From Bradyrhizobium genosp. L (GTDB lineage: Bacteria; Pseudomonadota; Alphaproteobacteria; Rhizobiales; Xanthobacteraceae), in contig NZ_CP061378.1 in the NCBI RefSeq assembly GCF_015624485.1, positions 4,588,001 to 4,652,000 of the forward strand: 64,000 nucleotides of DNA. The letters run 5' to 3'. Both the position numbers and the translations under genes were made by a program. The notes under the pieces were generated by a model that made no database searches, was not told the DNA's origin, and saw only the letters and a list, made by a program, of their open reading frames with translations. Below, one piece after another: positions 1 through 64,000 of this stretch; within the stretch, counting starts at the first letter, position 1, and the number at the start of each line of letters is the position of its first letter.

Positions 1-492
1 CATGATGACGGAAATCTGCGGGATCACACCCGAGGCGATGACGTTGCGGCGGAACACGTAGGAATAGCCCGCCAAGGCAGCGACGCCCTCCTGGATGCGC
101 GCGCCGCCGGCGTCGTAGAGGCCGATGATCGGCGCCCGCGCCTTCATCGCCATGTCCTGCAGCTTGGTGATCTTCAGCGCATGCGTCTCGGACAGCGAGC
201 CGCCGAACACCGTGAAATCCTTGGCGAACACGAAGGTCTTGCGGCCGTTGACGGTGCCCCAGCCGGTGACGACGCCGTCGCCGGGGATCTTGCTCTTCTC
301 CATGCCGAACTCGGTCGAGCGGTGCTCGACGAACATGTCGAATTCCTCGAACGAGCCCTTGTCGAGCAAAAGCTCGATCCGCTCGCGGGCGGTGAGCTTG
401 CCGCGGGCGTGCTGCGCCTCGATGCGCTTTTCGCCGCCGCCCAGCTTGGCGCCGGCGCGCCGCTCTTCGAGGGTGTCGAGGATGTCTTTCAT
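1..492 (-). CDS. pccB: Propionyl-CoA carboxylase beta subunit, N-terminal part (cut by window edge)
   Basis: The first 164 residues of an acyl-CoA carboxyltransferase are visible; the gene continues beyond position 1. The protein opens [20 protein letters not shown], followed by the [19 protein letters not shown] segment typical of PccB/MmdA-type beta subunits. Further on come the carboxyltransferase core motif [16 protein letters not shown] and the acyl-CoA site stretch [11 protein letters not shown]. The family transfers CO2 from biotin on the alpha subunit to propionyl-CoA, feeding the methylmalonyl-CoA route to succinyl-CoA. The missing C-terminal half would be needed to separate propionyl-CoA from other short-chain acyl-CoA carboxylases, so the exact substrate is inferred. 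Confidence 0.85.
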
Positions 493-637
493 TTGTTTCC
501 GCCCGTGTTAGCTACAGTCCGCGTCCCACGCGAAGCCCGCTTCGCAGGGAAAACGCTTTAGCACGGCCATTTCGGAACCGGAAACCCGGTCTGTGGGGCA
601 AAAACGGTAGTATTTTCTGATAGCTGGGGAGACGGCG

Positions 638-1048
638 ATGACCGACATGGAGCCTGAGGCGACGGGTGCTGCGACCGGTGGGGTGCGCACCCTGCTGCGG
701 CTCGAGGGGCTGGTACTGTTCCTCGGGATGACCGTGCTCTATTACAAATGGGAAGGCTCCTGGCTGGTCTATGTGCTGCTGTTCCTGGTGCCGGACATCA
801 GCTTTGCCGCCTACCTGATCAGCCCGCGCGCGGGCGCCCTCGCCTACAACGCCGCCCACACCTATCTGGCGCCGGTCGCGCTGATGACGCTGGGCTTTGC
901 CGGCGAAGGCCCGCTGGTGCTGTCGATCGCGATGATCTGGCTCGCCCATATCGGGATCGACCGCGCGTTCGGCTACGGGCTAAAATATGAGCGGGGATTC
1001 GGCTTCACCCATCTCGGGCGGATCGGCAAGGACAAGGCGCCGGCCTGA
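638..1048 (+). CDS. DUF4260 family small membrane protein
   Basis: This 136-residue protein has several hydrophobic stretches, around residues 25-42, 45-62 and 80-105. It contains the pattern WLVYVLLFLVPDISFAAYL and a C-terminal IGIDRAFGYGLKYERGFGFT that I recognise from the DUF4260 family. No catalytic motif is evident and the family has no established function. It follows a 145-nt gap after the divergent carboxyltransferase gene and is the only gene in its transcription unit that I can see. Start chosen at the ATG giving the family-like N-terminus; a shorter in-frame alternative begins MEPEATG. Confidence 0.7.
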   Translation: MTDMEPEATGAATGGVRTLLRLEGLVLFLGMTVLYYKWEGSWLVYVLLFLVPDISFAAYLISPRAGALAYNAAHTYLAPVALMTLGFAGEGPLVLSIAMIWLAHIGIDRAFGYGLKYERGFGFTHLGRIGKDKAPA

Positions 1049-1130
1049 GCCGCGCACGGCCGGCCAAATTGACAGGCTGCCGCGCGATTGATCTAGTCGG
1101 TCGCATTCAAAAAGACATTTGGGTGAACCG

Positions 1131-2132
1131 ATGCTGACCGATTGGCGCCTGCCCGCGACCGCCATCCTGTTGTGTTGCGCCGTCCTGTTCACCTGCATCG
1201 AGACCAGCGCGCAATCCGTGCCGAAGGAGATCGCGGCCCGCACCGAGATCTACGCCATCCCGTCGCTGACGATCTCCGACCAGCAATTCCTGACCGGCGA
1301 TGCCAACGGCAAGCCGGTCACGGTCGGCGGCGAATTCCGCATTGCGCAAGGAAGCGGCCGGCTGCCGGTCGTGGTGCTGATGCACGGCTCGAGCGGCGTC
1401 GGCAGTGCGATGGACGGCTGGGTGCGCCATTTCAACGGCATGGGCATCTCGACCTTCGTGATCGACGGATTTTCCGGCCGCGGCCTGACCGCGACCGGGC
1501 CGAACCAGGCGCTGCTCGGCCGGCTCAACCTGATCGTCGACATCTACCGCTCGCTGGAGATCCTGGCGAAGCATCCACGGGTCGACCCTGAGCGGATCGT
1601 GCTGATGGGATTCTCGCGCGGCGGACAAGCGACGCTCTATGCGAGCCTCGACCGCTTCAACAAGCTCTGGAACAAGTCCGGCGTGCAGTTCGCGGCCTAT
1701 ATCCCGTTCTATCCGGACTGCTCGACGCGCTATCTCGGCGACACCGAGGTGGCGGCGCGGCCGATCCGGATCTTCCACGGCACGCCCGACGACTACAACC
1801 CGGTCGCGAGCTGCAAGGCCTATGTCGCGCGCCTGCAAGAGGCCAAGCGTGACGTTGTGCTGACCGAATATCCCGATTCCGCGCACGGCTTCGATGCCGG
1901 CCTGATCGGCAATGCGACCGTGGTGGAATCCGTGGGATCGCAGACCGTGCGCCACTGCACCATCAAGGAAGGCGAAGGCGGCGTGCTGATGAACGCGGCG
2001 ACGCAAGCCGCCTTCAGCTACAAGGATGCCTGCGTCGAGCTCGGCCCGCATGTCGGCGGCAATCCCACGACCGCGATCGAGGCGCGCAAAGCGGTGAGCG
2101 ATTTCCTGGTGACGCTGTTCAAGCTCGGATAG
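1131..2132 (+). CDS. Secreted dienelactone-hydrolase-like alpha/beta hydrolase
   Basis: A 333-residue protein with an N-terminal hydrophobic signal (about residues 8-28, ending CIETSAQS) that predicts export to the periplasm. The mature part has an alpha/beta hydrolase layout: an oxyanion segment VVVLMHGSSGVG (about 80-91), the nucleophile elbow GFSRGG with Ser162, an acidic residue in HGTPDDYN (about 220-221) and a catalytic His252 in DSAHGFD. It resembles the dienelactone hydrolase family, but the substrate cannot be read from sequence. The ATG at 1131 is preferred to the TTG at 1119 because it places the signal peptide correctly. It ends 3 nt before the convergent transporter gene. Confidence 0.8.
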   Translation: MLTDWRLPATAILLCCAVLFTCIETSAQSVPKEIAARTEIYAIPSLTISDQQFLTGDANGKPVTVGGEFRIAQGSGRLPVVVLMHGSSGVGSAMDGWVRHFNGMGISTFVIDGFSGRGLTATGPNQALLGRLNLIVDIYRSLEILAKHPRVDPERIVLMGFSRGGQATLYASLDRFNKLWNKSGVQFAAYIPFYPDCSTRYLGDTEVAARPIRIFHGTPDDYNPVASCKAYVARLQEAKRDVVLTEYPDSAHGFDAGLIGNATVVESVGSQTVRHCTIKEGEGGVLMNAATQAAFSYKDACVELGPHVGGNPTTAIEARKAVSDFLVTLFKLG

Positions 2133-2135
2133 CGC

Positions 2136-3032
2136 TCACGCATATTTGCGCGCGAACACCACGCTGACGACGACGAGGCAGGTCGCCGCGATCATCGTCC
2201 AGGCGACCTGCTCATGCAGCAACAGGCCGGCCAGCGCGAGGCCGAAGAACGGCTGCAGCAGTTGCAATTGGCCGACGCTGGCGATGCCGCCGCGCGCGAG
2301 CCCGCGATACCAGAACACGAAGCCGACCAGCATGCTGAAGACGGAGACATAGAACAGCCCGAGCCAGGCCGGCGCGCCGATGCCGCTCCAGCTCGGCGGC
2401 AAGGTTGCGATCGTCATCAGCAGCACCACCGGCGCGGACAGCACCAGCGCCCAGGAGATCACCTGCCAGCCGCCGAGCCGCCGCGACAAGGTCGCGCCCT
2501 CGGCGTAACCGAGACCGCAGACGATGATGGCGGCGACCATCAGGAGATCGCCGGTCAGCGAGGCCGAGCCGTCGTTCGACAGCGCGAAGCCGGCGACCGT
2601 GGCGCTGCCGAGGCAGGAGAACAGCCAGAACAGCGGCTTCGGCCGCTCGCCGCCGCGCAGCACGCCGAAGATCGCGGTCGCCAGCGGCAACAGTCCGATG
2701 AACACGATCGAATGCGCCGAGGTGATGTGCTGGAGCGCCAGCGCAGTGAGCAGCGGAAAGCCGATCACGACGCCGAACGCGGTGATCACAAGCGAGACCA
2801 GGTCGTCGCGCCTCGGCCAGGGCTGGCGCAAAGCGGCCAGCAGCAGCGCGCCGAGCAGCGCCGCGATCGCGGCACGCGCCGCAGTCAAAAACAGCGGCGA
2901 GAAGCCGGCCACCGCGACCCGGGTCGCCGGCAGCGAGCCGGAGAAGATGATCACGCCGAGCAGGCCGCTGCCCCAGCCGTCGATTGAAGTCGCCCCCCTC
3001 GCCTCGCCCGGCAATGCTCTCGAATCGCTCAT
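2136..3032 (-). CDS. EamA/DMT-family transporter
   Basis: A 298-residue very hydrophobic protein with about ten predicted transmembrane helices in two tandem EamA halves, the layout of drug/metabolite transporters such as RhaT/YdeD-type permeases. The second half carries the familiar pattern PAWLGLFYVSVFSMLVGF and GQLQLLQPFFGLALAGLLLH. The substrate is unknown; many relatives export amino acids or metabolites. The start at 3032 is preceded by a good ribosome-binding sequence, AAGGTGAGG. It is divergent from a MocR-type regulator at 3136, a pairing in which the regulator often controls the transporter; that link is inference here. Confidence 0.85.
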   Translation of the reverse strand: MSDSRALPGEARGATSIDGWGSGLLGVIIFSGSLPATRVAVAGFSPLFLTAARAAIAALLGALLLAALRQPWPRRDDLVSLVITAFGVVIGFPLLTALALQHITSAHSIVFIGLLPLATAIFGVLRGGERPKPLFWLFSCLGSATVAGFALSNDGSASLTGDLLMVAAIIVCGLGYAEGATLSRRLGGWQVISWALVLSAPVVLLMTIATLPPSWSGIGAPAWLGLFYVSVFSMLVGFVFWYRGLARGGIASVGQLQLLQPFFGLALAGLLLHEQVAWTMIAATCLVVVSVVFARKYA

Positions 3033-3093
3033 CACGCCTCACCTTCGCGGGCGACGCTAGAACGCGTGGGCTGGCCAAGGCAGCTACAGATCA

Positions 3094-3123
3094 GTACAAT
3101 ATCGAAGAACTGTATGGGTCAAG
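3094..3123 (-). promoter_or_regulatory. Candidate promoter of the EamA transporter gene
   Basis: Read on the minus strand, CTTGAC lies 17 nt before ATTGTA, close to the rhizobial sigma-70-type pattern CTTGAC-N17-CTATAT. Transcription would start about 55 nt before the transporter ATG at 3032. The element lies in the 103-nt divergent intergenic region, directly before the MocR gene, so regulator binding here could control both directions. This is a visual match only. Confidence 0.45.
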
Positions 3124-3135
3124 ATAGGCATACAC

Positions 3136-4537
3136 ATGCAGCAATCTTCCGACGCGCCGAAGTCCACGCGGACATCAGAGGTGATGAACGCGATCCGCGC
3201 CCGGGTGGCGAGCCGGGCGCTCGCAGCCGGCGACCGCCTGCCTTCGATCCGCAGCTTTGCCACCACGATGGGCGTCTCGCCCTCCACCGTGGTCGAAGCC
3301 TATGACCGGCTGGCCGCCGAGGGCCTGATCCGGGCCCGGCCCGGCTCCGGCTTCTATGTCTCCGCGACCGCGTTGCCGCCGCTGGCTTTGGCAAAGGATC
3401 AGCCGCAGCGCGACCGCGCCGTCGATCCGTTCTGGGTGTCGCGGCAGTCGCTCGACGCAGAGCAGGACGCGCTGAAGCCGGGTTGCGGCTGGCTGCCGTC
3501 CGACTGGATGCCGACCGAGGCGCTGCGCCGGGCTTGCCGCGGCCTGGCGCGCGCCGAGGATGCCGTGCTGACCGACTATGGCGCGACGCGCGGCTCACTC
3601 AAGCTGCGGCGTCTGCTGATGGCACGCTTCGCCGACGAGGGCCTCGAGGTGCCGCCCGATCAATTGCTGCTGACCAATTCGGGCACCCAGGCGATCGATC
3701 TGGTCTGCCGCTTCCTGCTGCGCCCCGGCGACACTGTGCTGGTCGACGATCCCTGTTACTTCAATTTCCGGGCGCTGCTGCGCGCGCATCAGGTGAAAAT
3801 CGTCAGCGTGCCCTACACGGCGCAGGGTCCTGATGTCGCAAGCTTCGAGGCGGTGCTCGACGCCGAGCGGCCGCGGCTCTATGTCACCAACTCGGCGCTG
3901 CATAATCCGACCGGCGCGACGCTGTCGCCGCAGACGGCGCACCGGCTGTTGAACGCGGCCGCGGCCTACGATCTCACCATCGTCGAGGATGATATTTTCG
4001 CCGATTTCGAGCCCGAGCCGTCGGCACGGCTCGCCGCGCGACGGGCTCGACCGCGTGATCCGGATCGGCAGCTTCTCTAAGACGCTGTCGGCCTCGGTAC
4101 GCTGCGGCTTCATTGCGGCGCGCGCCGACTGGATCGAGGATCTCGTCGACCTCCAGGTCGCGACCGGCTTCGGCGGCCCGAGCGTGGTCGCGACCGAAAT
4201 CATCGCAGGCGTGCTGGCGAGCGGCTTCTACCGCAAGCATGTCGAGGAGCTGCGCCGGCGGCTGTCGCGCGCCCGCCGCGACGTCGGCGAGAAGCTGCAG
4301 CGGATCGGCATCACGCCGTGGCTGATGCCGCGCGGCGGCTTCTATCTGTGGTGCCGCCTGCCCGGCGGCTGCGACTCCGCCGACGTGGCGCGCGCGGCGC
4401 TCGCGGACAATGTCGTGCTGGCGCCGGGCAACGTGTTCAGCGCGCAGCAAACCGCCGCCAGCTTCATGCGCTTCAACGTCACGCATTGCCGCGACCCGAA
4501 GCTGATGCCGACCTTGCAACGGGCGCTCCGGCAATAG
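3136..4537 (+). pseudogene. MocR-type GntR/aminotransferase regulator, interrupted by a frameshift
   Basis: Two overlapping reading frames together encode one MocR/PdxR-like regulator. The first (3136-4080, 314 residues) has a GntR winged helix (about residues 12-75, with SIRSFATTMGVSPSTVVEAY) and the first half of a fold-type-I aminotransferase domain up to EDDIFADFEPEPSARLAA. The second, in the next frame and running to 4537, resumes with DGLDRVIRIGSFSKTLSAS and continues to the C-terminus. The PLP-binding lysine is in SFSKTLS, after the break. The shift lies at about 4038-4040, where either one extra base or two missing bases (a lost Leu codon part) explains it. As it stands the first product lacks the PLP lysine and most of the effector domain. 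A sequencing error cannot be excluded. Confidence 0.75.
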
Positions 4538-4574
4538 CGGTGATCGCTCGTGAGGTGAGCACGTCTGTCAGGCT

Positions 4575-4740
4575 CCCTCTCCCCTTGCGGGAGAGGGCGG
4601 GGAGAGGGGTGGCCCCGGGCGTGATGCGCGGATTCGATCGACGAGCTATCAACCAGCGCTCGCCGCCGGGCAATCGCACCCAACAACAAGCAGAGCAAGC
4701 GGCACCGCTCTCCCTAACCCTCTCCCGCAAGGGGAGAGGG
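4575..4740. repeat. Pair of inverted intergenic repeats, 23-bp perfect arms
   Basis: The 23-bp sequence at 4575-4597 recurs as its exact reverse complement at 4718-4740, about 120 nt apart. Similarity continues past the arms (GGGAGAG on the far side of each). Each arm is itself a C-rich/G-rich near-palindrome around CCCTTGCGGG, so each could fold alone. The pair fills the gap between the broken MocR gene (+) and the convergent CMD gene (-). It may serve as a two-way transcription stop, but no U-tract is present. Confidence 0.8.
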
Positions 4741-4773
4741 AACCCTCGCAGCGGCGCGTCCCTTACTTCCCGG

Positions 4774-5430
4774 CTATTTCTCGCCGACCTTGAACGGCTC
4801 CTCCTTGCCGGGCGGCACGGTTTCCTCGGCCATCGCCAGGATCATCGCGACCATCACGTAATTGCCGGCGAGCGCCGTCAGATCGACGATCTGCTGATCG
4901 TTGAAGATTTTCCTGGCACGCGCATAGGTCTCGTCGGAGAGCTTCTTGGTCGTGGCCAGTTCGGTAACGAAATCGTAGACCACGGCCTCGTCGTCGGCCA
5001 TCTTGCCCGGCCGGTTGCCGGCCTTCAGCTCGGCGATCACGTCGGCCGACAGTCCGGCCTTGGCCGCCAGCGGCGCGTGCGCGAACCATTCGACCTGCGA
5101 GCGCCACTGCCTGCCGATGATCAGGATCGCGAACTCGTTGAGCCTGGTCGGCACCGAGGTCTGCCAGCGCAGATAATAGAAGAGATCATAGAGCCGCTGG
5201 CCGAGCACCGGGCTGCGGATGATCGGATTGTAGGGCCCGCCGATGCCGACGCTCGACACCTTCATGATCTGCTCGCCGAGCGGCTTCTGCTGGTCGTTGA
5301 GCTGGTCCATCGTGAGCTGCGGAAAGCGCGGCTCCTTGCTGGTGGCGGGCGCCGAAAACATCGTGGCCGCGAGCCAGCCGCCGGCGGCGGCGAGCGTGAG
5401 CGACGACAGCCAGACTGACGTTGAGTGCAT
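4774..5430 (-). CDS. Exported carboxymuconolactone-decarboxylase-like protein
   Basis: A 218-residue protein with an N-terminal hydrophobic segment (LSSLTLAAAGGWLAATMFSA) that suggests export or membrane anchoring. The rest resembles the CMD/AhpD-like fold: RLYDLFYYLRWQTSVP, then RLNEFAILIIGRQWRSQVEW and FAHAPLAAKAGLSADVIAEL. The typical AhpD CxxC peroxidatic pair is absent, so alkylhydroperoxidase activity is unlikely; its reaction is unknown. The ATG at 5430 is chosen because GGAGGAAACC lies just before it; a longer in-frame extension to 5505 has no ribosome site. It sits alone, downstream of the beta-lactamase gene on the same strand, 88 nt away. Confidence 0.75.
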   Translation of the reverse strand: MHSTSVWLSSLTLAAAGGWLAATMFSAPATSKEPRFPQLTMDQLNDQQKPLGEQIMKVSSVGIGGPYNPIIRSPVLGQRLYDLFYYLRWQTSVPTRLNEFAILIIGRQWRSQVEWFAHAPLAAKAGLSADVIAELKAGNRPGKMADDEAVVYDFVTELATTKKLSDETYARARKIFNDQQIVDLTALAGNYVMVAMILAMAEETVPPGKEEPFKVGEK

Positions 5431-5518
5431 GGTTTCCTCCGGTTTGTTCTTGCCGGAGGATGCTAGGACATGACGTCGCGCGCGACAAACGCAAAGCGTT
5501 TGCACGGAGGTCGGCCTG

Positions 5519-6331
5519 TTACAGCGCGACGATATCGGTGAGGCATTGCTGCGTCACGCTCATCCGCGCATCGATCTGCGCTTGCGTCTTGCAATCCATG
5601 TTCATCGCGAACACCGTGATGTCATTGCCCTTCTCGACCCAGCCGACCAGCCAGCCGAGCGAGCCGTGCTCCTTGTCGGTCAGTCCGGTCTTGGCGCGGA
5701 TGATGGCGTCGCCGACTTTGGTCACCGGCAGGATGTCGCGCACCAATTCCTGGCTGCGCTTTGCGACCGGCAGTGTGCCGCGGCGCAGCCGGTCGAGGAA
5801 ATCGACCTGCTGGGTCGGATCGATCCGCAAATTGCCCTTGACCCAGAACTGGTCGATGCCGCCGCCGATGTCGCGATTGCCATAGTCGAGCATGTCGACA
5901 TATTTCTGCATCCGCTCCGCGCCGATCCGGCGCGCGATCTCCTGGTAGACTGGAAATGCCGACACCGCGATCGCCGAGCGCAGCGTGTGGTCCTTGTTCC
6001 AGGCGTCCACGCTGCGCGTCACGCCGTCCCACTTGAAGACGTCCTTGTCGGGGTCCTGCACCACGCCGGTTTCCAGCGCGATCAGCGAATTCGCAATCTT
6101 GAAAGTCGAGGCCGGCAGCCTGCCCTCACCCGAACGCACCTTGTCGCTGGCGACGATCAGATAGTCGTCGATCTTGTAGCCGACGAAGGTGCCGACGGTG
6201 TCGAGATCGAAGAACCGCCGCGCCAGTTCCTCGCGGAACTCGCTGCGCTGATAGGAGACATTGGATCGGCCGCGCGACGGCACGATGCTCGCGGCGGCGA
6301 TGAGACCGAGCGTTTGGCGGCGATTGATCAC
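5519..6331 (-). CDS. Class D (OXA-type) serine beta-lactamase
   Basis: About 270 residues, the normal length of class D enzymes, which hydrolyse beta-lactams in the periplasm through an active-site serine. Motif 1 STFK is at residues 75-78 (PASTFKIANSLIALETG). The YGN motif occurs in DMLDYGNRDIGGG, with the family QFW and FLDRL elements next, then KTG in IRAKTGLTDKEHGSLGW. The usual SxV motif reads SAF (AIAVSAFPVY), a visible deviation. The N-terminus NRRQTLGLIAAASIV has a twin arginine before a hydrophobic stretch, so Tat-type export is possible. The start is a GTG at 6331; an ATG at 6385 would add 18 residues before the signal. The product could be a chromosomal, weakly active OXA, and activity is not shown here. 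Confidence 0.88.
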   Translation of the reverse strand: MINRRQTLGLIAAASIVPSRGRSNVSYQRSEFREELARRFFDLDTVGTFVGYKIDDYLIVASDKVRSGEGRLPASTFKIANSLIALETGVVQDPDKDVFKWDGVTRSVDAWNKDHTLRSAIAVSAFPVYQEIARRIGAERMQKYVDMLDYGNRDIGGGIDQFWVKGNLRIDPTQQVDFLDRLRRGTLPVAKRSQELVRDILPVTKVGDAIIRAKTGLTDKEHGSLGWLVGWVEKGNDITVFAMNMDCKTQAQIDARMSVTQQCLTDIVAL

Positions 6332-6411
6332 GACAGAACCTGGATTGGATCGGGTTGGCGACGATGGTTGATGCCATCGTGGCAATGCGATGGCAATAAG
6401 GCTCTCTTGTT

Positions 6412-6461
6412 GACGCGTTCTCTTGACGCGAACCGGGATCCGCTTCGCTTGAAAACGCTAT
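6412..6461 (+). repeat. Dispersed intergenic repeat, copy 1
   Basis: About 50 nt running from GACGCGTTCTC to GAAAACGCTAT. It matches the element at 9960-10010 along nearly its whole length, in the same orientation, with small substitutions and one indel. Shared blocks are ACGCGAACCGG, CTTCGCT and GAAAACGCTAT. It ends on the TAG stop codon of the FlhB-like gene, so the repeat supplies that stop. Confidence 0.7.
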
Positions 6462-6727
6462 GGTTGGCGCACCCGTCCCGACATCCGCAGCACGAAGATC
6501 AAGACCTCGGCGACCGCCTTGTAGAGCTCGGTTGGAATCTCCTCGCCGAGCTCGACATTGGAGAGCGCACCGGCCAAGACTTCGTTCTCCTCGATCGGGA
6601 TCTCGTTCGCCTTGGCGACCTCGATGATCTTGGCGCCGATCGCGCCCTTGCCTTTCGCCACCACGCGCGGCGCGCCGGAATGGTCGTAGTGCAGCGCGAT
6701 CGCGAGCTGGTTTCTGCTGTCGGTCAT
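6458..6727 (-). CDS. FlhB C-terminal-domain-like protein (EscU/YscU/HrcU family)
   Basis: Eighty-nine residues that correspond to the cytosolic tail of the flagellar export switch protein FlhB without its membrane part. Visible features are the ALHYDHSGAPRVVAKGKG segment and AKIIEVAKANEIPIEENEVLAGAL, matching the FlhB region that follows the NPTH cleavage site. The NPTH motif itself is absent, as in stand-alone FlhB-tail (YlqH-type) proteins. It overlaps the fliK-like gene by 4 nt (ATGA), so the two are translationally coupled. FliK normally signals to FlhB-C, which supports a shared role in hook-length control. Its stop codon lies in a dispersed repeat. Confidence 0.85.
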   Translation of the reverse strand: MTDSRNQLAIALHYDHSGAPRVVAKGKGAIGAKIIEVAKANEIPIEENEVLAGALSNVELGEEIPTELYKAVAEVLIFVLRMSGRVRQP

Positions 6728-8271
6728 GATGCGCGGTCCAGGAAATGGCCGGCCCGCGCCGGCGCCACCTGCGGCGGCGCACCGTCGCGGATCTCGATGT
6801 CACCAGGCACGAGCTCGGCCTTGGCCAGCGCCTGGCTCAACTCGGCGGCGCCGGCGCGCAGCTCGGCTGCGGTCGACGGCCGCTCGGCCCACATCCGCAC
6901 CGAGGTGCGCTCGCCGCTGAGCGAGATCAGGGCATGCACCGGCCCGGTCGGTTCGACATCAAGCGTGAAGCGTGCGCGCCAGACCCGCTTGGCGGCTTCC
7001 AGCTCATTGCCGGCGCCGTCGCGTGAGATCTCGAACTGCGCCATCGCCGTGCCCTGCTGGGTGAAGAACGGCACCTCGAAATTCCAGCGTGGCGTCATCG
7101 CATCGAGCTGCGGCCGCGCGGCGTCGGCACGATCCGGCAGCGAGGCGAGCTGCAGCAGCGTGTGCCGTGCCAGCGCCGCGTCGGTATTTTCACCAAGGCG
7201 ATGCGCGACGGTTGCGAGCGGCGCATCCGGCGCAATCGACGGCGCCGCGATGGGCTGCGCCGCCGGCAATGAACCGCGAAACGGCGGCGGCGTGCCGGCG
7301 TGCGCAAGCGCATCGCCGGCCTGCGTGTTGCTCGCACCCGCGCCCTGCCGGGCCGCTTCCTGCAGCAAATTGAGCGCGCTGGCCGGCGTGGCTGCGGCGT
7401 CGAGCGCCTCGGCCAGGACGCCGGCGAGGCTTGCGCCGCCGGCACTGGACTCGCCGGCCAGCGGCACGCGCACCTGCGGCAACAGGATCTGCTGAAGCTC
7501 GGGCTCCGGCATCTCCGGCACCAGGCCGGGTGCGGTGCCGACATTCGAAAGCGTCGCCTCGGGGACCGTCGCGGACATGGATCCGGCGGCATTCGCCGTG
7601 CCGAGCGATGACAGCGTCTGCCGCAGCACGATCAGCGCGGCCTTGAGATCGGGTGCATTGCCGGGCGGCGCTACGCCTGCGGCCAGCGAGGCCTCGAGCA
7701 GCACGCCGGATCGCTGGAACGCGGACTTGACGTCCGCGCCGCTTAGCTGCTCGTCGAGACTGGTCTGCTGCGCCAGCACTTGCGCGACGGCGGCTTGAAG
7801 TTTTGGCGGCAGATTGGCAGAGGCGATCGCCGCCAGATTGGCGAACAGCGGCGCCTGGCTGCCTTGCACGGACGCCGCGCTCTGCGCCGTGGTGGCGACC
7901 GTGACGCGCTCGAGCGGCGTCAGCACGTCGCGTGCCGGCGCACTGCCCTGCACGTTGACGCCGGGGCCGGCCACGCCCGGCGACAGCGTGACCGCGTCGC
8001 TTGCGTCGGTGCCCGACCCGACCAGTTGCAGGCGGATGCCGTCGCCATTCTGCGAGACGGCAAGCTGCAGGTTCTGGCCCTGCTGCAATGGCACTTCGGT
8101 CTGCACGTCGATCGCGAGGCCCGCGATCGCGATCCGCACCATGTCGGCCGACAGCACTTTCAGCACCTCGGCCTTGACGACACTGCCCGCGTTGAGCGTG
8201 AGGTCCGGCGCAACGCTGCCCGCCTCGGAGGCGGCAAGCACCGGCAGCACGGGATTGATGGCGATTGCCAT
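6724..8271 (-). CDS. fliK: Flagellar hook-length control protein FliK-like
   Basis: A 515-residue Ala/Pro/Gln-rich protein with a low-complexity central part and a C-terminal domain of the Flg_hook type, about residues 390-515 (FFTQQGTAMAQFEIS, then VHALISLSGERTSVRMWAER). FliK is secreted during hook growth, measures hook length and triggers the substrate switch at FlhB. The ATG at 8271 gives MAIAINPVLPVL; an ATG at 8301 would add ten proline-rich residues. It is coupled by ATGA to the FlhB-tail gene. No other flagellar gene is in the window, so this pair stands apart from any flagellar cluster seen here. Confidence 0.8.
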   Translation of the reverse strand: MAIAINPVLPVLAASEAGSVAPDLTLNAGSVVKAEVLKVLSADMVRIAIAGLAIDVQTEVPLQQGQNLQLAVSQNGDGIRLQLVGSGTDASDAVTLSPGVAGPGVNVQGSAPARDVLTPLERVTVATTAQSAASVQGSQAPLFANLAAIASANLPPKLQAAVAQVLAQQTSLDEQLSGADVKSAFQRSGVLLEASLAAGVAPPGNAPDLKAALIVLRQTLSSLGTANAAGSMSATVPEATLSNVGTAPGLVPEMPEPELQQILLPQVRVPLAGESSAGGASLAGVLAEALDAAATPASALNLLQEAARQGAGASNTQAGDALAHAGTPPPFRGSLPAAQPIAAPSIAPDAPLATVAHRLGENTDAALARHTLLQLASLPDRADAARPQLDAMTPRWNFEVPFFTQQGTAMAQFEISRDGAGNELEAAKRVWRARFTLDVEPTGPVHALISLSGERTSVRMWAERPSTAAELRAGAAELSQALAKAELVPGDIEIRDGAPPQVAPARAGHFLDRAS

Positions 8272-8396
8272 GGGGGGTCTCGGCGGCGGCAGGAGTTGCA
8301 TGAATCGCCCCAGGACAGCGTCGTTCGCCGCCCCGGATCGGGCTCCACGCTAGCCCGGCGTCCTAAACCTCTCGTTAACCCCGCGCCGAAAGTGCC

Positions 8397-8885
8397 TCAG
8401 TGGGCGCCCACCACGGCCCAATAGCGGCGGCCGTTGGTATTGGGATCGGTCCCGTCGCTGCTCGAGAAAATGATGCCAAAACCCTTCCAGTGCGCGAAGC
8501 GTCCATGACCGGAGCTGACCTCGGCAAAGGTTGAGTGGGCGGGTCCGAGCGGCGTCTTGTTCTCGTAGACGACGACCGGAGACCGCGAATCGCCCTCGAT
8601 GTGGGGATCGTCAGCGAGGGCGGCCAAATCGCCATATTCGCGTGACGAAGGCACGGTGCGGAATGCAGCCTTGGCCTGCGGCTCGAACGGCCCGACCAGC
8701 TGGACGACAATCTCGCCTTTCGGACGCGGATCGTCCCACGAGCGGTCCAGCCAGAGCGCCACGCTGAAATAGGCGGCGACGCCCAACGCAATGCTCGGCC
8801 ACAGCAGGTGACCGTTCCAGGCCAGCAGCCAGGCTCGGCTGCCTCGCACCGGTTCCACAAAGCATTGCGACATATCTGCACTCAT
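8397..8885 (-). CDS. Uncharacterised single-pass membrane protein
   Basis: I do not recognise a named family. About 162 residues start at the ATG at 8885 (MSADMSQCF); a TTG at 8930 would extend it by 15 residues and an internal ATG at 8873 would shorten it. One hydrophobic segment (LLWPSIALGVAAYFSVALWL) near the N-terminus suggests an inner-membrane anchor. The rest has a basic-proline turn (WDDPRPKGE) and a conserved-looking C-terminus, GHGRFAHWKGFGIIFSSSDG then NGRRYWAVV. The C-terminal part is probably periplasmic. No neighbour suggests a role. Confidence 0.6.
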   Translation of the reverse strand: MSADMSQCFVEPVRGSRAWLLAWNGHLLWPSIALGVAAYFSVALWLDRSWDDPRPKGEIVVQLVGPFEPQAKAAFRTVPSSREYGDLAALADDPHIEGDSRSPVVVYENKTPLGPAHSTFAEVSSGHGRFAHWKGFGIIFSSSDGTDPNTNGRRYWAVVGAH

Positions 8886-9078
8886 TAACGCCACGCCACC
8901 ATCTATCCCGGTGCCAGACCAACTGGACAAAAATCAGGCGCCCGCCAACCAGCCGCGCATCGCCCACGTCGATCTGCCGTCAGCCTATCACGGACTTGGC
9001 GGCGCGGCGACCATGCTGGTCGGGGCGACAGCGGCATCCGGGAAGCCGGCGTTGCCCAACATGTCGATTGATTGCTGA

Positions 9079-9861
9079 TTAGCCAGCCGCCGTGCGCGCC
9101 TTGAGAATGCCGGCCGCGGCCTTGAAGTCGACCAGCCGCGCGGCGCGGCGTGCGGCGACCTCCTCGTCGATGCCCCATTGCTGGGTATTCCAGTCCTCGT
9201 CGACATGCGCGGCGGCCCAGATCTGGTCCTCGTCGCGAACGCCGTGCGCAAGCGCCAGCGCCAGCAGCGCCGAACCGGTCAGCGTGGTCACCACATGCAG
9301 CGCCGCGACCGACCATGGATCGGTCGGGAAAGCCGCGCGCGCAGCAGCGATCGCCGCCTCGGGCTGGCCGACATGCATGATGCCCTCGGCCAGCACGAAA
9401 TGCGCACCGAGTTGATCTGCGGCCCAGAACACGATCGGGTCCCAGTGCGCGGCTTCCCGCGCCACCAGCGTCTCGGGATGGCCGGCGCGATAAAACAGCA
9501 GATCGCTGCCGAGGAATTTTGCGGCATCCGCGGCGACGTCGTCGACTCGATCAATCACCCCTTCGACGACGCTGTTGGCAAATCGCGTCAGCGGCATGGT
9601 CAGCGGATCGATGGTTTCGCCTTGCGCATTCCATTCCGATGCGATCGTGTCCGCGATGGCGCGCGCCGGCACCACGATCGGCTTGCCGGATGGCGAGCGG
9701 ATCTGTTTACCGTCGAGCGTGATTGCAAACCCGCCGTCGGCATCGGCCACGCCGGCGCTGCCGTAGAACCGCTTGCGCTGGGGCGTGCGCAGCTGGCGCC
9801 GCACCGCCTCCTGGGGATCGAGCGGGGATTGTCCTGCAACGTCGTCAAACAGTTCGCGCAT
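9079..9861 (-). CDS. ATP12-family F1-ATPase assembly chaperone
   Basis: About 260 residues with the ATP12 pattern: RKRFYGSAGVADADGGFAI, LDGKQIRSPSGKPIVVP, then LTRFANSVVEGV and LLFYRAGHPETLVAREA. In mitochondria ATP12 binds the alpha subunit of F1 before assembly; alphaproteobacteria carry homologues with a presumed equal role. The C-terminal helical half includes LHVVTTLTGSALLALALA. The start is uncertain: 9861 (MRELFDD) matches the family best, while 9900 and 9912 are in-frame alternatives without a clear ribosome site. It lies far from any atp genes in this window. Confidence 0.82.
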   Translation of the reverse strand: MRELFDDVAGQSPLDPQEAVRRQLRTPQRKRFYGSAGVADADGGFAITLDGKQIRSPSGKPIVVPARAIADTIASEWNAQGETIDPLTMPLTRFANSVVEGVIDRVDDVAADAAKFLGSDLLFYRAGHPETLVAREAAHWDPIVFWAADQLGAHFVLAEGIMHVGQPEAAIAAARAAFPTDPWSVAALHVVTTLTGSALLALALAHGVRDEDQIWAAAHVDEDWNTQQWGIDEEVAARRAARLVDFKAAAGILKARTAAG

Positions 9862-9959
9862 CCCGCCGACCAGCTTCCGTTTTGAGGGGTTTAACGGCAT
9901 GATATGTAGAGCCATTTCCGTTGCGATGGAATCGGAACGGGGCTCTAGACTGTCGTTTT

Positions 9960-10010
9960 GACGCATTTTCTTTTACGCGAACCGGTACCGACTTCGCTCG
10001 AAAACGCTAT
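9960..10010 (+). repeat. Dispersed intergenic repeat, copy 2
   Basis: The second copy of the 50-nt element seen at 6412-6461, in the same orientation. It starts GACGCATTTTC and ends GAAAACGCTAT. It lies 23 nt before the ATG of the DUF3828-like gene at 10034, so it could carry or influence that gene's promoter. The repeat has no coding capacity. Confidence 0.7.
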
Positions 10011-10033
10011 CGTGCCAACGGCAAATAGAGCTG

Positions 10034-10486
10034 ATGGGACGCGCCAAATTCCTCGCTTGCCTTGTCGGCGTGGCCGCGTTCGGCGCGGTCCCGGCCGATG
10101 CCGGGTTCCGCTCGCCGGAATCCCTGATCCGCAATGTCTATGCCCATTACGGCCGAGGCAGCGCCGAGTTCTCAAACGGCCTGCCGCGCGACGAGGACAC
10201 AGCGCGGCAATTCTTCGATCCGACGTTGCGCGATATCTGGACCGCGCCGCATGACGCGCCCTACGATTTCCTGGTGCAGAGCCCGACCTGGCGGCTCGGC
10301 GCCATCTCGATCACCGTGCTGCGCCGGCAATTCGATCGAACCTACATGACCGTGACGTTCGACAATCAGGGCCGCGCCGTCACGCTCAGCTTCGTCGTGA
10401 TGAAAGGCCCCGAAGGTTGGGTGATCACGGACGTCGAAAGCGCCCACGATTCCCTGCGGATGTTTCTGGTGCAGTTCAGGCGGTAA
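10034..10486 (+). CDS. Exported DUF3828-like protein
   Basis: A 150-residue protein with a clear Sec signal (MGRAKFLACLVGVAAFGAVP, cleavage near ADAG). The mature part reads like DUF3828-type periplasmic proteins of the NTF2-like fold: SLIRNVYAHYGRG, TARQFFDPTLRDIW and a C-terminal GPEGWVITDVES. Such proteins have no known reaction. It is a single gene, transcribed away from the ATP12 gene and convergent with the amidohydrolase gene 36 nt downstream. Confidence 0.7.
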   Translation: MGRAKFLACLVGVAAFGAVPADAGFRSPESLIRNVYAHYGRGSAEFSNGLPRDEDTARQFFDPTLRDIWTAPHDAPYDFLVQSPTWRLGAISITVLRRQFDRTYMTVTFDNQGRAVTLSFVVMKGPEGWVITDVESAHDSLRMFLVQFRR

Positions 10487-10522
10487 GGATGATCGTGATG
10501 TCGCATGGCCAGGCCATGCGGT

Positions 10523-11494
10523 TCACAGCCTGAACAGCGCCTCCGCATTGCCATGCGCGATCAGCGCGCGGTCGGCGGCTGACACCGGGATCTGATCCAG
10601 GAACGCGCGGGCCTTGGCCATCGAGCCGTAGGGGTAGTCGGCCGAAAACATGATGCGGCCGACCCCGATCTCGAGCAGCAGATCGAGAAATGTCGGTGGG
10701 AAATTGAAGCCCGCGAACGTGTAGTGCAGGTTGTCGCGCAGATAGGCGCTGACGGGGCGCTTGAGCTTTGTGATCTCGACCGGCATCACGTCGACCCGCT
10801 GCATGAAGAACGGCAGGCCCTCGCCCATGTGGCCGATCACGACCTGAAGCTTTGGGAAGCGGTCGAAGACGCCGCCCAGCACCATGCGCAGCACGTGCAC
10901 CGCGGTCTCGATGTGCCAGCCGAAACCCGGGCCGGCCAGCATCTCGGTGACAAAAGGCGCAAAGCCGCCGAACGACGCCTCGATCACCGGCTTCGGTGGT
11001 TTGGTCGGATGCAGATAGACCGGCGCGCCCAGCACCTCAGCGGCCTCCAGCACCGGCCAGAAGAATTTGTCGTCGAGATAGCGGCCGCGGTGATGGCCGT
11101 TGATGACCGCTCCCGCAAAGCGTTGACCGTTGACGCGGCGCTCGAGCTCCTTCGCCGCATGATCGGGCGAGGCGATCGGCAGCGCCGCGAAACCCGACAA
11201 TCGCGTCGGGTGCCTCGCGATCGCCTCGGCCAGCGCATCGTTGGTGTCGCGCGCGAGCGCCAGGGCATCCGCGGTTTCCAACTGCTCGACGCCCGGCGCG
11301 GTCAGCGAGAGCACCTGCATGTCGATCCCTGCCGCGTCCATCTGCGCGATCCGGCCGTCGCCGAGATCGCAGAGATCGCGCATCAGTTGCTCGGCACGTC
11401 CCCCGACCTGGCGGGCCTGCTCTTTGAGGTCGCGGCCCGGGCCATCGAGAAAGCCCGGCGTGGCGAAATGCTCTTCAAGCGTGATGGTGCGCAT
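10523..11494 (-). CDS. Amidohydrolase-2 family protein (ACMSD/gamma-resorcylate decarboxylase type)
   Basis: A 323-residue TIM-barrel metalloenzyme of the ACMSD group, which contains decarboxylases of aromatic acids. The first motif is MRTITLEEHFATPGFL, where EEHF replaces the usual HxH, as in 2,6-dihydroxybenzoate decarboxylases. Later motifs are PVYLHPTKPPK, VIGHMGEGLPFFMQR and a final metal-ligand aspartate in MFSADYPYGS. A non-oxidative decarboxylase acting on a hydroxybenzoate is the best guess, but related hydrolases look alike. The start at 11494 fits the family N-terminus; the longer frame to 11536 adds unmatched residues. Confidence 0.8.
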   Translation of the reverse strand: MRTITLEEHFATPGFLDGPGRDLKEQARQVGGRAEQLMRDLCDLGDGRIAQMDAAGIDMQVLSLTAPGVEQLETADALALARDTNDALAEAIARHPTRLSGFAALPIASPDHAAKELERRVNGQRFAGAVINGHHRGRYLDDKFFWPVLEAAEVLGAPVYLHPTKPPKPVIEASFGGFAPFVTEMLAGPGFGWHIETAVHVLRMVLGGVFDRFPKLQVVIGHMGEGLPFFMQRVDVMPVEITKLKRPVSAYLRDNLHYTFAGFNFPPTFLDLLLEIGVGRIMFSADYPYGSMAKARAFLDQIPVSAADRALIAHGNAEALFRL

Positions 11495-11518
11495 GGCCTG
11501 GTCTTCCGTTGCAGGCGG

Positions 11519-11536
11519 ATGCCCGCCAACGGGCAT
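11519..11536. other. Perfect 7-bp hairpin upstream of the amidohydrolase gene
   Basis: ATGCCCG and CGGGCAT are separated by CCAA, with partial pairing (GGAT/ATCC) outside. It lies 25-42 nt before the amidohydrolase start at 11494. It could be an operator or a leader hairpin; there is no U-tract, so termination is unlikely. Confidence 0.35.
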
Positions 11537-11673
11537 TCATCCGATCTATCGAAGTGTTGCGGCGAATGTTGGCGATTTTCCGGGGTGCCGCTCGAGAACT
11601 GATTGCCCGATTGATTTTAGATGTGATCAAAGAGACGTCACCTACCCGCGATTTGCCGTGGAGCTCCGCTGAA

Positions 11674-12132
11674 ATGACGCACGTGACGTTCCGCCCTGCC
11701 CAGATCGGCGATCTTCCGGCCATCATCGCCCTGCTCGCCAACGACGTCCTGGGGCAGCAACGCGAGGATGCGAGCATGCCGCCGCACCCGACCTGTGTCG
11801 ACGCGTTTCGCGCCATTCTCGCCGACCCCAACCAGTTGCAGGTCGTAGCCATCCTGCACGATGACGTGATCGGCGCCCTGCAACTCAGCTTCATTCCCGG
11901 GCTCGCGCGGATGGGCGCCTGGCGCGGCCAGATCGAGGCGGTGCGCATTGCGGAAGCGCACCGCGGATCGGGCGTCGGGCAGCGGATGTTCGAATGGGCG
12001 ATCGCGCAGTGCCGCGCGCGAGGCTGCAATCTGGTCCAGCTCACCACCGACAGGACGCGGCCCGACGCCCATCGCTTCTATGAAAGGCTGGGGTTCGTTG
12101 CCAGCCATGTCGGCTACAAGCTGACGCTTTGA
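11674..12132 (+). CDS. GNAT-family N-acetyltransferase
   Basis: A 152-residue protein of the Gcn5-related fold. Motif A, which binds the acetyl-CoA pyrophosphate, is visible as EAVRIAEAHRGSGVGQRMFE (RGSGVG). Motif B follows with RCNLVQL-like spacing and the typical end, AHRFYERLGFVASHVGYKL. The acceptor substrate is unknown. The ATG at 11674 (MTHVTFRPAQIGDL) is the normal GNAT start; the frame is open further upstream without family similarity. It converges on the amidohydrolase gene at 12145. Confidence 0.87.
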   Translation: MTHVTFRPAQIGDLPAIIALLANDVLGQQREDASMPPHPTCVDAFRAILADPNQLQVVAILHDDVIGALQLSFIPGLARMGAWRGQIEAVRIAEAHRGSGVGQRMFEWAIAQCRARGCNLVQLTTDRTRPDAHRFYERLGFVASHVGYKLTL

Positions 12133-12144
12133 AGTCGCGGGCTC

Positions 12145-13365
12145 TCACGGCTTCTGATAGATCACGCGGCCGGCGCGGATGGTGGTGCTCACCTTTGCGA
12201 GATTGCTGACATCGCTGAGGGGATCGCCGTCGAGCACAACGATGTCGGCATCGAAGCCCTGCTCCACTTTGCCCTTCTTCGCGGCCTTGAAATACTGTGC
12301 CGGGTTGGTCGTGAGCGAAGCCAGCACCTGACGCTCGGTCAACACGCGATGCATCAGTTCATATTCCCGCGTGGTGTCGTAAAGCTGGATGAAACCGACA
12401 TCGGTGCCGAACAGGACCGGGCCGCCGCCGTTCTCGGAAAACTGCTCGAGCTGGTTGACGGCCGCTGCAACCAGGCGGTCCGTCACGGCGGGGATGAGCA
12501 CGACGGTCGTGAACAGCGACAGCGTCGGGATCAGCGCCGTTCCCTGCGCCTTGAAGCGCGCGAGCTGCTCCTGGGTATAACCGCTGCTGCCGGATGGCGC
12601 GGTATGCGCCATGACGTCGACATCGGCCGCGATCACCGTGTCCACGCCGATCATGTTCTGCGGATGGGCAAACACCGGCTTTCGTTGCGCATGCGCGACA
12701 TCGACTGCGGCCTTGGCGATCGCGGGATCCATGTTGATCACCGGCTTGTCGCCCATGAACGCGCCAGTGAACAGTTTGATGCCGTCCTCGCCCATGGCGA
12801 GCCAGTCCTGCGCCCGTTTGGTCGCCTCCTCCGGCGTCGCCACTTCAGGAAGCTGCACCTCGCGCGGGACATAGACGGGATGGCCGCCCTTCGGGAACAT
12901 GTTGCCGGCGAGCAGGATGTTCGGACCCGCAACCTCGCCCTTGGCGACGCGCTGGCGCAGCGGCAGCGTATCGCGTGGATCGGAGCCGAGATCCCACACC
13001 GTGGTGAAGCCCCAGCGCGTCAGCATCTCCTGCATGTGCTGCGTCAACGGCTCGGCCGGCGCGGTGCCGGCGTTGCGCCAGGCCGGTTCGGTGAAATGCA
13101 CATGGCTGTTCCAGAACCCGGCCACGATGGTCTTGCCGCTGCAATCGATCGTGCGGGCATCGGGCGGGATCTGGACGTCACCGGATTTGCCGACCGCGCC
13201 GATCACGCCGTCGGTCATCACGATCACGGCATCGCGCAGCGGCGCTGCATACGGCGATGCATAGAGGCTGCCGCCGCGGAGCGCCAGGGTTTCGCCGTGC
13301 GCCGCGCTTGCGGCGATCGCCGAGCCGAGAAGTCCGAGGAGAAGCGCACTGCGGAGCCAGGTCAT
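12145..13365 (-). CDS. Exported amidohydrolase (imidazolonepropionase-like)
   Basis: A 406-residue metal-dependent hydrolase with an N-terminal signal (SALLLGLLGSAIAASAAHG), so probably periplasmic. The HVH metal motif is at residues 88-90 (FWNSHVHFTEP). Further ligand histidines appear in RKPVFAHPQNM and DVMAHTAPSG, and the catalytic aspartate in LFGTDVGFIQ. The end TIRAGRVIYQKP closes the beta-sandwich of the family. Relatives cleave cyclic amides or peptides, and the substrate is not evident. The ATG at 13365 is preceded by GAAGAGGTTG. Confidence 0.83.
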   Translation of the reverse strand: MTWLRSALLLGLLGSAIAASAAHGETLALRGGSLYASPYAAPLRDAVIVMTDGVIGAVGKSGDVQIPPDARTIDCSGKTIVAGFWNSHVHFTEPAWRNAGTAPAEPLTQHMQEMLTRWGFTTVWDLGSDPRDTLPLRQRVAKGEVAGPNILLAGNMFPKGGHPVYVPREVQLPEVATPEEATKRAQDWLAMGEDGIKLFTGAFMGDKPVINMDPAIAKAAVDVAHAQRKPVFAHPQNMIGVDTVIAADVDVMAHTAPSGSSGYTQEQLARFKAQGTALIPTLSLFTTVVLIPAVTDRLVAAAVNQLEQFSENGGGPVLFGTDVGFIQLYDTTREYELMHRVLTERQVLASLTTNPAQYFKAAKKGKVEQGFDADIVVLDGDPLSDVSNLAKVSTTIRAGRVIYQKP

Positions 13366-13466
13366 GGACAACCTCTTCGATCATGATGACGCCCGATATC
13401 GGCGAGCGCGCGGCAAGATAGCCGCGGCCGCCGACAGCGTTTGATCGTTGTTGCGGTGTCCGGAGT

Positions 13467-14660
13467 TTATTCTTCCGGCGCGTTCTCGATCGGATCGAAG
13501 CGGTCGGCCTCGAGCCCGAGCAGATTCCAGGATTGCAGCATGTGCGGCGGCAGCGGCGCGGTGGCGTCGATCACGCCACCGCGCGGATGCGGGATCACGA
13601 TGCGGCGGGCCAGGAGATGCAGCCGGTTCTGCAACCCGCCGGGCAATTGCCAGTTCTCCTTGTTGAAATATTTGGGATCGCCGACGATGGCGTGATCGAT
13701 ATGCGCCATGTGGGCGCGCAGCTGATGGGTGCGGCCGGTGACCGGCTTGAGCGAGACCCAGGCAAGCTTCTGCGCCGAGGCCTCGACAACGGCGTAGTAG
13801 GTCACGGCGTGGCTCGCGCCCTCGTCGCCATGCGCCGCGATCCGCATGATGGTGTCCTCCTCGCTCTCCTCCTTCGCAAGGTAGGTCGAGATGCGGCCCT
13901 GCTTCGGCTTCGGCACGCCCGCGACCAGCGCCCAGTAGACTTTTCGCGCGGAGCGATGGCGGAAGGCGCCGGTGAGATGCGAGGCGGCAAACCGCGTCTT
14001 GGCGATCAGCAGGCAGCCCGAGGTCTCCCGGTCGATGCGATGCACCAGGCGCGGCTTCTGCCCCTTGGCGTCGCGCATCACCTCCAGCATGTCGTCGACA
14101 TTGCGCGTGATCCCGGAGCCGCCCTGCACGGCGAGACCCACCGGCTTGTTCAGCACCAGCACGTCGTCGTCCTCGTACAGGATCATGCTCTTGAGGTCTT
14201 GCAGGGTCTTCTTGGCCGCTTCCGAGAGGCTGGCGGCTGCCTTGGGCGTGTCGAGCTTCAGCGGCGGAATGCGGACGCTCTGGCCTTCTTCCAGCCGGTC
14301 CTTGCTGTCCGCGCGCTTGCCGTTGACGCGCAGCTCGCCCTTCCGGACGATGCGCTGGATGTGGGAAAACGACAGGCCAGGGAAACGCGCTTCGAGGAAA
14401 CGGTCGACGCGCATATTGTTCTCATCCGCCGTCACGACCACGGTCTGGACCTTGGTCGGCAACGGGGGCGGCTCGGCCACGATCTTTTCCGGCTCGGGCA
14501 CGAATGGCTTGGGCGCGCGCGGCTTGTCCGTCAAGCGCGCCGCTGGCTTGCCGCCCGGACGATGCCCCGGCCCCCGCTCAGCTGACGAGCCGCGAAAAGG
14601 ACGCGCGCCCTTGGCGCGATCGCCCGCCGGGCGGAGAGGTTTCTTGACGCGACGGCTCAT
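13467..14660 (-). CDS. RluA-family ribosomal RNA pseudouridine synthase
   Basis: A 397-residue enzyme that isomerises uridine to pseudouridine in rRNA. After a basic, Pro-rich N-terminal extension (about 90 residues), an S4 RNA-binding domain is visible (RVDRFLEARFPGLSFSHIQR, RKGELRVNGKRA). The catalytic motif reads LVHRIDRETSGCLLIAKT with the active-site aspartate after HRI. The Leu-rich end VTGRTHQLRAHMAHI is also typical. It is closest to RluC/RluD-type enzymes, but the exact uridine is not predictable. Its start overlaps the antitoxin gene stop by 4 nt (ATGA), which couples its translation to higA. The long basic extension is unusual compared with E. coli RluC. Confidence 0.85.
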   Translation of the reverse strand: MSRRVKKPLRPAGDRAKGARPFRGSSAERGPGHRPGGKPAARLTDKPRAPKPFVPEPEKIVAEPPPLPTKVQTVVVTADENNMRVDRFLEARFPGLSFSHIQRIVRKGELRVNGKRADSKDRLEEGQSVRIPPLKLDTPKAAASLSEAAKKTLQDLKSMILYEDDDVLVLNKPVGLAVQGGSGITRNVDDMLEVMRDAKGQKPRLVHRIDRETSGCLLIAKTRFAASHLTGAFRHRSARKVYWALVAGVPKPKQGRISTYLAKEESEEDTIMRIAAHGDEGASHAVTYYAVVEASAQKLAWVSLKPVTGRTHQLRAHMAHIDHAIVGDPKYFNKENWQLPGGLQNRLHLLARRIVIPHPRGGVIDATAPLPPHMLQSWNLLGLEADRFDPIENAPEE

Positions 14661-14974
14661 GCCGTTTTTCCCAATTTGCGCGGTGACGGCCGGCCTGCGC
14701 GACGCGGCAAGGCCGCGATTTGAACACCAACCTCATTTTCTGCGAGCCGCAGCTCGTAAAGCTGCTGCAGGTTCATCCAGAACTGTGGAGTTGTTCCAAA
14801 CCAATGCCCGAGCCGGAGTGCCGTGTCGGCGGTGATACCGCGCTGACCATGAATGATGCCAGTAATGCGGTTCACGGGAACGTCGATCTGGCGCGACAGC
14901 TCGGCGGCCGTCATGCCGAGTTCACGCAGTTCTTCCGCGAGATGTTCTCCGGGATGGATTGGGGTACGAGGCAT
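14657..14974 (-). CDS. higA: HigA-type antitoxin
   Basis: A 105-residue XRE-type helix-turn-helix protein with the HigA signature: IHPGEHLAEELRELGMTAA, LSRQIDVPVNRITGIIHGQR and TALRLGHWFGTTPQFWMNLQ. HigA neutralises the HigB mRNA interferase and represses its own operon. It follows the toxin gene by 15 nt, the toxin-first order usual for higBA. Its C-terminus is a basic tail (GRPSPRKLGKT). It overlaps the RluA-family gene by ATGA, so all three genes are probably one mRNA. Confidence 0.92.
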   Translation of the reverse strand: MPRTPIHPGEHLAEELRELGMTAAELSRQIDVPVNRITGIIHGQRGITADTALRLGHWFGTTPQFWMNLQQLYELRLAENEVGVQIAALPRRAGRPSPRKLGKTA

Positions 14975-14989
14975 AGCGATGATGTTCTC

Positions 14990-15274
14990 TCAGTGATAAT
15001 CAACGATCTCAACGTCGACGGGACCAGGCGATCCGTCCGGCCACCTGAAACAGATCCGCCATTGATCGTTAATGCGAATCGAAAATTGCCCGGCTCGGTC
15101 GCCCTTTAGGGCTTCCAATCGGTTTCCAGGCAACGCCGCCAAATCAGCAAGGCTGGCTGCCGCTTCCAATCGATCAAGGCGCATCTCGGCCTGCCGGGCG
15201 AAACCCGAGAACTCCTTGACGTGCAATCCGGAGGCAAACCGTTCGGTGACCTTGTCCCGATGACCGACAATCAC
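14990..15274 (-). CDS. higB: HigB-type RelE/ParE-family toxin
   Basis: A 94-residue toxin of the RelE/HigB fold that cleaves mRNA on the ribosome. The core motifs are visible: LADLAALPGNRLEALKGDRA, FSIRINDQWRICFRW and the final VDVEIVDYH. The start is GTG at 15274 and keeps the conserved MIVGHRDK opening. That GTG lies about one nucleotide from the transcription start predicted from the promoter, so the toxin message may be leaderless. It precedes higA. Confidence 0.9.
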   Translation of the reverse strand: MIVGHRDKVTERFASGLHVKEFSGFARQAEMRLDRLEAAASLADLAALPGNRLEALKGDRAGQFSIRINDQWRICFRWPDGSPGPVDVEIVDYH

Positions 15275-15281
15275 ATCGCCT

Positions 15282-15310
15282 AATTTACCAACTTTTACGA
15301 CTTACGTAAA
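15282..15310 (-). promoter_or_regulatory. higBA promoter with perfect inverted-repeat operator
   Basis: On the minus strand TTTACG lies exactly 17 nt before TAAATT. Across the -35 box and spacer there is a perfect inverted repeat TTTACG-N5-CGTAAA (15294-15310). An autorepressor such as HigA binding there would block RNA polymerase. Transcription should begin near 15275, right at the toxin GTG. HigA binding is inferred from family knowledge. Confidence 0.6.
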
Positions 15311-15433
15311 GAGTAATTGGCTTGAATGACGCGGTACAGGTCCGTGTGATATCGACCATATTGAGCCAACCGCGCGCCACTGGCGACGTCTGATGACGCT
15401 GACATTTCATCAAGACCGGCAGTAGTCAAGCAT

Positions 15434-16102
15434 TCAGAACAGCCGCACCTGCACCGCGCTTGTGGTGATCTTCGGCGAGCTGGAATCGACGGCCCTCTGC
15501 ACCTGCGAAAACTTGGAGCGCAGCACCTTCTCGACCTCGTTGCGCAGCGCGGCGTCGCTTTCCGCCGACACGAACGCGACGGTGCCTGCCGTCAGGCGGT
15601 TGGAGTCGCTGAGCTCGGTGAAGTCGGTAAAGACCGCATTGGCGCTGTAGCCCTGCTGCAGCAGATAGTTCTGCATGTCCAGCGCCAGTCCCTTTTGCTC
15701 GGCGACATAGAGCACCACGACGACCTTGCCGTTGTTGGCATCGGCCTGGGTCTTCTCCGCCGCCGTCACCGTGGGGACCCTGGTGGCTTTCTCGATCGCA
15801 TCGACACGCTGGCGCAGCATCACGATCTGCCGCCTGACGTCGGCGCCCTGCTCGCCGATCTGCTGCGTCTGGGACTGCAACTGTTCGCGAACCAGGCTGA
15901 TCTCGCCGCCTCCTGGCAGCTTGATGGCGAGATTGAGAACGGTCGGCGCGACGCACAGCAAGGCCGCGACGCCGAGCACCATCGCGATGCCGTTCGGGAT
16001 GTCGGGATTGTTGAGGATCCTGCGCACCAGCGCGGCAATCAGCCCGAGGCCGGCCAAAAGCGGCACCACGACGATGGCAGCAGTCAGCCAGATATTGTCC
16101 AT
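15434..16102 (-). CDS. Uncharacterised two-helix membrane protein with coiled coil
   Basis: A 222-residue protein I cannot assign to a named family. Two transmembrane helices occur early (about residues 5-27 and 38-60). A Gln/Glu-rich helical stretch (REQLQSQTQQIGEQ, about 72-105) looks like a coiled coil. The C-terminal part (VVVVLYVAEQKGLALDMQNY, later AGTVAFVSAESDAALRNEVE) looks like a compact alpha/beta domain similar in pattern to LytR_C or SPOR modules, and probably faces one side of the membrane alone. It lies between higBA and rarA on the same strand, with no overlap. Confidence 0.6.
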   Translation of the reverse strand: MDNIWLTAAIVVVPLLAGLGLIAALVRRILNNPDIPNGIAMVLGVAALLCVAPTVLNLAIKLPGGGEISLVREQLQSQTQQIGEQGADVRRQIVMLRQRVDAIEKATRVPTVTAAEKTQADANNGKVVVVLYVAEQKGLALDMQNYLLQQGYSANAVFTDFTELSDSNRLTAGTVAFVSAESDAALRNEVEKVLRSKFSQVQRAVDSSSPKITTSAVQVRLF

Positions 16103-16157
16103 GCAGCGATAACCCCCAGAGGTTGCCGCTGTAGCATAGGGCTATTTCAGGGAGATG

Positions 16158-17489
16158 TCAGCCGCCGCGCTGCGCGCGCAGCTTCGCCCAGTAGTCCAGC
16201 CGCTTGCGGATCTCGCGTTCGAAACCGCGGTCGGGCGGATCGTAGAAGGTCTGGCGGCCGAGCGCTTCCGGGAAGTAGTCCTGGCCCGAGAACGCGTCGG
16301 GCATGTCGTGATCATATTGATAGCCGGACCCATAACCCTCCGACTTCATCAGCTTGGTCGGCGAGTTCAGGATGTGCTTCGGCGGCAGCAGCGAGCCGTT
16401 TTGTTTCGCGGTCTGCATCGCGGCACCGAAGGCGGTGTAGGCCGCGTTCGATTTCGGCGCGGTGGCGAGATAGATCACGGCCTGCGCGATCGCGAGCTCG
16501 CCCTCCGGCGAGCCGAGGAAGTCGTAGGCGTCCTTGGCGGCGTTGCAGATCGCGAGCGCCTGCGGATCGGCAAGGCCGATGTCCTCCACCGCCATCCGCA
16601 CCACGCGCCGCGCCAGGAACAGCGGATCCTCGCCGGCGTCGAACATCCGCGCCAGATAATACAGCGCCGCATCCGGATCGGAGCCGCGCACCGACTTATG
16701 CAGCGCGGAGATCAGGTTGTAGTGGCCGTCGGCCGATTTGTCGTAGATCGGCGCGCGACGCTGCAGGATGTCCTGCAGCTGTTCGGCGTTGAACACCTCG
16801 TCCTTGCGCGCGGCGCGCCAGACCTCTTCGGCCAGGGTCAGCGAGGCGCGTCCATCGCCGTCGGCCATCCGCACCAGCACCGCGCGCGCCTCGGCATCGA
16901 GCGGCAGCGCCCTGCCCTCGACCTTCTCGGCATTGGCGAACAGGTTCTCGATCGCCGCCGTGTCGAGCGAGTGAAACACCAGCACGCGGGCGCGCGACAA
17001 GAGCGCCGCGTTGAGCTCGAAGGACGGGTTCTCCGTGGTGGCGCCGACCAGCACCACGGTGCCGTCCTCCATCACGGGCAGGAAGGAATCCTGCTGCGCG
17101 CGGTTGAAACGATGCACCTCATCGACGAACAGCAGCGTGCCCTTGCCGGTCTCGCGGCGGGCGCGCGCGGCATCGAACACCTTCTTCAGGTCGGCGACGC
17201 CGGAGAACACTGCCGATATCTGCTCGAAATGCAGCTCGGTGGCGTCCGCCAAGAGCCGCGCCACCGTGGTCTTGCCGGTACCGGGCGGCCCCCAGAACAC
17301 CAGCGAGCCCAAGGTGCGCGTCTCCAGCATGCGGGTCAGCGCACCGTCGGGCCCAAGGATGTGGTCCTGGCCGACGACGTCCGCAAGCGAGCGCGGGCGC
17401 AGCCGGTCCGGCAGCGGCCGCGGCGCGTCCTGCTCCATCCCCGCCGCCGCGAACAGGTTCGCTGCCTCCCGCGGTTGCTTCGGGCTCAT
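16158..17489 (-). CDS. rarA: Replication-associated recombination protein A (RarA/MgsA)
   Basis: A 443-residue AAA+ ATPase related to the clamp loader and RuvB, which acts at stalled replication forks. Walker A GPPGTGKT is at residues 67-74 and Walker B in LLFVDEVHRF. Sensor-type VVLVGATTENPSFELN and the C-terminal MgsA part (SAPKSNAAYTAF-like TAPKSNAAYTAFGAA; YGSGYQYDHD) are present. Its start overlaps the degP stop by 4 nt (ATGA), so the two are cotranscribed. Length matches the family (about 430-450). Confidence 0.95.
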   Translation of the reverse strand: MSPKQPREAANLFAAAGMEQDAPRPLPDRLRPRSLADVVGQDHILGPDGALTRMLETRTLGSLVFWGPPGTGKTTVARLLADATELHFEQISAVFSGVADLKKVFDAARARRETGKGTLLFVDEVHRFNRAQQDSFLPVMEDGTVVLVGATTENPSFELNAALLSRARVLVFHSLDTAAIENLFANAEKVEGRALPLDAEARAVLVRMADGDGRASLTLAEEVWRAARKDEVFNAEQLQDILQRRAPIYDKSADGHYNLISALHKSVRGSDPDAALYYLARMFDAGEDPLFLARRVVRMAVEDIGLADPQALAICNAAKDAYDFLGSPEGELAIAQAVIYLATAPKSNAAYTAFGAAMQTAKQNGSLLPPKHILNSPTKLMKSEGYGSGYQYDHDMPDAFSGQDYFPEALGRQTFYDPPDRGFEREIRKRLDYWAKLRAQRGG

Positions 17490-18898
17490 CCGCCGAGCGT
17501 CACGTTGATCTGCTGGCCGCCGCGCACCAGGGTGATCCGCCAGACCCGCGATCCCGTCTTCGACGCCTTGTCCAGATCGCCGGTCCGCGCGATCTTCTCG
17601 TTGTTGACCGCCAGGATGATGTCGCCCTTCTGGAATCCGACATTGGCCGCGGTGCCGTCGTCGGCGAGCTCGGTCACCACGACGCCCTCGGCGCCGGCAT
17701 CGAGATGCAATTCATCGGCGAGCGCCGGCGAGATGTTGGCGACGCGCGCGCCCTGGAACGGCGAGCGCGCGGTCAGCACGATCTCGTCGCGGCCGGTGTC
17801 GGGCGCGGTCTCCAGCGGCACGGTGAGCTTCACCGGCTTGCCGGCGCGCTGCACCTCGATCTCGGCGTTGCCGCCGAGCGGCCGGGTGGCGAAGCGATAG
17901 TCGAACGCGTTGGGATCGTCGATCGGCGTGCCGTCGATCCCGACGATCAGGTCGGAGAGCTTGAGCCCCGCCTTCGCCGCCGGACTGTTCGGCGCGACAT
18001 TGGCGACCAGCGCACCAGACGGCAGCTTCAGGCCGAGCGTCTCGGCGATCTCGGGCGTCACGGCCTGCAGCCGCGCGCCGAGCCAGGGCCGCTTCACCGC
18101 CTTGCCGCCGCCCTTGGCGGAGGCCACCACCACGCGCACCATGTTGGCGGGGATCGCGAAGCCGATGCCCTGCGAGCCGCCGGAGCGCGAGAAGATCGCG
18201 GTGTTGATGCCGGCAAGCCGCCCGGTCATGTCGACCAGCGCGCCGCCGGAATTGCCGGGATTGATGGCGGCGTCGGTCTGGATGAAGAATTGATAGTCGG
18301 TGATCCCGACCTGGGTGCGCGCCAAGGCCGAGATGATGCCGTGCGTCACGGTCTGGCCGACGCCGAACGGGTTGCCGATCGCGAGCACGACGTCGCCGAC
18401 CTGCAGCTGGTCGGAATTGGCGAAGTCGAGGGTGGTGAACTTCTCCTTGTTGGTGTCCTTCAGGCGGAGCACCGCGAGGTCGCTGCGGCTGTCCTTCAAC
18501 ACGATCTCGGCCTCGAATTCCCGCTTGTCGGACAGCGAGACCTTCACCTGGTCGGCGCCTTCGATCACGTGATTGTTTGTGACCACGAGGCCGGACGAAT
18601 CGACCATCACGCCGGAACCGAGCGAGCGCTGCATCTGCTCGGGCTGCTGTCCCGGCACGCCAAAAAATCTGCGAAAGATCGGATCATCCAGGAATGGATT
18701 GCGGTTCTGGACCATCTTGGCAGCGTAGACATTGACGACCGCCGGCTGCACGCGCTGCACGATCGGGGCGTAGGACAGCTGCAGCTCCGCCTGCGAGGAC
18801 GGTACGCGGCGGTCCTGGGCCTCGGCCTGGCTAGGACTTCCCAGCAGGGACAGTCCGAACAGGGCGAAGATGGCGGCAAAGCGGACGGGTCGGAGCAT
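17486..18898 (-). CDS. degP: Do-family periplasmic serine protease (DegP/DegQ)
   Basis: A 470-residue HtrA-type protease and chaperone for misfolded envelope proteins. A signal peptide covers about residues 1-28 (ending QAEAQ). The trypsin-like triad is His110 (TNNHVIEG), Asp140 (SRSDLAVL) and Ser217 (NPGNSGGAL). Two PDZ domains follow, beginning near PWLGARLQAV and GVVVTELADDG. The start at 18898 is supported by GAGGTGAG just before the ATG and by a promoter at 18925-18953. It is coupled to rarA by ATGA. DegP and DegQ cannot be separated by sequence alone. Confidence 0.93.
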   Translation of the reverse strand: MLRPVRFAAIFALFGLSLLGSPSQAEAQDRRVPSSQAELQLSYAPIVQRVQPAVVNVYAAKMVQNRNPFLDDPIFRRFFGVPGQQPEQMQRSLGSGVMVDSSGLVVTNNHVIEGADQVKVSLSDKREFEAEIVLKDSRSDLAVLRLKDTNKEKFTTLDFANSDQLQVGDVVLAIGNPFGVGQTVTHGIISALARTQVGITDYQFFIQTDAAINPGNSGGALVDMTGRLAGINTAIFSRSGGSQGIGFAIPANMVRVVVASAKGGGKAVKRPWLGARLQAVTPEIAETLGLKLPSGALVANVAPNSPAAKAGLKLSDLIVGIDGTPIDDPNAFDYRFATRPLGGNAEIEVQRAGKPVKLTVPLETAPDTGRDEIVLTARSPFQGARVANISPALADELHLDAGAEGVVVTELADDGTAANVGFQKGDIILAVNNEKIARTGDLDKASKTGSRVWRITLVRGGQQINVTLGG

Positions 18899-18924
18899 TC
18901 TCACCTCTCGTAGGAAACGGCGGA

Positions 18925-18953
18925 ATATAGGGGTGTTCGTGGGGTAATTGAAG
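18925..18953 (-). promoter_or_regulatory. Promoter of the degP-rarA unit
   Basis: On the minus strand CTTCAA lies 17 nt before CTATAT. The -10 box equals the rhizobial consensus; the -35 differs at two positions from CTTGAC. Predicted transcription start is about 20-25 nt before the degP ATG. Confidence 0.6.
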
Positions 18954-19184
18954 GGCATCCGGGCGAATAAGGCGACCCTGGCGAGACCGGCGCAAGACCT
19001 GCCGCCGGCGCGTCGAAGCGCGTCCCTCGACTTCCATGATGCCTATCATCTCACTGCGCCCGTGTTGCGTGCCGACCACATCCGGAACGGCGGTCCCATG
19101 TTACGCTGTCGTTCGTCAGTCACGTTGGACTTCTAGGACTCGCGTGACGGTGTGGGGAAATGCAAACACAACAGGGGTGCTGAA

Positions 19185-20810
19185 ATGGGTGCGACAAAGC
19201 TAAGTGCAATTGCCGTTGGAATCGCAGGTGCGCTCGCCGCTTCGCCGGCGTTTGCGGAAAGCAGCGACGCCGAGATCGCGCTGCTGAAGCAGCAGCTGCA
19301 CATGCTTGAGCAGAAGCTCGACAAACTGCAGAAGCAGAGCGACGCCAACTCGGCGACCGCCGCCTCCGCCAATGCGCGCGCGAAAGCAGCGGACACCAAG
19401 GCCGCCGACGCGAATGCGAAAGCTGCGAGCGTCGCCAACGCCAACGCGGCGCTCCCGGTCAAGGGTCCGATCGCGGCGTCAGGCGTCGTCGTGACGATGC
19501 CGAACAACCGGCCGACGATCTGCACCGCGGACGACCAGAACTGCATCGCCATCGTCGGCCGCATTCACTATGACGTCGGCGGCTACAACTATCGGCCGGA
19601 TACGGCAGCGACCTCGCCGCAAAAGCTCGACAGCGGCGAGAATCTCCGTCGCGCGCGCATCGGCATTGCCGGCAAATTCCTCAGCGACTGGAATTTCGCG
19701 CTGATCTACGACTTCGGCGGATCGTCCGACGGCTTTGGCGGCACCGGCGCGGCCGGCGCGACCTCGGTCGGCTTCCTTCCCGGCGGCGGCACCTCGGGCG
19801 TCGAGAATGCCTATCTCAGCTACACCGGCTTCAAGCCGTTCGGCGGCAAGATGGCGATCGAAGGCGGCATCATGGACCTCGCCTGGACGATGGACGAGTC
19901 CACCAGCTCCAACGACATCATGTTCATGGAACGCGCCTCGGCAGGCATCATCGCGCAGAATATCGCGGCCGGCGACTTCCGCTCGACGGCCGGCACCCGC
20001 TGGTGGAACGACCAGCTCTGGGTCGGCGGCTATGTCACCGGACCGACCACGGGCGCGATCCACTCCGCCTCCAGCACCTCGCCGGCCGGGACGTCGGAGC
20101 AATATGGCGCGGTCGCCCGTATCGCCGGCAATCCGATCAGCGGCAAGAACTATTCGGTGCATATCGGCGCCGACGCGGAATGGCTGATCCAGCCGCCGCG
20201 CAATCTGGTAACGCAGGCGCAAACGCTGACGCTCAGCGACCGGCCCGAGCTGCGCATCGATCCGACCTCGCTGATTTCGACCGGCGCGATCGCCAACGTC
20301 TCGGGGGCGCAGGTCTACGGCGTCGAAGCGGCGGCGACCTACGGCTCGTTCATCGCGCAGGGTGAATACTACTGGTTCAACATCGACCGCACGGCAAATA
20401 CCGGGCTGCCGCCGTTCGGCGCGCCGAGCCTGAAGTTCGACGGCGGCTACGCGCAGGTCGGCTACGTCCTGACCGGCGAGACCCATTCCTACAACGCAGC
20501 GAACGCCGCCTATGGCGGCGTCAAGCCGGCGAATCCGTTCTCGCTCGCCGGCGGCGGCTGGGGCGCCTGGGAAATCGCCGGACGCTTCAGCCAGATGAAC
20601 CTCAACGATCAGCTTGCCACCGCAGCCGGCGTCGCGGGCGGACGGCAGAACGTCTACACCCTCGCGCTGAACTGGTACGTCAACAGCAACGTCCGCTTCA
20701 TGCTCGACTACCTGCATGGCGACATCTCCAAGCAGGCTTCGGCGGTCTCGACCCTCGATGCGGGTTCGAAGTTCAACGCGGTCGCAATGCGCACGCAGAT
20801 TGCGTGGTGA
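19185..20810 (+). CDS. OprO/OprP-like outer-membrane porin
   Basis: A 541-residue outer-membrane protein. A signal peptide (KLSAIAVGIAGALAASPAFA) is followed by a coiled-coil segment (EIALLKQQLHMLEQKLDKLQ) and an Ala-rich linker (about residues 45-85). The beta-barrel begins near IVGRIHYDVGGYNY. Repeated short aromatic-ended strands and the terminal phrase FNAVAMRTQIAW, ending in an aromatic residue, are typical of porins. It resembles the phosphate-selective porin O/P family; ion choice is not provable here. The start at 19185 follows AACAGGGGTG. It is divergent from degP. Confidence 0.82.
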   Translation: MGATKLSAIAVGIAGALAASPAFAESSDAEIALLKQQLHMLEQKLDKLQKQSDANSATAASANARAKAADTKAADANAKAASVANANAALPVKGPIAASGVVVTMPNNRPTICTADDQNCIAIVGRIHYDVGGYNYRPDTAATSPQKLDSGENLRRARIGIAGKFLSDWNFALIYDFGGSSDGFGGTGAAGATSVGFLPGGGTSGVENAYLSYTGFKPFGGKMAIEGGIMDLAWTMDESTSSNDIMFMERASAGIIAQNIAAGDFRSTAGTRWWNDQLWVGGYVTGPTTGAIHSASSTSPAGTSEQYGAVARIAGNPISGKNYSVHIGADAEWLIQPPRNLVTQAQTLTLSDRPELRIDPTSLISTGAIANVSGAQVYGVEAAATYGSFIAQGEYYWFNIDRTANTGLPPFGAPSLKFDGGYAQVGYVLTGETHSYNAANAAYGGVKPANPFSLAGGGWGAWEIAGRFSQMNLNDQLATAAGVAGGRQNVYTLALNWYVNSNVRFMLDYLHGDISKQASAVSTLDAGSKFNAVAMRTQIAW

Positions 20811-20874
20811 TGTGACAAGGCCGGGAGCGGCACCCTGCTCCCGGCCTCCCCTTCACGGCCGTATCGCGGGTTCC

Positions 20875-21252
20875 TTACGCCGCGCGCTTCGGCTTCTTCA
20901 CGACTTCAGGCGCGGGTGCGCAGGACAGCCGCTCCTGATGGCTCTCGCCCCAGGCTTTCAGGATATCGATCACCGGGCGCAGGCTCTCGCCGAGTTCGGA
21001 CAGCGTGTATTCGACCCGCGGCGGCACCTCGGCATAGACCTTGCGGATCACGAGACCGTCGTCCTCGAGCGCGCGCAGCTGCTTGGTCAGCATGCGCTGG
21101 GTGATGCCGGGCATCCGCCGTCGCAACTCGCCGAAGCGCTGGGTGCCGGCCTGCAGATGAAACAGGATCACGCCTTTCCATTTGCCGTCGATCAGGTCGA
21201 GCGCCGCCTCGACCGCGCAGCCCGGCCGACGGGCGAAATTCTGCCGTTTCAT
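20875..21252 (-). CDS. HxlR-family transcriptional regulator
   Basis: A 125-residue winged-helix regulator with the HxlR signature: GCAVEAALDLIDGKWKGVIL and HLQAGTQRFGELRRRMPGIT, then QRMLTKQLRALEDDGLVIR and VPPRVEYTLSELGESLRPV. The family often senses electrophiles or quinones and represses an adjacent oxidoreductase. Here a quinone-oxidoreductase-like gene is directly divergent, which fits that pattern. The ATG at 21252 is chosen over an upstream TTG because it starts the conserved MKRQNF part. Confidence 0.9.
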   Translation of the reverse strand: MKRQNFARRPGCAVEAALDLIDGKWKGVILFHLQAGTQRFGELRRRMPGITQRMLTKQLRALEDDGLVIRKVYAEVPPRVEYTLSELGESLRPVIDILKAWGESHQERLSCAPAPEVVKKPKRAA

Positions 21253-21369
21253 GCGAGTTTCCCCAACAGTATACAAACAGGGACTAGTTCCCCCTTTTTA
21301 CAGTACTTGCCAATTCGACGCCAGCGCGACAGTTAGACGGCAGGCAATCGCCATCCATGGAGAGCAGGC
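21253..21369. promoter_or_regulatory. Divergent control region of the HxlR/oxidoreductase pair
   Basis: This 117-nt region separates the regulator and its divergent neighbour. It contains GGGACTAGTTCCC at 21280-21292, a near-palindrome centred on ACTAGT, and two CAGTA-type boxes (CAGTATAC near 21268 and CAGTACTT near 21301) flanking it. These could be operator half-sites for the HxlR protein. No unambiguous -35/-10 pair is visible. Confidence 0.35.
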
Positions 21370-22383
21370 ATGAAGGCCGTCGGATACCAGACATCGCTGC
21401 CGATCGAGGCAGCGGACGCGCTCGTCGATTTCGAGACTGCGAAGCCGGAGCCGAAGGGCCGCGACATCCGCATCGCGGTGAAGGCGATCTCGGCCAACCC
21501 GGTCGACTACAAGGTGCGCAAGCGCGCCGCGCCCCCGGCGGGTGAATACAAGATCCTCGGCTACGACGCGGCCGGCGTGGTCGATGCTGTCGGTCCCGAC
21601 GTCAGCCTGTTCAAGGTCGGCGACGAGGTGTTCTATGCCGGATCGATCCAGCGTCAGGGCACCAACTCCGAATTCCATCTGGTCGACGAGCGGATCGTCG
21701 GCATCAAGCCAACGTCGCTCTCGTTCGCGCAGGCGGCAGCGCTACCGCTGACCTCGATCACCGCCTGGGAGCTGCTGTTCGACCGGCTCGGCGCGGTGCC
21801 CGGCAAGAGCCTCGATCCGCGCACGCTGCTGATCACGGGCGGTGCCGGCGGCGTCGGCTCGATCCTGATCCAGCTCGCCCGCCGTCTCACCGGGCTGACC
21901 GTGGTTGCGACCGCGACGCGGCCGGAATCGCAGAAGTGGTGCCTCGAGCTCGGCGCACATGCCGTGATCGATCATTCCAGGCCGATGAAGGAGCAGATCG
22001 AGACGTTGAAGCTGCCGCCGGTCGGCCTCGTCGCCAGCCTCACCTACACCGACCAGCACTACAAGAGCATCGCCGACTTCATCGCGCCGCAAGGCAAGTT
22101 CGGCCTGATCGACGATCCATCGGAGTTCAACGTCGCGGCCTTCAAGGGCAAGGCGGTATCGGTGCACTGGGAATCGATGTTCACCCGGTCCTCGTTCCAG
22201 ACGCCTGACATGATCGCGCAGCATCATCTGCTCAACGACGTCGCCGACCTCCTCGACAAGGGCGTGCTGCGCACCACGCTCGACCAGACTTTTGGCACCA
22301 TCAACGCCGCGAATTTGAAACGCGCGCATGCGCTGCTCGAAAGCGGCAAGTCGCGCGGCAAGATCGTGCTCGAGGGTTGGTAG
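21370..22383 (+). CDS. Zinc-free NADPH:quinone-oxidoreductase-like protein (MDR superfamily)
   Basis: A 337-residue medium-chain dehydrogenase/reductase. The N-terminal GroES-like part has SANPVDYKVRKRAAP and ILGYDAAGVVDAVGPDVSL. A Rossmann NADP site follows in LLITGGAGGVGSILIQLARR. The zinc-ligand Cys/His residues of alcohol dehydrogenases are lacking, so it belongs with quinone/enone reductases (ZADH-type). The closing AHALLESGKSRGKIVLEGW is typical of the group. It is divergent from the HxlR regulator and probably induced by the electrophile that regulator senses. Confidence 0.88.
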   Translation: MKAVGYQTSLPIEAADALVDFETAKPEPKGRDIRIAVKAISANPVDYKVRKRAAPPAGEYKILGYDAAGVVDAVGPDVSLFKVGDEVFYAGSIQRQGTNSEFHLVDERIVGIKPTSLSFAQAAALPLTSITAWELLFDRLGAVPGKSLDPRTLLITGGAGGVGSILIQLARRLTGLTVVATATRPESQKWCLELGAHAVIDHSRPMKEQIETLKLPPVGLVASLTYTDQHYKSIADFIAPQGKFGLIDDPSEFNVAAFKGKAVSVHWESMFTRSSFQTPDMIAQHHLLNDVADLLDKGVLRTTLDQTFGTINAANLKRAHALLESGKSRGKIVLEGW

Positions 22384-22396
22384 ACGTTGGCTGGTG

Positions 22397-22484
22397 CGTA
22401 GGGTGGGCAAGGCGCGAAGCGCGGTGCCCATCATCACGCGACGTGCTCGTGATGGTGGGCACGCTGCGCTTTGCCCGCCCTACG
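22397..22484. repeat. Intergenic inverted repeat acting as a possible two-way terminator
   Basis: Arm 22397-22438 (opening CGTAGGGTGGGCAAGGCG) pairs imperfectly with 22448-22484 (ending GCCCGCCCTACG). The pairing is about 37 bp with a few mismatches around a short loop. It lies between two convergent genes that end at 22383 and 22495. Structures of this composition (GTAGGGTGGGCAA) are common intergenic repeats in Bradyrhizobium-type genomes. A role in ending transcription from both sides is inferred. Confidence 0.75.
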
Positions 22485-22494
22485 GCTGTGCGGC

Positions 22495-23289
22495 TTACGC
22501 GATCGTGCTGATAATGCCGCCTTCGGCGCGCAGCGCCGCGCCGTTGGTGGCCGACGACAGCGTCGAGCAGACATAGACCACGAGATTGGCGATTTCTTCC
22601 GGGCTGGCGAAGCGCTGCAGCAGCGAGGTCGGACGATGCTGCTTGACGAAATTGGCCGCCGCCTCGTCGACCGACTGGCCGTTCTGCTTCGCCAGATCCT
22701 TCACGAACGTCTCGACGCCCTCCGACATGGTCGGGCCCGGCAGCACGGAATTAACGGTGACGGCAGTGCCGCGGGTCAGCTCGGCAAGCCCGCGCGAGAT
22801 CGCAAGCTGCGCGGTCTTGGTCATGCCGTATTGAATCATCTCGGTCGGAATGTTGAGGCCCGACTCCGAGGAGATGAAGACGATACGGCCCCAATTGCGC
22901 TTCAGCATCCCAGGCATATAGGTGCGCGACAGCCGCACGCCCGACATCACGTTGATCTCGAAGAAACGGCTCCAGTCCTCGTCGGGGATCTCGAAGAAGT
23001 CCTTCGGCTCGAAAATGCCGGCATTGTTGACGAGGATATCGACATCGGGCAGCGCCGCGAGCAGCGCCTTGCAGCCGGCGGCGCTCGAGACGTCGGCGGC
23101 GATGCCGCGGACCTTGCTGCCCGGGACTGCCTTCGTGATCGCTGCGACCGCGGCATCCACCTTGGCCTGGCCGCGGCCGTTGACGACGACCTCGGCGCCC
23201 GTTCCGGCAAGCCCCCTTGCGATGGCATGGCCGATGCCGGCGGTCGAGCCGGTGACGAGCGCAGTCTTTCCGGAAAGGTCGATATTCAT
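22495..23289 (-). CDS. Short-chain dehydrogenase/reductase (SDR)
   Basis: A 264-residue classical SDR. The cofactor motif TGSTAGIG is at residues 13-20, NNAG follows in ILVNNAGIFEPKDF, the catalytic serine is in VFISSESGLNI, and the YxxxK pair is YGMTK. The end TNGAALRAEGGIISTIA is the usual C-terminal SDR segment. Substrate unknown; many such proteins are annotated as 3-oxoacyl reductases without evidence. It is a single gene on the minus strand, with the methyltransferase gene 77 nt upstream. Confidence 0.88.
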   Translation of the reverse strand: MNIDLSGKTALVTGSTAGIGHAIARGLAGTGAEVVVNGRGQAKVDAAVAAITKAVPGSKVRGIAADVSSAAGCKALLAALPDVDILVNNAGIFEPKDFFEIPDEDWSRFFEINVMSGVRLSRTYMPGMLKRNWGRIVFISSESGLNIPTEMIQYGMTKTAQLAISRGLAELTRGTAVTVNSVLPGPTMSEGVETFVKDLAKQNGQSVDEAAANFVKQHRPTSLLQRFASPEEIANLVVYVCSTLSSATNGAALRAEGGIISTIA

Positions 23290-23366
23290 GGGGCAAATCT
23301 CCTGTCGGTTCCCCCAATATTGGGCGCCGGCGCGCCGCTAGCAAGCGACCGAAGTAACGCCGTTGA

Positions 23367-24170
23367 TCACGGCCGTCTCGCCCGCAGCACATACATCAGC
23401 GGCAGTTGCGGCATTCCCGGCCTCATCCTGAACATGCCGAGGCCCGCGTCCTCCATCTCCGGCCGGCGCTTGAGCACCGAGCGGTCGAGCTCGCGCAACT
23501 CCGTGATATTGAGGCCTGCAGCGGCGAGCGCGGTGATGACCTCGCCGAGCGGATGATTCCACTGCACCGTTCCGGGCGCGATGGCCGCATCGTCGATGGC
23601 GCGGCGATCGACGCATCCCTCGCACGGCGTGAAGTAATCGAATTTGAGTTCGGTCCGATCGGCGGCGCGCCAATCCAGCATCCATTCGACCGGGTGGAAC
23701 TCGAACAGATAGAGCTCGCCGCCGGGCTTCAGCAGGTCGCGCACGACCTGCGCCCAGCGCGCGATATCGGGCAGCCAGCACAGCGCGCCGACGCCGGTAT
23801 AGACGATGTCGAAGCGGCGTCCGAGCACGCGAGGCGCCTCGTAGACATCGGCGATCACGAACTCGGCGTCGAGCTCGCATCTGGCGGCGATCCTGCGCGC
23901 CGCAGCGATCGACGTTTGCGAAAAATCGAGGCCGGTGACGCGCGCGCCACGCCGCGCCCAGGACAGCGTATCGAGCCCGATATGACATTGCAGATGGACG
24001 AGATGCTTTGCACCGATATCGCCGAGATCCCTGATCTCATGCGATCGCAGCGAGGAGCGTCCCGCGATGAAGCCCGGCACATCGTAGACCGGCGAGCGGA
24101 TGTGATCGGAGACCTTGCGGTTCCACATCGCCATGTTCCGCGCACGCCAGTCGGTCGCCCATTCTGACAT
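23367..24170 (-). CDS. Class I SAM-dependent methyltransferase
   Basis: A 267-residue Rossmann methyltransferase. Motif I reads HLQCHIGLDTLSWARRGARV, an unusual version with HLQCHIG where many have DLGCGTG, followed by the acidic residue in TGLDFSQTSI. Post-I VIADVYEAP and motif IV VYTGVGALCWLP are visible. C-terminal PGTVQWNHPLGEVITALAAA is shared by this small-molecule methyltransferase group. No substrate is implied by the neighbours. Start ATG at 24170. Confidence 0.82.
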   Translation of the reverse strand: MSEWATDWRARNMAMWNRKVSDHIRSPVYDVPGFIAGRSSLRSHEIRDLGDIGAKHLVHLQCHIGLDTLSWARRGARVTGLDFSQTSIAAARRIAARCELDAEFVIADVYEAPRVLGRRFDIVYTGVGALCWLPDIARWAQVVRDLLKPGGELYLFEFHPVEWMLDWRAADRTELKFDYFTPCEGCVDRRAIDDAAIAPGTVQWNHPLGEVITALAAAGLNITELRELDRSVLKRRPEMEDAGLGMFRMRPGMPQLPLMYVLRARRP

Positions 24171-24289
24171 TCCAAGGCAGTCCAGTATCGCCGCCCCCGC
24201 GCCTAAGCACGATATCCGGTCGACGCCGTCGCGGCAGACATCGTGTTGTCACGCGTCCAATTGCCACAAGCGCGTGCGATCGCCGCAAA

Positions 24290-24314
24290 CAAAAACGGCG
24301 CCCGAAGGCGCCGT
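24290..24314 (-). terminator. Rho-independent terminator of the alpha operon, after rplQ
   Basis: On the minus strand the stem ACGGCGCC-TTCG-GGCGCCGT is followed by TTTTTG. It has a perfect 8-bp stem with a stable TTCG tetraloop, starting 27 nt past the rplQ stop. This ends the long ribosomal block. Confidence 0.9.
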
Positions 24315-24340
24315 CTGCAAAATGAATGCGTGAGAGCGGC

Positions 24341-24757
24341 TTAGGCCGCCTCGGCTTCCTTTTCCTGGGTCGGGCCGGAGTCCTTGCCCTTCGCATCGAC
24401 GTCGCGGTCGACGAATTCGATCACGGCCATCGCCGCGTTGTCACCGTAGCGGAATCCGGCCTTGATGATGCGGGTGTAGCCGCCCTGGCGGTCCTTGTAG
24501 CGGGGTGCCAGCACATCGAACAGCTTCTTGACCTGGTCGAGGTCGCGCAGCTCCGAGATCGCCTGGCGGCGCAGCGACAGGCCGCCCTTCTTGCCGAGGG
24601 TGACGAGCTTCTCGACGATCGGCCGCAGCTCCTTGGCCTTCGGCAGCGTGGTGACGATCTGCTCGTGCTTGATCAGGGCCGCCGACATGTTGGCGAACAT
24701 CGCACGCCGGTGCTCGGCGGTGCGGTTGAGCTTGCGATGAACCTTGCCGTGACGCAT
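24341..24757 (-). CDS. rplQ: 50S ribosomal protein L17
   Basis: A 138-residue L17, recognised from [40 protein letters not shown] and the end [20 protein letters not shown]. It sits near the peptide exit tunnel. An acidic/Lys-rich tail ([15 protein letters not shown]) extends past the core, as in other alphaproteobacteria. It is last in the block, separated from rpoA by a strong terminator hairpin, so its level may depend on readthrough. Confidence 0.97.
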
Positions 24758-24832
24758 TGACTTCTTCCTTCTTCAATTCTGTCGCGGTGGTTCGGCGACA
24801 AGTTTCAGGTGGGCTTCCTGCGTTCGCCCATT

Positions 24833-24866
24833 AAAAAATCGTGGCCGGAAGGCTTCCGGCCACGAT
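24833..24866 (-). terminator. Strong terminator/attenuator between rpoA and rplQ
   Basis: On the minus strand a perfect 13-bp stem (ATCGTGGCCGGAA pairing with TTCCGGCCACGAT, 3-nt loop) is followed by six T. It begins 14 nt after the rpoA stop and precedes rplQ by 75 nt. No promoter for rplQ is visible after it, so a share of transcripts must read through. Confidence 0.88.
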
Positions 24867-24879
24867 GGTCAAAATCGGA

Positions 24880-25911
24880 TCAGTAGTGATCCTCGAAGCG
24901 CTTGGCGAGCTCGTCGATGTTCTCCGGCGGCCAGCCCGGCACTTCCATGCCGAGGTGCAGACCCATCTGGGCCAGCACTTCCTTGATCTCGTTGAGCGAC
25001 TTGCGGCCGAAGTTCGGGGTGCGCAGCATTTCCGCTTCCGACTTCTGCACGAGGTCGCCGATATAGACGATGTTGTCGTTCTTCAGGCAGTTTGCCGAAC
25101 GCACCGAGAGCTCGAGCTCGTCGACCTTCTTGAGGAAGGCCGGGTTGAAGGCGAGATCCGGGATGATCTCCTGGGTGACTTCCTTGCGCGGCTCTTCGAA
25201 GTTGACGAACACGTTGAGCTGGTCCTGCAGGATGCGCGCGGCGTAGGCGACGGCGTCATCCGGCGTGATCGCGCCGTTGGTCTCGATCGTCATGGTCAGC
25301 TTGTCGTAGTCGAGGATCTGGCCCTCGCGGGTGTTCTCGACCTTGTAGGAGACCTTGCGGACCGGCGAGAACAGGCTGTCGACCGGGATCAGGCCGATCG
25401 GCGCATCCTCGGGCCGGTTGCGCTCGGCGGCGACATAGCCCTTGCCGGTGGTGACCGTGAACTCCATGCGAATCTCGGCGCCGTCGTCCAGCGTGCAGAG
25501 CTGCAGGTCCGGATTGAGCACCACGACGTCGCCAACGGTCTGGATGTCGCCGGCGGTGACGGCGCCCGGGCCCTGCTTCTTCACGACCATGCGCTTCGGG
25601 CCTTCGCCCTGCATCTTGATCGCGATGTCCTTGATGTTGAGCACCATGTCGGTGACGTCCTCACGGACGCCGGCAATCGACGAGAACTCGTGCAGCACGC
25701 CGTCGATATGCACCGACTGCACCGCGGCGCCCTGCAGCGAGGACAGCAGGATGCGGCGCAGCGCGTTGCCGAGCGTCTGGCCGAAGCCGCGCTCGAGCGG
25801 CTCGGCGACGATGGTGGCAAACCGGGTCGGGTCCGAGCCGGGCGTCACCTGCAGCTTGTTCGGTCGAATAAGCTCTTGCCAATTTTTCTGGATCGTCACT
25901 GTGTCACCCAT
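24880..25911 (-). CDS. rpoA: RNA polymerase alpha subunit
   Basis: A 343-residue alpha subunit. The N-terminal dimerisation part shows [20 protein letters not shown] and [20 protein letters not shown]. The C-terminal domain has [20 protein letters not shown], which keeps the arginine equal to E. coli R265 for UP-element contact, and [20 protein letters not shown]. Length is slightly above E. coli (329). It follows rpsK in the normal alpha-operon order. Confidence 0.98.
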
Positions 25912-26044
25912 GTGCCAGTCGTTCGGGCCGGTCGAATGGCCGTAGCTGGCGTTGGAGATCGCGGAACAGTCCGCGCGGTCAATTCCAAGAAGTCAGTTCC
26001 AAGAACGAACGAAGGGCGGCACACGCGCCGCCCGCAACGTTCGA

Positions 26045-26434
26045 TCAGACGCGCCGGCGCTTGCGCGGACGGCAGCCATTGTGCGGGATGGTGGTCACGT
26101 CGCGGATCGAGGTGACGGTGAAGCCCGCAGCCTGCAGCGCGCGGAGCGCCGATTCACGGCCCGAACCCGGGCCGGCAACTTCAACCTCCAGCGTGCGCAT
26201 GCCGTGCTCCTGCGCCTTCTTGGAGACGTCTTCAGCCGCAACCTGCGCGGCGTAGGGGGTCGACTTGCGCGAGCCCTTGAAGCCCATCGTGCCGGCCGAC
26301 GACCAGGCGATGGTGTTGCCCTGCGCGTCGGTGATGGTGATGGTCGTGTTGTTGAACGACGAATTCACGTGCGCGATGCCGGAGGCGATGTTCTTGCGTT
26401 CGCGGCGGCGTACGCGGGTGGCTTCCTTGCCCAT
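26045..26434 (-). CDS. rpsK: 30S ribosomal protein S11
   Basis: A 129-residue S11 with [40 protein letters not shown] and the basic end [14 protein letters not shown]. It binds the 16S rRNA platform near the mRNA exit. The ATG at 26434 (MGKEATRV) gives the family length; a frame open to 26458 adds unrelated residues. The IPHNG motif is the site where E. coli S11 carries an isoaspartate. Confidence 0.97.
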
Positions 26435-26499
26435 TTCAAACCTTTCCTGTGATCTCAAGCGCCGCCGTAGTGCCAGCGGCTACACCTCAAAACGCAAAT

Positions 26500-26528
26500 G
26501 GCGAGTAGCGAACTTCGATTCGCTACTC
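26500..26528. repeat. Hairpin repeat GCGAGTAGCGAA, copy 1 (rpsM-rpsK gap)
   Basis: GAGTAGCGAA (26503-26512) pairs perfectly with TTCGCTACTC (26519-26528) across a six-base loop. The left arm GGCGAGTAGCGA is identical to the arm of the hairpin at 40219-40258. It lies between rpsM and rpsK in the transcribed region, so it should be present in the mRNA. There is no U-tract. Confidence 0.7.
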
Positions 26529-26549
26529 CCCACCTGCAATTCGCAAAAC

Positions 26550-26918
26550 TTACTTCTTCTTGCCGGCGATTGCCTTGGCCGGCCCCTTGCGCGTGCGCGC
26601 ATTGGTATGGGTGCGCTGGCCGCGCACCGGCAGACCGCGGCGATGACGCAGGCCGCGATAGCAGCCGAGGTCCATCAGCCGCTTGATGTTGATGCCGACC
26701 TCGCGACGGAGGTCGCCCTCGACCAGGTAGTCGCGGTCGATGACTTCGCGGATCTGCAGGACTTCCTGGTCGCTCAGCTGGCTGACGCGACGATCCAGCG
26801 GGATCTTCACCTTCTCCATGATGTCGGCGGCGTTCTTCTGGCCGATGCCATGAATGTACTGAAGCGCGATCAGCACGCGCTTGTTGGTCGGAATGTTGAC
26901 GCCGGCAATACGGGCCAC
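26550..26918 (-). CDS. rpsM: 30S ribosomal protein S13
   Basis: A 122-residue S13: [40 protein letters not shown] and the conserved [20 protein letters not shown]. It contacts tRNA and the 50S subunit through the head of the 30S. It starts with GTG at 26918, where the following [10 protein letters not shown] is the invariant family opening. A promoter 150 nt upstream starts the rpsM-rpsK-rpoA-rplQ transcript. Confidence 0.97.
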
Positions 26919-27074
26919 GGACTTCTCTCCTGTCGCCGATCCCTCACGGATACGGGCTGCTCAAGTTCTTGCTGTTGCGGGCGATTGTGTCCACAAACGC
27001 GAACACGACGCCCTCCCCTCATGTCCTTCGGGGCCCGGCATCGTCATAAAACTATCCAACTTGGATGCGGGGCT

Positions 27075-27103
27075 TATTAAAGGATTCATGTCGGTTTCGT
27101 CAA
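27075..27103 (-). promoter_or_regulatory. Promoter of the alpha operon (rpsM-rpsK-rpoA-rplQ)
   Basis: Minus strand TTGACG-N17-TTAATA, a near-consensus sigma-70 promoter. It begins 7 nt after the adk stop codon. Predicted start near 27068 gives a leader of about 150 nt before rpsM, which contains no clear gene. S4-type autoregulation of the alpha operon acts on such leaders in E. coli; a structure here was not identified. Confidence 0.7.
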
Positions 27104-27109
27104 CCGCTC

Positions 27110-27967
27110 CTAGCGTTTAGCTCGCTTTTTCGTGAGCTTTTTTGCCACCTTTTTGGTGGCTTTTGCCCCCTTCCGGGCACTGGCGCCGCGAGCAGCCTTC
27201 TTGGCCGGCTTTTTTGCGACTTTGGCCTTGGAAGCCGCTTTGGCGGCCTTGCGGGCCGGGCTGGCGGCCTTTTTGGCCACCTTTGCTGGCTTCTTGGCCG
27301 GCTTCCCGGCAACCTTGGCGGTCTTCCTGGCGCCCTTCGAGGCTTTTTTGGCGGGTTTGACCTGCTCTTCCTCTCCCAGCGCGCCGAGCGCGCCCAGGAT
27401 CCGGTTGATCTCGCGGGTGACGTGCTCGATGGTCATCATGCCATCGACGGTCAGAAGCTTGCGCCGCTCGGAGTAATAGTGAATCAGCGGCTCCGTCAGC
27501 GAGCGGTACTGCGCTAGGCGCTTGGTCAGGACCTCCGGCGTATCGTCGAGGCGCACGTCCTCGCCGCGCGCCCGGGTCTCCTCGGCGCGCTTCTCGACGC
27601 GCGCGAGCAGCGCGCTCTCGTTGACGCGGAGCTCGACGACGGCATCGAGCTTGAGGTGCTTCTTCCGCAGCAGTTCGTCCAGGGCTTCGGCTTGCGGCAC
27701 CGTGCGCGGGAAGCCGTCGAGGATGAAGCCCTTTTTGGCATCGGGCTCCTCGATGCGGTCGGCGATGATTCCGACCACGACCTCGTCGGGGACCAGGCCG
27801 CCATTGGCCATGATCTCCTTGGCCTGCAGGCCGATCGGGGTGCCTGCGGCGACGGCCGCGCGCAGCATCTCACCGGTCGAGAGCTGGACGATGCCGTGCT
27901 TGTGGACCAGCCGCTGCGCCTGGGTGCCCTTGCCCGAGCCCGGCGGGCCGAGAAGAATCAGTCTCAT
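27110..27967 (-). CDS. adk: Adenylate kinase with Lys/Ala-rich C-terminal tail
   Basis: The first 200 or so residues are a normal short-LID adenylate kinase (ATP + AMP to 2 ADP): P-loop GPPGSGKGT (7-15), AMP site [32 protein letters not shown] and [18 protein letters not shown]. From residue 204 to 285 follows an 82-residue tail with 29 Lys, 6 Arg and no acidic residue, built of AKK/PAKK repeats like histone H1 or AlgP. Most bacterial Adk proteins lack this. The reading frame is continuous and the stop is TAG at 27110. The start overlaps the stop of the secY paralogue by ATGA. The tail could bind rRNA or DNA, but no function is established. Confidence 0.93.
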
Positions 27968-29166
27968 ATGCGTTCGCCCCCGCGATTGCTGCGCGATAGA
28001 TCGCGCACCTGCTTTTTAAGATCAAGAATAGTGCAAACCACAATCAGCACCGAACCACCACCGATTTTATAGGGCAGCGCCACCCCACCTGCCACCAGCA
28101 GCTCTGGAATCAGCGATACCGCGACGAGGTAGACGGCTCCGACGACGGTCGTCAACGATGCGATGCGATCGAGATGATCGGCGGTCGCCTCGCCCGGCGC
28201 TATGCCCGGTATCGTGCCGCCCTGCGCCTGCAGGGTCTCGGCGGCCTGCTCGGGATCGAGCACGCGGGCGGTGTAGATGAAGGCCAGCACGATGACGATC
28301 ATCGATCCGAGAATGATGTGCAGCGGCTGCGCGAACTGGAGATGCGCATAGGCCGCGGCCAGCCACGGTGTCCGGCCGAACAGATAGGCGCCGAACGAGA
28401 GCGGCAGATAGATCACCCACAGCGCCACTGTCGTCGGGATCAGGAAACCCGCGCTGTTGAGCTTGATCGACAGCACCGAGGCGCGCGGGCCAAGGAGCCG
28501 CTTGCCGACTTGCCGCGGGCCATACTCCACCGGCACGTTGCGCCGTGCGCTCTCGACCAGGACGATCAGACCGATCAGCGCAATCCAGAGCACGCCGTTG
28601 AAGAGCAGGACATTGCCGGATACTGCGCCCTGTCGCAGCAGCTCGAGGGCGGTGGCGATTTCCGACGGCAGCGATACCACGACGCCGACGCTCAGGATGA
28701 GCGCAAGCCCGTTGCCGATGCCGTGACGGGTGATCTGCTCGCTGAGCCAGACCAGGAAGAAGACGCCGCCGACCATCGTTGCGATCGTCGACGCCAGAAA
28801 CCAGGAGCCGGGTTCGGCGACCAGACCTCGAATGCCCTGCAAAGCGGATGCAATGCCGAAGGCCTGGAAGACGGCAAACCCCAGCGTCACGATCAAGGTG
28901 CAGCGGACGATCTTGCGGCGGCCGGCCTCGCCTGAGCGTTCGAGCGCGCCCAGCCTGCCCCACACCACCGAGAGCAGCTGCATGATGATCGCAGCGGAGA
29001 GGTAGGGAACGATCGAGAGTGCGAAGATCGAGACGCGGAACAGCGTGCTCGGCGGCAACACCCCGCTCTGGGTCGAGAGTCCCGCCAGTGGGACATAACA
29101 GCCGAGCCTGAAGATGAGCAGCGCGCCGATCGTGATTGCGATGCGGCGCGCCAGCTCACTCATCAT
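27964..29166 (-). CDS. SecY paralogue, shortened and lacking the plug segment
   Basis: A 400-residue SecY-like protein with the ten-helix layout, directly downstream of the true secY (16-nt gap). It keeps [47 protein letters not shown] and [20 protein letters not shown]. Compared with the neighbour, the stretch from the end of helix 1 to IFAL is 16 residues instead of 32, so the plug region (GGILGMFNMFAGGGIHRM in SecY) is missing. In cytoplasmic loop C5 the IRPG motif is IAPG at residue 323, losing the arginine equal to E. coli R357. The tail is short and lacks the YEGL segment. Translation is coupled to adk by ATGA. It could be a second channel, a regulator or a decaying copy. Confidence 0.88.
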
Positions 29167-29182
29167 CGGTCGGCGGCGTCCA

Positions 29183-30514
29183 TCAGCGACGGCGTCCGCG
29201 CAGCTTCGATTTGCGGATCAGGCCTTCATACTGGTGCGCCAGCAGATAGCCCTGCACCTGCGAGACGGTGTCCATGGTCACGCTGACCACGATCAGGAGC
29301 GACGTGCCGCCGAAGTAGAACGGCACCGAAGCGTAGGAGATCAGGATTTCCGGGATCAGACAGACGATCGCGAGATAGATCGCGCCGAGCACCGTGATCC
29401 GCGACAGCACGTAGTCGATATATTCTGCGGTGCGCTCGCCGGGCCGGATGCCCGGGATGAAGCCGCCATGCTTCTTCAGATTGTCCGCGGTCTCGGTCGG
29501 GTTGAACACGATCGCGGTGTAGAAGAACGCGAAGAACACGATCAGCACGAGATAGAGGATCAGGAACAGCGGCCGGCCGTGGCCGAGCTGAGTGGTGATC
29601 CACTGGAACCATTCCGGCCCCTTGCCGGCGTTGAAGTTGGCGACCGTGGTCGGCAGCAGCAGCAGCGACGAGGCGAAGATCGGCGGGATCACGCCCGAGG
29701 TGTTGAGCTTGAGCGGCAGATGCGAGGACTGGCCCTCGAACATCTTGTTGCCGACCTGGCGCTTCGGATACTGGATCAGCAGCCGGCGCTGCGCGCGCTC
29801 CATGAACACGATGAAGGCGATCACGGCGACCGCCATCAGGATGACGATCAGGATCAGGCCGGTCGACATCGCGCCCTGGCGGCCGAGCTCCAGCATGTTG
29901 GCGAGCGCCGACGGCAGCTCGGCGACGATGCCGGACAGGATGATCAGCGAGATGCCGTTGCCGATGCCGCGCGAGGTGATCTGCTCGCCGAGCCACATCA
30001 GGAACATGGTGCCGCCGGTCAGCGTGATCGCGGTCGAGATACGGAAGAACATGCCGGGGTCGCTGACGACGTTGCCGGCGCCTTCGAGGCCGATCGCGAT
30101 GCCGTAGGACTGGAACAGCGCCAGGATCACCGTGAGATAGCGGGTGTACTGGTTCAGCGTCTTGCGGCCCGCCTCGCCTTCCTTCTTCAGCGCCTCGAGC
30201 TGCGGCGACACGGTGGTCAACAGCTGCACGATGATCGATGCCGAGATGTACGGCATGATGTTCAGCGCGAAGATCGCCATGCGGTGGATGCCGCCGCCGG
30301 CGAACATGTTGAACATGCCGAGGATGCCGCCGGACTGGGTGCGGAACACCTGCTCCCAGATGTTGGGGTCGATGCCGGGCAGCGGGATGTAGGTCCCGAG
30401 CCTATAAACAAGCAGCGCACCCAGCGTGAACCAGATGCGCTTCTTCAGTTCGTCGGCCTTCGCCAGCGATCCGAAATTGAGGTTTGCGGCGAGTTGTTCG
30501 GCTGCTGAGACCAT
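29183..30514 (-). CDS. secY: Protein translocase channel subunit SecY
   Basis: A 443-residue SecY, the same length as E. coli, forming the SecYEG membrane channel. It has ten transmembrane helices, a plug segment near residues 61-80 (GGILGMFNMFAGGGIHRM), IFALNIMPYISASIIVQLL, the C4 loop QYPKRQVGNKMFEG and the C5 motif GIRPGERTAEYID with Arg357. The C-terminus HQYEGLIRKSKLRG is intact. This is the working copy. The start at 30514 (MVSAAEQLAANLNFG) is chosen over a frame open to 30589. It lies in the normal spc position after rplO. Confidence 0.97.
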   Translation of the reverse strand: MVSAAEQLAANLNFGSLAKADELKKRIWFTLGALLVYRLGTYIPLPGIDPNIWEQVFRTQSGGILGMFNMFAGGGIHRMAIFALNIMPYISASIIVQLLTTVSPQLEALKKEGEAGRKTLNQYTRYLTVILALFQSYGIAIGLEGAGNVVSDPGMFFRISTAITLTGGTMFLMWLGEQITSRGIGNGISLIILSGIVAELPSALANMLELGRQGAMSTGLILIVILMAVAVIAFIVFMERAQRRLLIQYPKRQVGNKMFEGQSSHLPLKLNTSGVIPPIFASSLLLLPTTVANFNAGKGPEWFQWITTQLGHGRPLFLILYLVLIVFFAFFYTAIVFNPTETADNLKKHGGFIPGIRPGERTAEYIDYVLSRITVLGAIYLAIVCLIPEILISYASVPFYFGGTSLLIVVSVTMDTVSQVQGYLLAHQYEGLIRKSKLRGRRR

Positions 30515-30672
30515 GTTTCGGCTTTCTTCCCGGAGCCCCTTCGCCGACACCCCGGGAGACTGGTTCTCTCCGGGGCGATCGGCAGACACCGGACATTATC
30601 TGGTGCTCGGCCGCGATAAGTCCATCATTCGATCGGCGGATTGCCCGCGGGCCGCGGGCAATGACGCAGATG

Positions 30673-31161
30673 TTACGCCGCCTCGCCGTCTTCCTTCTTG
30701 GCGGGGGCCAGGATCTTGACCGAACCGCCGGCCTTCTCGACCGCGGCGACCGCCGACTTGGAGGCGCCGTACACCTCGATGGTCAGCTTGGCCTTGATCT
30801 CGCCGCGGCCGAGCAGCCGCAGGCCGTCCTTGGCGCGGCGCAGCACGCCGGCCTTGACCAGCGTTTCGGCGGTCACGGTCGCCGAGGCGTCGACCAGCTT
30901 GTTGTCGACAGCTTCCTGCAGACGGTCGAGATTGATCTCGGCGAAGTCGAGCCGGAAGATGTTGTTGAAGCCGCGCTTGGGCAGACGGCGATGCATCGGC
31001 ATCTGGCCGCCTTCGAAACCCTTGATGCGGACGCCCGAACGCGCGGTCTGGCCCTTGCCGCCGCGGCCCGAGGTCTTGCCCTTGCCGGAACCGATGCCAC
31101 GGCCGACACGCATGCGCTTCTTGCGCGAGCCGGCGTTGTCGGCGATATCGCTGAGCTTCAT
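30673..31161 (-). CDS. rplO: 50S ribosomal protein L15
   Basis: A 162-residue L15 with [20 protein letters not shown] at the N-terminus, [20 protein letters not shown], and a globular C-terminal half ([20 protein letters not shown]). It binds early 23S rRNA in assembly. The tail [14 protein letters not shown] is a little longer than in E. coli. Position between rpmD and secY matches the spc operon. Confidence 0.97.
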
Positions 31162-31183
31162 CGTTAGCGTCCTTATGTCTTGC

Positions 31184-31375
31184 TTACTCGCCGACGACGC
31201 GGACGAGATGCTGGACCTTGCTGATCATGCCGCGAACTTCAGGGGTGTCCTGCAGCTCGGCAACCCGGCCGATCTTGTTGAGCTTGAGGCCGATCAGCGT
31301 CGAACGCTGCGAGTGATGGCGGCGGATCGCGCTGCCGGTCTGCTCGACCTTGATCGTCTTGCTGGCCTTGGCCAT
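31184..31375 (-). CDS. rpmD: 50S ribosomal protein L30
   Basis: A 63-residue L30 recognised from [20 protein letters not shown] and [20 protein letters not shown], ending in [14 protein letters not shown]. It is the normal small bacterial form. The gene lies 22 nt upstream of rplO and 22 nt downstream of rpsE on the shared mRNA. Confidence 0.97.
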
Positions 31376-31397
31376 GACAGTAACTCCAAATAGCCGG

Positions 31398-31973
31398 TTA
31401 TTCCGCCACCACTTCGGCGTCGCCGCCGACGCGGCGCGACTGCAGGGTGGAGACCTTGATGTTACGGCGCGCCGCCACCGAGCGCGGCGAATCCTGGTTC
31501 TTCAGCGCGTCGAAGGTGGCGCGAACCATGTTGTAGGGGTTCGACGAGCCGATCGACTTCGCCACCACGTCCTGGATGCCGAGCGTCTCGAACACCGCGC
31601 GCATCGGGCCGCCGGCGATGATGCCGGTACCGGCCGGAGCGGCACGCAGGTAGACGCGGCCGGCGCCGTGACGGCCGGCGATGTCGTGATGCAGCGTGCG
31701 GCCTTCGCGCAGCGCGACGCGGGTCAGATTGCGCTTCGCCGATTCGGTCGCCTTGCGGATCGCCTCGGGAACTTCGCGCGCCTTGCCGTGGCCGAACCCG
31801 ACCCGGCCCTTCTGGTCGCCGATCACGACCAGCGCCGCAAAGCCGAAGCGCTTGCCGCCCTTGACGACCTTCGCCACGCGATTGATGTGGACGAGCTTGT
31901 CGACGAACTCGCTGTCGCGCTCTTCGCGATCCCTGCTCCGTTCGCGTCCGCCGCGTTCGCGTTCACCTGCCAT
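31398..31973 (-). CDS. rpsE: 30S ribosomal protein S5
   Basis: A 191-residue S5. The core shows [40 protein letters not shown] and [20 protein letters not shown], the double-stranded-RNA-binding and ram-site parts involved in decoding accuracy. The N-terminus is a highly charged stretch ([16 protein letters not shown]), longer than in E. coli but common in this class. The start at 31973 replaces an upstream ATG at 31985. Confidence 0.97.
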
Positions 31974-32031
31974 GGTGTTTTCCAATCTCTAGGAGGCCTA
32001 CGCCTCTATCCTCGTAATCGTTCAGTTCTGT

Positions 32032-32391
32032 TTAGAAGCTGAGCCCGCCTTCGCGCGCCGCATCCGCGAGCGCCTTGACGCGCCCGTGATAGATGTAGGC
32101 GCCGCGATCGAACACGACTTCCTTGACGCCCTTCTGCGCCGCGCGCTCGGCAAGCAGCTTGCCGACCGCCTTCGCGGCATCGATGTCGGCGCCGGTCTTG
32201 CCGCCGCCGCGCATCGACTTCTCGAGCGACGAGGCCGAAGCCAGCGTCTCGCCCTTCTGGTCGTCGATGACCTGGGCGTAGATGTGCTTGGACGAGCGGA
32301 ACACCGACAGCCGCGGACGGCCGCCTGCCGAGCGGCGAAGCGCAAGGCGCACACGCTGCTTGCGCCGGGCATTCGTAACCTTGAGTGACAT
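32032..32391 (-). CDS. rplR: 50S ribosomal protein L18
   Basis: A 119-residue L18, binder of 5S rRNA in the central protuberance. Visible hallmarks are [40 protein letters not shown] and the closing [20 protein letters not shown]. Length is normal. The gap to rpsE (58 nt) is one of the larger ones in the block. Confidence 0.97.
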
Positions 32392-32402
32392 GACCGGCTC
32401 CG

Positions 32403-32936
32403 TTACTTCTTCTTGCCTTCCTTGCGGAAGATGAATTCGTTGGCGTACTTCACGCCCTTGCCCTTGTAGGGCTCCGGCGGGCGATAGGCACGGATCTCGG
32501 CGGCGACCTGGCCGACGCGCTGCGGATCGTTGCCGGTGATCGTGATCTCGGTCGGCTTCGGCACCGCGATGGTGATGCCTTCCGGGATCGCGTAGACGAC
32601 GTCGTGGCTGTAGCCGAGCGCGAGCTGCAGGTTCTTGCCCTGCATCGCGGCACGGTAGCCGACGCCGGTGATCTCGAGCTTCTTCTCGAAGCCCTTGGTG
32701 ACGCCCTCGACGAGATTGGCGACCTGGGCGCGCGCGGTGCCGTAGAGCGCCTGCGCACGGTTGGTCTTGTGGCGCGGAGCGACCTTGACCTGGCCGTTCT
32801 CGAACTTGACCTCGACGTCGTCATGCACGACGAACTGAAGCTGGCCTTTCGGCCCCTTCATCTTCACCATCTGGCCTTCCACGGTCGCCGTCACACCCGA
32901 CGGGATCGTCACCGGCCGCTTGCCGATACGTGACAT
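32403..32936 (-). CDS. rplF: 50S ribosomal protein L6
   Basis: A 177-residue L6 made of two repeated domains: [20 protein letters not shown] opening, then [20 protein letters not shown] and the C-terminal signature [20 protein letters not shown]. It lies near the sarcin-ricin loop and factor-binding site of the 50S. Spacing to rplR is 11 nt. Confidence 0.97.
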
Positions 32937-32950
32937 GCCTAATTCCTTCC

Positions 32951-33349
32951 TCAGAACACCGTGAAGAGAACTTCGCCGCCCACGTTCGCGTCGCGCGCCT
33001 CGTGGTCAGCCATGATTCCCTTCGGCGTCGACAACACCGAAATGCCGAGACCGTTGTTCACGCGCGGCAGGTTCTTCACCGAGGCGTAAACGCGGCGGCC
33101 GGGCTTCGACACCCGCTCGATCTCGCGGATGACGGGCGAGCCGTCGAAATACTTCAGTTCGATCTCGAGCTCGCTGCGGCCCGAGGCGTGCTCGACGCTG
33201 GCGTAGCCGCGGATGTAGCCCTCGGACTTCAGCACTTCGAGCACGTTGGCGCGCATCTTCGAGCCCGGGCTCGAGACCTTGGACTTGGAGCGCATCTGCG
33301 CATTGCGGATGCGGGTGATGAGATCGGAGATCGGATCGTGCGTAGACAT
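32951..33349 (-). CDS. rpsH: 30S ribosomal protein S8
   Basis: A 132-residue S8 with [20 protein letters not shown] and the family signature [20 protein letters not shown] near the end. In E. coli S8 binds both 16S rRNA helix 21 and a copy of that site on the spc mRNA to repress the operon; I did not identify the matching mRNA site here. It lies 14 nt after rpsN. Confidence 0.97.
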
Positions 33350-33363
33350 GGTTCCGACCCTCC

Positions 33364-33669
33364 TTACCAGCTCGACTTCACGAGCCCGGGAACCAGGCCC
33401 TTGGAGCCGAGTTCACGCAGCGCGATGCGCGAGAGCTTGTTCTTGCGATAGTTCGAGCGCGGACGACCGGTCAGCTCGCAACGCAGACGGATGCGCGTCG
33501 GCGACGAGTTGCGCGGCATCTCGGCGAGCTTCAGCGTCGCCGCGAAGCGCTCTTCCATCGGCTTGGTCTTGTCGGCGATGATCGCCTTCAGCTTCTCGCG
33601 ACGCGGGGCGGCGTTCTTCGCCATCCGCTTGCGCCGGTTGTTCTTCTCGATTGAACTCTTCTTTGCCAT
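33364..33669 (-). CDS. rpsN: 30S ribosomal protein S14 (long, zinc-free form)
   Basis: A 101-residue S14 of the long type. The signature [20 protein letters not shown] is present and no CxxC pairs are found, so it does not bind zinc. The basic N-terminus [20 protein letters not shown] enters the 30S head. Only one Cys occurs in the protein. Confidence 0.97.
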
Positions 33670-33715
33670 GCTTGGCTCCTGGGTATCCGCGTTTGAGTGG
33701 CTTTTTCTCAGCTAC

Positions 33716-34273
33716 TCACTGCCGGAACGGGAAATTGAAAGCGGCCAACAAGGCACGGGCCTCGTCGTCGGTCTTTGCGGTGGTGCACACCGTGATGTCC
33801 ATGCCGCGGGCTTCCGTGACCTTGTCGAAGTCGATCTCCGGAAAAATGATGTGCTCCTTGATGCCGAGCGAATAGTTGCCGCGGCCATCGAAGCTCTTCG
33901 GGTTCAGACCGCGGAAGTCGCGGACGCGGGGCAGCGCCACGTTCACCAGGCGATCGATGAACTCGTACATATGGGTCTTGCGCAGCGTGACCTTGCAGCC
34001 GATCGGCTGGTTTTCACGCAGCTTGAAGGTCGCAATCGCGATCCGCGAATAGGTCACGATCGCCTTCTGGCCGGCGATCTGCGACAGCTCGCTCGCTGCG
34101 GTCTCGGCCTTCTTGCGGTCGTTGACGGAATCGCCGACGCCCATGTTGAGCACGACCTTGTCCAGCCGCGGAACCTGCATCACGTTGGCATAACCGAACT
34201 TCTCGGTCATCATGCCGCGGATCTTCTTGTCGTACTCCGCGCGCAGGCGCGGCGTGTAAGCTGCATCAGCCAT
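33716..34273 (-). CDS. rplE: 50S ribosomal protein L5
   Basis: A 185-residue L5, a 5S rRNA binding protein in the central protuberance. Seen motifs: [40 protein letters not shown] and [20 protein letters not shown]. The start ATG at 34273 lies inside the end of rplX (8-nt overlap), which couples their translation; the longer frame to 34369 is only the overlap with rplX. Confidence 0.97.
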
Positions 34274-34580
34274 CGATCTCTGCTCCCGAGCTCTTGGCAA
34301 CACGAACCTTCTTGCCATCGGCCTGAATCTTGAACCCAATGCGGGTCGGCTTGCCGTCCTTGCCGACATACGCGATGTTGGACAGGTGGACCGGCGCCTC
34401 CTTGGAGACGATGCCGCCCTCCTGGGCCTGGGTCTGCTTCTGGTGACGCTTCACCATGTTGATGCCGCGGACCAGCGCCTTGTTCTCGTCCGGACGCACC
34501 TCGAATACTTCGCCGGTGCGGCCCTTGTCGCGGCCGGTCAGCACGATCACCTTGTCGCCCTTGCGGATCTTGGCAGCCAT
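34266..34580 (-). CDS. rplX: 50S ribosomal protein L24
   Basis: A 104-residue L24 with the KOW motif [20 protein letters not shown] and [20 protein letters not shown]. It is an assembly initiator at the tunnel exit. Its ATG overlaps the rplN stop by one base (TGATG) and its stop overlaps rplE by 8 nt, so three genes are tightly coupled. The longer frame to 34889 is the rplN region and is not part of L24. Confidence 0.97.
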
Positions 34581-34948
34581 CACAGCACCTCCGGCGCGAG
34601 CGAGATGATCTTCATGTGGTTCTTGGCGCGCAGCTCGCGCGGCACCGGCCCGAAGATTCGGGTGCCGACCGGCTCGGACTGATTGTTGATCAGCACGGCG
34701 GCGTTGCGGTCGAAGCGGATCACCGAGCCGTCGGCGCGGCGGATGTCCTTGCGGACCCGCACCACGACGGCCTTCATGACGTCGCCCTTCTTCACCTTGC
34801 CACGCGGAATGGCTTCCTTGATCGACACAACGATAACGTCGCCCACGGTGGCATAGCGGCGCTTGGAACCTCCAAGAACCTTGATGCACATGACACGGCG
34901 TGCGCCAGAATTATCGGCCACGTCGAGGTTGGTCTGCATCTGAATCAT
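34580..34948 (-). CDS. rplN: 50S ribosomal protein L14
   Basis: A 122-residue L14: [40 protein letters not shown] and [20 protein letters not shown]. It contacts 16S rRNA across the subunit interface and is the docking place of the silencing factor RsfS. Exact E. coli-like length. Confidence 0.98.
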
Positions 34949-35023
34949 TGATGCACCTCGTCCTCTTTCTGCGCTTTAGCGCGCTCAAAATTTCCCTGAA
35001 CTCTCCCGGCTAAGCCGAGACGA

Positions 35024-35272
35024 TCAGGCCGTTTTCTTGTGTTCGCCCCGGACCACGGTCCAGCGCTTCAACTTCGAGATCGGCTTCGATTCCTCGATCC
35101 AGACCATGTCGCCCGGCTTGAACTCGTTGCTCTCGTCGTGGGCGTGGTAGTTCTTGGAACGGCGGATCGTCTTCTTGTAGATCGGATGGGTGAAGCGGCG
35201 GTCGACGCGCACCACGATCGTCTTGGCTTGCTTGTCGCTGACGACCACGCCCTGCAGAGTACGTTTCGGCAT
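35024..35272 (-). CDS. rpsQ: 30S ribosomal protein S17
   Basis: An 82-residue S17 (OB fold) with [20 protein letters not shown] and [20 protein letters not shown], then [18 protein letters not shown]. It binds 16S rRNA early in assembly. A 75-nt gap to rplN holds nothing I recognise. Confidence 0.97.
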
Positions 35273-35282
35273 AGCTGGCCCC

Positions 35283-35489
35283 TTACTTCTTCTTCGCGCG
35301 CTGCTGCGCGGCGATGGTCTTGATACGAGCGATATCGCGGCGGGCTTCCCGCATCCGCGAGGTGTTCTCCAGCTGCCCGGTGGCGCGCTGGAAGCGCAGG
35401 TTGAAGCGTTCCTTCTTCAGGTTGAGGATCGCGTCTTCCCGCTGGTCGTCGCTCATCGCGCGAATGTCTTCAACTTTCATGTCGGCCAT
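35283..35489 (-). CDS. rpmC: 50S ribosomal protein L29
   Basis: A 68-residue L29, a helical hairpin near the peptide exit that helps form the SRP and trigger-factor site. [20 protein letters not shown] and [20 protein letters not shown] are typical. The start at 35489 ([12 protein letters not shown]) gives family length; the frame open further upstream is the rplP overlap. Confidence 0.96.
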
Positions 35490-35494
35490 GGCGA

Positions 35495-35908
35495 TTACTC
35501 CGCGATGCGCGCGACGAAGCGCGTCTTGATCGGCAGCTTGGCGGCGGCCAGCGACAGCGCTTCCTTGGCGGTCTGCACCGGCACGCCGTCGATCTCGAAC
35601 ATCACGCGGCCCGGCTTGATCCGGACCACCCACAATTCCGGGGCGCCCTTGCCGGAGCCCATGCGGACTTCGGCGGGCTTCTTCGACACCGGCACGTCGG
35701 GGAACACGCGGATCCAGACCCGGCCGGCGCGCTTCATGTGACGGGTCAGCGCGCGACGGGCGGCTTCGATCTGACGGGCGGTGACGCGCTCAGGCTCCAT
35801 CGCCTTCAGGCCGAACTGGCCGAACGCCAACGTCGCGCCAGAGGTCGCAACGCCGTGGATACGGCCCTTATGCGCCTTCCGGAACTTCGTTTTCTTAGGT
35901 TGCATCAT
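35495..35908 (-). CDS. rplP: 50S ribosomal protein L16
   Basis: A 137-residue L16 with [40 protein letters not shown] and [20 protein letters not shown]. It sits by the peptidyl-transferase centre and A-site tRNA; the conserved RMGSGKG loop is where E. coli L16 Arg81 is hydroxylated. Six nucleotides separate it from rpmC. Confidence 0.98.
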
Positions 35909-35938
35909 GGCTTTAAGCCCTCAAATTCCTGCTTTGCC

Positions 35939-36640
35939 TCAAGCGGCGTCGCGGCGCGAACGCGGGGTGTTGTCGCCCTCGGCCATCTTCTTGTCCTGGG
36001 CCATCGGATCGTGCTCGAGGATCTCGCCCTTGAAGATCCAGACCTTGACGCCGCAGGTGCCGAAGGTCGTGAACGCGGTGGCGACGCCGTAGTCGACGTC
36101 GGCGCGCAACGTGTGCAGCGGCACGCGACCTTCGCGGTACCACTCCATGCGCGCGATTTCGGCGCCGCCGAGGCGGCCCGAACAGTTGATGCGGATGCCC
36201 TCGGCGCCGAGACGCATCGCCGACTGCACGGCGCGCTTCATGGCGCGGCGGAACGCGACGCGGCGCTCGAGCTGCTGGGCGATCGATTCGGCGACCAGGG
36301 TCGCGTCGAGCTCCGGCTTGCGGATTTCGACGATGTTGATCACGACGTCCGACGAGGTGATGTCGGCGACCTTCTTGCGCAGCTTGTCGATGTCGGCGCC
36401 CTTCTTGCCGATCACCACGCCCGGACGCGCCGAATGGATCGTCACGCGGCACTTCTTGTGCGGACGCTCGATCACGATGCGGGCCACGGCCGCCTGCTTG
36501 AGCTCCTTGTGCAGGATCTCGCGGATCTTGACGTCCTCGTGCAGCAGCTTGCCGTATTCCTGCTTGCCGGCGAACCAACGGGAGTCCCAGGTCCGGTTGA
36601 TGCCGAGACGCAGCCCGATTGGATTGATCTTTTGACCCAT
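35939..36640 (-). CDS. rpsC: 30S ribosomal protein S3
   Basis: A 233-residue S3 with [20 protein letters not shown], the KH-domain loop [20 protein letters not shown] and the C-terminal [20 protein letters not shown]. It lines the mRNA entry tunnel and has helicase function with S4 and S5. The tail ([18 protein letters not shown]) is basic. Order rplV-rpsC-rplP is standard. Confidence 0.98.
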
Positions 36641-36657
36641 CGTCTTCTCCTGCGCCC

Positions 36658-37044
36658 TTAAGCGCTTGCCTCGGCCTCGACCTGACGAACCACGATGGTC
36701 AGGTGCGAGAACGGTTTGTACACACGGCCCGAACGGCCACGGCCGCGGGGCGCAAAGCGCTTCATCACGATGCCGTTGCCGACATGCGCCTCGGCGACGA
36801 CGAGATCGTCGACTTCGAGGTCATGGTTGTTCTCGGCGTTGGCGATCGCCGATTCCAGGCACTTCTTGACGTCGACCGCGATCCGCTTGCGCGAGAACTG
36901 CAGGTCGGCGAGCGCGGCCGAGGCCTTGCGGCCGCGGATCAGCTGCGCCACCAGGTTCAGCTTCTGCGGGCTGACGCGCAGCATGCGGGCGACGGCCTTG
37001 GCCTCATTGTCCGCGAGGCTACGTTCGCGCTTTGGTTTGCTCAT
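36658..37044 (-). CDS. rplV: 50S ribosomal protein L22
   Basis: A 128-residue L22 with [40 protein letters not shown] and the tunnel-lining hairpin region [20 protein letters not shown]. Its extended loop forms part of the exit tunnel constriction where macrolide and SecM-type effects occur. No deletion in the loop is seen. Confidence 0.97.
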
Positions 37045-37055
37045 CGTCTAATTCC

Positions 37056-37334
37056 TCAAGCCTTCTTGGCTTTCTTGTCGCCCGAGTGGCCGTGGAAGGT
37101 CCGGGTCGGCGAGAACTCGCCGAACTTGTGACCCACCATTTCCTCGTTGATCGCCACCGGCACGTGCTTCTGGCCGTTGTAGACGCCGAAGGTGAGCCCG
37201 ACGAACTGCGGCAGGATAGTGGAGCGGCGGCTCCAGATCTTGATGACGTCGTGACGGCCGGACGCACGGGCGGCATCTGCCTTCTTGAGCAGAGAACCCT
37301 CGACGAACGGGCCTTTCCAGACTGAACGAACCAT
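37056..37334 (-). CDS. rpsS: 30S ribosomal protein S19
   Basis: A 92-residue S19: [40 protein letters not shown] and [20 protein letters not shown]. It forms the B1a contact with the 50S with S13. Length equals E. coli S19. Confidence 0.98.
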
Positions 37335-37346
37335 GTCCGGCGTTCC

Positions 37347-38180
37347 TTACTTCTTCCGCTTGTGGCGGCTGAGGAGAATGAATTTGTTGGTCGACTTGTT
37401 GGTACGGGTCTTCTTGCCCTTGGTCGGCTTGCCCCACGGAGTAACCGGGTGGCGACCGCCCGAGGTACGACCTTCACCACCGCCGTGCGGATGGTCGATC
37501 GGGTTCATGACGACGCCGCGGTTGTGCGGACGCCAGCCGAGCCAGCGGGTACGACCGGCCTTGCCGATCGAGATGTTCATGTGATCGGGGTTCGACACCG
37601 CGCCGATCGTGCCGCGGCAACGGCCGTGCACGAGACGCTGCTCGCCCGAGTTCAGACGGACGATCACGTAGTCGTGGTCGCGGCCGACGATCTGGGCGTA
37701 GGTGCCGGCGGAGCGCGCCAGCTGACCACCCTTGCCGATCTTCAGCTCGATGTTGTGCACGATGGTGCCGACCGGCATGTTGCCGAGCGGCATGACGTTG
37801 CCCGGCTTGACGTCGACGTAGTTGCCCGCGACGACGGTGTCGCCGGCGGCCAGGCGCTGCGGCGCCAGGATGTAGGCGAGCTCACCGTCCTGATACTTGA
37901 TCAGCGCGATGAACGCGGTGCGGTTCGGATCGTACTCCAGCCGCTCCACGACCGCCGGCACGTCCACCTTGTCGCGGCGGAAGTCGACGGTGCGGTAGGC
38001 CTTCTTGTGGCCACCGCCGCGGAAACGCACGGTGATGCGACCAGTGTTGTTGCGGCCGCCATTGCCGAGCTTGCCCTCGGTCAGCGCCTTCACCGGCTTG
38101 CCCTTGTAGAGCGCCGAACGATCGACCATGACCAGCTGGCGCTGGCCCGGCGTCGTGGGGTTAAAGGTTTTCAATGCCAT
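37347..38180 (-). CDS. rplB: 50S ribosomal protein L2
   Basis: A 277-residue L2 required for subunit joining and peptidyl transfer. Present are KRPVTPGRR-like [38 protein letters not shown] and the C-terminal signature [20 protein letters not shown] containing the histidine equal to E. coli His229. It ends with a basic tail ([11 protein letters not shown]). Confidence 0.98.
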
Positions 38181-38192
38181 CGTCGTTACGCC

Positions 38193-38492
38193 TTATAGTC
38201 CGGTCGTCACGTCGATCCGGTGGCCCTCTTCGAGGGTCACGATCGCGCGCTTGGTGTCCGACTGCGAGCCGAGATTGCCGCGGAACACCTTGGTCTTGCC
38301 CTTGCGAACGAGAGTGTTGACGCTCTTCACCTTGACGTCGAACAGCTTCTCGACCGCTTCCTTGATCTGCGGCTTGGTCGCCTTGTCGGCGACCTTGAAC
38401 ATCACCTTGTTATGCTCGGAGGCGAAGGTCGCCTTTTCCGTCACGACGGGCGCGATGATCACGTCGTAGTGGCGCGGGTCGATGTTCTTCAT
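38193..38492 (-). CDS. rplW: 50S ribosomal protein L23
   Basis: A 99-residue L23, binding site for trigger factor and SRP at the tunnel exit. [20 protein letters not shown] and [20 protein letters not shown] are the family core, followed by [20 protein letters not shown]. Its ATG overlaps the rplD stop by 4 nt. Confidence 0.98.
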
Positions 38493-39109
38493 TTGAAGCG
38501 CGCCTCCAGCGCATCAACCGCAGCCTTGGTCAGCACCAGCTTGTGGCGGCGGAGAATGTCATAGACGTTGATGCCCTGGATCGGCAGCACGTCGATGTTG
38601 GGGATGTTGCGGGCCGCGGACGCGAAACCGTTGTTGACCTCGGCGCCGTCGATGATCAGCGCATTGGTCAGCCCGAGGCCGGAGAAATGGCCGACAAGCG
38701 CCTTGGTCTTGGCTTCCGCCAGCGCCGCGCTGTCGATCACGATCAGCCCGCCGTCCTTGGCCTTGGCCGACAGCGCATGCTTGAGCGCCAGCGCGCGGAC
38801 CTTCTTCGGCAGGTCGGTCGCATGCGAGCGCACGACCGGACCGAACGCACGGCCACCGCCGCGGAACTGCGGCACGCGGGCCGAGCCGTGACGGGCGCCG
38901 CCGGTGCCCTTCTGCTTGTACATCTTCTTGCCGGTGCGCCAGACGTCGGCGCGGCCCTGGGCCTTGTGCGTGCCGGCCTGGCGCTTGTTCAGCTGCCACT
39001 GCACGCAGCGCTGGATGATGTCAGCGCGCGGCTCGAGACCGAAGATCGCGTCCGACAGCTCGACCGAGCCGGCGTCCTTGCCCTCAAGGGTGGTGACTTT
39101 CAGTTCCAT
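38489..39109 (-). CDS. rplD: 50S ribosomal protein L4
   Basis: A 206-residue L4. The tunnel loop region is intact: [20 protein letters not shown] then [20 protein letters not shown]. In E. coli L4 also controls the S10 operon; I see no matching leader before rpsJ. The start at 39109 ([14 protein letters not shown]) leaves one base after the rplC stop, and the frame to 39160 is not used. Confidence 0.97.
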
Positions 39110-39110
39110 C

Positions 39111-39830
39111 TCACGCACCCTCCGTCTCGGCCACAGCCTCGGCCTCGCCGCCGCCAGCAACCTTGAACTTGCCGGGCTTCGGAGCTTCCTTCGGCAGCGG
39201 CTTCTTCACCGCGTCGCGCACCGAGATCCAGCCGCCCTTGGAGCCGGGAACGGCGCCTTCGACCAGGATCAGGCCGCGCTCGACGTCGGTCGAGACCACG
39301 CGCAGGTTGAGCGTGGTGATGCGGTCGACGCCCATGTGGCCGGGCATCTTCTTGTTCTTGAACGTCTTGCCGGGGTCCTGACGGCCACCGGTCGAACCGA
39401 TCGAACGGTGCGAGACGGATACGCCGTGGGTGGCGCGCAGACCGCCGAAATTCCAGCGCTTCATGCCGCCGGCAAATCCCTTGCCGATCGAGGTGCCGGT
39501 GACGTCGACGAACTGGCCGACCACGAAATGGTCCGCCTGGATCTCGGCGCCGACCGGGATCAGCGCGTCCTCGGACACGCGGAACTCGGCGACCTTGCGC
39601 TTCGGCTCGACCTTGGCGACCGCGAACTGGCCGCGTTCGGCCTTGGGCATGTAAACGGTCTTGCGGGCGCCAGAACCGAGCTGAAGAGCGACATAGCCGT
39701 TCTTCTCGGTGGTGCGGTGGCCCAGCACCTGGCAGTTGCCCAGCTTCAGCACGGTCACAGGGATATGCTCGCCGGCCTCTGTAAAGACCCGCGTCATCCC
39801 GACCTTCTGTGCGATCACTCCGGAGCGCAT
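39111..39830 (-). CDS. rplC: 50S ribosomal protein L3
   Basis: A 239-residue L3, an assembly initiator reaching the peptidyl-transferase centre. Seen: [40 protein letters not shown] and [20 protein letters not shown] with the Gln that PrmB methylates. An acidic/Ala-rich C-terminal tail ([15 protein letters not shown]) extends the E. coli form (209 residues). Confidence 0.97.
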
Positions 39831-39884
39831 CGGCGTGCTTCCTGTCTTTCTGTCCGCAAGCGGCGGACGTAAAAATCCAAAACC

Positions 39885-40193
39885 TTAGAGCTTGATCTCG
39901 ACGTCGACGCCGGCGGCCAGGTCGAGCTTCATCAGCGCATCGACGGTCTGCGGGGTCGGGTCGACAATGTCGAGCAGGCGCTTGTGGGTGCGCATCTCGA
40001 ATTGCTCGCGGCTCTTCTTGTCAACGTGCGGCGAACGGTTGACGGTGAACTTCTCGATGCGGGTCGGCAGCGGAATGGGTCCGCGAACCTGCGCACCGGT
40101 GCGCTTCGCCGTGTTCACGATCTCACGGGTCGACGTATCGAGGATTCGATGGTCGAACGCCTTGAGACGGATGCGAATATTTTGGCCGTTCAT
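39885..40193 (-). CDS. rpsJ: 30S ribosomal protein S10
   Basis: A 102-residue S10, also called NusE for its role in antitermination with Nus[41 protein letters not shown] and [20 protein letters not shown] match the family. It is the first gene of the S10 group, 82 nt after tuf. The gap has a hairpin repeat but no visible promoter, so it may be read from upstream. Confidence 0.98.
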
Positions 40194-40218
40194 TGCCGTA
40201 TTCTTTCTTTCGTGGGTT

Positions 40219-40258
40219 GGCGAGTAGCGAATAGCGAGTGATCCACTCGCTACTCGCC
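40219..40258. repeat. Hairpin repeat GCGAGTAGCGAA, copy 2 (tuf-rpsJ gap)
   Basis: GGCGAGTAGCGA (40219-40230) pairs perfectly with TCGCTACTCGCC (40247-40258). An alternative inner stem AGCGAGTG-ATC-CACTCGCT (40233-40251) is also perfect, so two foldings compete. The arm GGCGAGTAGCGA equals the one at 26500. There is no run of U, so simple termination is unlikely. Confidence 0.7.
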
Positions 40259-40275
40259 GTTCCCTATTCGCGTAG

Positions 40276-41466
<1,191 letters not shown>

Positions 41467-41505
41467 TTGACTCTCCGTTCAGTCGTTGATTTTCGTCAAC
41501 GACAA

Positions 41506-43578
<2,073 letters not shown>

Positions 43579-43607
43579 GGGCTGTTCCTTGGATCCGTTG
43601 GTCGCCG

Positions 43608-44078
43608 TTACCAGCGATAGTGCGAGAAGGCGCGGTTGGCTTCCGCCATCCGGTGCACGTCTTCACGCTTCTTGACGGCGTTGCCACGGTTGTTCGACGC
43701 ATCGAGCAGCTCGGCCGAGAGACGCTCCGTCATGGTCTTCTCGTTGCGATCGCGCGCAGCGGTGATCAGCCAGCGCAGGCCGAGCGCCTGACGGCGCACC
43801 GAGCGGACTTCCACCGGCACCTGGTAGGTCGCGCCGCCGACGCGGCGGGAACGCACCTCGATGGTCGGCATCACATTCTCGAGCGCCTGCTCGAACACGC
43901 CGAGCGGGTTCTGCTTGGTCTTGGACTCGATGATACCGAGCGCGCCATAGACGATGCTCTCGGCGGCAGACTTCTTGCCGTCGTACATGATAGAATTCAT
44001 GAACTTCGTAATGATGACGTTCCCGAACTTCGGATCCGGGTTCACTTCACGCTTTTCAGCAGAATGGCGACGAGACAT
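43608..44078 (-). CDS. rpsG: 30S ribosomal protein S7
   Basis: A 156-residue S7, the primary binder of the 16S 3' major domain at the tRNA exit site. Motifs: [40 protein letters not shown] and [20 protein letters not shown]. In E. coli S7 represses the str operon from a site between rpsL and rpsG; here that gap is only 15 nt, so such a site would have to overlap coding sequence. Confidence 0.98.
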
Positions 44079-44093
44079 CTTTGCTGTTCCCGC

Positions 44094-44465
44094 TTACTTC
44101 GGACGCTTCGCGCCGTACTTCGAACGACGCTGCTTACGGTTCTTGACGCCCTGGGTATCCAGCACGCCGCGGAGGATGTGGTAGCGCACGCCGGGCAAGT
44201 CCTTGACGCGGCCGCCACGGATCATCACCACCGAGTGTTCCTGAAGGTTGTGGCCTTCACCCGGGATGTAGCCGATCACCTCGAAACCGTTGGTCAGGCG
44301 CACCTTGGCGACCTTACGAAGCGCCGAGTTCGGCTTCTTCGGGGTCGTGGTGTAGACGCGCGTGCACACGCCGCGCTTCTGCGGCGACTGCTGCAGCGCC
44401 GGCACCTTCTTGCGCGACTTCTGCACTTCCCGTGGTTTTGCGATCAGCTGGTTGATCGTCGGCAT
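44094..44465 (-). CDS. rpsL: 30S ribosomal protein S12
   Basis: A 123-residue S12, a decoding-centre protein. [20 protein letters not shown] starts it. The streptomycin-resistance positions are wild type: Lys in [19 protein letters not shown] and Lys in [14 protein letters not shown]. The ATG at 44465 follows AGGGTGAAGG. The frame runs open upstream to 44597 without family similarity. A promoter lies about 400 nt upstream. Confidence 0.98.
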
Positions 44466-45150
44466 GTAGCCTTCACCCTTTAGTTCGCGCGGAACCTTGA
44501 GTGGTCCCGCCAATTCTTCTCGGGAAGAACCGTCCCGTACGGCCCGCTCGGCGCGGAACAAATACCCGCGCAAAGCGAAATCGCGCCAACCACTCATCGC
44601 TGAGCGGAAAGCGCTTCGACGCCACAGAGGACCGCGATCCCGAACCGATCAGCGTTCGCTGTTCAGTCCGTCACCGAGGTCATGCATCCGAACCCACTCT
44701 CAAGAGCATTTGCTCAAGAGAACCAGTATCGTCCTGGCATTGCCTAGCTATAAGCGACAGCGTTTGAGCGGCATTCGTCGAGGTTGGTGCCCGTCCGGCT
44801 GAAAAACGCCTTCGGGTGTTCCGTTCCGACGCTGGCGTTGCTCACCGCCTGTCGTTAAGTGCGCGCCTTGTATAATCGAGAGATAGTGAAGTCAAGCAAA
44901 ACGACAAGCAAAGAAACGCTTCTGGCGCTTGCGGATTCTGCATTTCTCGATCGTTCGACGCAGAGCGATTTATGACAACCGGCCTGCCCTCTGCAACCTC
45001 CTGACGCGGCCGAATCGGAGATATTATATCCGGGTAAAATAAGAATAGAAACAACTCTCCCCAGCTTCGTCGTTAAGGCATTGACCAAAACTAAGCCTTT
45101 GTTTGCCATTCGCGGGGCAAAAAATGGGGTCAAAGGTGCGGAAATCCCTG
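44466..45150. other. Gene-free region with rpsL leader and divergent control sites
   Basis: This 685-nt region has no gene I can support. It holds a minus-strand promoter at 44869-44896 and the 400-nt leader from it to rpsL. In the leader two CTCAAGAG direct repeats (44699-44706 and 44713-44720) flank a short hairpin GAGCA-TT-TGCTC. On the plus strand CTGACG-N17-TTATAT at 45001-45029 is a weak promoter candidate for the flavin monooxygenase gene at 45151. Confidence 0.5.
44869..44896 (-). promoter_or_regulatory. Candidate promoter of the rpsL operon
   Basis: Minus strand CTTGAC with TATACA after 16 nt (or TTGACT with 15). The -35 box is the exact rhizobial form. Predicted start near 44862 gives a leader of about 400 nt before rpsL, unusually long for a ribosomal operon. 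Another, nearer promoter was not found. Confidence 0.5.
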
Positions 45151-46365
45151 ATGCGGTACACGGACATCGCGATCATCGGCGGAGGTCTGGCGGGCTCGAC
45201 CGCCGCCGCGATGCTCGGGCGCGCCGGCGTCCCGACCCTGCTGATCGACCCGCACCAGGTCTATCCGTTCGATTTCCGGGTCGAGAAGATCGGCGGCGAC
45301 CTGCAGCTCGATCGATTCGCACGGACCGGCCTTGCCGAATCCGTGCTGCGCTCCGCGACGCTGGATGGCGAGAACTGGATCGCGCGATTCGGCTATCTGC
45401 TCGACCGCCAGCCCAGCCGCCAATACGGCATCATGTATGACGCGCTGATCGGCGCGATCAGGGCCGAGATGTCGGGACCGGCCGAGTTCATCTGCGACAA
45501 GGTCGTCAATGTCGCCACCGACTTCGATCGGCAGCGGCTGGTGCTCGCCAGCGGCGAGGAGATCTCGGCGCGGCTTCTGGTGCTCGCCAACGGATTGAAC
45601 GTCGGGCTGCGGCGAATGCTCGGCATCGAGCGGCTGGTGACCAGCGCCTGCCACTCGATCTCGATCGGCTTCGACCTCGTGCCGGTCGGACGCCCGACCT
45701 TCCCGTTCGCGGCCATGACCTATTTCTCGGAGCGGCCGAGCGACCTGATCCCCTACATCACGCTGTTTCCGATCGACGGCCGGATGCGCGCCAACCTCTT
45801 CACCTACCGCGCCGCCGACGACCCCTGGCTGCGCGCGATGCGGCGCAACCCTGTCGAGACGCTGAACGCGGCACTGCCGCGGCTGCGCCGGATCACCGGC
45901 GAGTTCGGCGTCGCCGGCGAGATCAAGATCCGGCCTGCCGACGTCTATGTCTCGACCGGCTATCGGCAGCCCGGCGTCGTGCTGGTCGGCGATGCCTTCG
46001 CCAGCACCTGCCCGGTTACCGGCACCGGCACCGACAAGGTGTTCACCGACGTGGCCCAGCTCTGCAACGTCCACATCCCGGCCTGGCTGGCGAGCGAAGG
46101 CATGGGCTTGGACAAGATCGCGGCGTTCTACGACGACCCGGTGAAAACCGCCTGCGACGCCTGGTCGAGGGACAAGGCGTTCAACTTCCGCAAGGTCTCG
46201 ATCGACAAGGGGCTGTACTGGGAGGCCCAGCGCTGGGCGCGCTTCTTCGGCTATCTCGGCCAAGGCTTGCTGCGCAAGGTTCGCAACCGGCCGGCGCCGC
46301 CCCCACCCACGCGTCCGGCCAGCCATTTTAGGCGGGCGCCACACGCAACCGACCGGGCGGCGTGA
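45151..46365 (+). CDS. FAD-dependent monooxygenase/oxidoreductase
   Basis: A flavoprotein of about 404 residues. The N-terminal dinucleotide fold is MRYTDIAIIGGGLAGSTAAA (GxGxxG at about residues 10-15), with the ribose-binding acidic end LLIDPHQVYPFDFR. The FAD-binding GD motif is VVLVGDAFASTCPVTGTGTD near residue 290. It looks like an aromatic-ring hydroxylase or geranylgeranyl-reductase-type enzyme; the substrate is unknown. Start at 45151 gives a compact N-terminus; ATG 45124 with a GGGG sequence before it is also possible. It is divergent from rpsL and ends 30 nt before the convergent ABC exporter gene. Confidence 0.78.
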   Translation: MRYTDIAIIGGGLAGSTAAAMLGRAGVPTLLIDPHQVYPFDFRVEKIGGDLQLDRFARTGLAESVLRSATLDGENWIARFGYLLDRQPSRQYGIMYDALIGAIRAEMSGPAEFICDKVVNVATDFDRQRLVLASGEEISARLLVLANGLNVGLRRMLGIERLVTSACHSISIGFDLVPVGRPTFPFAAMTYFSERPSDLIPYITLFPIDGRMRANLFTYRAADDPWLRAMRRNPVETLNAALPRLRRITGEFGVAGEIKIRPADVYVSTGYRQPGVVLVGDAFASTCPVTGTGTDKVFTDVAQLCNVHIPAWLASEGMGLDKIAAFYDDPVKTACDAWSRDKAFNFRKVSIDKGLYWEAQRWARFFGYLGQGLLRKVRNRPAPPPPTRPASHFRRAPHATDRAA

Positions 46366-46395
46366 TCGGACGCTGAGCTCTGCGACGAGGCTGGA

Positions 46396-48486
46396 TCACG
46401 CCTCGTCTTCATCCTCGTCTCCCTCCTCCTCGTCGTCCTCATCCTCTTCGTCGTCTTCCTCCTCGTCATCCTCATCATCGTCGTCCGCATCGGACGCATC
46501 ATGCAGGCCCTGGTCGTCCCAGAGCTTGCGATAGACGCCGTTCAGGGCGAGCAACTCGGCGTGGGAGCCGCGCTCGATCGCCCGGCCGCCCGAGATCACG
46601 ATGATTTCGTCCATCTCGACCACCGAGGTCAGGCGGTGTGTCGACCAGATCATGGTGCGTCCCTCCGCGACCCTGAGCAGCGTGCGGTTGATCGCGGCTT
46701 CCGTGGTCTGGTCGAGCGCCGAGGTCGCCTCGTCGAGCAGCAGCACCGACGGATTGCGGATGATCGCGCGCGCGATCGCAATGCGCTGGCGCTGGCCGCC
46801 CGACAGCGTGTCGCCGCGCTCGCCGACCGGCGTGTCGTATTTCTGCGGCAGGCCCATGATGAAGCGGTGGATCTCGGCCTTCTTCGCGGCGTCCACGACC
46901 TCGGCGTCGTCAGCGCCCTCCTTGCCGAGCCGGATGTTCTCGCGGATCGACATGTTGAACAGCATGTTCTCCTGGAACACGACCGCCATGTTCGCCCGCA
47001 GCGATTCCCGCGTCACCCGGCGAATGTCGACGCCGTCGATGGCGACGCGGCCTTCGTCCGGCACGTAGAGCCGCAGGATCAGGTTGATCAGCGTGCTCTT
47101 GCCGGAGCCGGAGGGTCCAACAACCGCGATGCTCTTGCCGGCATCGAGCTTGAGGCTGAGATTGTCGAGCACCGGCGTCTGCGCACCTTCGTACTGGAAG
47201 GTGACGCGCTCGAATGAGATGTCGTGGCTGATCCGCGGCAGGTCGGGGGCGCCGGGACGGTCGGCGCCGCGGGTCGGCTCGTCGAGCAGTTCCTGGATAT
47301 GGTGCACCGCTGCCGCGGCCGAGATCGACACCGGGATGAAATGCATGACGTGGGCGATGTTGTACGACACCTCCCAGAACGCGCTCTCGAAGGTGACGAA
47401 GGTGCCGACCGTGATCTGCCCCTTGGTCGCGAGGTAGGCGCCGATCGCCAGCACCACGAGGTGCAGCAACAGCACCGAGATGGTGACGGTGCGCTCCACC
47501 ATGGTCGACAGGAACATGGCGGAGGCGGCCTTGGCCCGCACGTCGCGGTTGCGCAGGGTGAACCAGCCGAGCGCGCGGCGCTGCAGGTTGAACGCCTTCA
47601 CCACCGCCTGCGCCGCGACATTCTCGGTCACAGTGCCGAGCAGCGCGGCTTCGTTCTGTTTCTGCTCGTAGTTCGCCTGCACCGCCTTCGGGGTCAGGAT
47701 GCGCGGACCGATCAGCGTGATCGGAAACACCAACAGCGCGACCGCGGCGAGCTGCCAGTTCAGGAACAGCATCAGGATGATGCCGGCGATCAATTCCAGG
47801 AACGGCAGCGCGGCGCTGTTGGCGAAGATCTTGACGGCCCCCTCGAACGCCGAGAGGTCGATCGAGAAGCGCGACAGGATCTCGCCGCGCCTGGTGCGGG
47901 CGAAATAGGCCGACGGCAGGTTCTGGACATGCTCGAAGATCCGGGTCCGCACGTCTGCGATGATGCCGGCGGCAAGCCGGGCATCCCAGCGCTCGTACCA
48001 GACCGCGATGATCGAGGTGACGATGCCGGCGACCGCGAGCACGCCGAGGATGATGTAGAGCGCACCGAAATCCTCCTCGCCGAGCGCATCGTCGATCAGG
48101 AATTTCAGGCTGAGCGGCATGATGACGTTGAACAACGTCTCGACCACGACACCGAAGGCGACGCAGGCGAGCACGGTTCGGTAGCTCGCCAGATACGGCC
48201 TGACGAAGGCAAAGAACGTCGAGAGCGCGCCGGCGGCTTCCTTGGCGGTGAAGACGACGAGGTCCTCGTCGTCATCATCGTCGAGATCGAGCTCGTCGTC
48301 CTCATCATCCTCGTCGTCATCATCGGCAGGCGCGGCTTGCGGCTTCGCAGCGGCGGGTGGCTTCGATGATTGGGCAGGCGCAGGCGATCCGGTTGCCGAG
48401 AGCTTCTTCTTCAGCTCGGGATCGTCGGCAGCAAGCTTCGGATCGTCAGATGCTGGAGGCTCAGATGCAGGAGGCTTGGACGCCAT
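46396..48486 (-). CDS. ABC exporter (fused membrane and ATPase domains) with acidic tails
   Basis: A 696-residue half-transporter. Six transmembrane helices (about residues 90-380) lead to an ATPase domain with Walker A VGPSGSGKSTLINLIL, signature DTLSGGQRQRIAIARAIIR, Walker B VLLLDEATSALDQTTE and H-loop STHRLTSV. It must dimerise. The gene's oddity is a D/E-rich run at both ends: about residues 54-76 (ADDDDEDDEDDELDLDD) and the last 34 residues (DDEEEDDEEDEDDEEEGDED). They come from trinucleotide-type repeats at 46399-46495 and 48260-48325. Such ends are not needed for transport in known relatives. It lies 185 nt downstream of the flavoprotein/methyltransferase gene on the same strand and may share its transcript. 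Confidence 0.88.
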   Translation of the reverse strand: MASKPPASEPPASDDPKLAADDPELKKKLSATGSPAPAQSSKPPAAAKPQAAPADDDDEDDEDDELDLDDDDDEDLVVFTAKEAAGALSTFFAFVRPYLASYRTVLACVAFGVVVETLFNVIMPLSLKFLIDDALGEEDFGALYIILGVLAVAGIVTSIIAVWYERWDARLAAGIIADVRTRIFEHVQNLPSAYFARTRRGEILSRFSIDLSAFEGAVKIFANSAALPFLELIAGIILMLFLNWQLAAVALLVFPITLIGPRILTPKAVQANYEQKQNEAALLGTVTENVAAQAVVKAFNLQRRALGWFTLRNRDVRAKAASAMFLSTMVERTVTISVLLLHLVVLAIGAYLATKGQITVGTFVTFESAFWEVSYNIAHVMHFIPVSISAAAAVHHIQELLDEPTRGADRPGAPDLPRISHDISFERVTFQYEGAQTPVLDNLSLKLDAGKSIAVVGPSGSGKSTLINLILRLYVPDEGRVAIDGVDIRRVTRESLRANMAVVFQENMLFNMSIRENIRLGKEGADDAEVVDAAKKAEIHRFIMGLPQKYDTPVGERGDTLSGGQRQRIAIARAIIRNPSVLLLDEATSALDQTTEAAINRTLLRVAEGRTMIWSTHRLTSVVEMDEIIVISGGRAIERGSHAELLALNGVYRKLWDDQGLHDASDADDDDEDDEEEDDEEDEDDEEEGDEDEDEA

Positions 48487-48671
48487 GAAACCAACCGTTG
48501 CTCCACGGCCGGCATGACCGCAAATCGCAGCGTGCGCTGCGGCGGCGATCCTATGCGATCAGGATGAATTCGGCAAAGCGTTTGCAGCCACTGGTGCCGT
48601 TTGCGATCGGTGGATTCGGACGGACCACTTCGCAGCTTGACGGTTTGTTGACACGACGCGCGGCGCGCCGG

Positions 48672-50732
48672 CTAATCGTCGTCGGCGTCGTCGACCTTGT
48701 CGAAGAAGGAATAGCGTAGGCTCTCGGAGTCCGCGTACCACTGCCCCGGTCCCTTGTTGGCGGCCAAGGTCAGCGCCCACAGCGCATCGGTGCAGTCGCG
48801 GCGGTTCATCGCCAGGTCGAAGCCGCTGTTGAAGAACAACTCCGACCACTCCCACCAGGTGCCGAGCTTCTTCACCCCGCGCAGCAGGTCGTAGCGGTCG
48901 ATTACGCCGGGTGCCATGTCCGAGGTCACCGACGCGAACACCAGGCCGGTCTTGGCCACGCGGTTGATCTCGCGCACCGCGCGCGCGACCTGCTTCTCGC
49001 CGAGATGGCACAGCGACGTCTCGTAGACGAAGTCGAACTCATCGGCCCTGAACGGCATGTCGACGATCGAGCCGAGCTTGTTGTACTTCTTCAGCGCCTT
49101 CGGCGTCTTGCCGTGGATATAGCGGTTGTTCTCGATGCCCCAGGCATCGATGCCGCGCTCGCGCAGCGCGCCGACCAGCTCGCCGCTGGCCGAGCCGGCG
49201 ACCAGCAGCTTGTAGCCCTTGGCCCTGCCCCACACCGTCTTGATCAGGTCGGTCAGATAGGCCGGGTCGGTGAAGTTATGCCAGGTTTCGCGGTACGGAC
49301 CCGTGCCGCGGTAGTTCTCGAAATAGCCGCGGTCGATCTTGTCGGACAGCTCGCCGGTCTCCTGCGCGCGGGCGCGGCGCAGCCGCATCATCTCGGTGAC
49401 GACGATGTCGGTCGCGGCATCGGAGGAATCGAGCAGCCCGTTCAGCGTCGAATCGAACAGATAGTCGCCGACCACGACGAGGCCCGGATGCTGCTTCGGC
49501 TCGGGGCGATGATTGGTCATGACGTCGCGCACCGGCAGGCCGCCCGGCAGCGCGTTGACCGACGACAACCAGCGGTGGATCTTGCCTTCGAGGAAATGCG
49601 CGCGGGCATTGCCGAGCGAAGCCGGCAGCGACTTGATCGCGGCGTCGATCAGCTCCTGGTCGGAGAGATTGGCGAAGGCGAGCGCGTCGGAGCCCGCGAT
49701 CAGCCAGTTCAGCACGCCGTGCTTGCCGACGTCGTGGCGCGCGCCCTCATTGTAGACGCAGCAGCCGCCGAACGCTTCCGACATGAACCAGGCGCCCGGG
49801 ATCTTGGCACCCCAGAATGGCGCGTCGAACAGGATCGAGACCCGCAGATAGTGCGCGGGACGATCGAAATAGGCGACGTGCTTGACCATCGACTTGCGCA
49901 GCTCTTCGCCGTCCCAGCGCAGCGTCGCGAGCCAGGAGTGCGGCAGGCAGACCAGCACGAGATCGAAGTCGCGCGTCTCCGGCCCCTTGCCGTTCATCAT
50001 GTTGAGCTGGTAACGGCCATCATCGGTCTTGCCGACCTTGAGGACGCGATGGTTGAGCTGGATGTCGGCGTCGACTTCCGAGCGCAGGCACTCGATCAGT
50101 TGCTCGTTGCCGTTCTGGATCGAGTACAGGCCGATATAGCCTTCGACGTCCATCACGAAGTTCTTCAGCGCGTTGAGGCCATTGGTGTTGTGCGGCTCGG
50201 TCGCGATGTCGGAGCGCGCCATCACCTTGAAGAAGCGCTTGGCGGTTTCGTCCTTGACCTCCTCGTCGAGCACCTGCTCGGCGGTCTTGTAGGACCACGG
50301 ATGCTCGTTGTCGTGAGCGCCGACGCCCTCGTAATACTCGATCGGCGTCACCATGCCACTGCAGCGCTTGCGGAACGTCTCGATCGCAGTCGCGGTCGCG
50401 GCGCCGTATTTGCGGCGCATGCCCGGTACGTCGGCGAGCAGCTCACCGTCGAGCTGCACCTGCTCGGCGTCCATCGGAATCGTCTGCAGTCCGAAATGCT
50501 GGATCAGTTCGCGCAACGGATCGGGGCCGGTCATCGAGTAGTCGTAGATCTCGGCGACGCCGGCTTCATACATCGCGGGCGCGGTCTCGAATTTGCGCGT
50601 GACGATCTTGCCGCCGAGCCGGTTCGACGCCTCGAAGATCGTAACGCGGCAGAGATCGCCGAGCTTACGCTTCAAATACCAGGCGCTCATCAGCCCCCCG
50701 GGGCCGCCGCCAACGATTGCCAAGTCAAGCAT
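48672..50732 (-). CDS. Fused FAD amine-oxidase-like and methyltransferase-like protein
   Basis: A 686-residue two-part protein. Part one (about 1-455) is a flavin monoamine-oxidase/phytoene-desaturase-type enzyme: GGGPGG at 8-13, FEASNRLGGKIVTRKFET, then C-terminal FAD motif PGLVVVGDYLFDSTLNGLLD. Part two (about 490-686) looks like a class I methyltransferase: LLVAGSASGELVGALRERGI, then MPFRADEFDFVYETSLCHLG and AREINRVAKTGLVFASV-like residues. The linker (about 456-490) contains RRARAQETGELSDKIDRG. I know of no characterised enzyme with this pairing, so the product cannot be named. It is the first gene on the minus strand after rpoC's terminator, 180 nt away, with the ABC exporter after it. 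Confidence 0.8.
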   Translation of the reverse strand: MLDLAIVGGGPGGLMSAWYLKRKLGDLCRVTIFEASNRLGGKIVTRKFETAPAMYEAGVAEIYDYSMTGPDPLRELIQHFGLQTIPMDAEQVQLDGELLADVPGMRRKYGAATATAIETFRKRCSGMVTPIEYYEGVGAHDNEHPWSYKTAEQVLDEEVKDETAKRFFKVMARSDIATEPHNTNGLNALKNFVMDVEGYIGLYSIQNGNEQLIECLRSEVDADIQLNHRVLKVGKTDDGRYQLNMMNGKGPETRDFDLVLVCLPHSWLATLRWDGEELRKSMVKHVAYFDRPAHYLRVSILFDAPFWGAKIPGAWFMSEAFGGCCVYNEGARHDVGKHGVLNWLIAGSDALAFANLSDQELIDAAIKSLPASLGNARAHFLEGKIHRWLSSVNALPGGLPVRDVMTNHRPEPKQHPGLVVVGDYLFDSTLNGLLDSSDAATDIVVTEMMRLRRARAQETGELSDKIDRGYFENYRGTGPYRETWHNFTDPAYLTDLIKTVWGRAKGYKLLVAGSASGELVGALRERGIDAWGIENNRYIHGKTPKALKKYNKLGSIVDMPFRADEFDFVYETSLCHLGEKQVARAVREINRVAKTGLVFASVTSDMAPGVIDRYDLLRGVKKLGTWWEWSELFFNSGFDLAMNRRDCTDALWALTLAANKGPGQWYADSESLRYSFFDKVDDADDD

Positions 50733-50857
50733 ATGAATTCCGTCGTCTCCGGCACTGTGATGCGGCCGGTCTAAGTCACCCTAGCAAAAGCACTTTTGCG
50801 CCTGAAGGAAAGATGAACAAAGCGCGTCCCTGCATCGCAGCAAGCAAACAAAGCAGC

Positions 50858-50882
50858 AAAAAGGCCGGCACAACGCCGGCCT
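50858..50882 (-). terminator. Rho-independent terminator after rpoC
   Basis: On the minus strand stem AGGCCGGC-GTTGT-GCCGGCCT is followed by a run of T. The 8-bp perfect stem starts 29 nt past the rpoC stop. It ends the rplJL-rpoBC unit before the inserted genes. Confidence 0.9.
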
Positions 50883-50911
50883 TTCGCCATTTACCGTAGT
50901 CTTGCGGATGC

Positions 50912-55114
<4,203 letters not shown>

Positions 55115-55238
55115 GGTCTTCTCCTCGCGTGCCGATCGTCACCGGCAGCAAATTCGAAATTTTCTCACCACGCCCCGCTCAACGTCCCGAGCGGAGCGCG
55201 AAGGCCCGGCGCTTTCGCGCCGGGCGTAAATCACAGCG

Positions 55239-59357
<4,119 letters not shown>

Positions 59358-59798
59358 CGTGGCCTCTCATTTTCGTCGCCTTTGTCTGGCGAACCTTCCG
59401 GAACACGACTGCTGCCGGCCCGGGTTGAATTTCGAATCGTCTCGAAGGAACGAAGCTGAAGTTCAGGAATTAAATCCCCGGACCTTGTGCTGCTGCCCTC
59501 AAAACGCAAAGCGACGCGCGGGGCGCATCACTGCACCCGCCCGTCCGAACGTTCCGCTTCACGGACTGAAAAAGCCCGAAATCTGACTGTCTCCCAACGG
59601 CTTCCGCCGGGAGCCCTGCCGCCCCCGCCGCCTACCGTGTTTTTCCGCTGCCTTCCCGATATGGGATAGCAATAATGGAGATTCGAGGGGTAAGTCCACG
59701 AATCCCCACACTTTTTTGTGTCCGGCACACAATGCGACAACCTGCCGCACGCCGTTCGCCCGGCCCGGGAGCGCCCTGCGGCGCCCCCGGATCGCGCA
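59358..59798. other. rplL-rpoB intergenic region
   Basis: This 441-nt region has no gene. Shortly after rplL it contains a hairpin at 59765-59790 (about 11 bp, one G-U pair, loop GCAG) without a U-tract. In E. coli a partial terminator in the same position sets the ratio of L7/L12 to RNA polymerase, so this hairpin is the likely counterpart. Near 59717 TTGTGT/ACACAA forms another small stem. I see no convincing rpoB promoter. Confidence 0.5.
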
Positions 59799-60176
59799 TT
59801 ACTTGAGTTCGACCTTCGCGCCAGCCTTCTCGAGCTGGGCCTTGATCTTGTCGGCTTCGTCCTTGTTGACGCCTTCCTTGACCGGCTTCGGAGCGCCTTC
59901 GACCAGGTCCTTGGCTTCCTTCAGGCCGAGACCAGTGATGGCACGGACTTCCTTGATGACTTCGATCTTCTTGTCGCCGGCGGCAGCCAGCACGACGGAG
60001 AATTCAGTCTTCTCTTCCACCGGAGCAGCGGCAGCGCCGCCACCAGCCGGGCCGGCCACCGCAACGGCGGCAGCGGCGGACACGCCCCACTTTTCTTCGA
60101 GGAGCTTGGCGAGTTCAGCCGCTTCGAGCACGGTGAGGCTCGAGAGGTCGTCGACGATTTTCTGCAGATCAGCCAT
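59799..60176 (-). CDS. rplL: 50S ribosomal protein L7/L12
   Basis: A 125-residue L7/L12, present as four to six copies on the ribosome stalk and recruiting GTPase factors. [20 protein letters not shown] is the dimer part, then the Ala/Gly hinge ([20 protein letters not shown]) and the C-terminal [20 protein letters not shown]. Normal length. It follows rplJ by 53 nt. Confidence 0.98.
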
Positions 60177-60229
60177 TGAATCAGTTCCTTAAACGTTTGG
60201 TTCGAACCAGGTTTGAGATTAGCGAAGGG

Positions 60230-60748
60230 TCAGGCCGCTTCGCCCTTTGAGGCATGAGCCTGAATGACGCGTGCGAGCTTGGCCGCGGGCGCGTTGGCGA
60301 GCTGAGCGAGCTTGGTCGCCGGCGCCACGATGAGGCCCACGATCTTGCCGCGCAGTTCGTCGAGCGACGGCAGTGAGGCGAGCGCCTTCACGCTGTCGAC
60401 ATTCAGGACGGTTTTACCCATCGAGCCGCCGAGGATGACGAACTTCTCGTTCGTCTTGGCGAATTCGATGGCAACCTTTGGCGCCGCGACCGGATCGTTG
60501 GAAGTAGCGATCACGGTCGGCCCCTTCAGCAGGGAGCCGATGGCTGCGACGTCAGTGCCTTCAAGAGCAATTTTGGCGAGACGGTTCTTCGAGACCTTCA
60601 CCGACGCGCCCGCCTGCTTCATCTGCATGCGCAGCTTCTGCATCTGGGCCACAGTGAGGCCGGAATAGTGAGCGACGACCGCAACCCCCGTGGTCTTGAA
60701 GACCTCGTTGAGTTGTTCGACCGCCTCTTTTTTTGCCGCTCGTTCCAC
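60230..60748 (-). CDS. rplJ: 50S ribosomal protein L10
   Basis: A 172-residue L10 that anchors the L7/L12 stalk. [40 protein letters not shown] and [20 protein letters not shown] are the family core; the helix for L7/L12 binding is at the end ([18 protein letters not shown]). The start is a GTG at 60748 with AAAGAGCTTG before it. The same frame is open to 60928 but that part is leader, not L10. L10 usually represses its own operon through the leader. Confidence 0.95.
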
Positions 60749-61313
60749 AGCAAGCTCTTTCCGGTTGGCGGCCTCTCCGCGAGGACAGGACCGCCGGGTT
60801 GCACCCATCGTCCTGCCCAAACCTGATTCCTTCGGGCTTGAAGCCGTCGGGATACGTCGGGCAAGACGACATCTAGAAGCCTGCCCTCCCACAACCTTGC
60901 GGCCCTGGGCTGTCGAGGTTCGAACCAAATCAGCCTTCCGCCGCGAACATGCCGCGACCTGAAGTGCGAAATCCGGTCTTCACCCGTCTATGCAGGCCAT
61001 GCGATTAAGCCGTTGAAAACGCTAGTTCTCGCGGGCGCCTGCAGTCTTGGACAGGATCGGACTATCGGCCGAAGCCGAACGCCCTGCGCGCATTCCAACA
61101 GAGGCGACGGGTTTCCTTCCTTTCGAGCATCCTTGCGGGCATGCGGAAAGGAATGATCTCCTATCATCTCAGGTTTTCGGAATACGAGCACGGACATGCC
61201 AGCAAGTGCCAGCACGCCCGGAAGGGGCTATGTAGCCGCTCTTGTCCGACTTGCCAAGAGCAAATTTCAGACCAGTTCAGCCCCTTTCGTCGAGCGGAGG
61301 ACCGACCGGAATT
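60749..61313. promoter_or_regulatory. rplJ leader and upstream region
   Basis: This 565-nt region between rplJ and the dehydrogenase gene has no supportable gene. The 3' part (about 60760-60840) is GC-rich and contains paired segments, as expected for an L10 leader that binds L10-L12. GGTTCGAACC at 60917-60926 repeats the palindrome at 60199-60208. A stem TTCCTTTC/GAAAGGAA spans 61117-61153. The best -35/-10 guess is TTCAAC-N17-TGCATA around 60990-61020, which is weak. Confidence 0.45.
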
Positions 61314-62267
61314 TCAACGTTCCCTCACCGGGTGGGGCAGCGGCTTGCCGGCGAAAAATGCGTCGAGATTGGCCAGCACGCAGTGCTGCATCGCGACGTG
61401 GGATTCCAGGGTATGGCCGCCGAGATGCGGCGACAAGGCGACGTTCGGCAGTGCCGTCAGCGCGTCAGGCGCATGCGGCTCCCTGGCGAACACGTCGAGG
61501 CCGGCGCCGGCGATGGTTCCGTCGCTCAGCGCCCCGACCAGCGCATTTTCGTCGACGACCGAACCGCGTGAGATGTTGACCACGAAGCCGTCACCGCCGA
61601 GCCGGCGCAGGATGTCGGCATTGACCGCGTGGGTGTTGTCGGCGCCGGCGCGGACCGCGATCATCAGCACGCTGCACCAGTCGGCGAGCGCCTCCAGGCT
61701 CGGCAGGTAGTGATACGGCAGGTCGTAGCGGGTGCGGCTGAAATAGCCGACCTCGGTCTCGAAGGCCGCAACGCGCGCGGCGATCTTGCGGCCGATCTCG
61801 CCCATGCCGTAGACGCCGACCTTGCGGCCGCGCATCCCGGCCTGCGGGCGCATCATCGGCGACGGTTTTGCACCGGCCCAGTCTCCGCTCCTGACATAAT
61901 TGTCGGCCACTGGCAGACGCCGCACCGATGCCAGCATCAAGGTCACCGCGATGTCGGCGACCGAGGCTGCGTTGGCCCCCGGGCTGTGCCCGACCGCGAT
62001 GCTCCGCTTCGCCGCAGCGGCGAGATCGATGCCGTCATAACCGGTGCCGTAGCAAACGATCGCGCCGAGCTTCGGCAGCATGTCCATCGCATCGGCGCTG
62101 AGCGACGTGCCACCCGCCGTGATCATGGCCCTGACGTCGGCGAGTTCAGCCGCCGGGAACGCCTCGTTCAGCCGCTTGCCGGCGGCATTGAGGAGCTCAT
62201 ATCGCTCGCCGAAGCGCGTCAGGTTGGCCTTGGGAAAGCGCGAGTAGACCAGGACCTTGTCGGGCAT
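61314..62267 (-). CDS. D-isomer-specific 2-hydroxyacid dehydrogenase
   Basis: A 317-residue NAD(P)-dependent enzyme reducing a 2-keto acid or the reverse. The nucleotide fold is GRKVGVYGMGEIGRKIAARV. Catalytic residues are visible: Arg in VVNISRGSVVDENALV, Glu in LDVFAREPHAP and His in LSPHLGGHTLES. It resembles glyoxylate/hydroxypyruvate reductases. Placed between rplA and rplJ, where most relatives have no gene; it follows a terminator after rplA and is likely separately expressed. The start ATG is at 62267. Confidence 0.9.
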   Translation of the reverse strand: MPDKVLVYSRFPKANLTRFGERYELLNAAGKRLNEAFPAAELADVRAMITAGGTSLSADAMDMLPKLGAIVCYGTGYDGIDLAAAAKRSIAVGHSPGANAASVADIAVTLMLASVRRLPVADNYVRSGDWAGAKPSPMMRPQAGMRGRKVGVYGMGEIGRKIAARVAAFETEVGYFSRTRYDLPYHYLPSLEALADWCSVLMIAVRAGADNTHAVNADILRRLGGDGFVVNISRGSVVDENALVGALSDGTIAGAGLDVFAREPHAPDALTALPNVALSPHLGGHTLESHVAMQHCVLANLDAFFAGKPLPHPVRER

Positions 62268-62300
62268 TGTTATTGTTTCCTGCGAGACGCTTCACCCACC

Positions 62301-62337
62301 AAAACAAAGGGCGGAACCGGTTGCCCGATCCCGCCCT
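62301..62337 (-). terminator. Terminator after rplA
   Basis: On the minus strand AGGGCGGGA pairs with TTCCGCCCT (one mismatch) across a 12-nt loop that has its own CGG/CCG, followed by TTTGTTTT. It begins 25 nt past the rplA stop and separates rplKA from the dehydrogenase gene. Confidence 0.8.
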
Positions 62338-62362
62338 CTTTATCTCATGACTGCGACCAGTC

Positions 62363-63055
62363 TCAGCCCAGGATGGTGCCCGGCTCGACCTTGACGCCCG
62401 GGCCCATGGTCGAGGACACCGCGACGCGCTGGATGTAGGTGCCCTTGGAACCGGCCGGCTTCGCCTTCGAGACCGCATCGGCGAGCGCCTTGACGTTCTC
62501 GACCAGCTTGTCCTCGGTGAACGAGGCCTTGCCGATGCCGGCCTGCACGATGCCGGCCTTCTCGACCCGGAACTCGACCGAGCCGCCCTTGGCACCCTTC
62601 ACGGCCGAGGTGACGTCCATGGTCACGGTGCCGATCTTCGGGTTCGGCATCATGCCGCGCGGACCGAGCACCTTACCGAGACGGCCGACCAGCGGCATCA
62701 TGTCGGGGGTGGCGATGCAGCGGTCGAAATCGATCGTGCCGCCCTGCACCTTCTCGACCAGATCCTCGGCGCCGACGACGTCGGCACCGGCAGCCTTGGC
62801 TTCCTCAGCCTTGGCACCACGCGCGAACACGCCGACGCGCAACGTGCGGCCGGTACCGTTCGGCAGGTTGACGACGCCGCGGACCATCTGGTCGGCGTGG
62901 CGCGGGTCGACGCCGAGATTGATCGCGATCTCGATCGTCTCGTCGAACTTCGACTTGGCGCGCTCCTTGACCATCTTGATGGCCTCAGCGAGCGGATAGA
63001 GGTGCTCGCGGTCGACGCCCTCGCGGGCCTTCTTCAAACGCTTTCCGATCGACAT
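62363..63055 (-). CDS. rplA: 50S ribosomal protein L1
   Basis: A 230-residue L1 of the mobile stalk at the E site. Recognised by [24 protein letters not shown]-type [20 protein letters not shown] and the signature [20 protein letters not shown]. In E. coli L1 represses rplKA by binding its leader; a candidate stem lies before rplK. Six nucleotides separate it from rplK. Confidence 0.98.
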
Positions 63056-63061
63056 GGCCCG

Positions 63062-63490
63062 TTACCCCGCAACTTCCAGACCCATCGAGCGGGCAGAGCC
63101 CTCGACCATCTTCATGGCCGACTCGATCGAGTCGCAGTTCAAGTCCTTCATCTTCTTCTCGGCGATCTCGCGCACCTGCGCCTTGGTCACCTGGCCGGCC
63201 TTGTCGCGGCCCGGCGCCTTCGAGCCGGACTGAATCTTGGCGGCCTGCTTGAGGAAGAACGACATCGGGGGGGTCTTCATCTCGAAGGTGAACGAACGAT
63301 CGGCGTAGATCGTGATCACCACCGGAATCGGGGTGTTCTTCTCTTCCTTCTGCGTCTGGGCGTTGAACGCCTTGCAGAATTCCATGATGTTGAGACCGCG
63401 CTGACCAAGCGCGGGACCGATCGGGGGCGAAGGATTCGCCGCACCGGCCGGGACCTGAAGCTTCAGGTATCCGGTCACTTTCTTTGCCAT
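63062..63490 (-). CDS. rplK: 50S ribosomal protein L11
   Basis: A 142-residue L11 of the GTPase-associated centre. [20 protein letters not shown] (proline switch for thiostrepton), [20 protein letters not shown] and the end [20 protein letters not shown] are present. It is needed for the RelA stringent response. It lies between nusG and rplA as expected. Confidence 0.98.
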
Positions 63491-63578
63491 TGATCACTCC
63501 TGTTGTGCCGGCAGGTCGCCGGCGGTTTCAGGTTCCGTGGTTCGGTCGAAGGGGCTGGCAACCCGCCTCCTCCCTCCC

Positions 63579-63603
63579 ACGGCCTTTATGAGCGCGAGGC
63601 CGT
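63579..63603 (-). promoter_or_regulatory. Hairpin between nusG and rplK
   Basis: ACGGCCT pairs with AGGCCGT across 11 nt in the nusG-rplK gap. There is no U-tract. Its position before rplK is that of the L1 feedback site in other bacteria, but no similarity to the L1 rRNA site was checked. Confidence 0.35.
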
Positions 63604-63621
63604 ATACCTCACGTCGTCCGG

Positions 63622-64000
63622 TCAGACCACCTTTTCGACCTGACCGAATTCCAGTTCCACCGGGGTCGCGCGGCCGAAGATCGACACCGCGACCTTCACG
63701 CGCGAGCGCGCCTCGTCGATTTCTTCCACCACGCCCGAGAACGAGGCGAACGGGCCATCCGCGACGCGGACGTTCTCGCCGATCTCGAACGACACCGACG
63801 CCTTCGGCCGCTCCACGCCCTCCTGCACCTGGTGCAGGATGCGCATCGCCTCGGCCTCGGAGATCGGCATCGGCTTGTTTTCCGCGCCGAGGAAGCCGGT
63901 CACCTTCGGGGTGTTCTTGATCAGATGGAACGCCTCGTCGGTCAGCTTCATCTTCACCAGCACGTAGCCCGGGAAGAACTTGCGCTCGGCGTCGATCTTG
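63622..64000 (-). CDS. nusG: Transcription antitermination factor NusG, C-terminal part (cut by window edge)
   Basis: The last 125 residues or so of NusG are visible; the start lies beyond 64,000. KIDAERKFFPGYVLVKMKL belongs to the N-terminal domain that clamps RNA polymerase, and TPKVTGFLGAENKPMPISEA follows. The C-terminal KOW domain reads GENVRVADGPFASFSGVVEE. NusG links transcription to Rho and the ribosome. Its place upstream of rplK is conserved. Confidence 0.96.
   Translation of the reverse strand, partial: KIDAERKFFPGYVLVKMKLTDEAFHLIKNTPKVTGFLGAENKPMPISEAEAMRILHQVQEGVERPKASVSFEIGENVRVADGPFASFSGVVEEIDEARSRVKVAVSIFGRATPVELEFGQVEKVV

Follow-up and report, generated by a model that had tools for sequence, protein, structure and literature searches.

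The closest described systems with which the gene reported here can be compared are the canonical SecY of the Alphaproteobacteria, the plug-deletion mutants engineered in E. coli SecY, the accessory SecY2 proteins and a hypothetical plug-less proto-SecY. The arginine R357 in the C5 loop of canonical SecY is stated to be shared by all three domains of life (PMC4826270). The E. coli variant R357E/P358D/G359P was found to have its affinity for SecA lowered more than 10-fold and to be strongly impaired in translocation, and the unlocking mutation prlA4 partly restores its activity and restores its SecA affinity; most prlA mutations map to TM7, the plug and TM10 (PMC4826270, accessible text). The R357E substitution was observed to hold the plug closed and likely cuts the path from the SecA ATPase to plug opening; SecA binding was undisrupted and SecY dimers were reported to be disfavoured (PMC6021171, in the part available). 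Ribosome binding opens SecY to a conductance resembling that of plug-deletion mutants, and the F67C/R357E mutant is still opened by the ribosome, with a partial loss of binding being possible (PMC3689939, excerpts). According to the accessible portion of PMC8675477, cells tolerate deletion of the plug, and a SecY-like ancestral channel lacking both plug and gating is plausible. No report of a natural plug-less SecY or of the present paralogue was found among the papers listed in searches of the open-access literature, most subscription papers being outside this scope, and the available part of the Sec-related arrest-peptide paper PMC10987492 holds nothing on a second SecY.

The gene is found in the window (the whole stretch of DNA analysed, 64,000 nucleotides, from a one-contig genome of 7.40 Mb) and is a divergent duplicate of the adjacent secY in the spc operon. 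It shares the fold, the channel core and the operon position of canonical alphaproteobacterial SecY but is without the plug, R357, the C-terminal tail and the N-terminal extension, and carries one extra residue in TM7 as well as the changes I278 to T and S282 to W. In being plug-less it resembles the E. coli plug-deletion mutants such as delta60-74, which are viable and ion-conducting (PMC3689939, excerpts). Those deletions are engineered and alter the plug alone, whereas the loss in the paralogue is natural, old and joined by changes in R357, the tail and the gate. Like SecY2, it accompanies the housekeeping SecY as an additional copy. The partners of SecY2 are SecA2 and Asp proteins (PMC5076819, partial text); none of this kind was found for the paralogue in the genome-wide SecA search or among its immediate neighbour genes. 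Finally, the absence of a plug is ancestral in the proposed proto-SecY (PMC8675477) and derived in the paralogue.

The features of the locus are listed in the table below. The ORFs and the Pfam match agree with the original prediction that an intact secY is followed directly by a shorter SecY relative, and the reading of the ORF bears out that the frame is open throughout and linked to adk by ATGA, the stop codon TGA (27964-27966) overlapping the adk start (27965-27967). The spacing between secY and the paralogue is 16 nt in the window, where the immediate neighbours are rplO-secY on one side and adk-rpsM on the other. The order secY-paralogue-adk was observed in all 42 loci read (window included), with a paralogue of 398-415 aa at the same site in each of the 42 genomes. 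Between secY and the paralogue, 27 of these loci have a 4-base overlap and the other 15 a gap of 2-17 nt. The paralogue and adk overlap by 4 bases in 40 of the 41 loci measured, with +14 in locus L045, and also in L030, which lies beyond those 41. Because the junctions overlap or nearly touch in the 42 loci, translation of secY, the paralogue and adk is likely to be coupled, as far as gene arrangement can indicate. A chance frame or a frameshift artefact is ruled out by the architecture common to the 42 genomes. The C-terminal part of adk (window 27110-27400) was observed to encode a long lysine/alanine-rich extension, which is covered by the NCBIfam model NF010381.

Features of the secY-paralogue-adk locus, with positions in the window
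Feature	Position	Strand	Basis
SecY paralogue CDS, 400 aa	27964..29166	-	ATG to TGA, zero internal stops (ORF and translation)
Canonical secY, 443 aa from its own ATG, spc operon, 5' of the paralogue	29183..30514	-	TIGR00967, 434.6 bits
adk, adenylate kinase, ATGA overlap with the paralogue	27110..27967	-	ORF and profile matches
Shortened stretch at the site of the SecY plug segment, codons S31-S46, 16 residues fewer than in SecY	29029..29076	-	Alignments
C5 loop IAPG (I322-G325), against IRPG in SecY and E. coli	28192..28203	-	Alignment
TM7 lateral-gate segment F241-W250: one extra residue, I278 to T, S282 to W (E. coli numbering)	28417..28446	-	Alignment
Inverted repeat in the last paralogue codons, just 5' of adk	27990..28007	-	Read from sequence

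The paralogue is a member of the SecY superfamily, with 240.1 bits for Pfam SecY (PF00344; cut-off 32.2) against 392.6 bits for the neighbouring secY, and is 42-54% identical to canonical alphaproteobacterial SecY of the same family. By the NCBIfam equivalog cut-off it is not a housekeeping SecY, since it scores 238.2 bits with TIGR00967 where the cut-off is 253.6 and the canonical secY reaches 434.6; two traits of housekeeping SecY, the plug (TM2a) and R357 in C5, are both missing from it. Nine paralogues were tested with this model: the five that are of the plug-less Bradyrhizobium type all score under the cut-off (215.3-246.4), and L045 together with three plug-bearing paralogues lies above it (258.1-320.8).

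Profile searches of the genome for SecE, SecG and SecA found no dedicated partners of the paralogue: there is one SecE match, one SecG and one strong SecA_DEAD match (437.8 bits, in a 968-aa frame). A second, weak SecA_DEAD match of 25.8 bits (cut-off 24.6) lies in a frame of 705 aa and covers 67 of the 290 model positions; it is situated at G000:C1:3986134-3986334 and is perhaps another helicase. Membership in an accessory SecA2/SecY2 system is extremely improbable. The SecY2 models TIGR02920 and NF009082 do match the paralogue weakly (104.8 and 112.8 bits), but far under their cut-offs of 249.6 and 353, and no linked asp or glycosyltransferase genes were found among the immediate neighbours rplO-secY and adk-rpsM. 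In its strict form this assignment is refuted by these scores, by the single SecE and SecG, by the one strong SecA, and by the tree described below, in which the paralogue stands beside alphaproteobacterial SecY.

Residue counts were made on the Bradyrhizobium-type paralogues, with 115 of the 119 sequences P0004-P0122, those of 390-410 aa, used in the conservation, TM7 and pore-ring counts; P0003, a fragment of the window's own protein, was excluded from alignments and counts. Between the end of TM1 (PLAGL or PLPGI) and the IFAL motif the paralogue has 16 residues (S31-S46) and SecY has 32, so that the counts first proposed hold on the translations. The stretch P43-R74 is 13-17 residues long in 116 of 116 Bradyrhizobium-type paralogues and 30 in 134 of 134 canonical proteins, and a plug restored by realignment, which was looked for, was present in none of the 116. 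E. coli R357 aligns to R357 of this genome's SecY and to A323 of the paralogue, in agreement with the predicted replacement of IRPG by IAPG at residue 357 of both SecY proteins. This arginine is present in 134/134 canonical proteins and in 0/116 Bradyrhizobium-type paralogues, where the site holds A (80), E (27), S (6) or other residues (3). The rest of the C5 loop is also changed, with R361 gone, K347 nearly gone and a net charge of -5. The C4 loop is still positively charged in the paralogues; because some of its basic residues are missing (R243, K250), ribosome docking may be weakened. The C-terminal tail YEGLIRKSKLRGRRR of SecY is absent, the alignment upholding the predicted loss of YEGL, and 18 residues before TM1 of SecY are absent as well, a feature beyond that prediction.

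In TM7, the extra residue at the start occurs in 115, T278 in 113, W282 in 116 and the change S281 to P in 112 of the 116 Bradyrhizobium-type sequences, the first three of these being found in 0/134 canonical proteins each. Out of 258 SecY sites conserved in canonical proteins, the plug-bearing group of paralogues retains 135 and the Bradyrhizobium type 102, the segment limits applied being those of the literature; new residues have become fixed at some of the sites, for example S99W, K106E, R243N and K250A. Of the six pore-ring positions, which we take to be 82, 86, 187, 191, 278 and 408 (E. coli numbering), five are aliphatic and partly fixed (I408 97%, I191L 93%) and the sixth is T (I278).

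These changes bear on two other readings of the product. The first is a permissive channel of the Prl kind, which would still use SecA and SecE, in which unlocking would offset the missing R357 and which would export proteins with poor signal sequences. We consider it unlikely, since C5 is altered well beyond R357 and the tail is gone, and since prl alleles at exactly I278 and S282 are presumed. What speaks for it is that prlA4 partly rescues R357E/P358D/G359P and restores its SecA affinity, and that the altered sites of the paralogue fall within TM7 and the plug, which together with TM10 contain most prlA mutations (PMC4826270, accessible text). The second is a non-conducting partner or modulator of SecY, co-translated with it, which as a heterodimer with SecY or as a competitor for SecE would tune the translocon. 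It gains from the tight or overlapping junction with secY, from the single SecE that must serve both proteins, and from the reported disfavouring of SecY dimers by R357E, by which the dimer geometry could differ (PMC6021171, in the part available). It is nevertheless improbable, as the five aliphatic pore-ring positions suggest a working pore, the sixth being T.

The paralogue is predicted to fold into ten TM helices in a model with a pLDDT of 77.4, which supersedes an earlier AF2 model from 10 sequences that was too weak (pLDDT 58.4, pTM 0.47). By Foldseek E-value, ribosome-bound E. coli SecY (5nco, 5gae) ranks above SecA-engaged structures as a match to this model; the resemblance to an open state may be an effect of modelling.

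A tree of 40 rows (LG+C20; 20 paralogues, 19 SecY picked for spread and one outgroup) places the paralogues in a single group with support of 100/100 and beside alphaproteobacterial SecY, a comparison that had been proposed from the outset. Support is 99/96 for the branch that sets the paralogues, together with seven SecY of the same family, apart from the 13 remaining rows, with the bootstrap not quite settled, one SecY of the family (L064) falling outside, and L045 and the outgroup on long branches. A tandem duplication of secY near the base of the family is the favoured origin.

Nine deeper-branching paralogues (P0123-P0127, P0131, P0133, P0135 and P0136) all bear a plug, their P43-R74 stretch being 28-30 residues long and canonical-like. 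Left out of P0123-P0136 were P0128 and P0132 (chimeric-looking), P0129 and P0130 (truncated) and P0134 (canonical); locus L003, the same record as L007, was also excluded. P0128 and P0132 are database SecY proteins that look as if repeated or misordered SecY segments had been fused, and are probably assembly errors. R357 is found in none of the nine (the site is E in six and A in three), none has YEGL, and a short N-terminus and W at the S282 site occur in 9/9. Among the 42 paralogues read at their loci, L045 and L046 retain the plug in part or whole; in L045 the plug stretch is 10 residues shorter, S281 is changed to P, W282 is present and I278 is retained. The description as plug-less therefore stands for the gene in the window but fails as a trait of the family, in which deeper-branching paralogues keep the plug. 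In every member examined, R357, the tail and the N-terminal extension are missing and W occupies the S282 site; on these sequences the R357 switch, the tail and the N-terminus were accordingly lost first and the plug later. The loss of the plug and the change of I278 to T are placed later because they are confined to part of the family; the extra TM7 residue is not tied to plug loss because it is also present in two of the nine plug-bearing members.

Orthologues in relatives, which the original prediction had asked for, were found. An intact copy (E <= 1e-130, stop-free) is present in 37 of 195 genomes of the genus, own genome included, and absent from 158; the gene is thus dispensable at the genus level. 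Other full-length matches in the 195 genomes are canonical SecY with E of about 1e-84 to 1e-89; one genome has a weaker match only (9.3e-46) and four have none. One genome of the genus (G112, 9.8 Mb) was observed to have three SecY-type matches, the best at the canonical level (3.4e-85). In the family sample the paralogue occurs in 24 of 391 genomes and 3 of 47 genera, Bradyrhizobium and two others, at a threshold (query P0001, E <= 1e-92) that excludes canonical SecY and that plug-bearing paralogues may escape. Two matches at E <= 1e-60 were found in the order sample of 397 genomes in three genomes of the same genus only, and in the class sample of 385 genomes the own genome alone was matched (query A1) at E <= 1e-139, a threshold likewise set to exclude canonical SecY and which plug-bearing paralogues may escape. 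Among public proteins, the best 120 of 1185 matches have identities of 64-78%, a single fragment of the own protein excepted. The relatives named in the protein searches are Bradyrhizobium, plus one distant Paenibacillus SecY that is 30% identical.

The secY-adk junction was examined in 72 genus members lacking an intact copy (12 + 60 loci). In 71 of these a gap of 68-688 nt separates the two genes (61-130 nt in 55, 131-400 nt in 15 and 688 nt in one); all 15 canonical loci examined from other genera have 0-4 nt there, with the stop codon counted and overlaps taken as 0. In the remaining one (L133, B. semiaridum) the measured gap is -4, the secY call there being a remnant of the paralogue. Decayed pieces of the paralogue are found in 15 of the 72, fourteen at E <= 1e-6 plus L133; in the other 57, likeness extends at most to about the last codons with the inverted repeat, or none passes. 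Because of these gaps, and partly of the remnants, the paralogue was probably ancestral in the genus and then lost several times, on this reading of the junctions, although short gaps by themselves fall short of proving ancestral presence. Horizontal arrival as the cause of the patchiness is not favoured, as the gene-less relatives carry the gap and partly the remnants. Just before adk an inverted repeat, GGTG-GCG...CGC-CACC, is followed by a G-run, and a similar element occurs in 68 of 71 gene-less junctions; in the window and in L008 its outer pairs are swapped for other pairs. Covariation lends this adk-side hairpin no support, the five consensus pairs being present in 81-83 of 83 unique sequences and almost invariant. 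The repeat is perhaps a functional RNA or a translation signal for adk.

Where it is kept, the paralogue is under moderate purifying selection, ten times weaker than that on secY. Under the GY+F3X4 codon model omega is 0.217 for the paralogue in 40 Bradyrhizobium, 0.021 for secY and 0.030 for adk (39 of the 40 rows, without L030, first 190 codons); 34 paralogue pairs with dS of 0.05-0.3 have a median omega of 0.243 (range 0.158-0.404), and all 40 frames are open. A codon pattern of neutral decay, proposed earlier as a test, is ruled out in carriers by an omega of 0.217 rather than about 1, which also supports the earlier view that this is not an obvious dead gene. With seven of the window's ribosomal protein genes as the reference, the CAI of the paralogue is 0.47, that of secY 0.74, of adk 0.52 and of a nearby non-ribosomal gene 0.51. 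Because its CAI is low beside that of secY and most genomes of the genus sample are without it, the role of the paralogue is at best conditional. A slowly decaying duplicate with little function, disappearing in every lineage, would account for the gaps and remnants in relatives, the ten-fold relaxation of omega and the low CAI; we nonetheless regard it as quite unlikely in view of the omega value itself, the 40/40 open frames and the residues newly fixed across deep divergence.

Trees of the paralogue and of secY+adk for 39 Bradyrhizobium loci have their main clades in common and conflict inside clades. Nine of 36 splits are common, five of them strong in both, and nine pairs of strong splits conflict; the AU test rejects each tree on the other dataset, with a program warning that the replicates are too few for a reliable AU. 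Because the two trees conflict, recombination in the spc operon within the genus is likely, as judged from these phylogenies.

The reading we prefer, with a probability of roughly 0.4, is that the product is an unlocked SecY-type channel that assembles with the cell's sole SecE, has lost R357-plug control, and would likely serve as a co-translational insertase parallel to SecY and not in SecA export. According to this reading, a plug-bearing SecY that lost R357 would have been held shut and uncoupled from SecA, and the later loss of the plug with the reshaping of TM7 would have left the channel permanently unlocked. With the positive charge of C4 kept and C5 altered, it would most likely insert membrane proteins without SecA, co-translationally and alongside SecY; W250, which is invariant across the paralogues examined, is a speculative candidate for a gate occupant sealing the membrane. 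That the protein is a naturally ungated translocon, out of R357-plug control with the switch lost first and the plug later, and a SecA-independent insertase with ordinary SecE, is a rather doubtful proposition. We infer SecA independence, and unlocking mutations in E. coli can partly rescue a mutant of the R357 region (PMC4826270, accessible text). The mechanistic predictions are not firm because R357E leaves SecA binding undisrupted in PMC6021171 whereas the triple variant binds more than 10-fold more weakly in PMC4826270, and because a partial loss of ribosome binding is possible in PMC3689939, each in the parts available.

Translocon gating depends centrally on the plug and the C5 arginine, both of which have been studied by mutation in the papers cited, as far as their accessible text goes. 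In the paralogue both have been removed naturally, with the product kept under selection in carriers, and the order of loss fits the allostery seen in the laboratory, where a change of R357 holds the plug closed and unlocking rescues. The second SecY copy in some Bradyrhizobium soil bacteria is thus a natural test of channel gating. Genomes with the gene, relatives whose paralogue keeps the plug and gene-less junctions together make up a series that bears on whether a SecY can function ungated, on how the membrane is sealed, and on whether channel opening and SecA coupling are separable.
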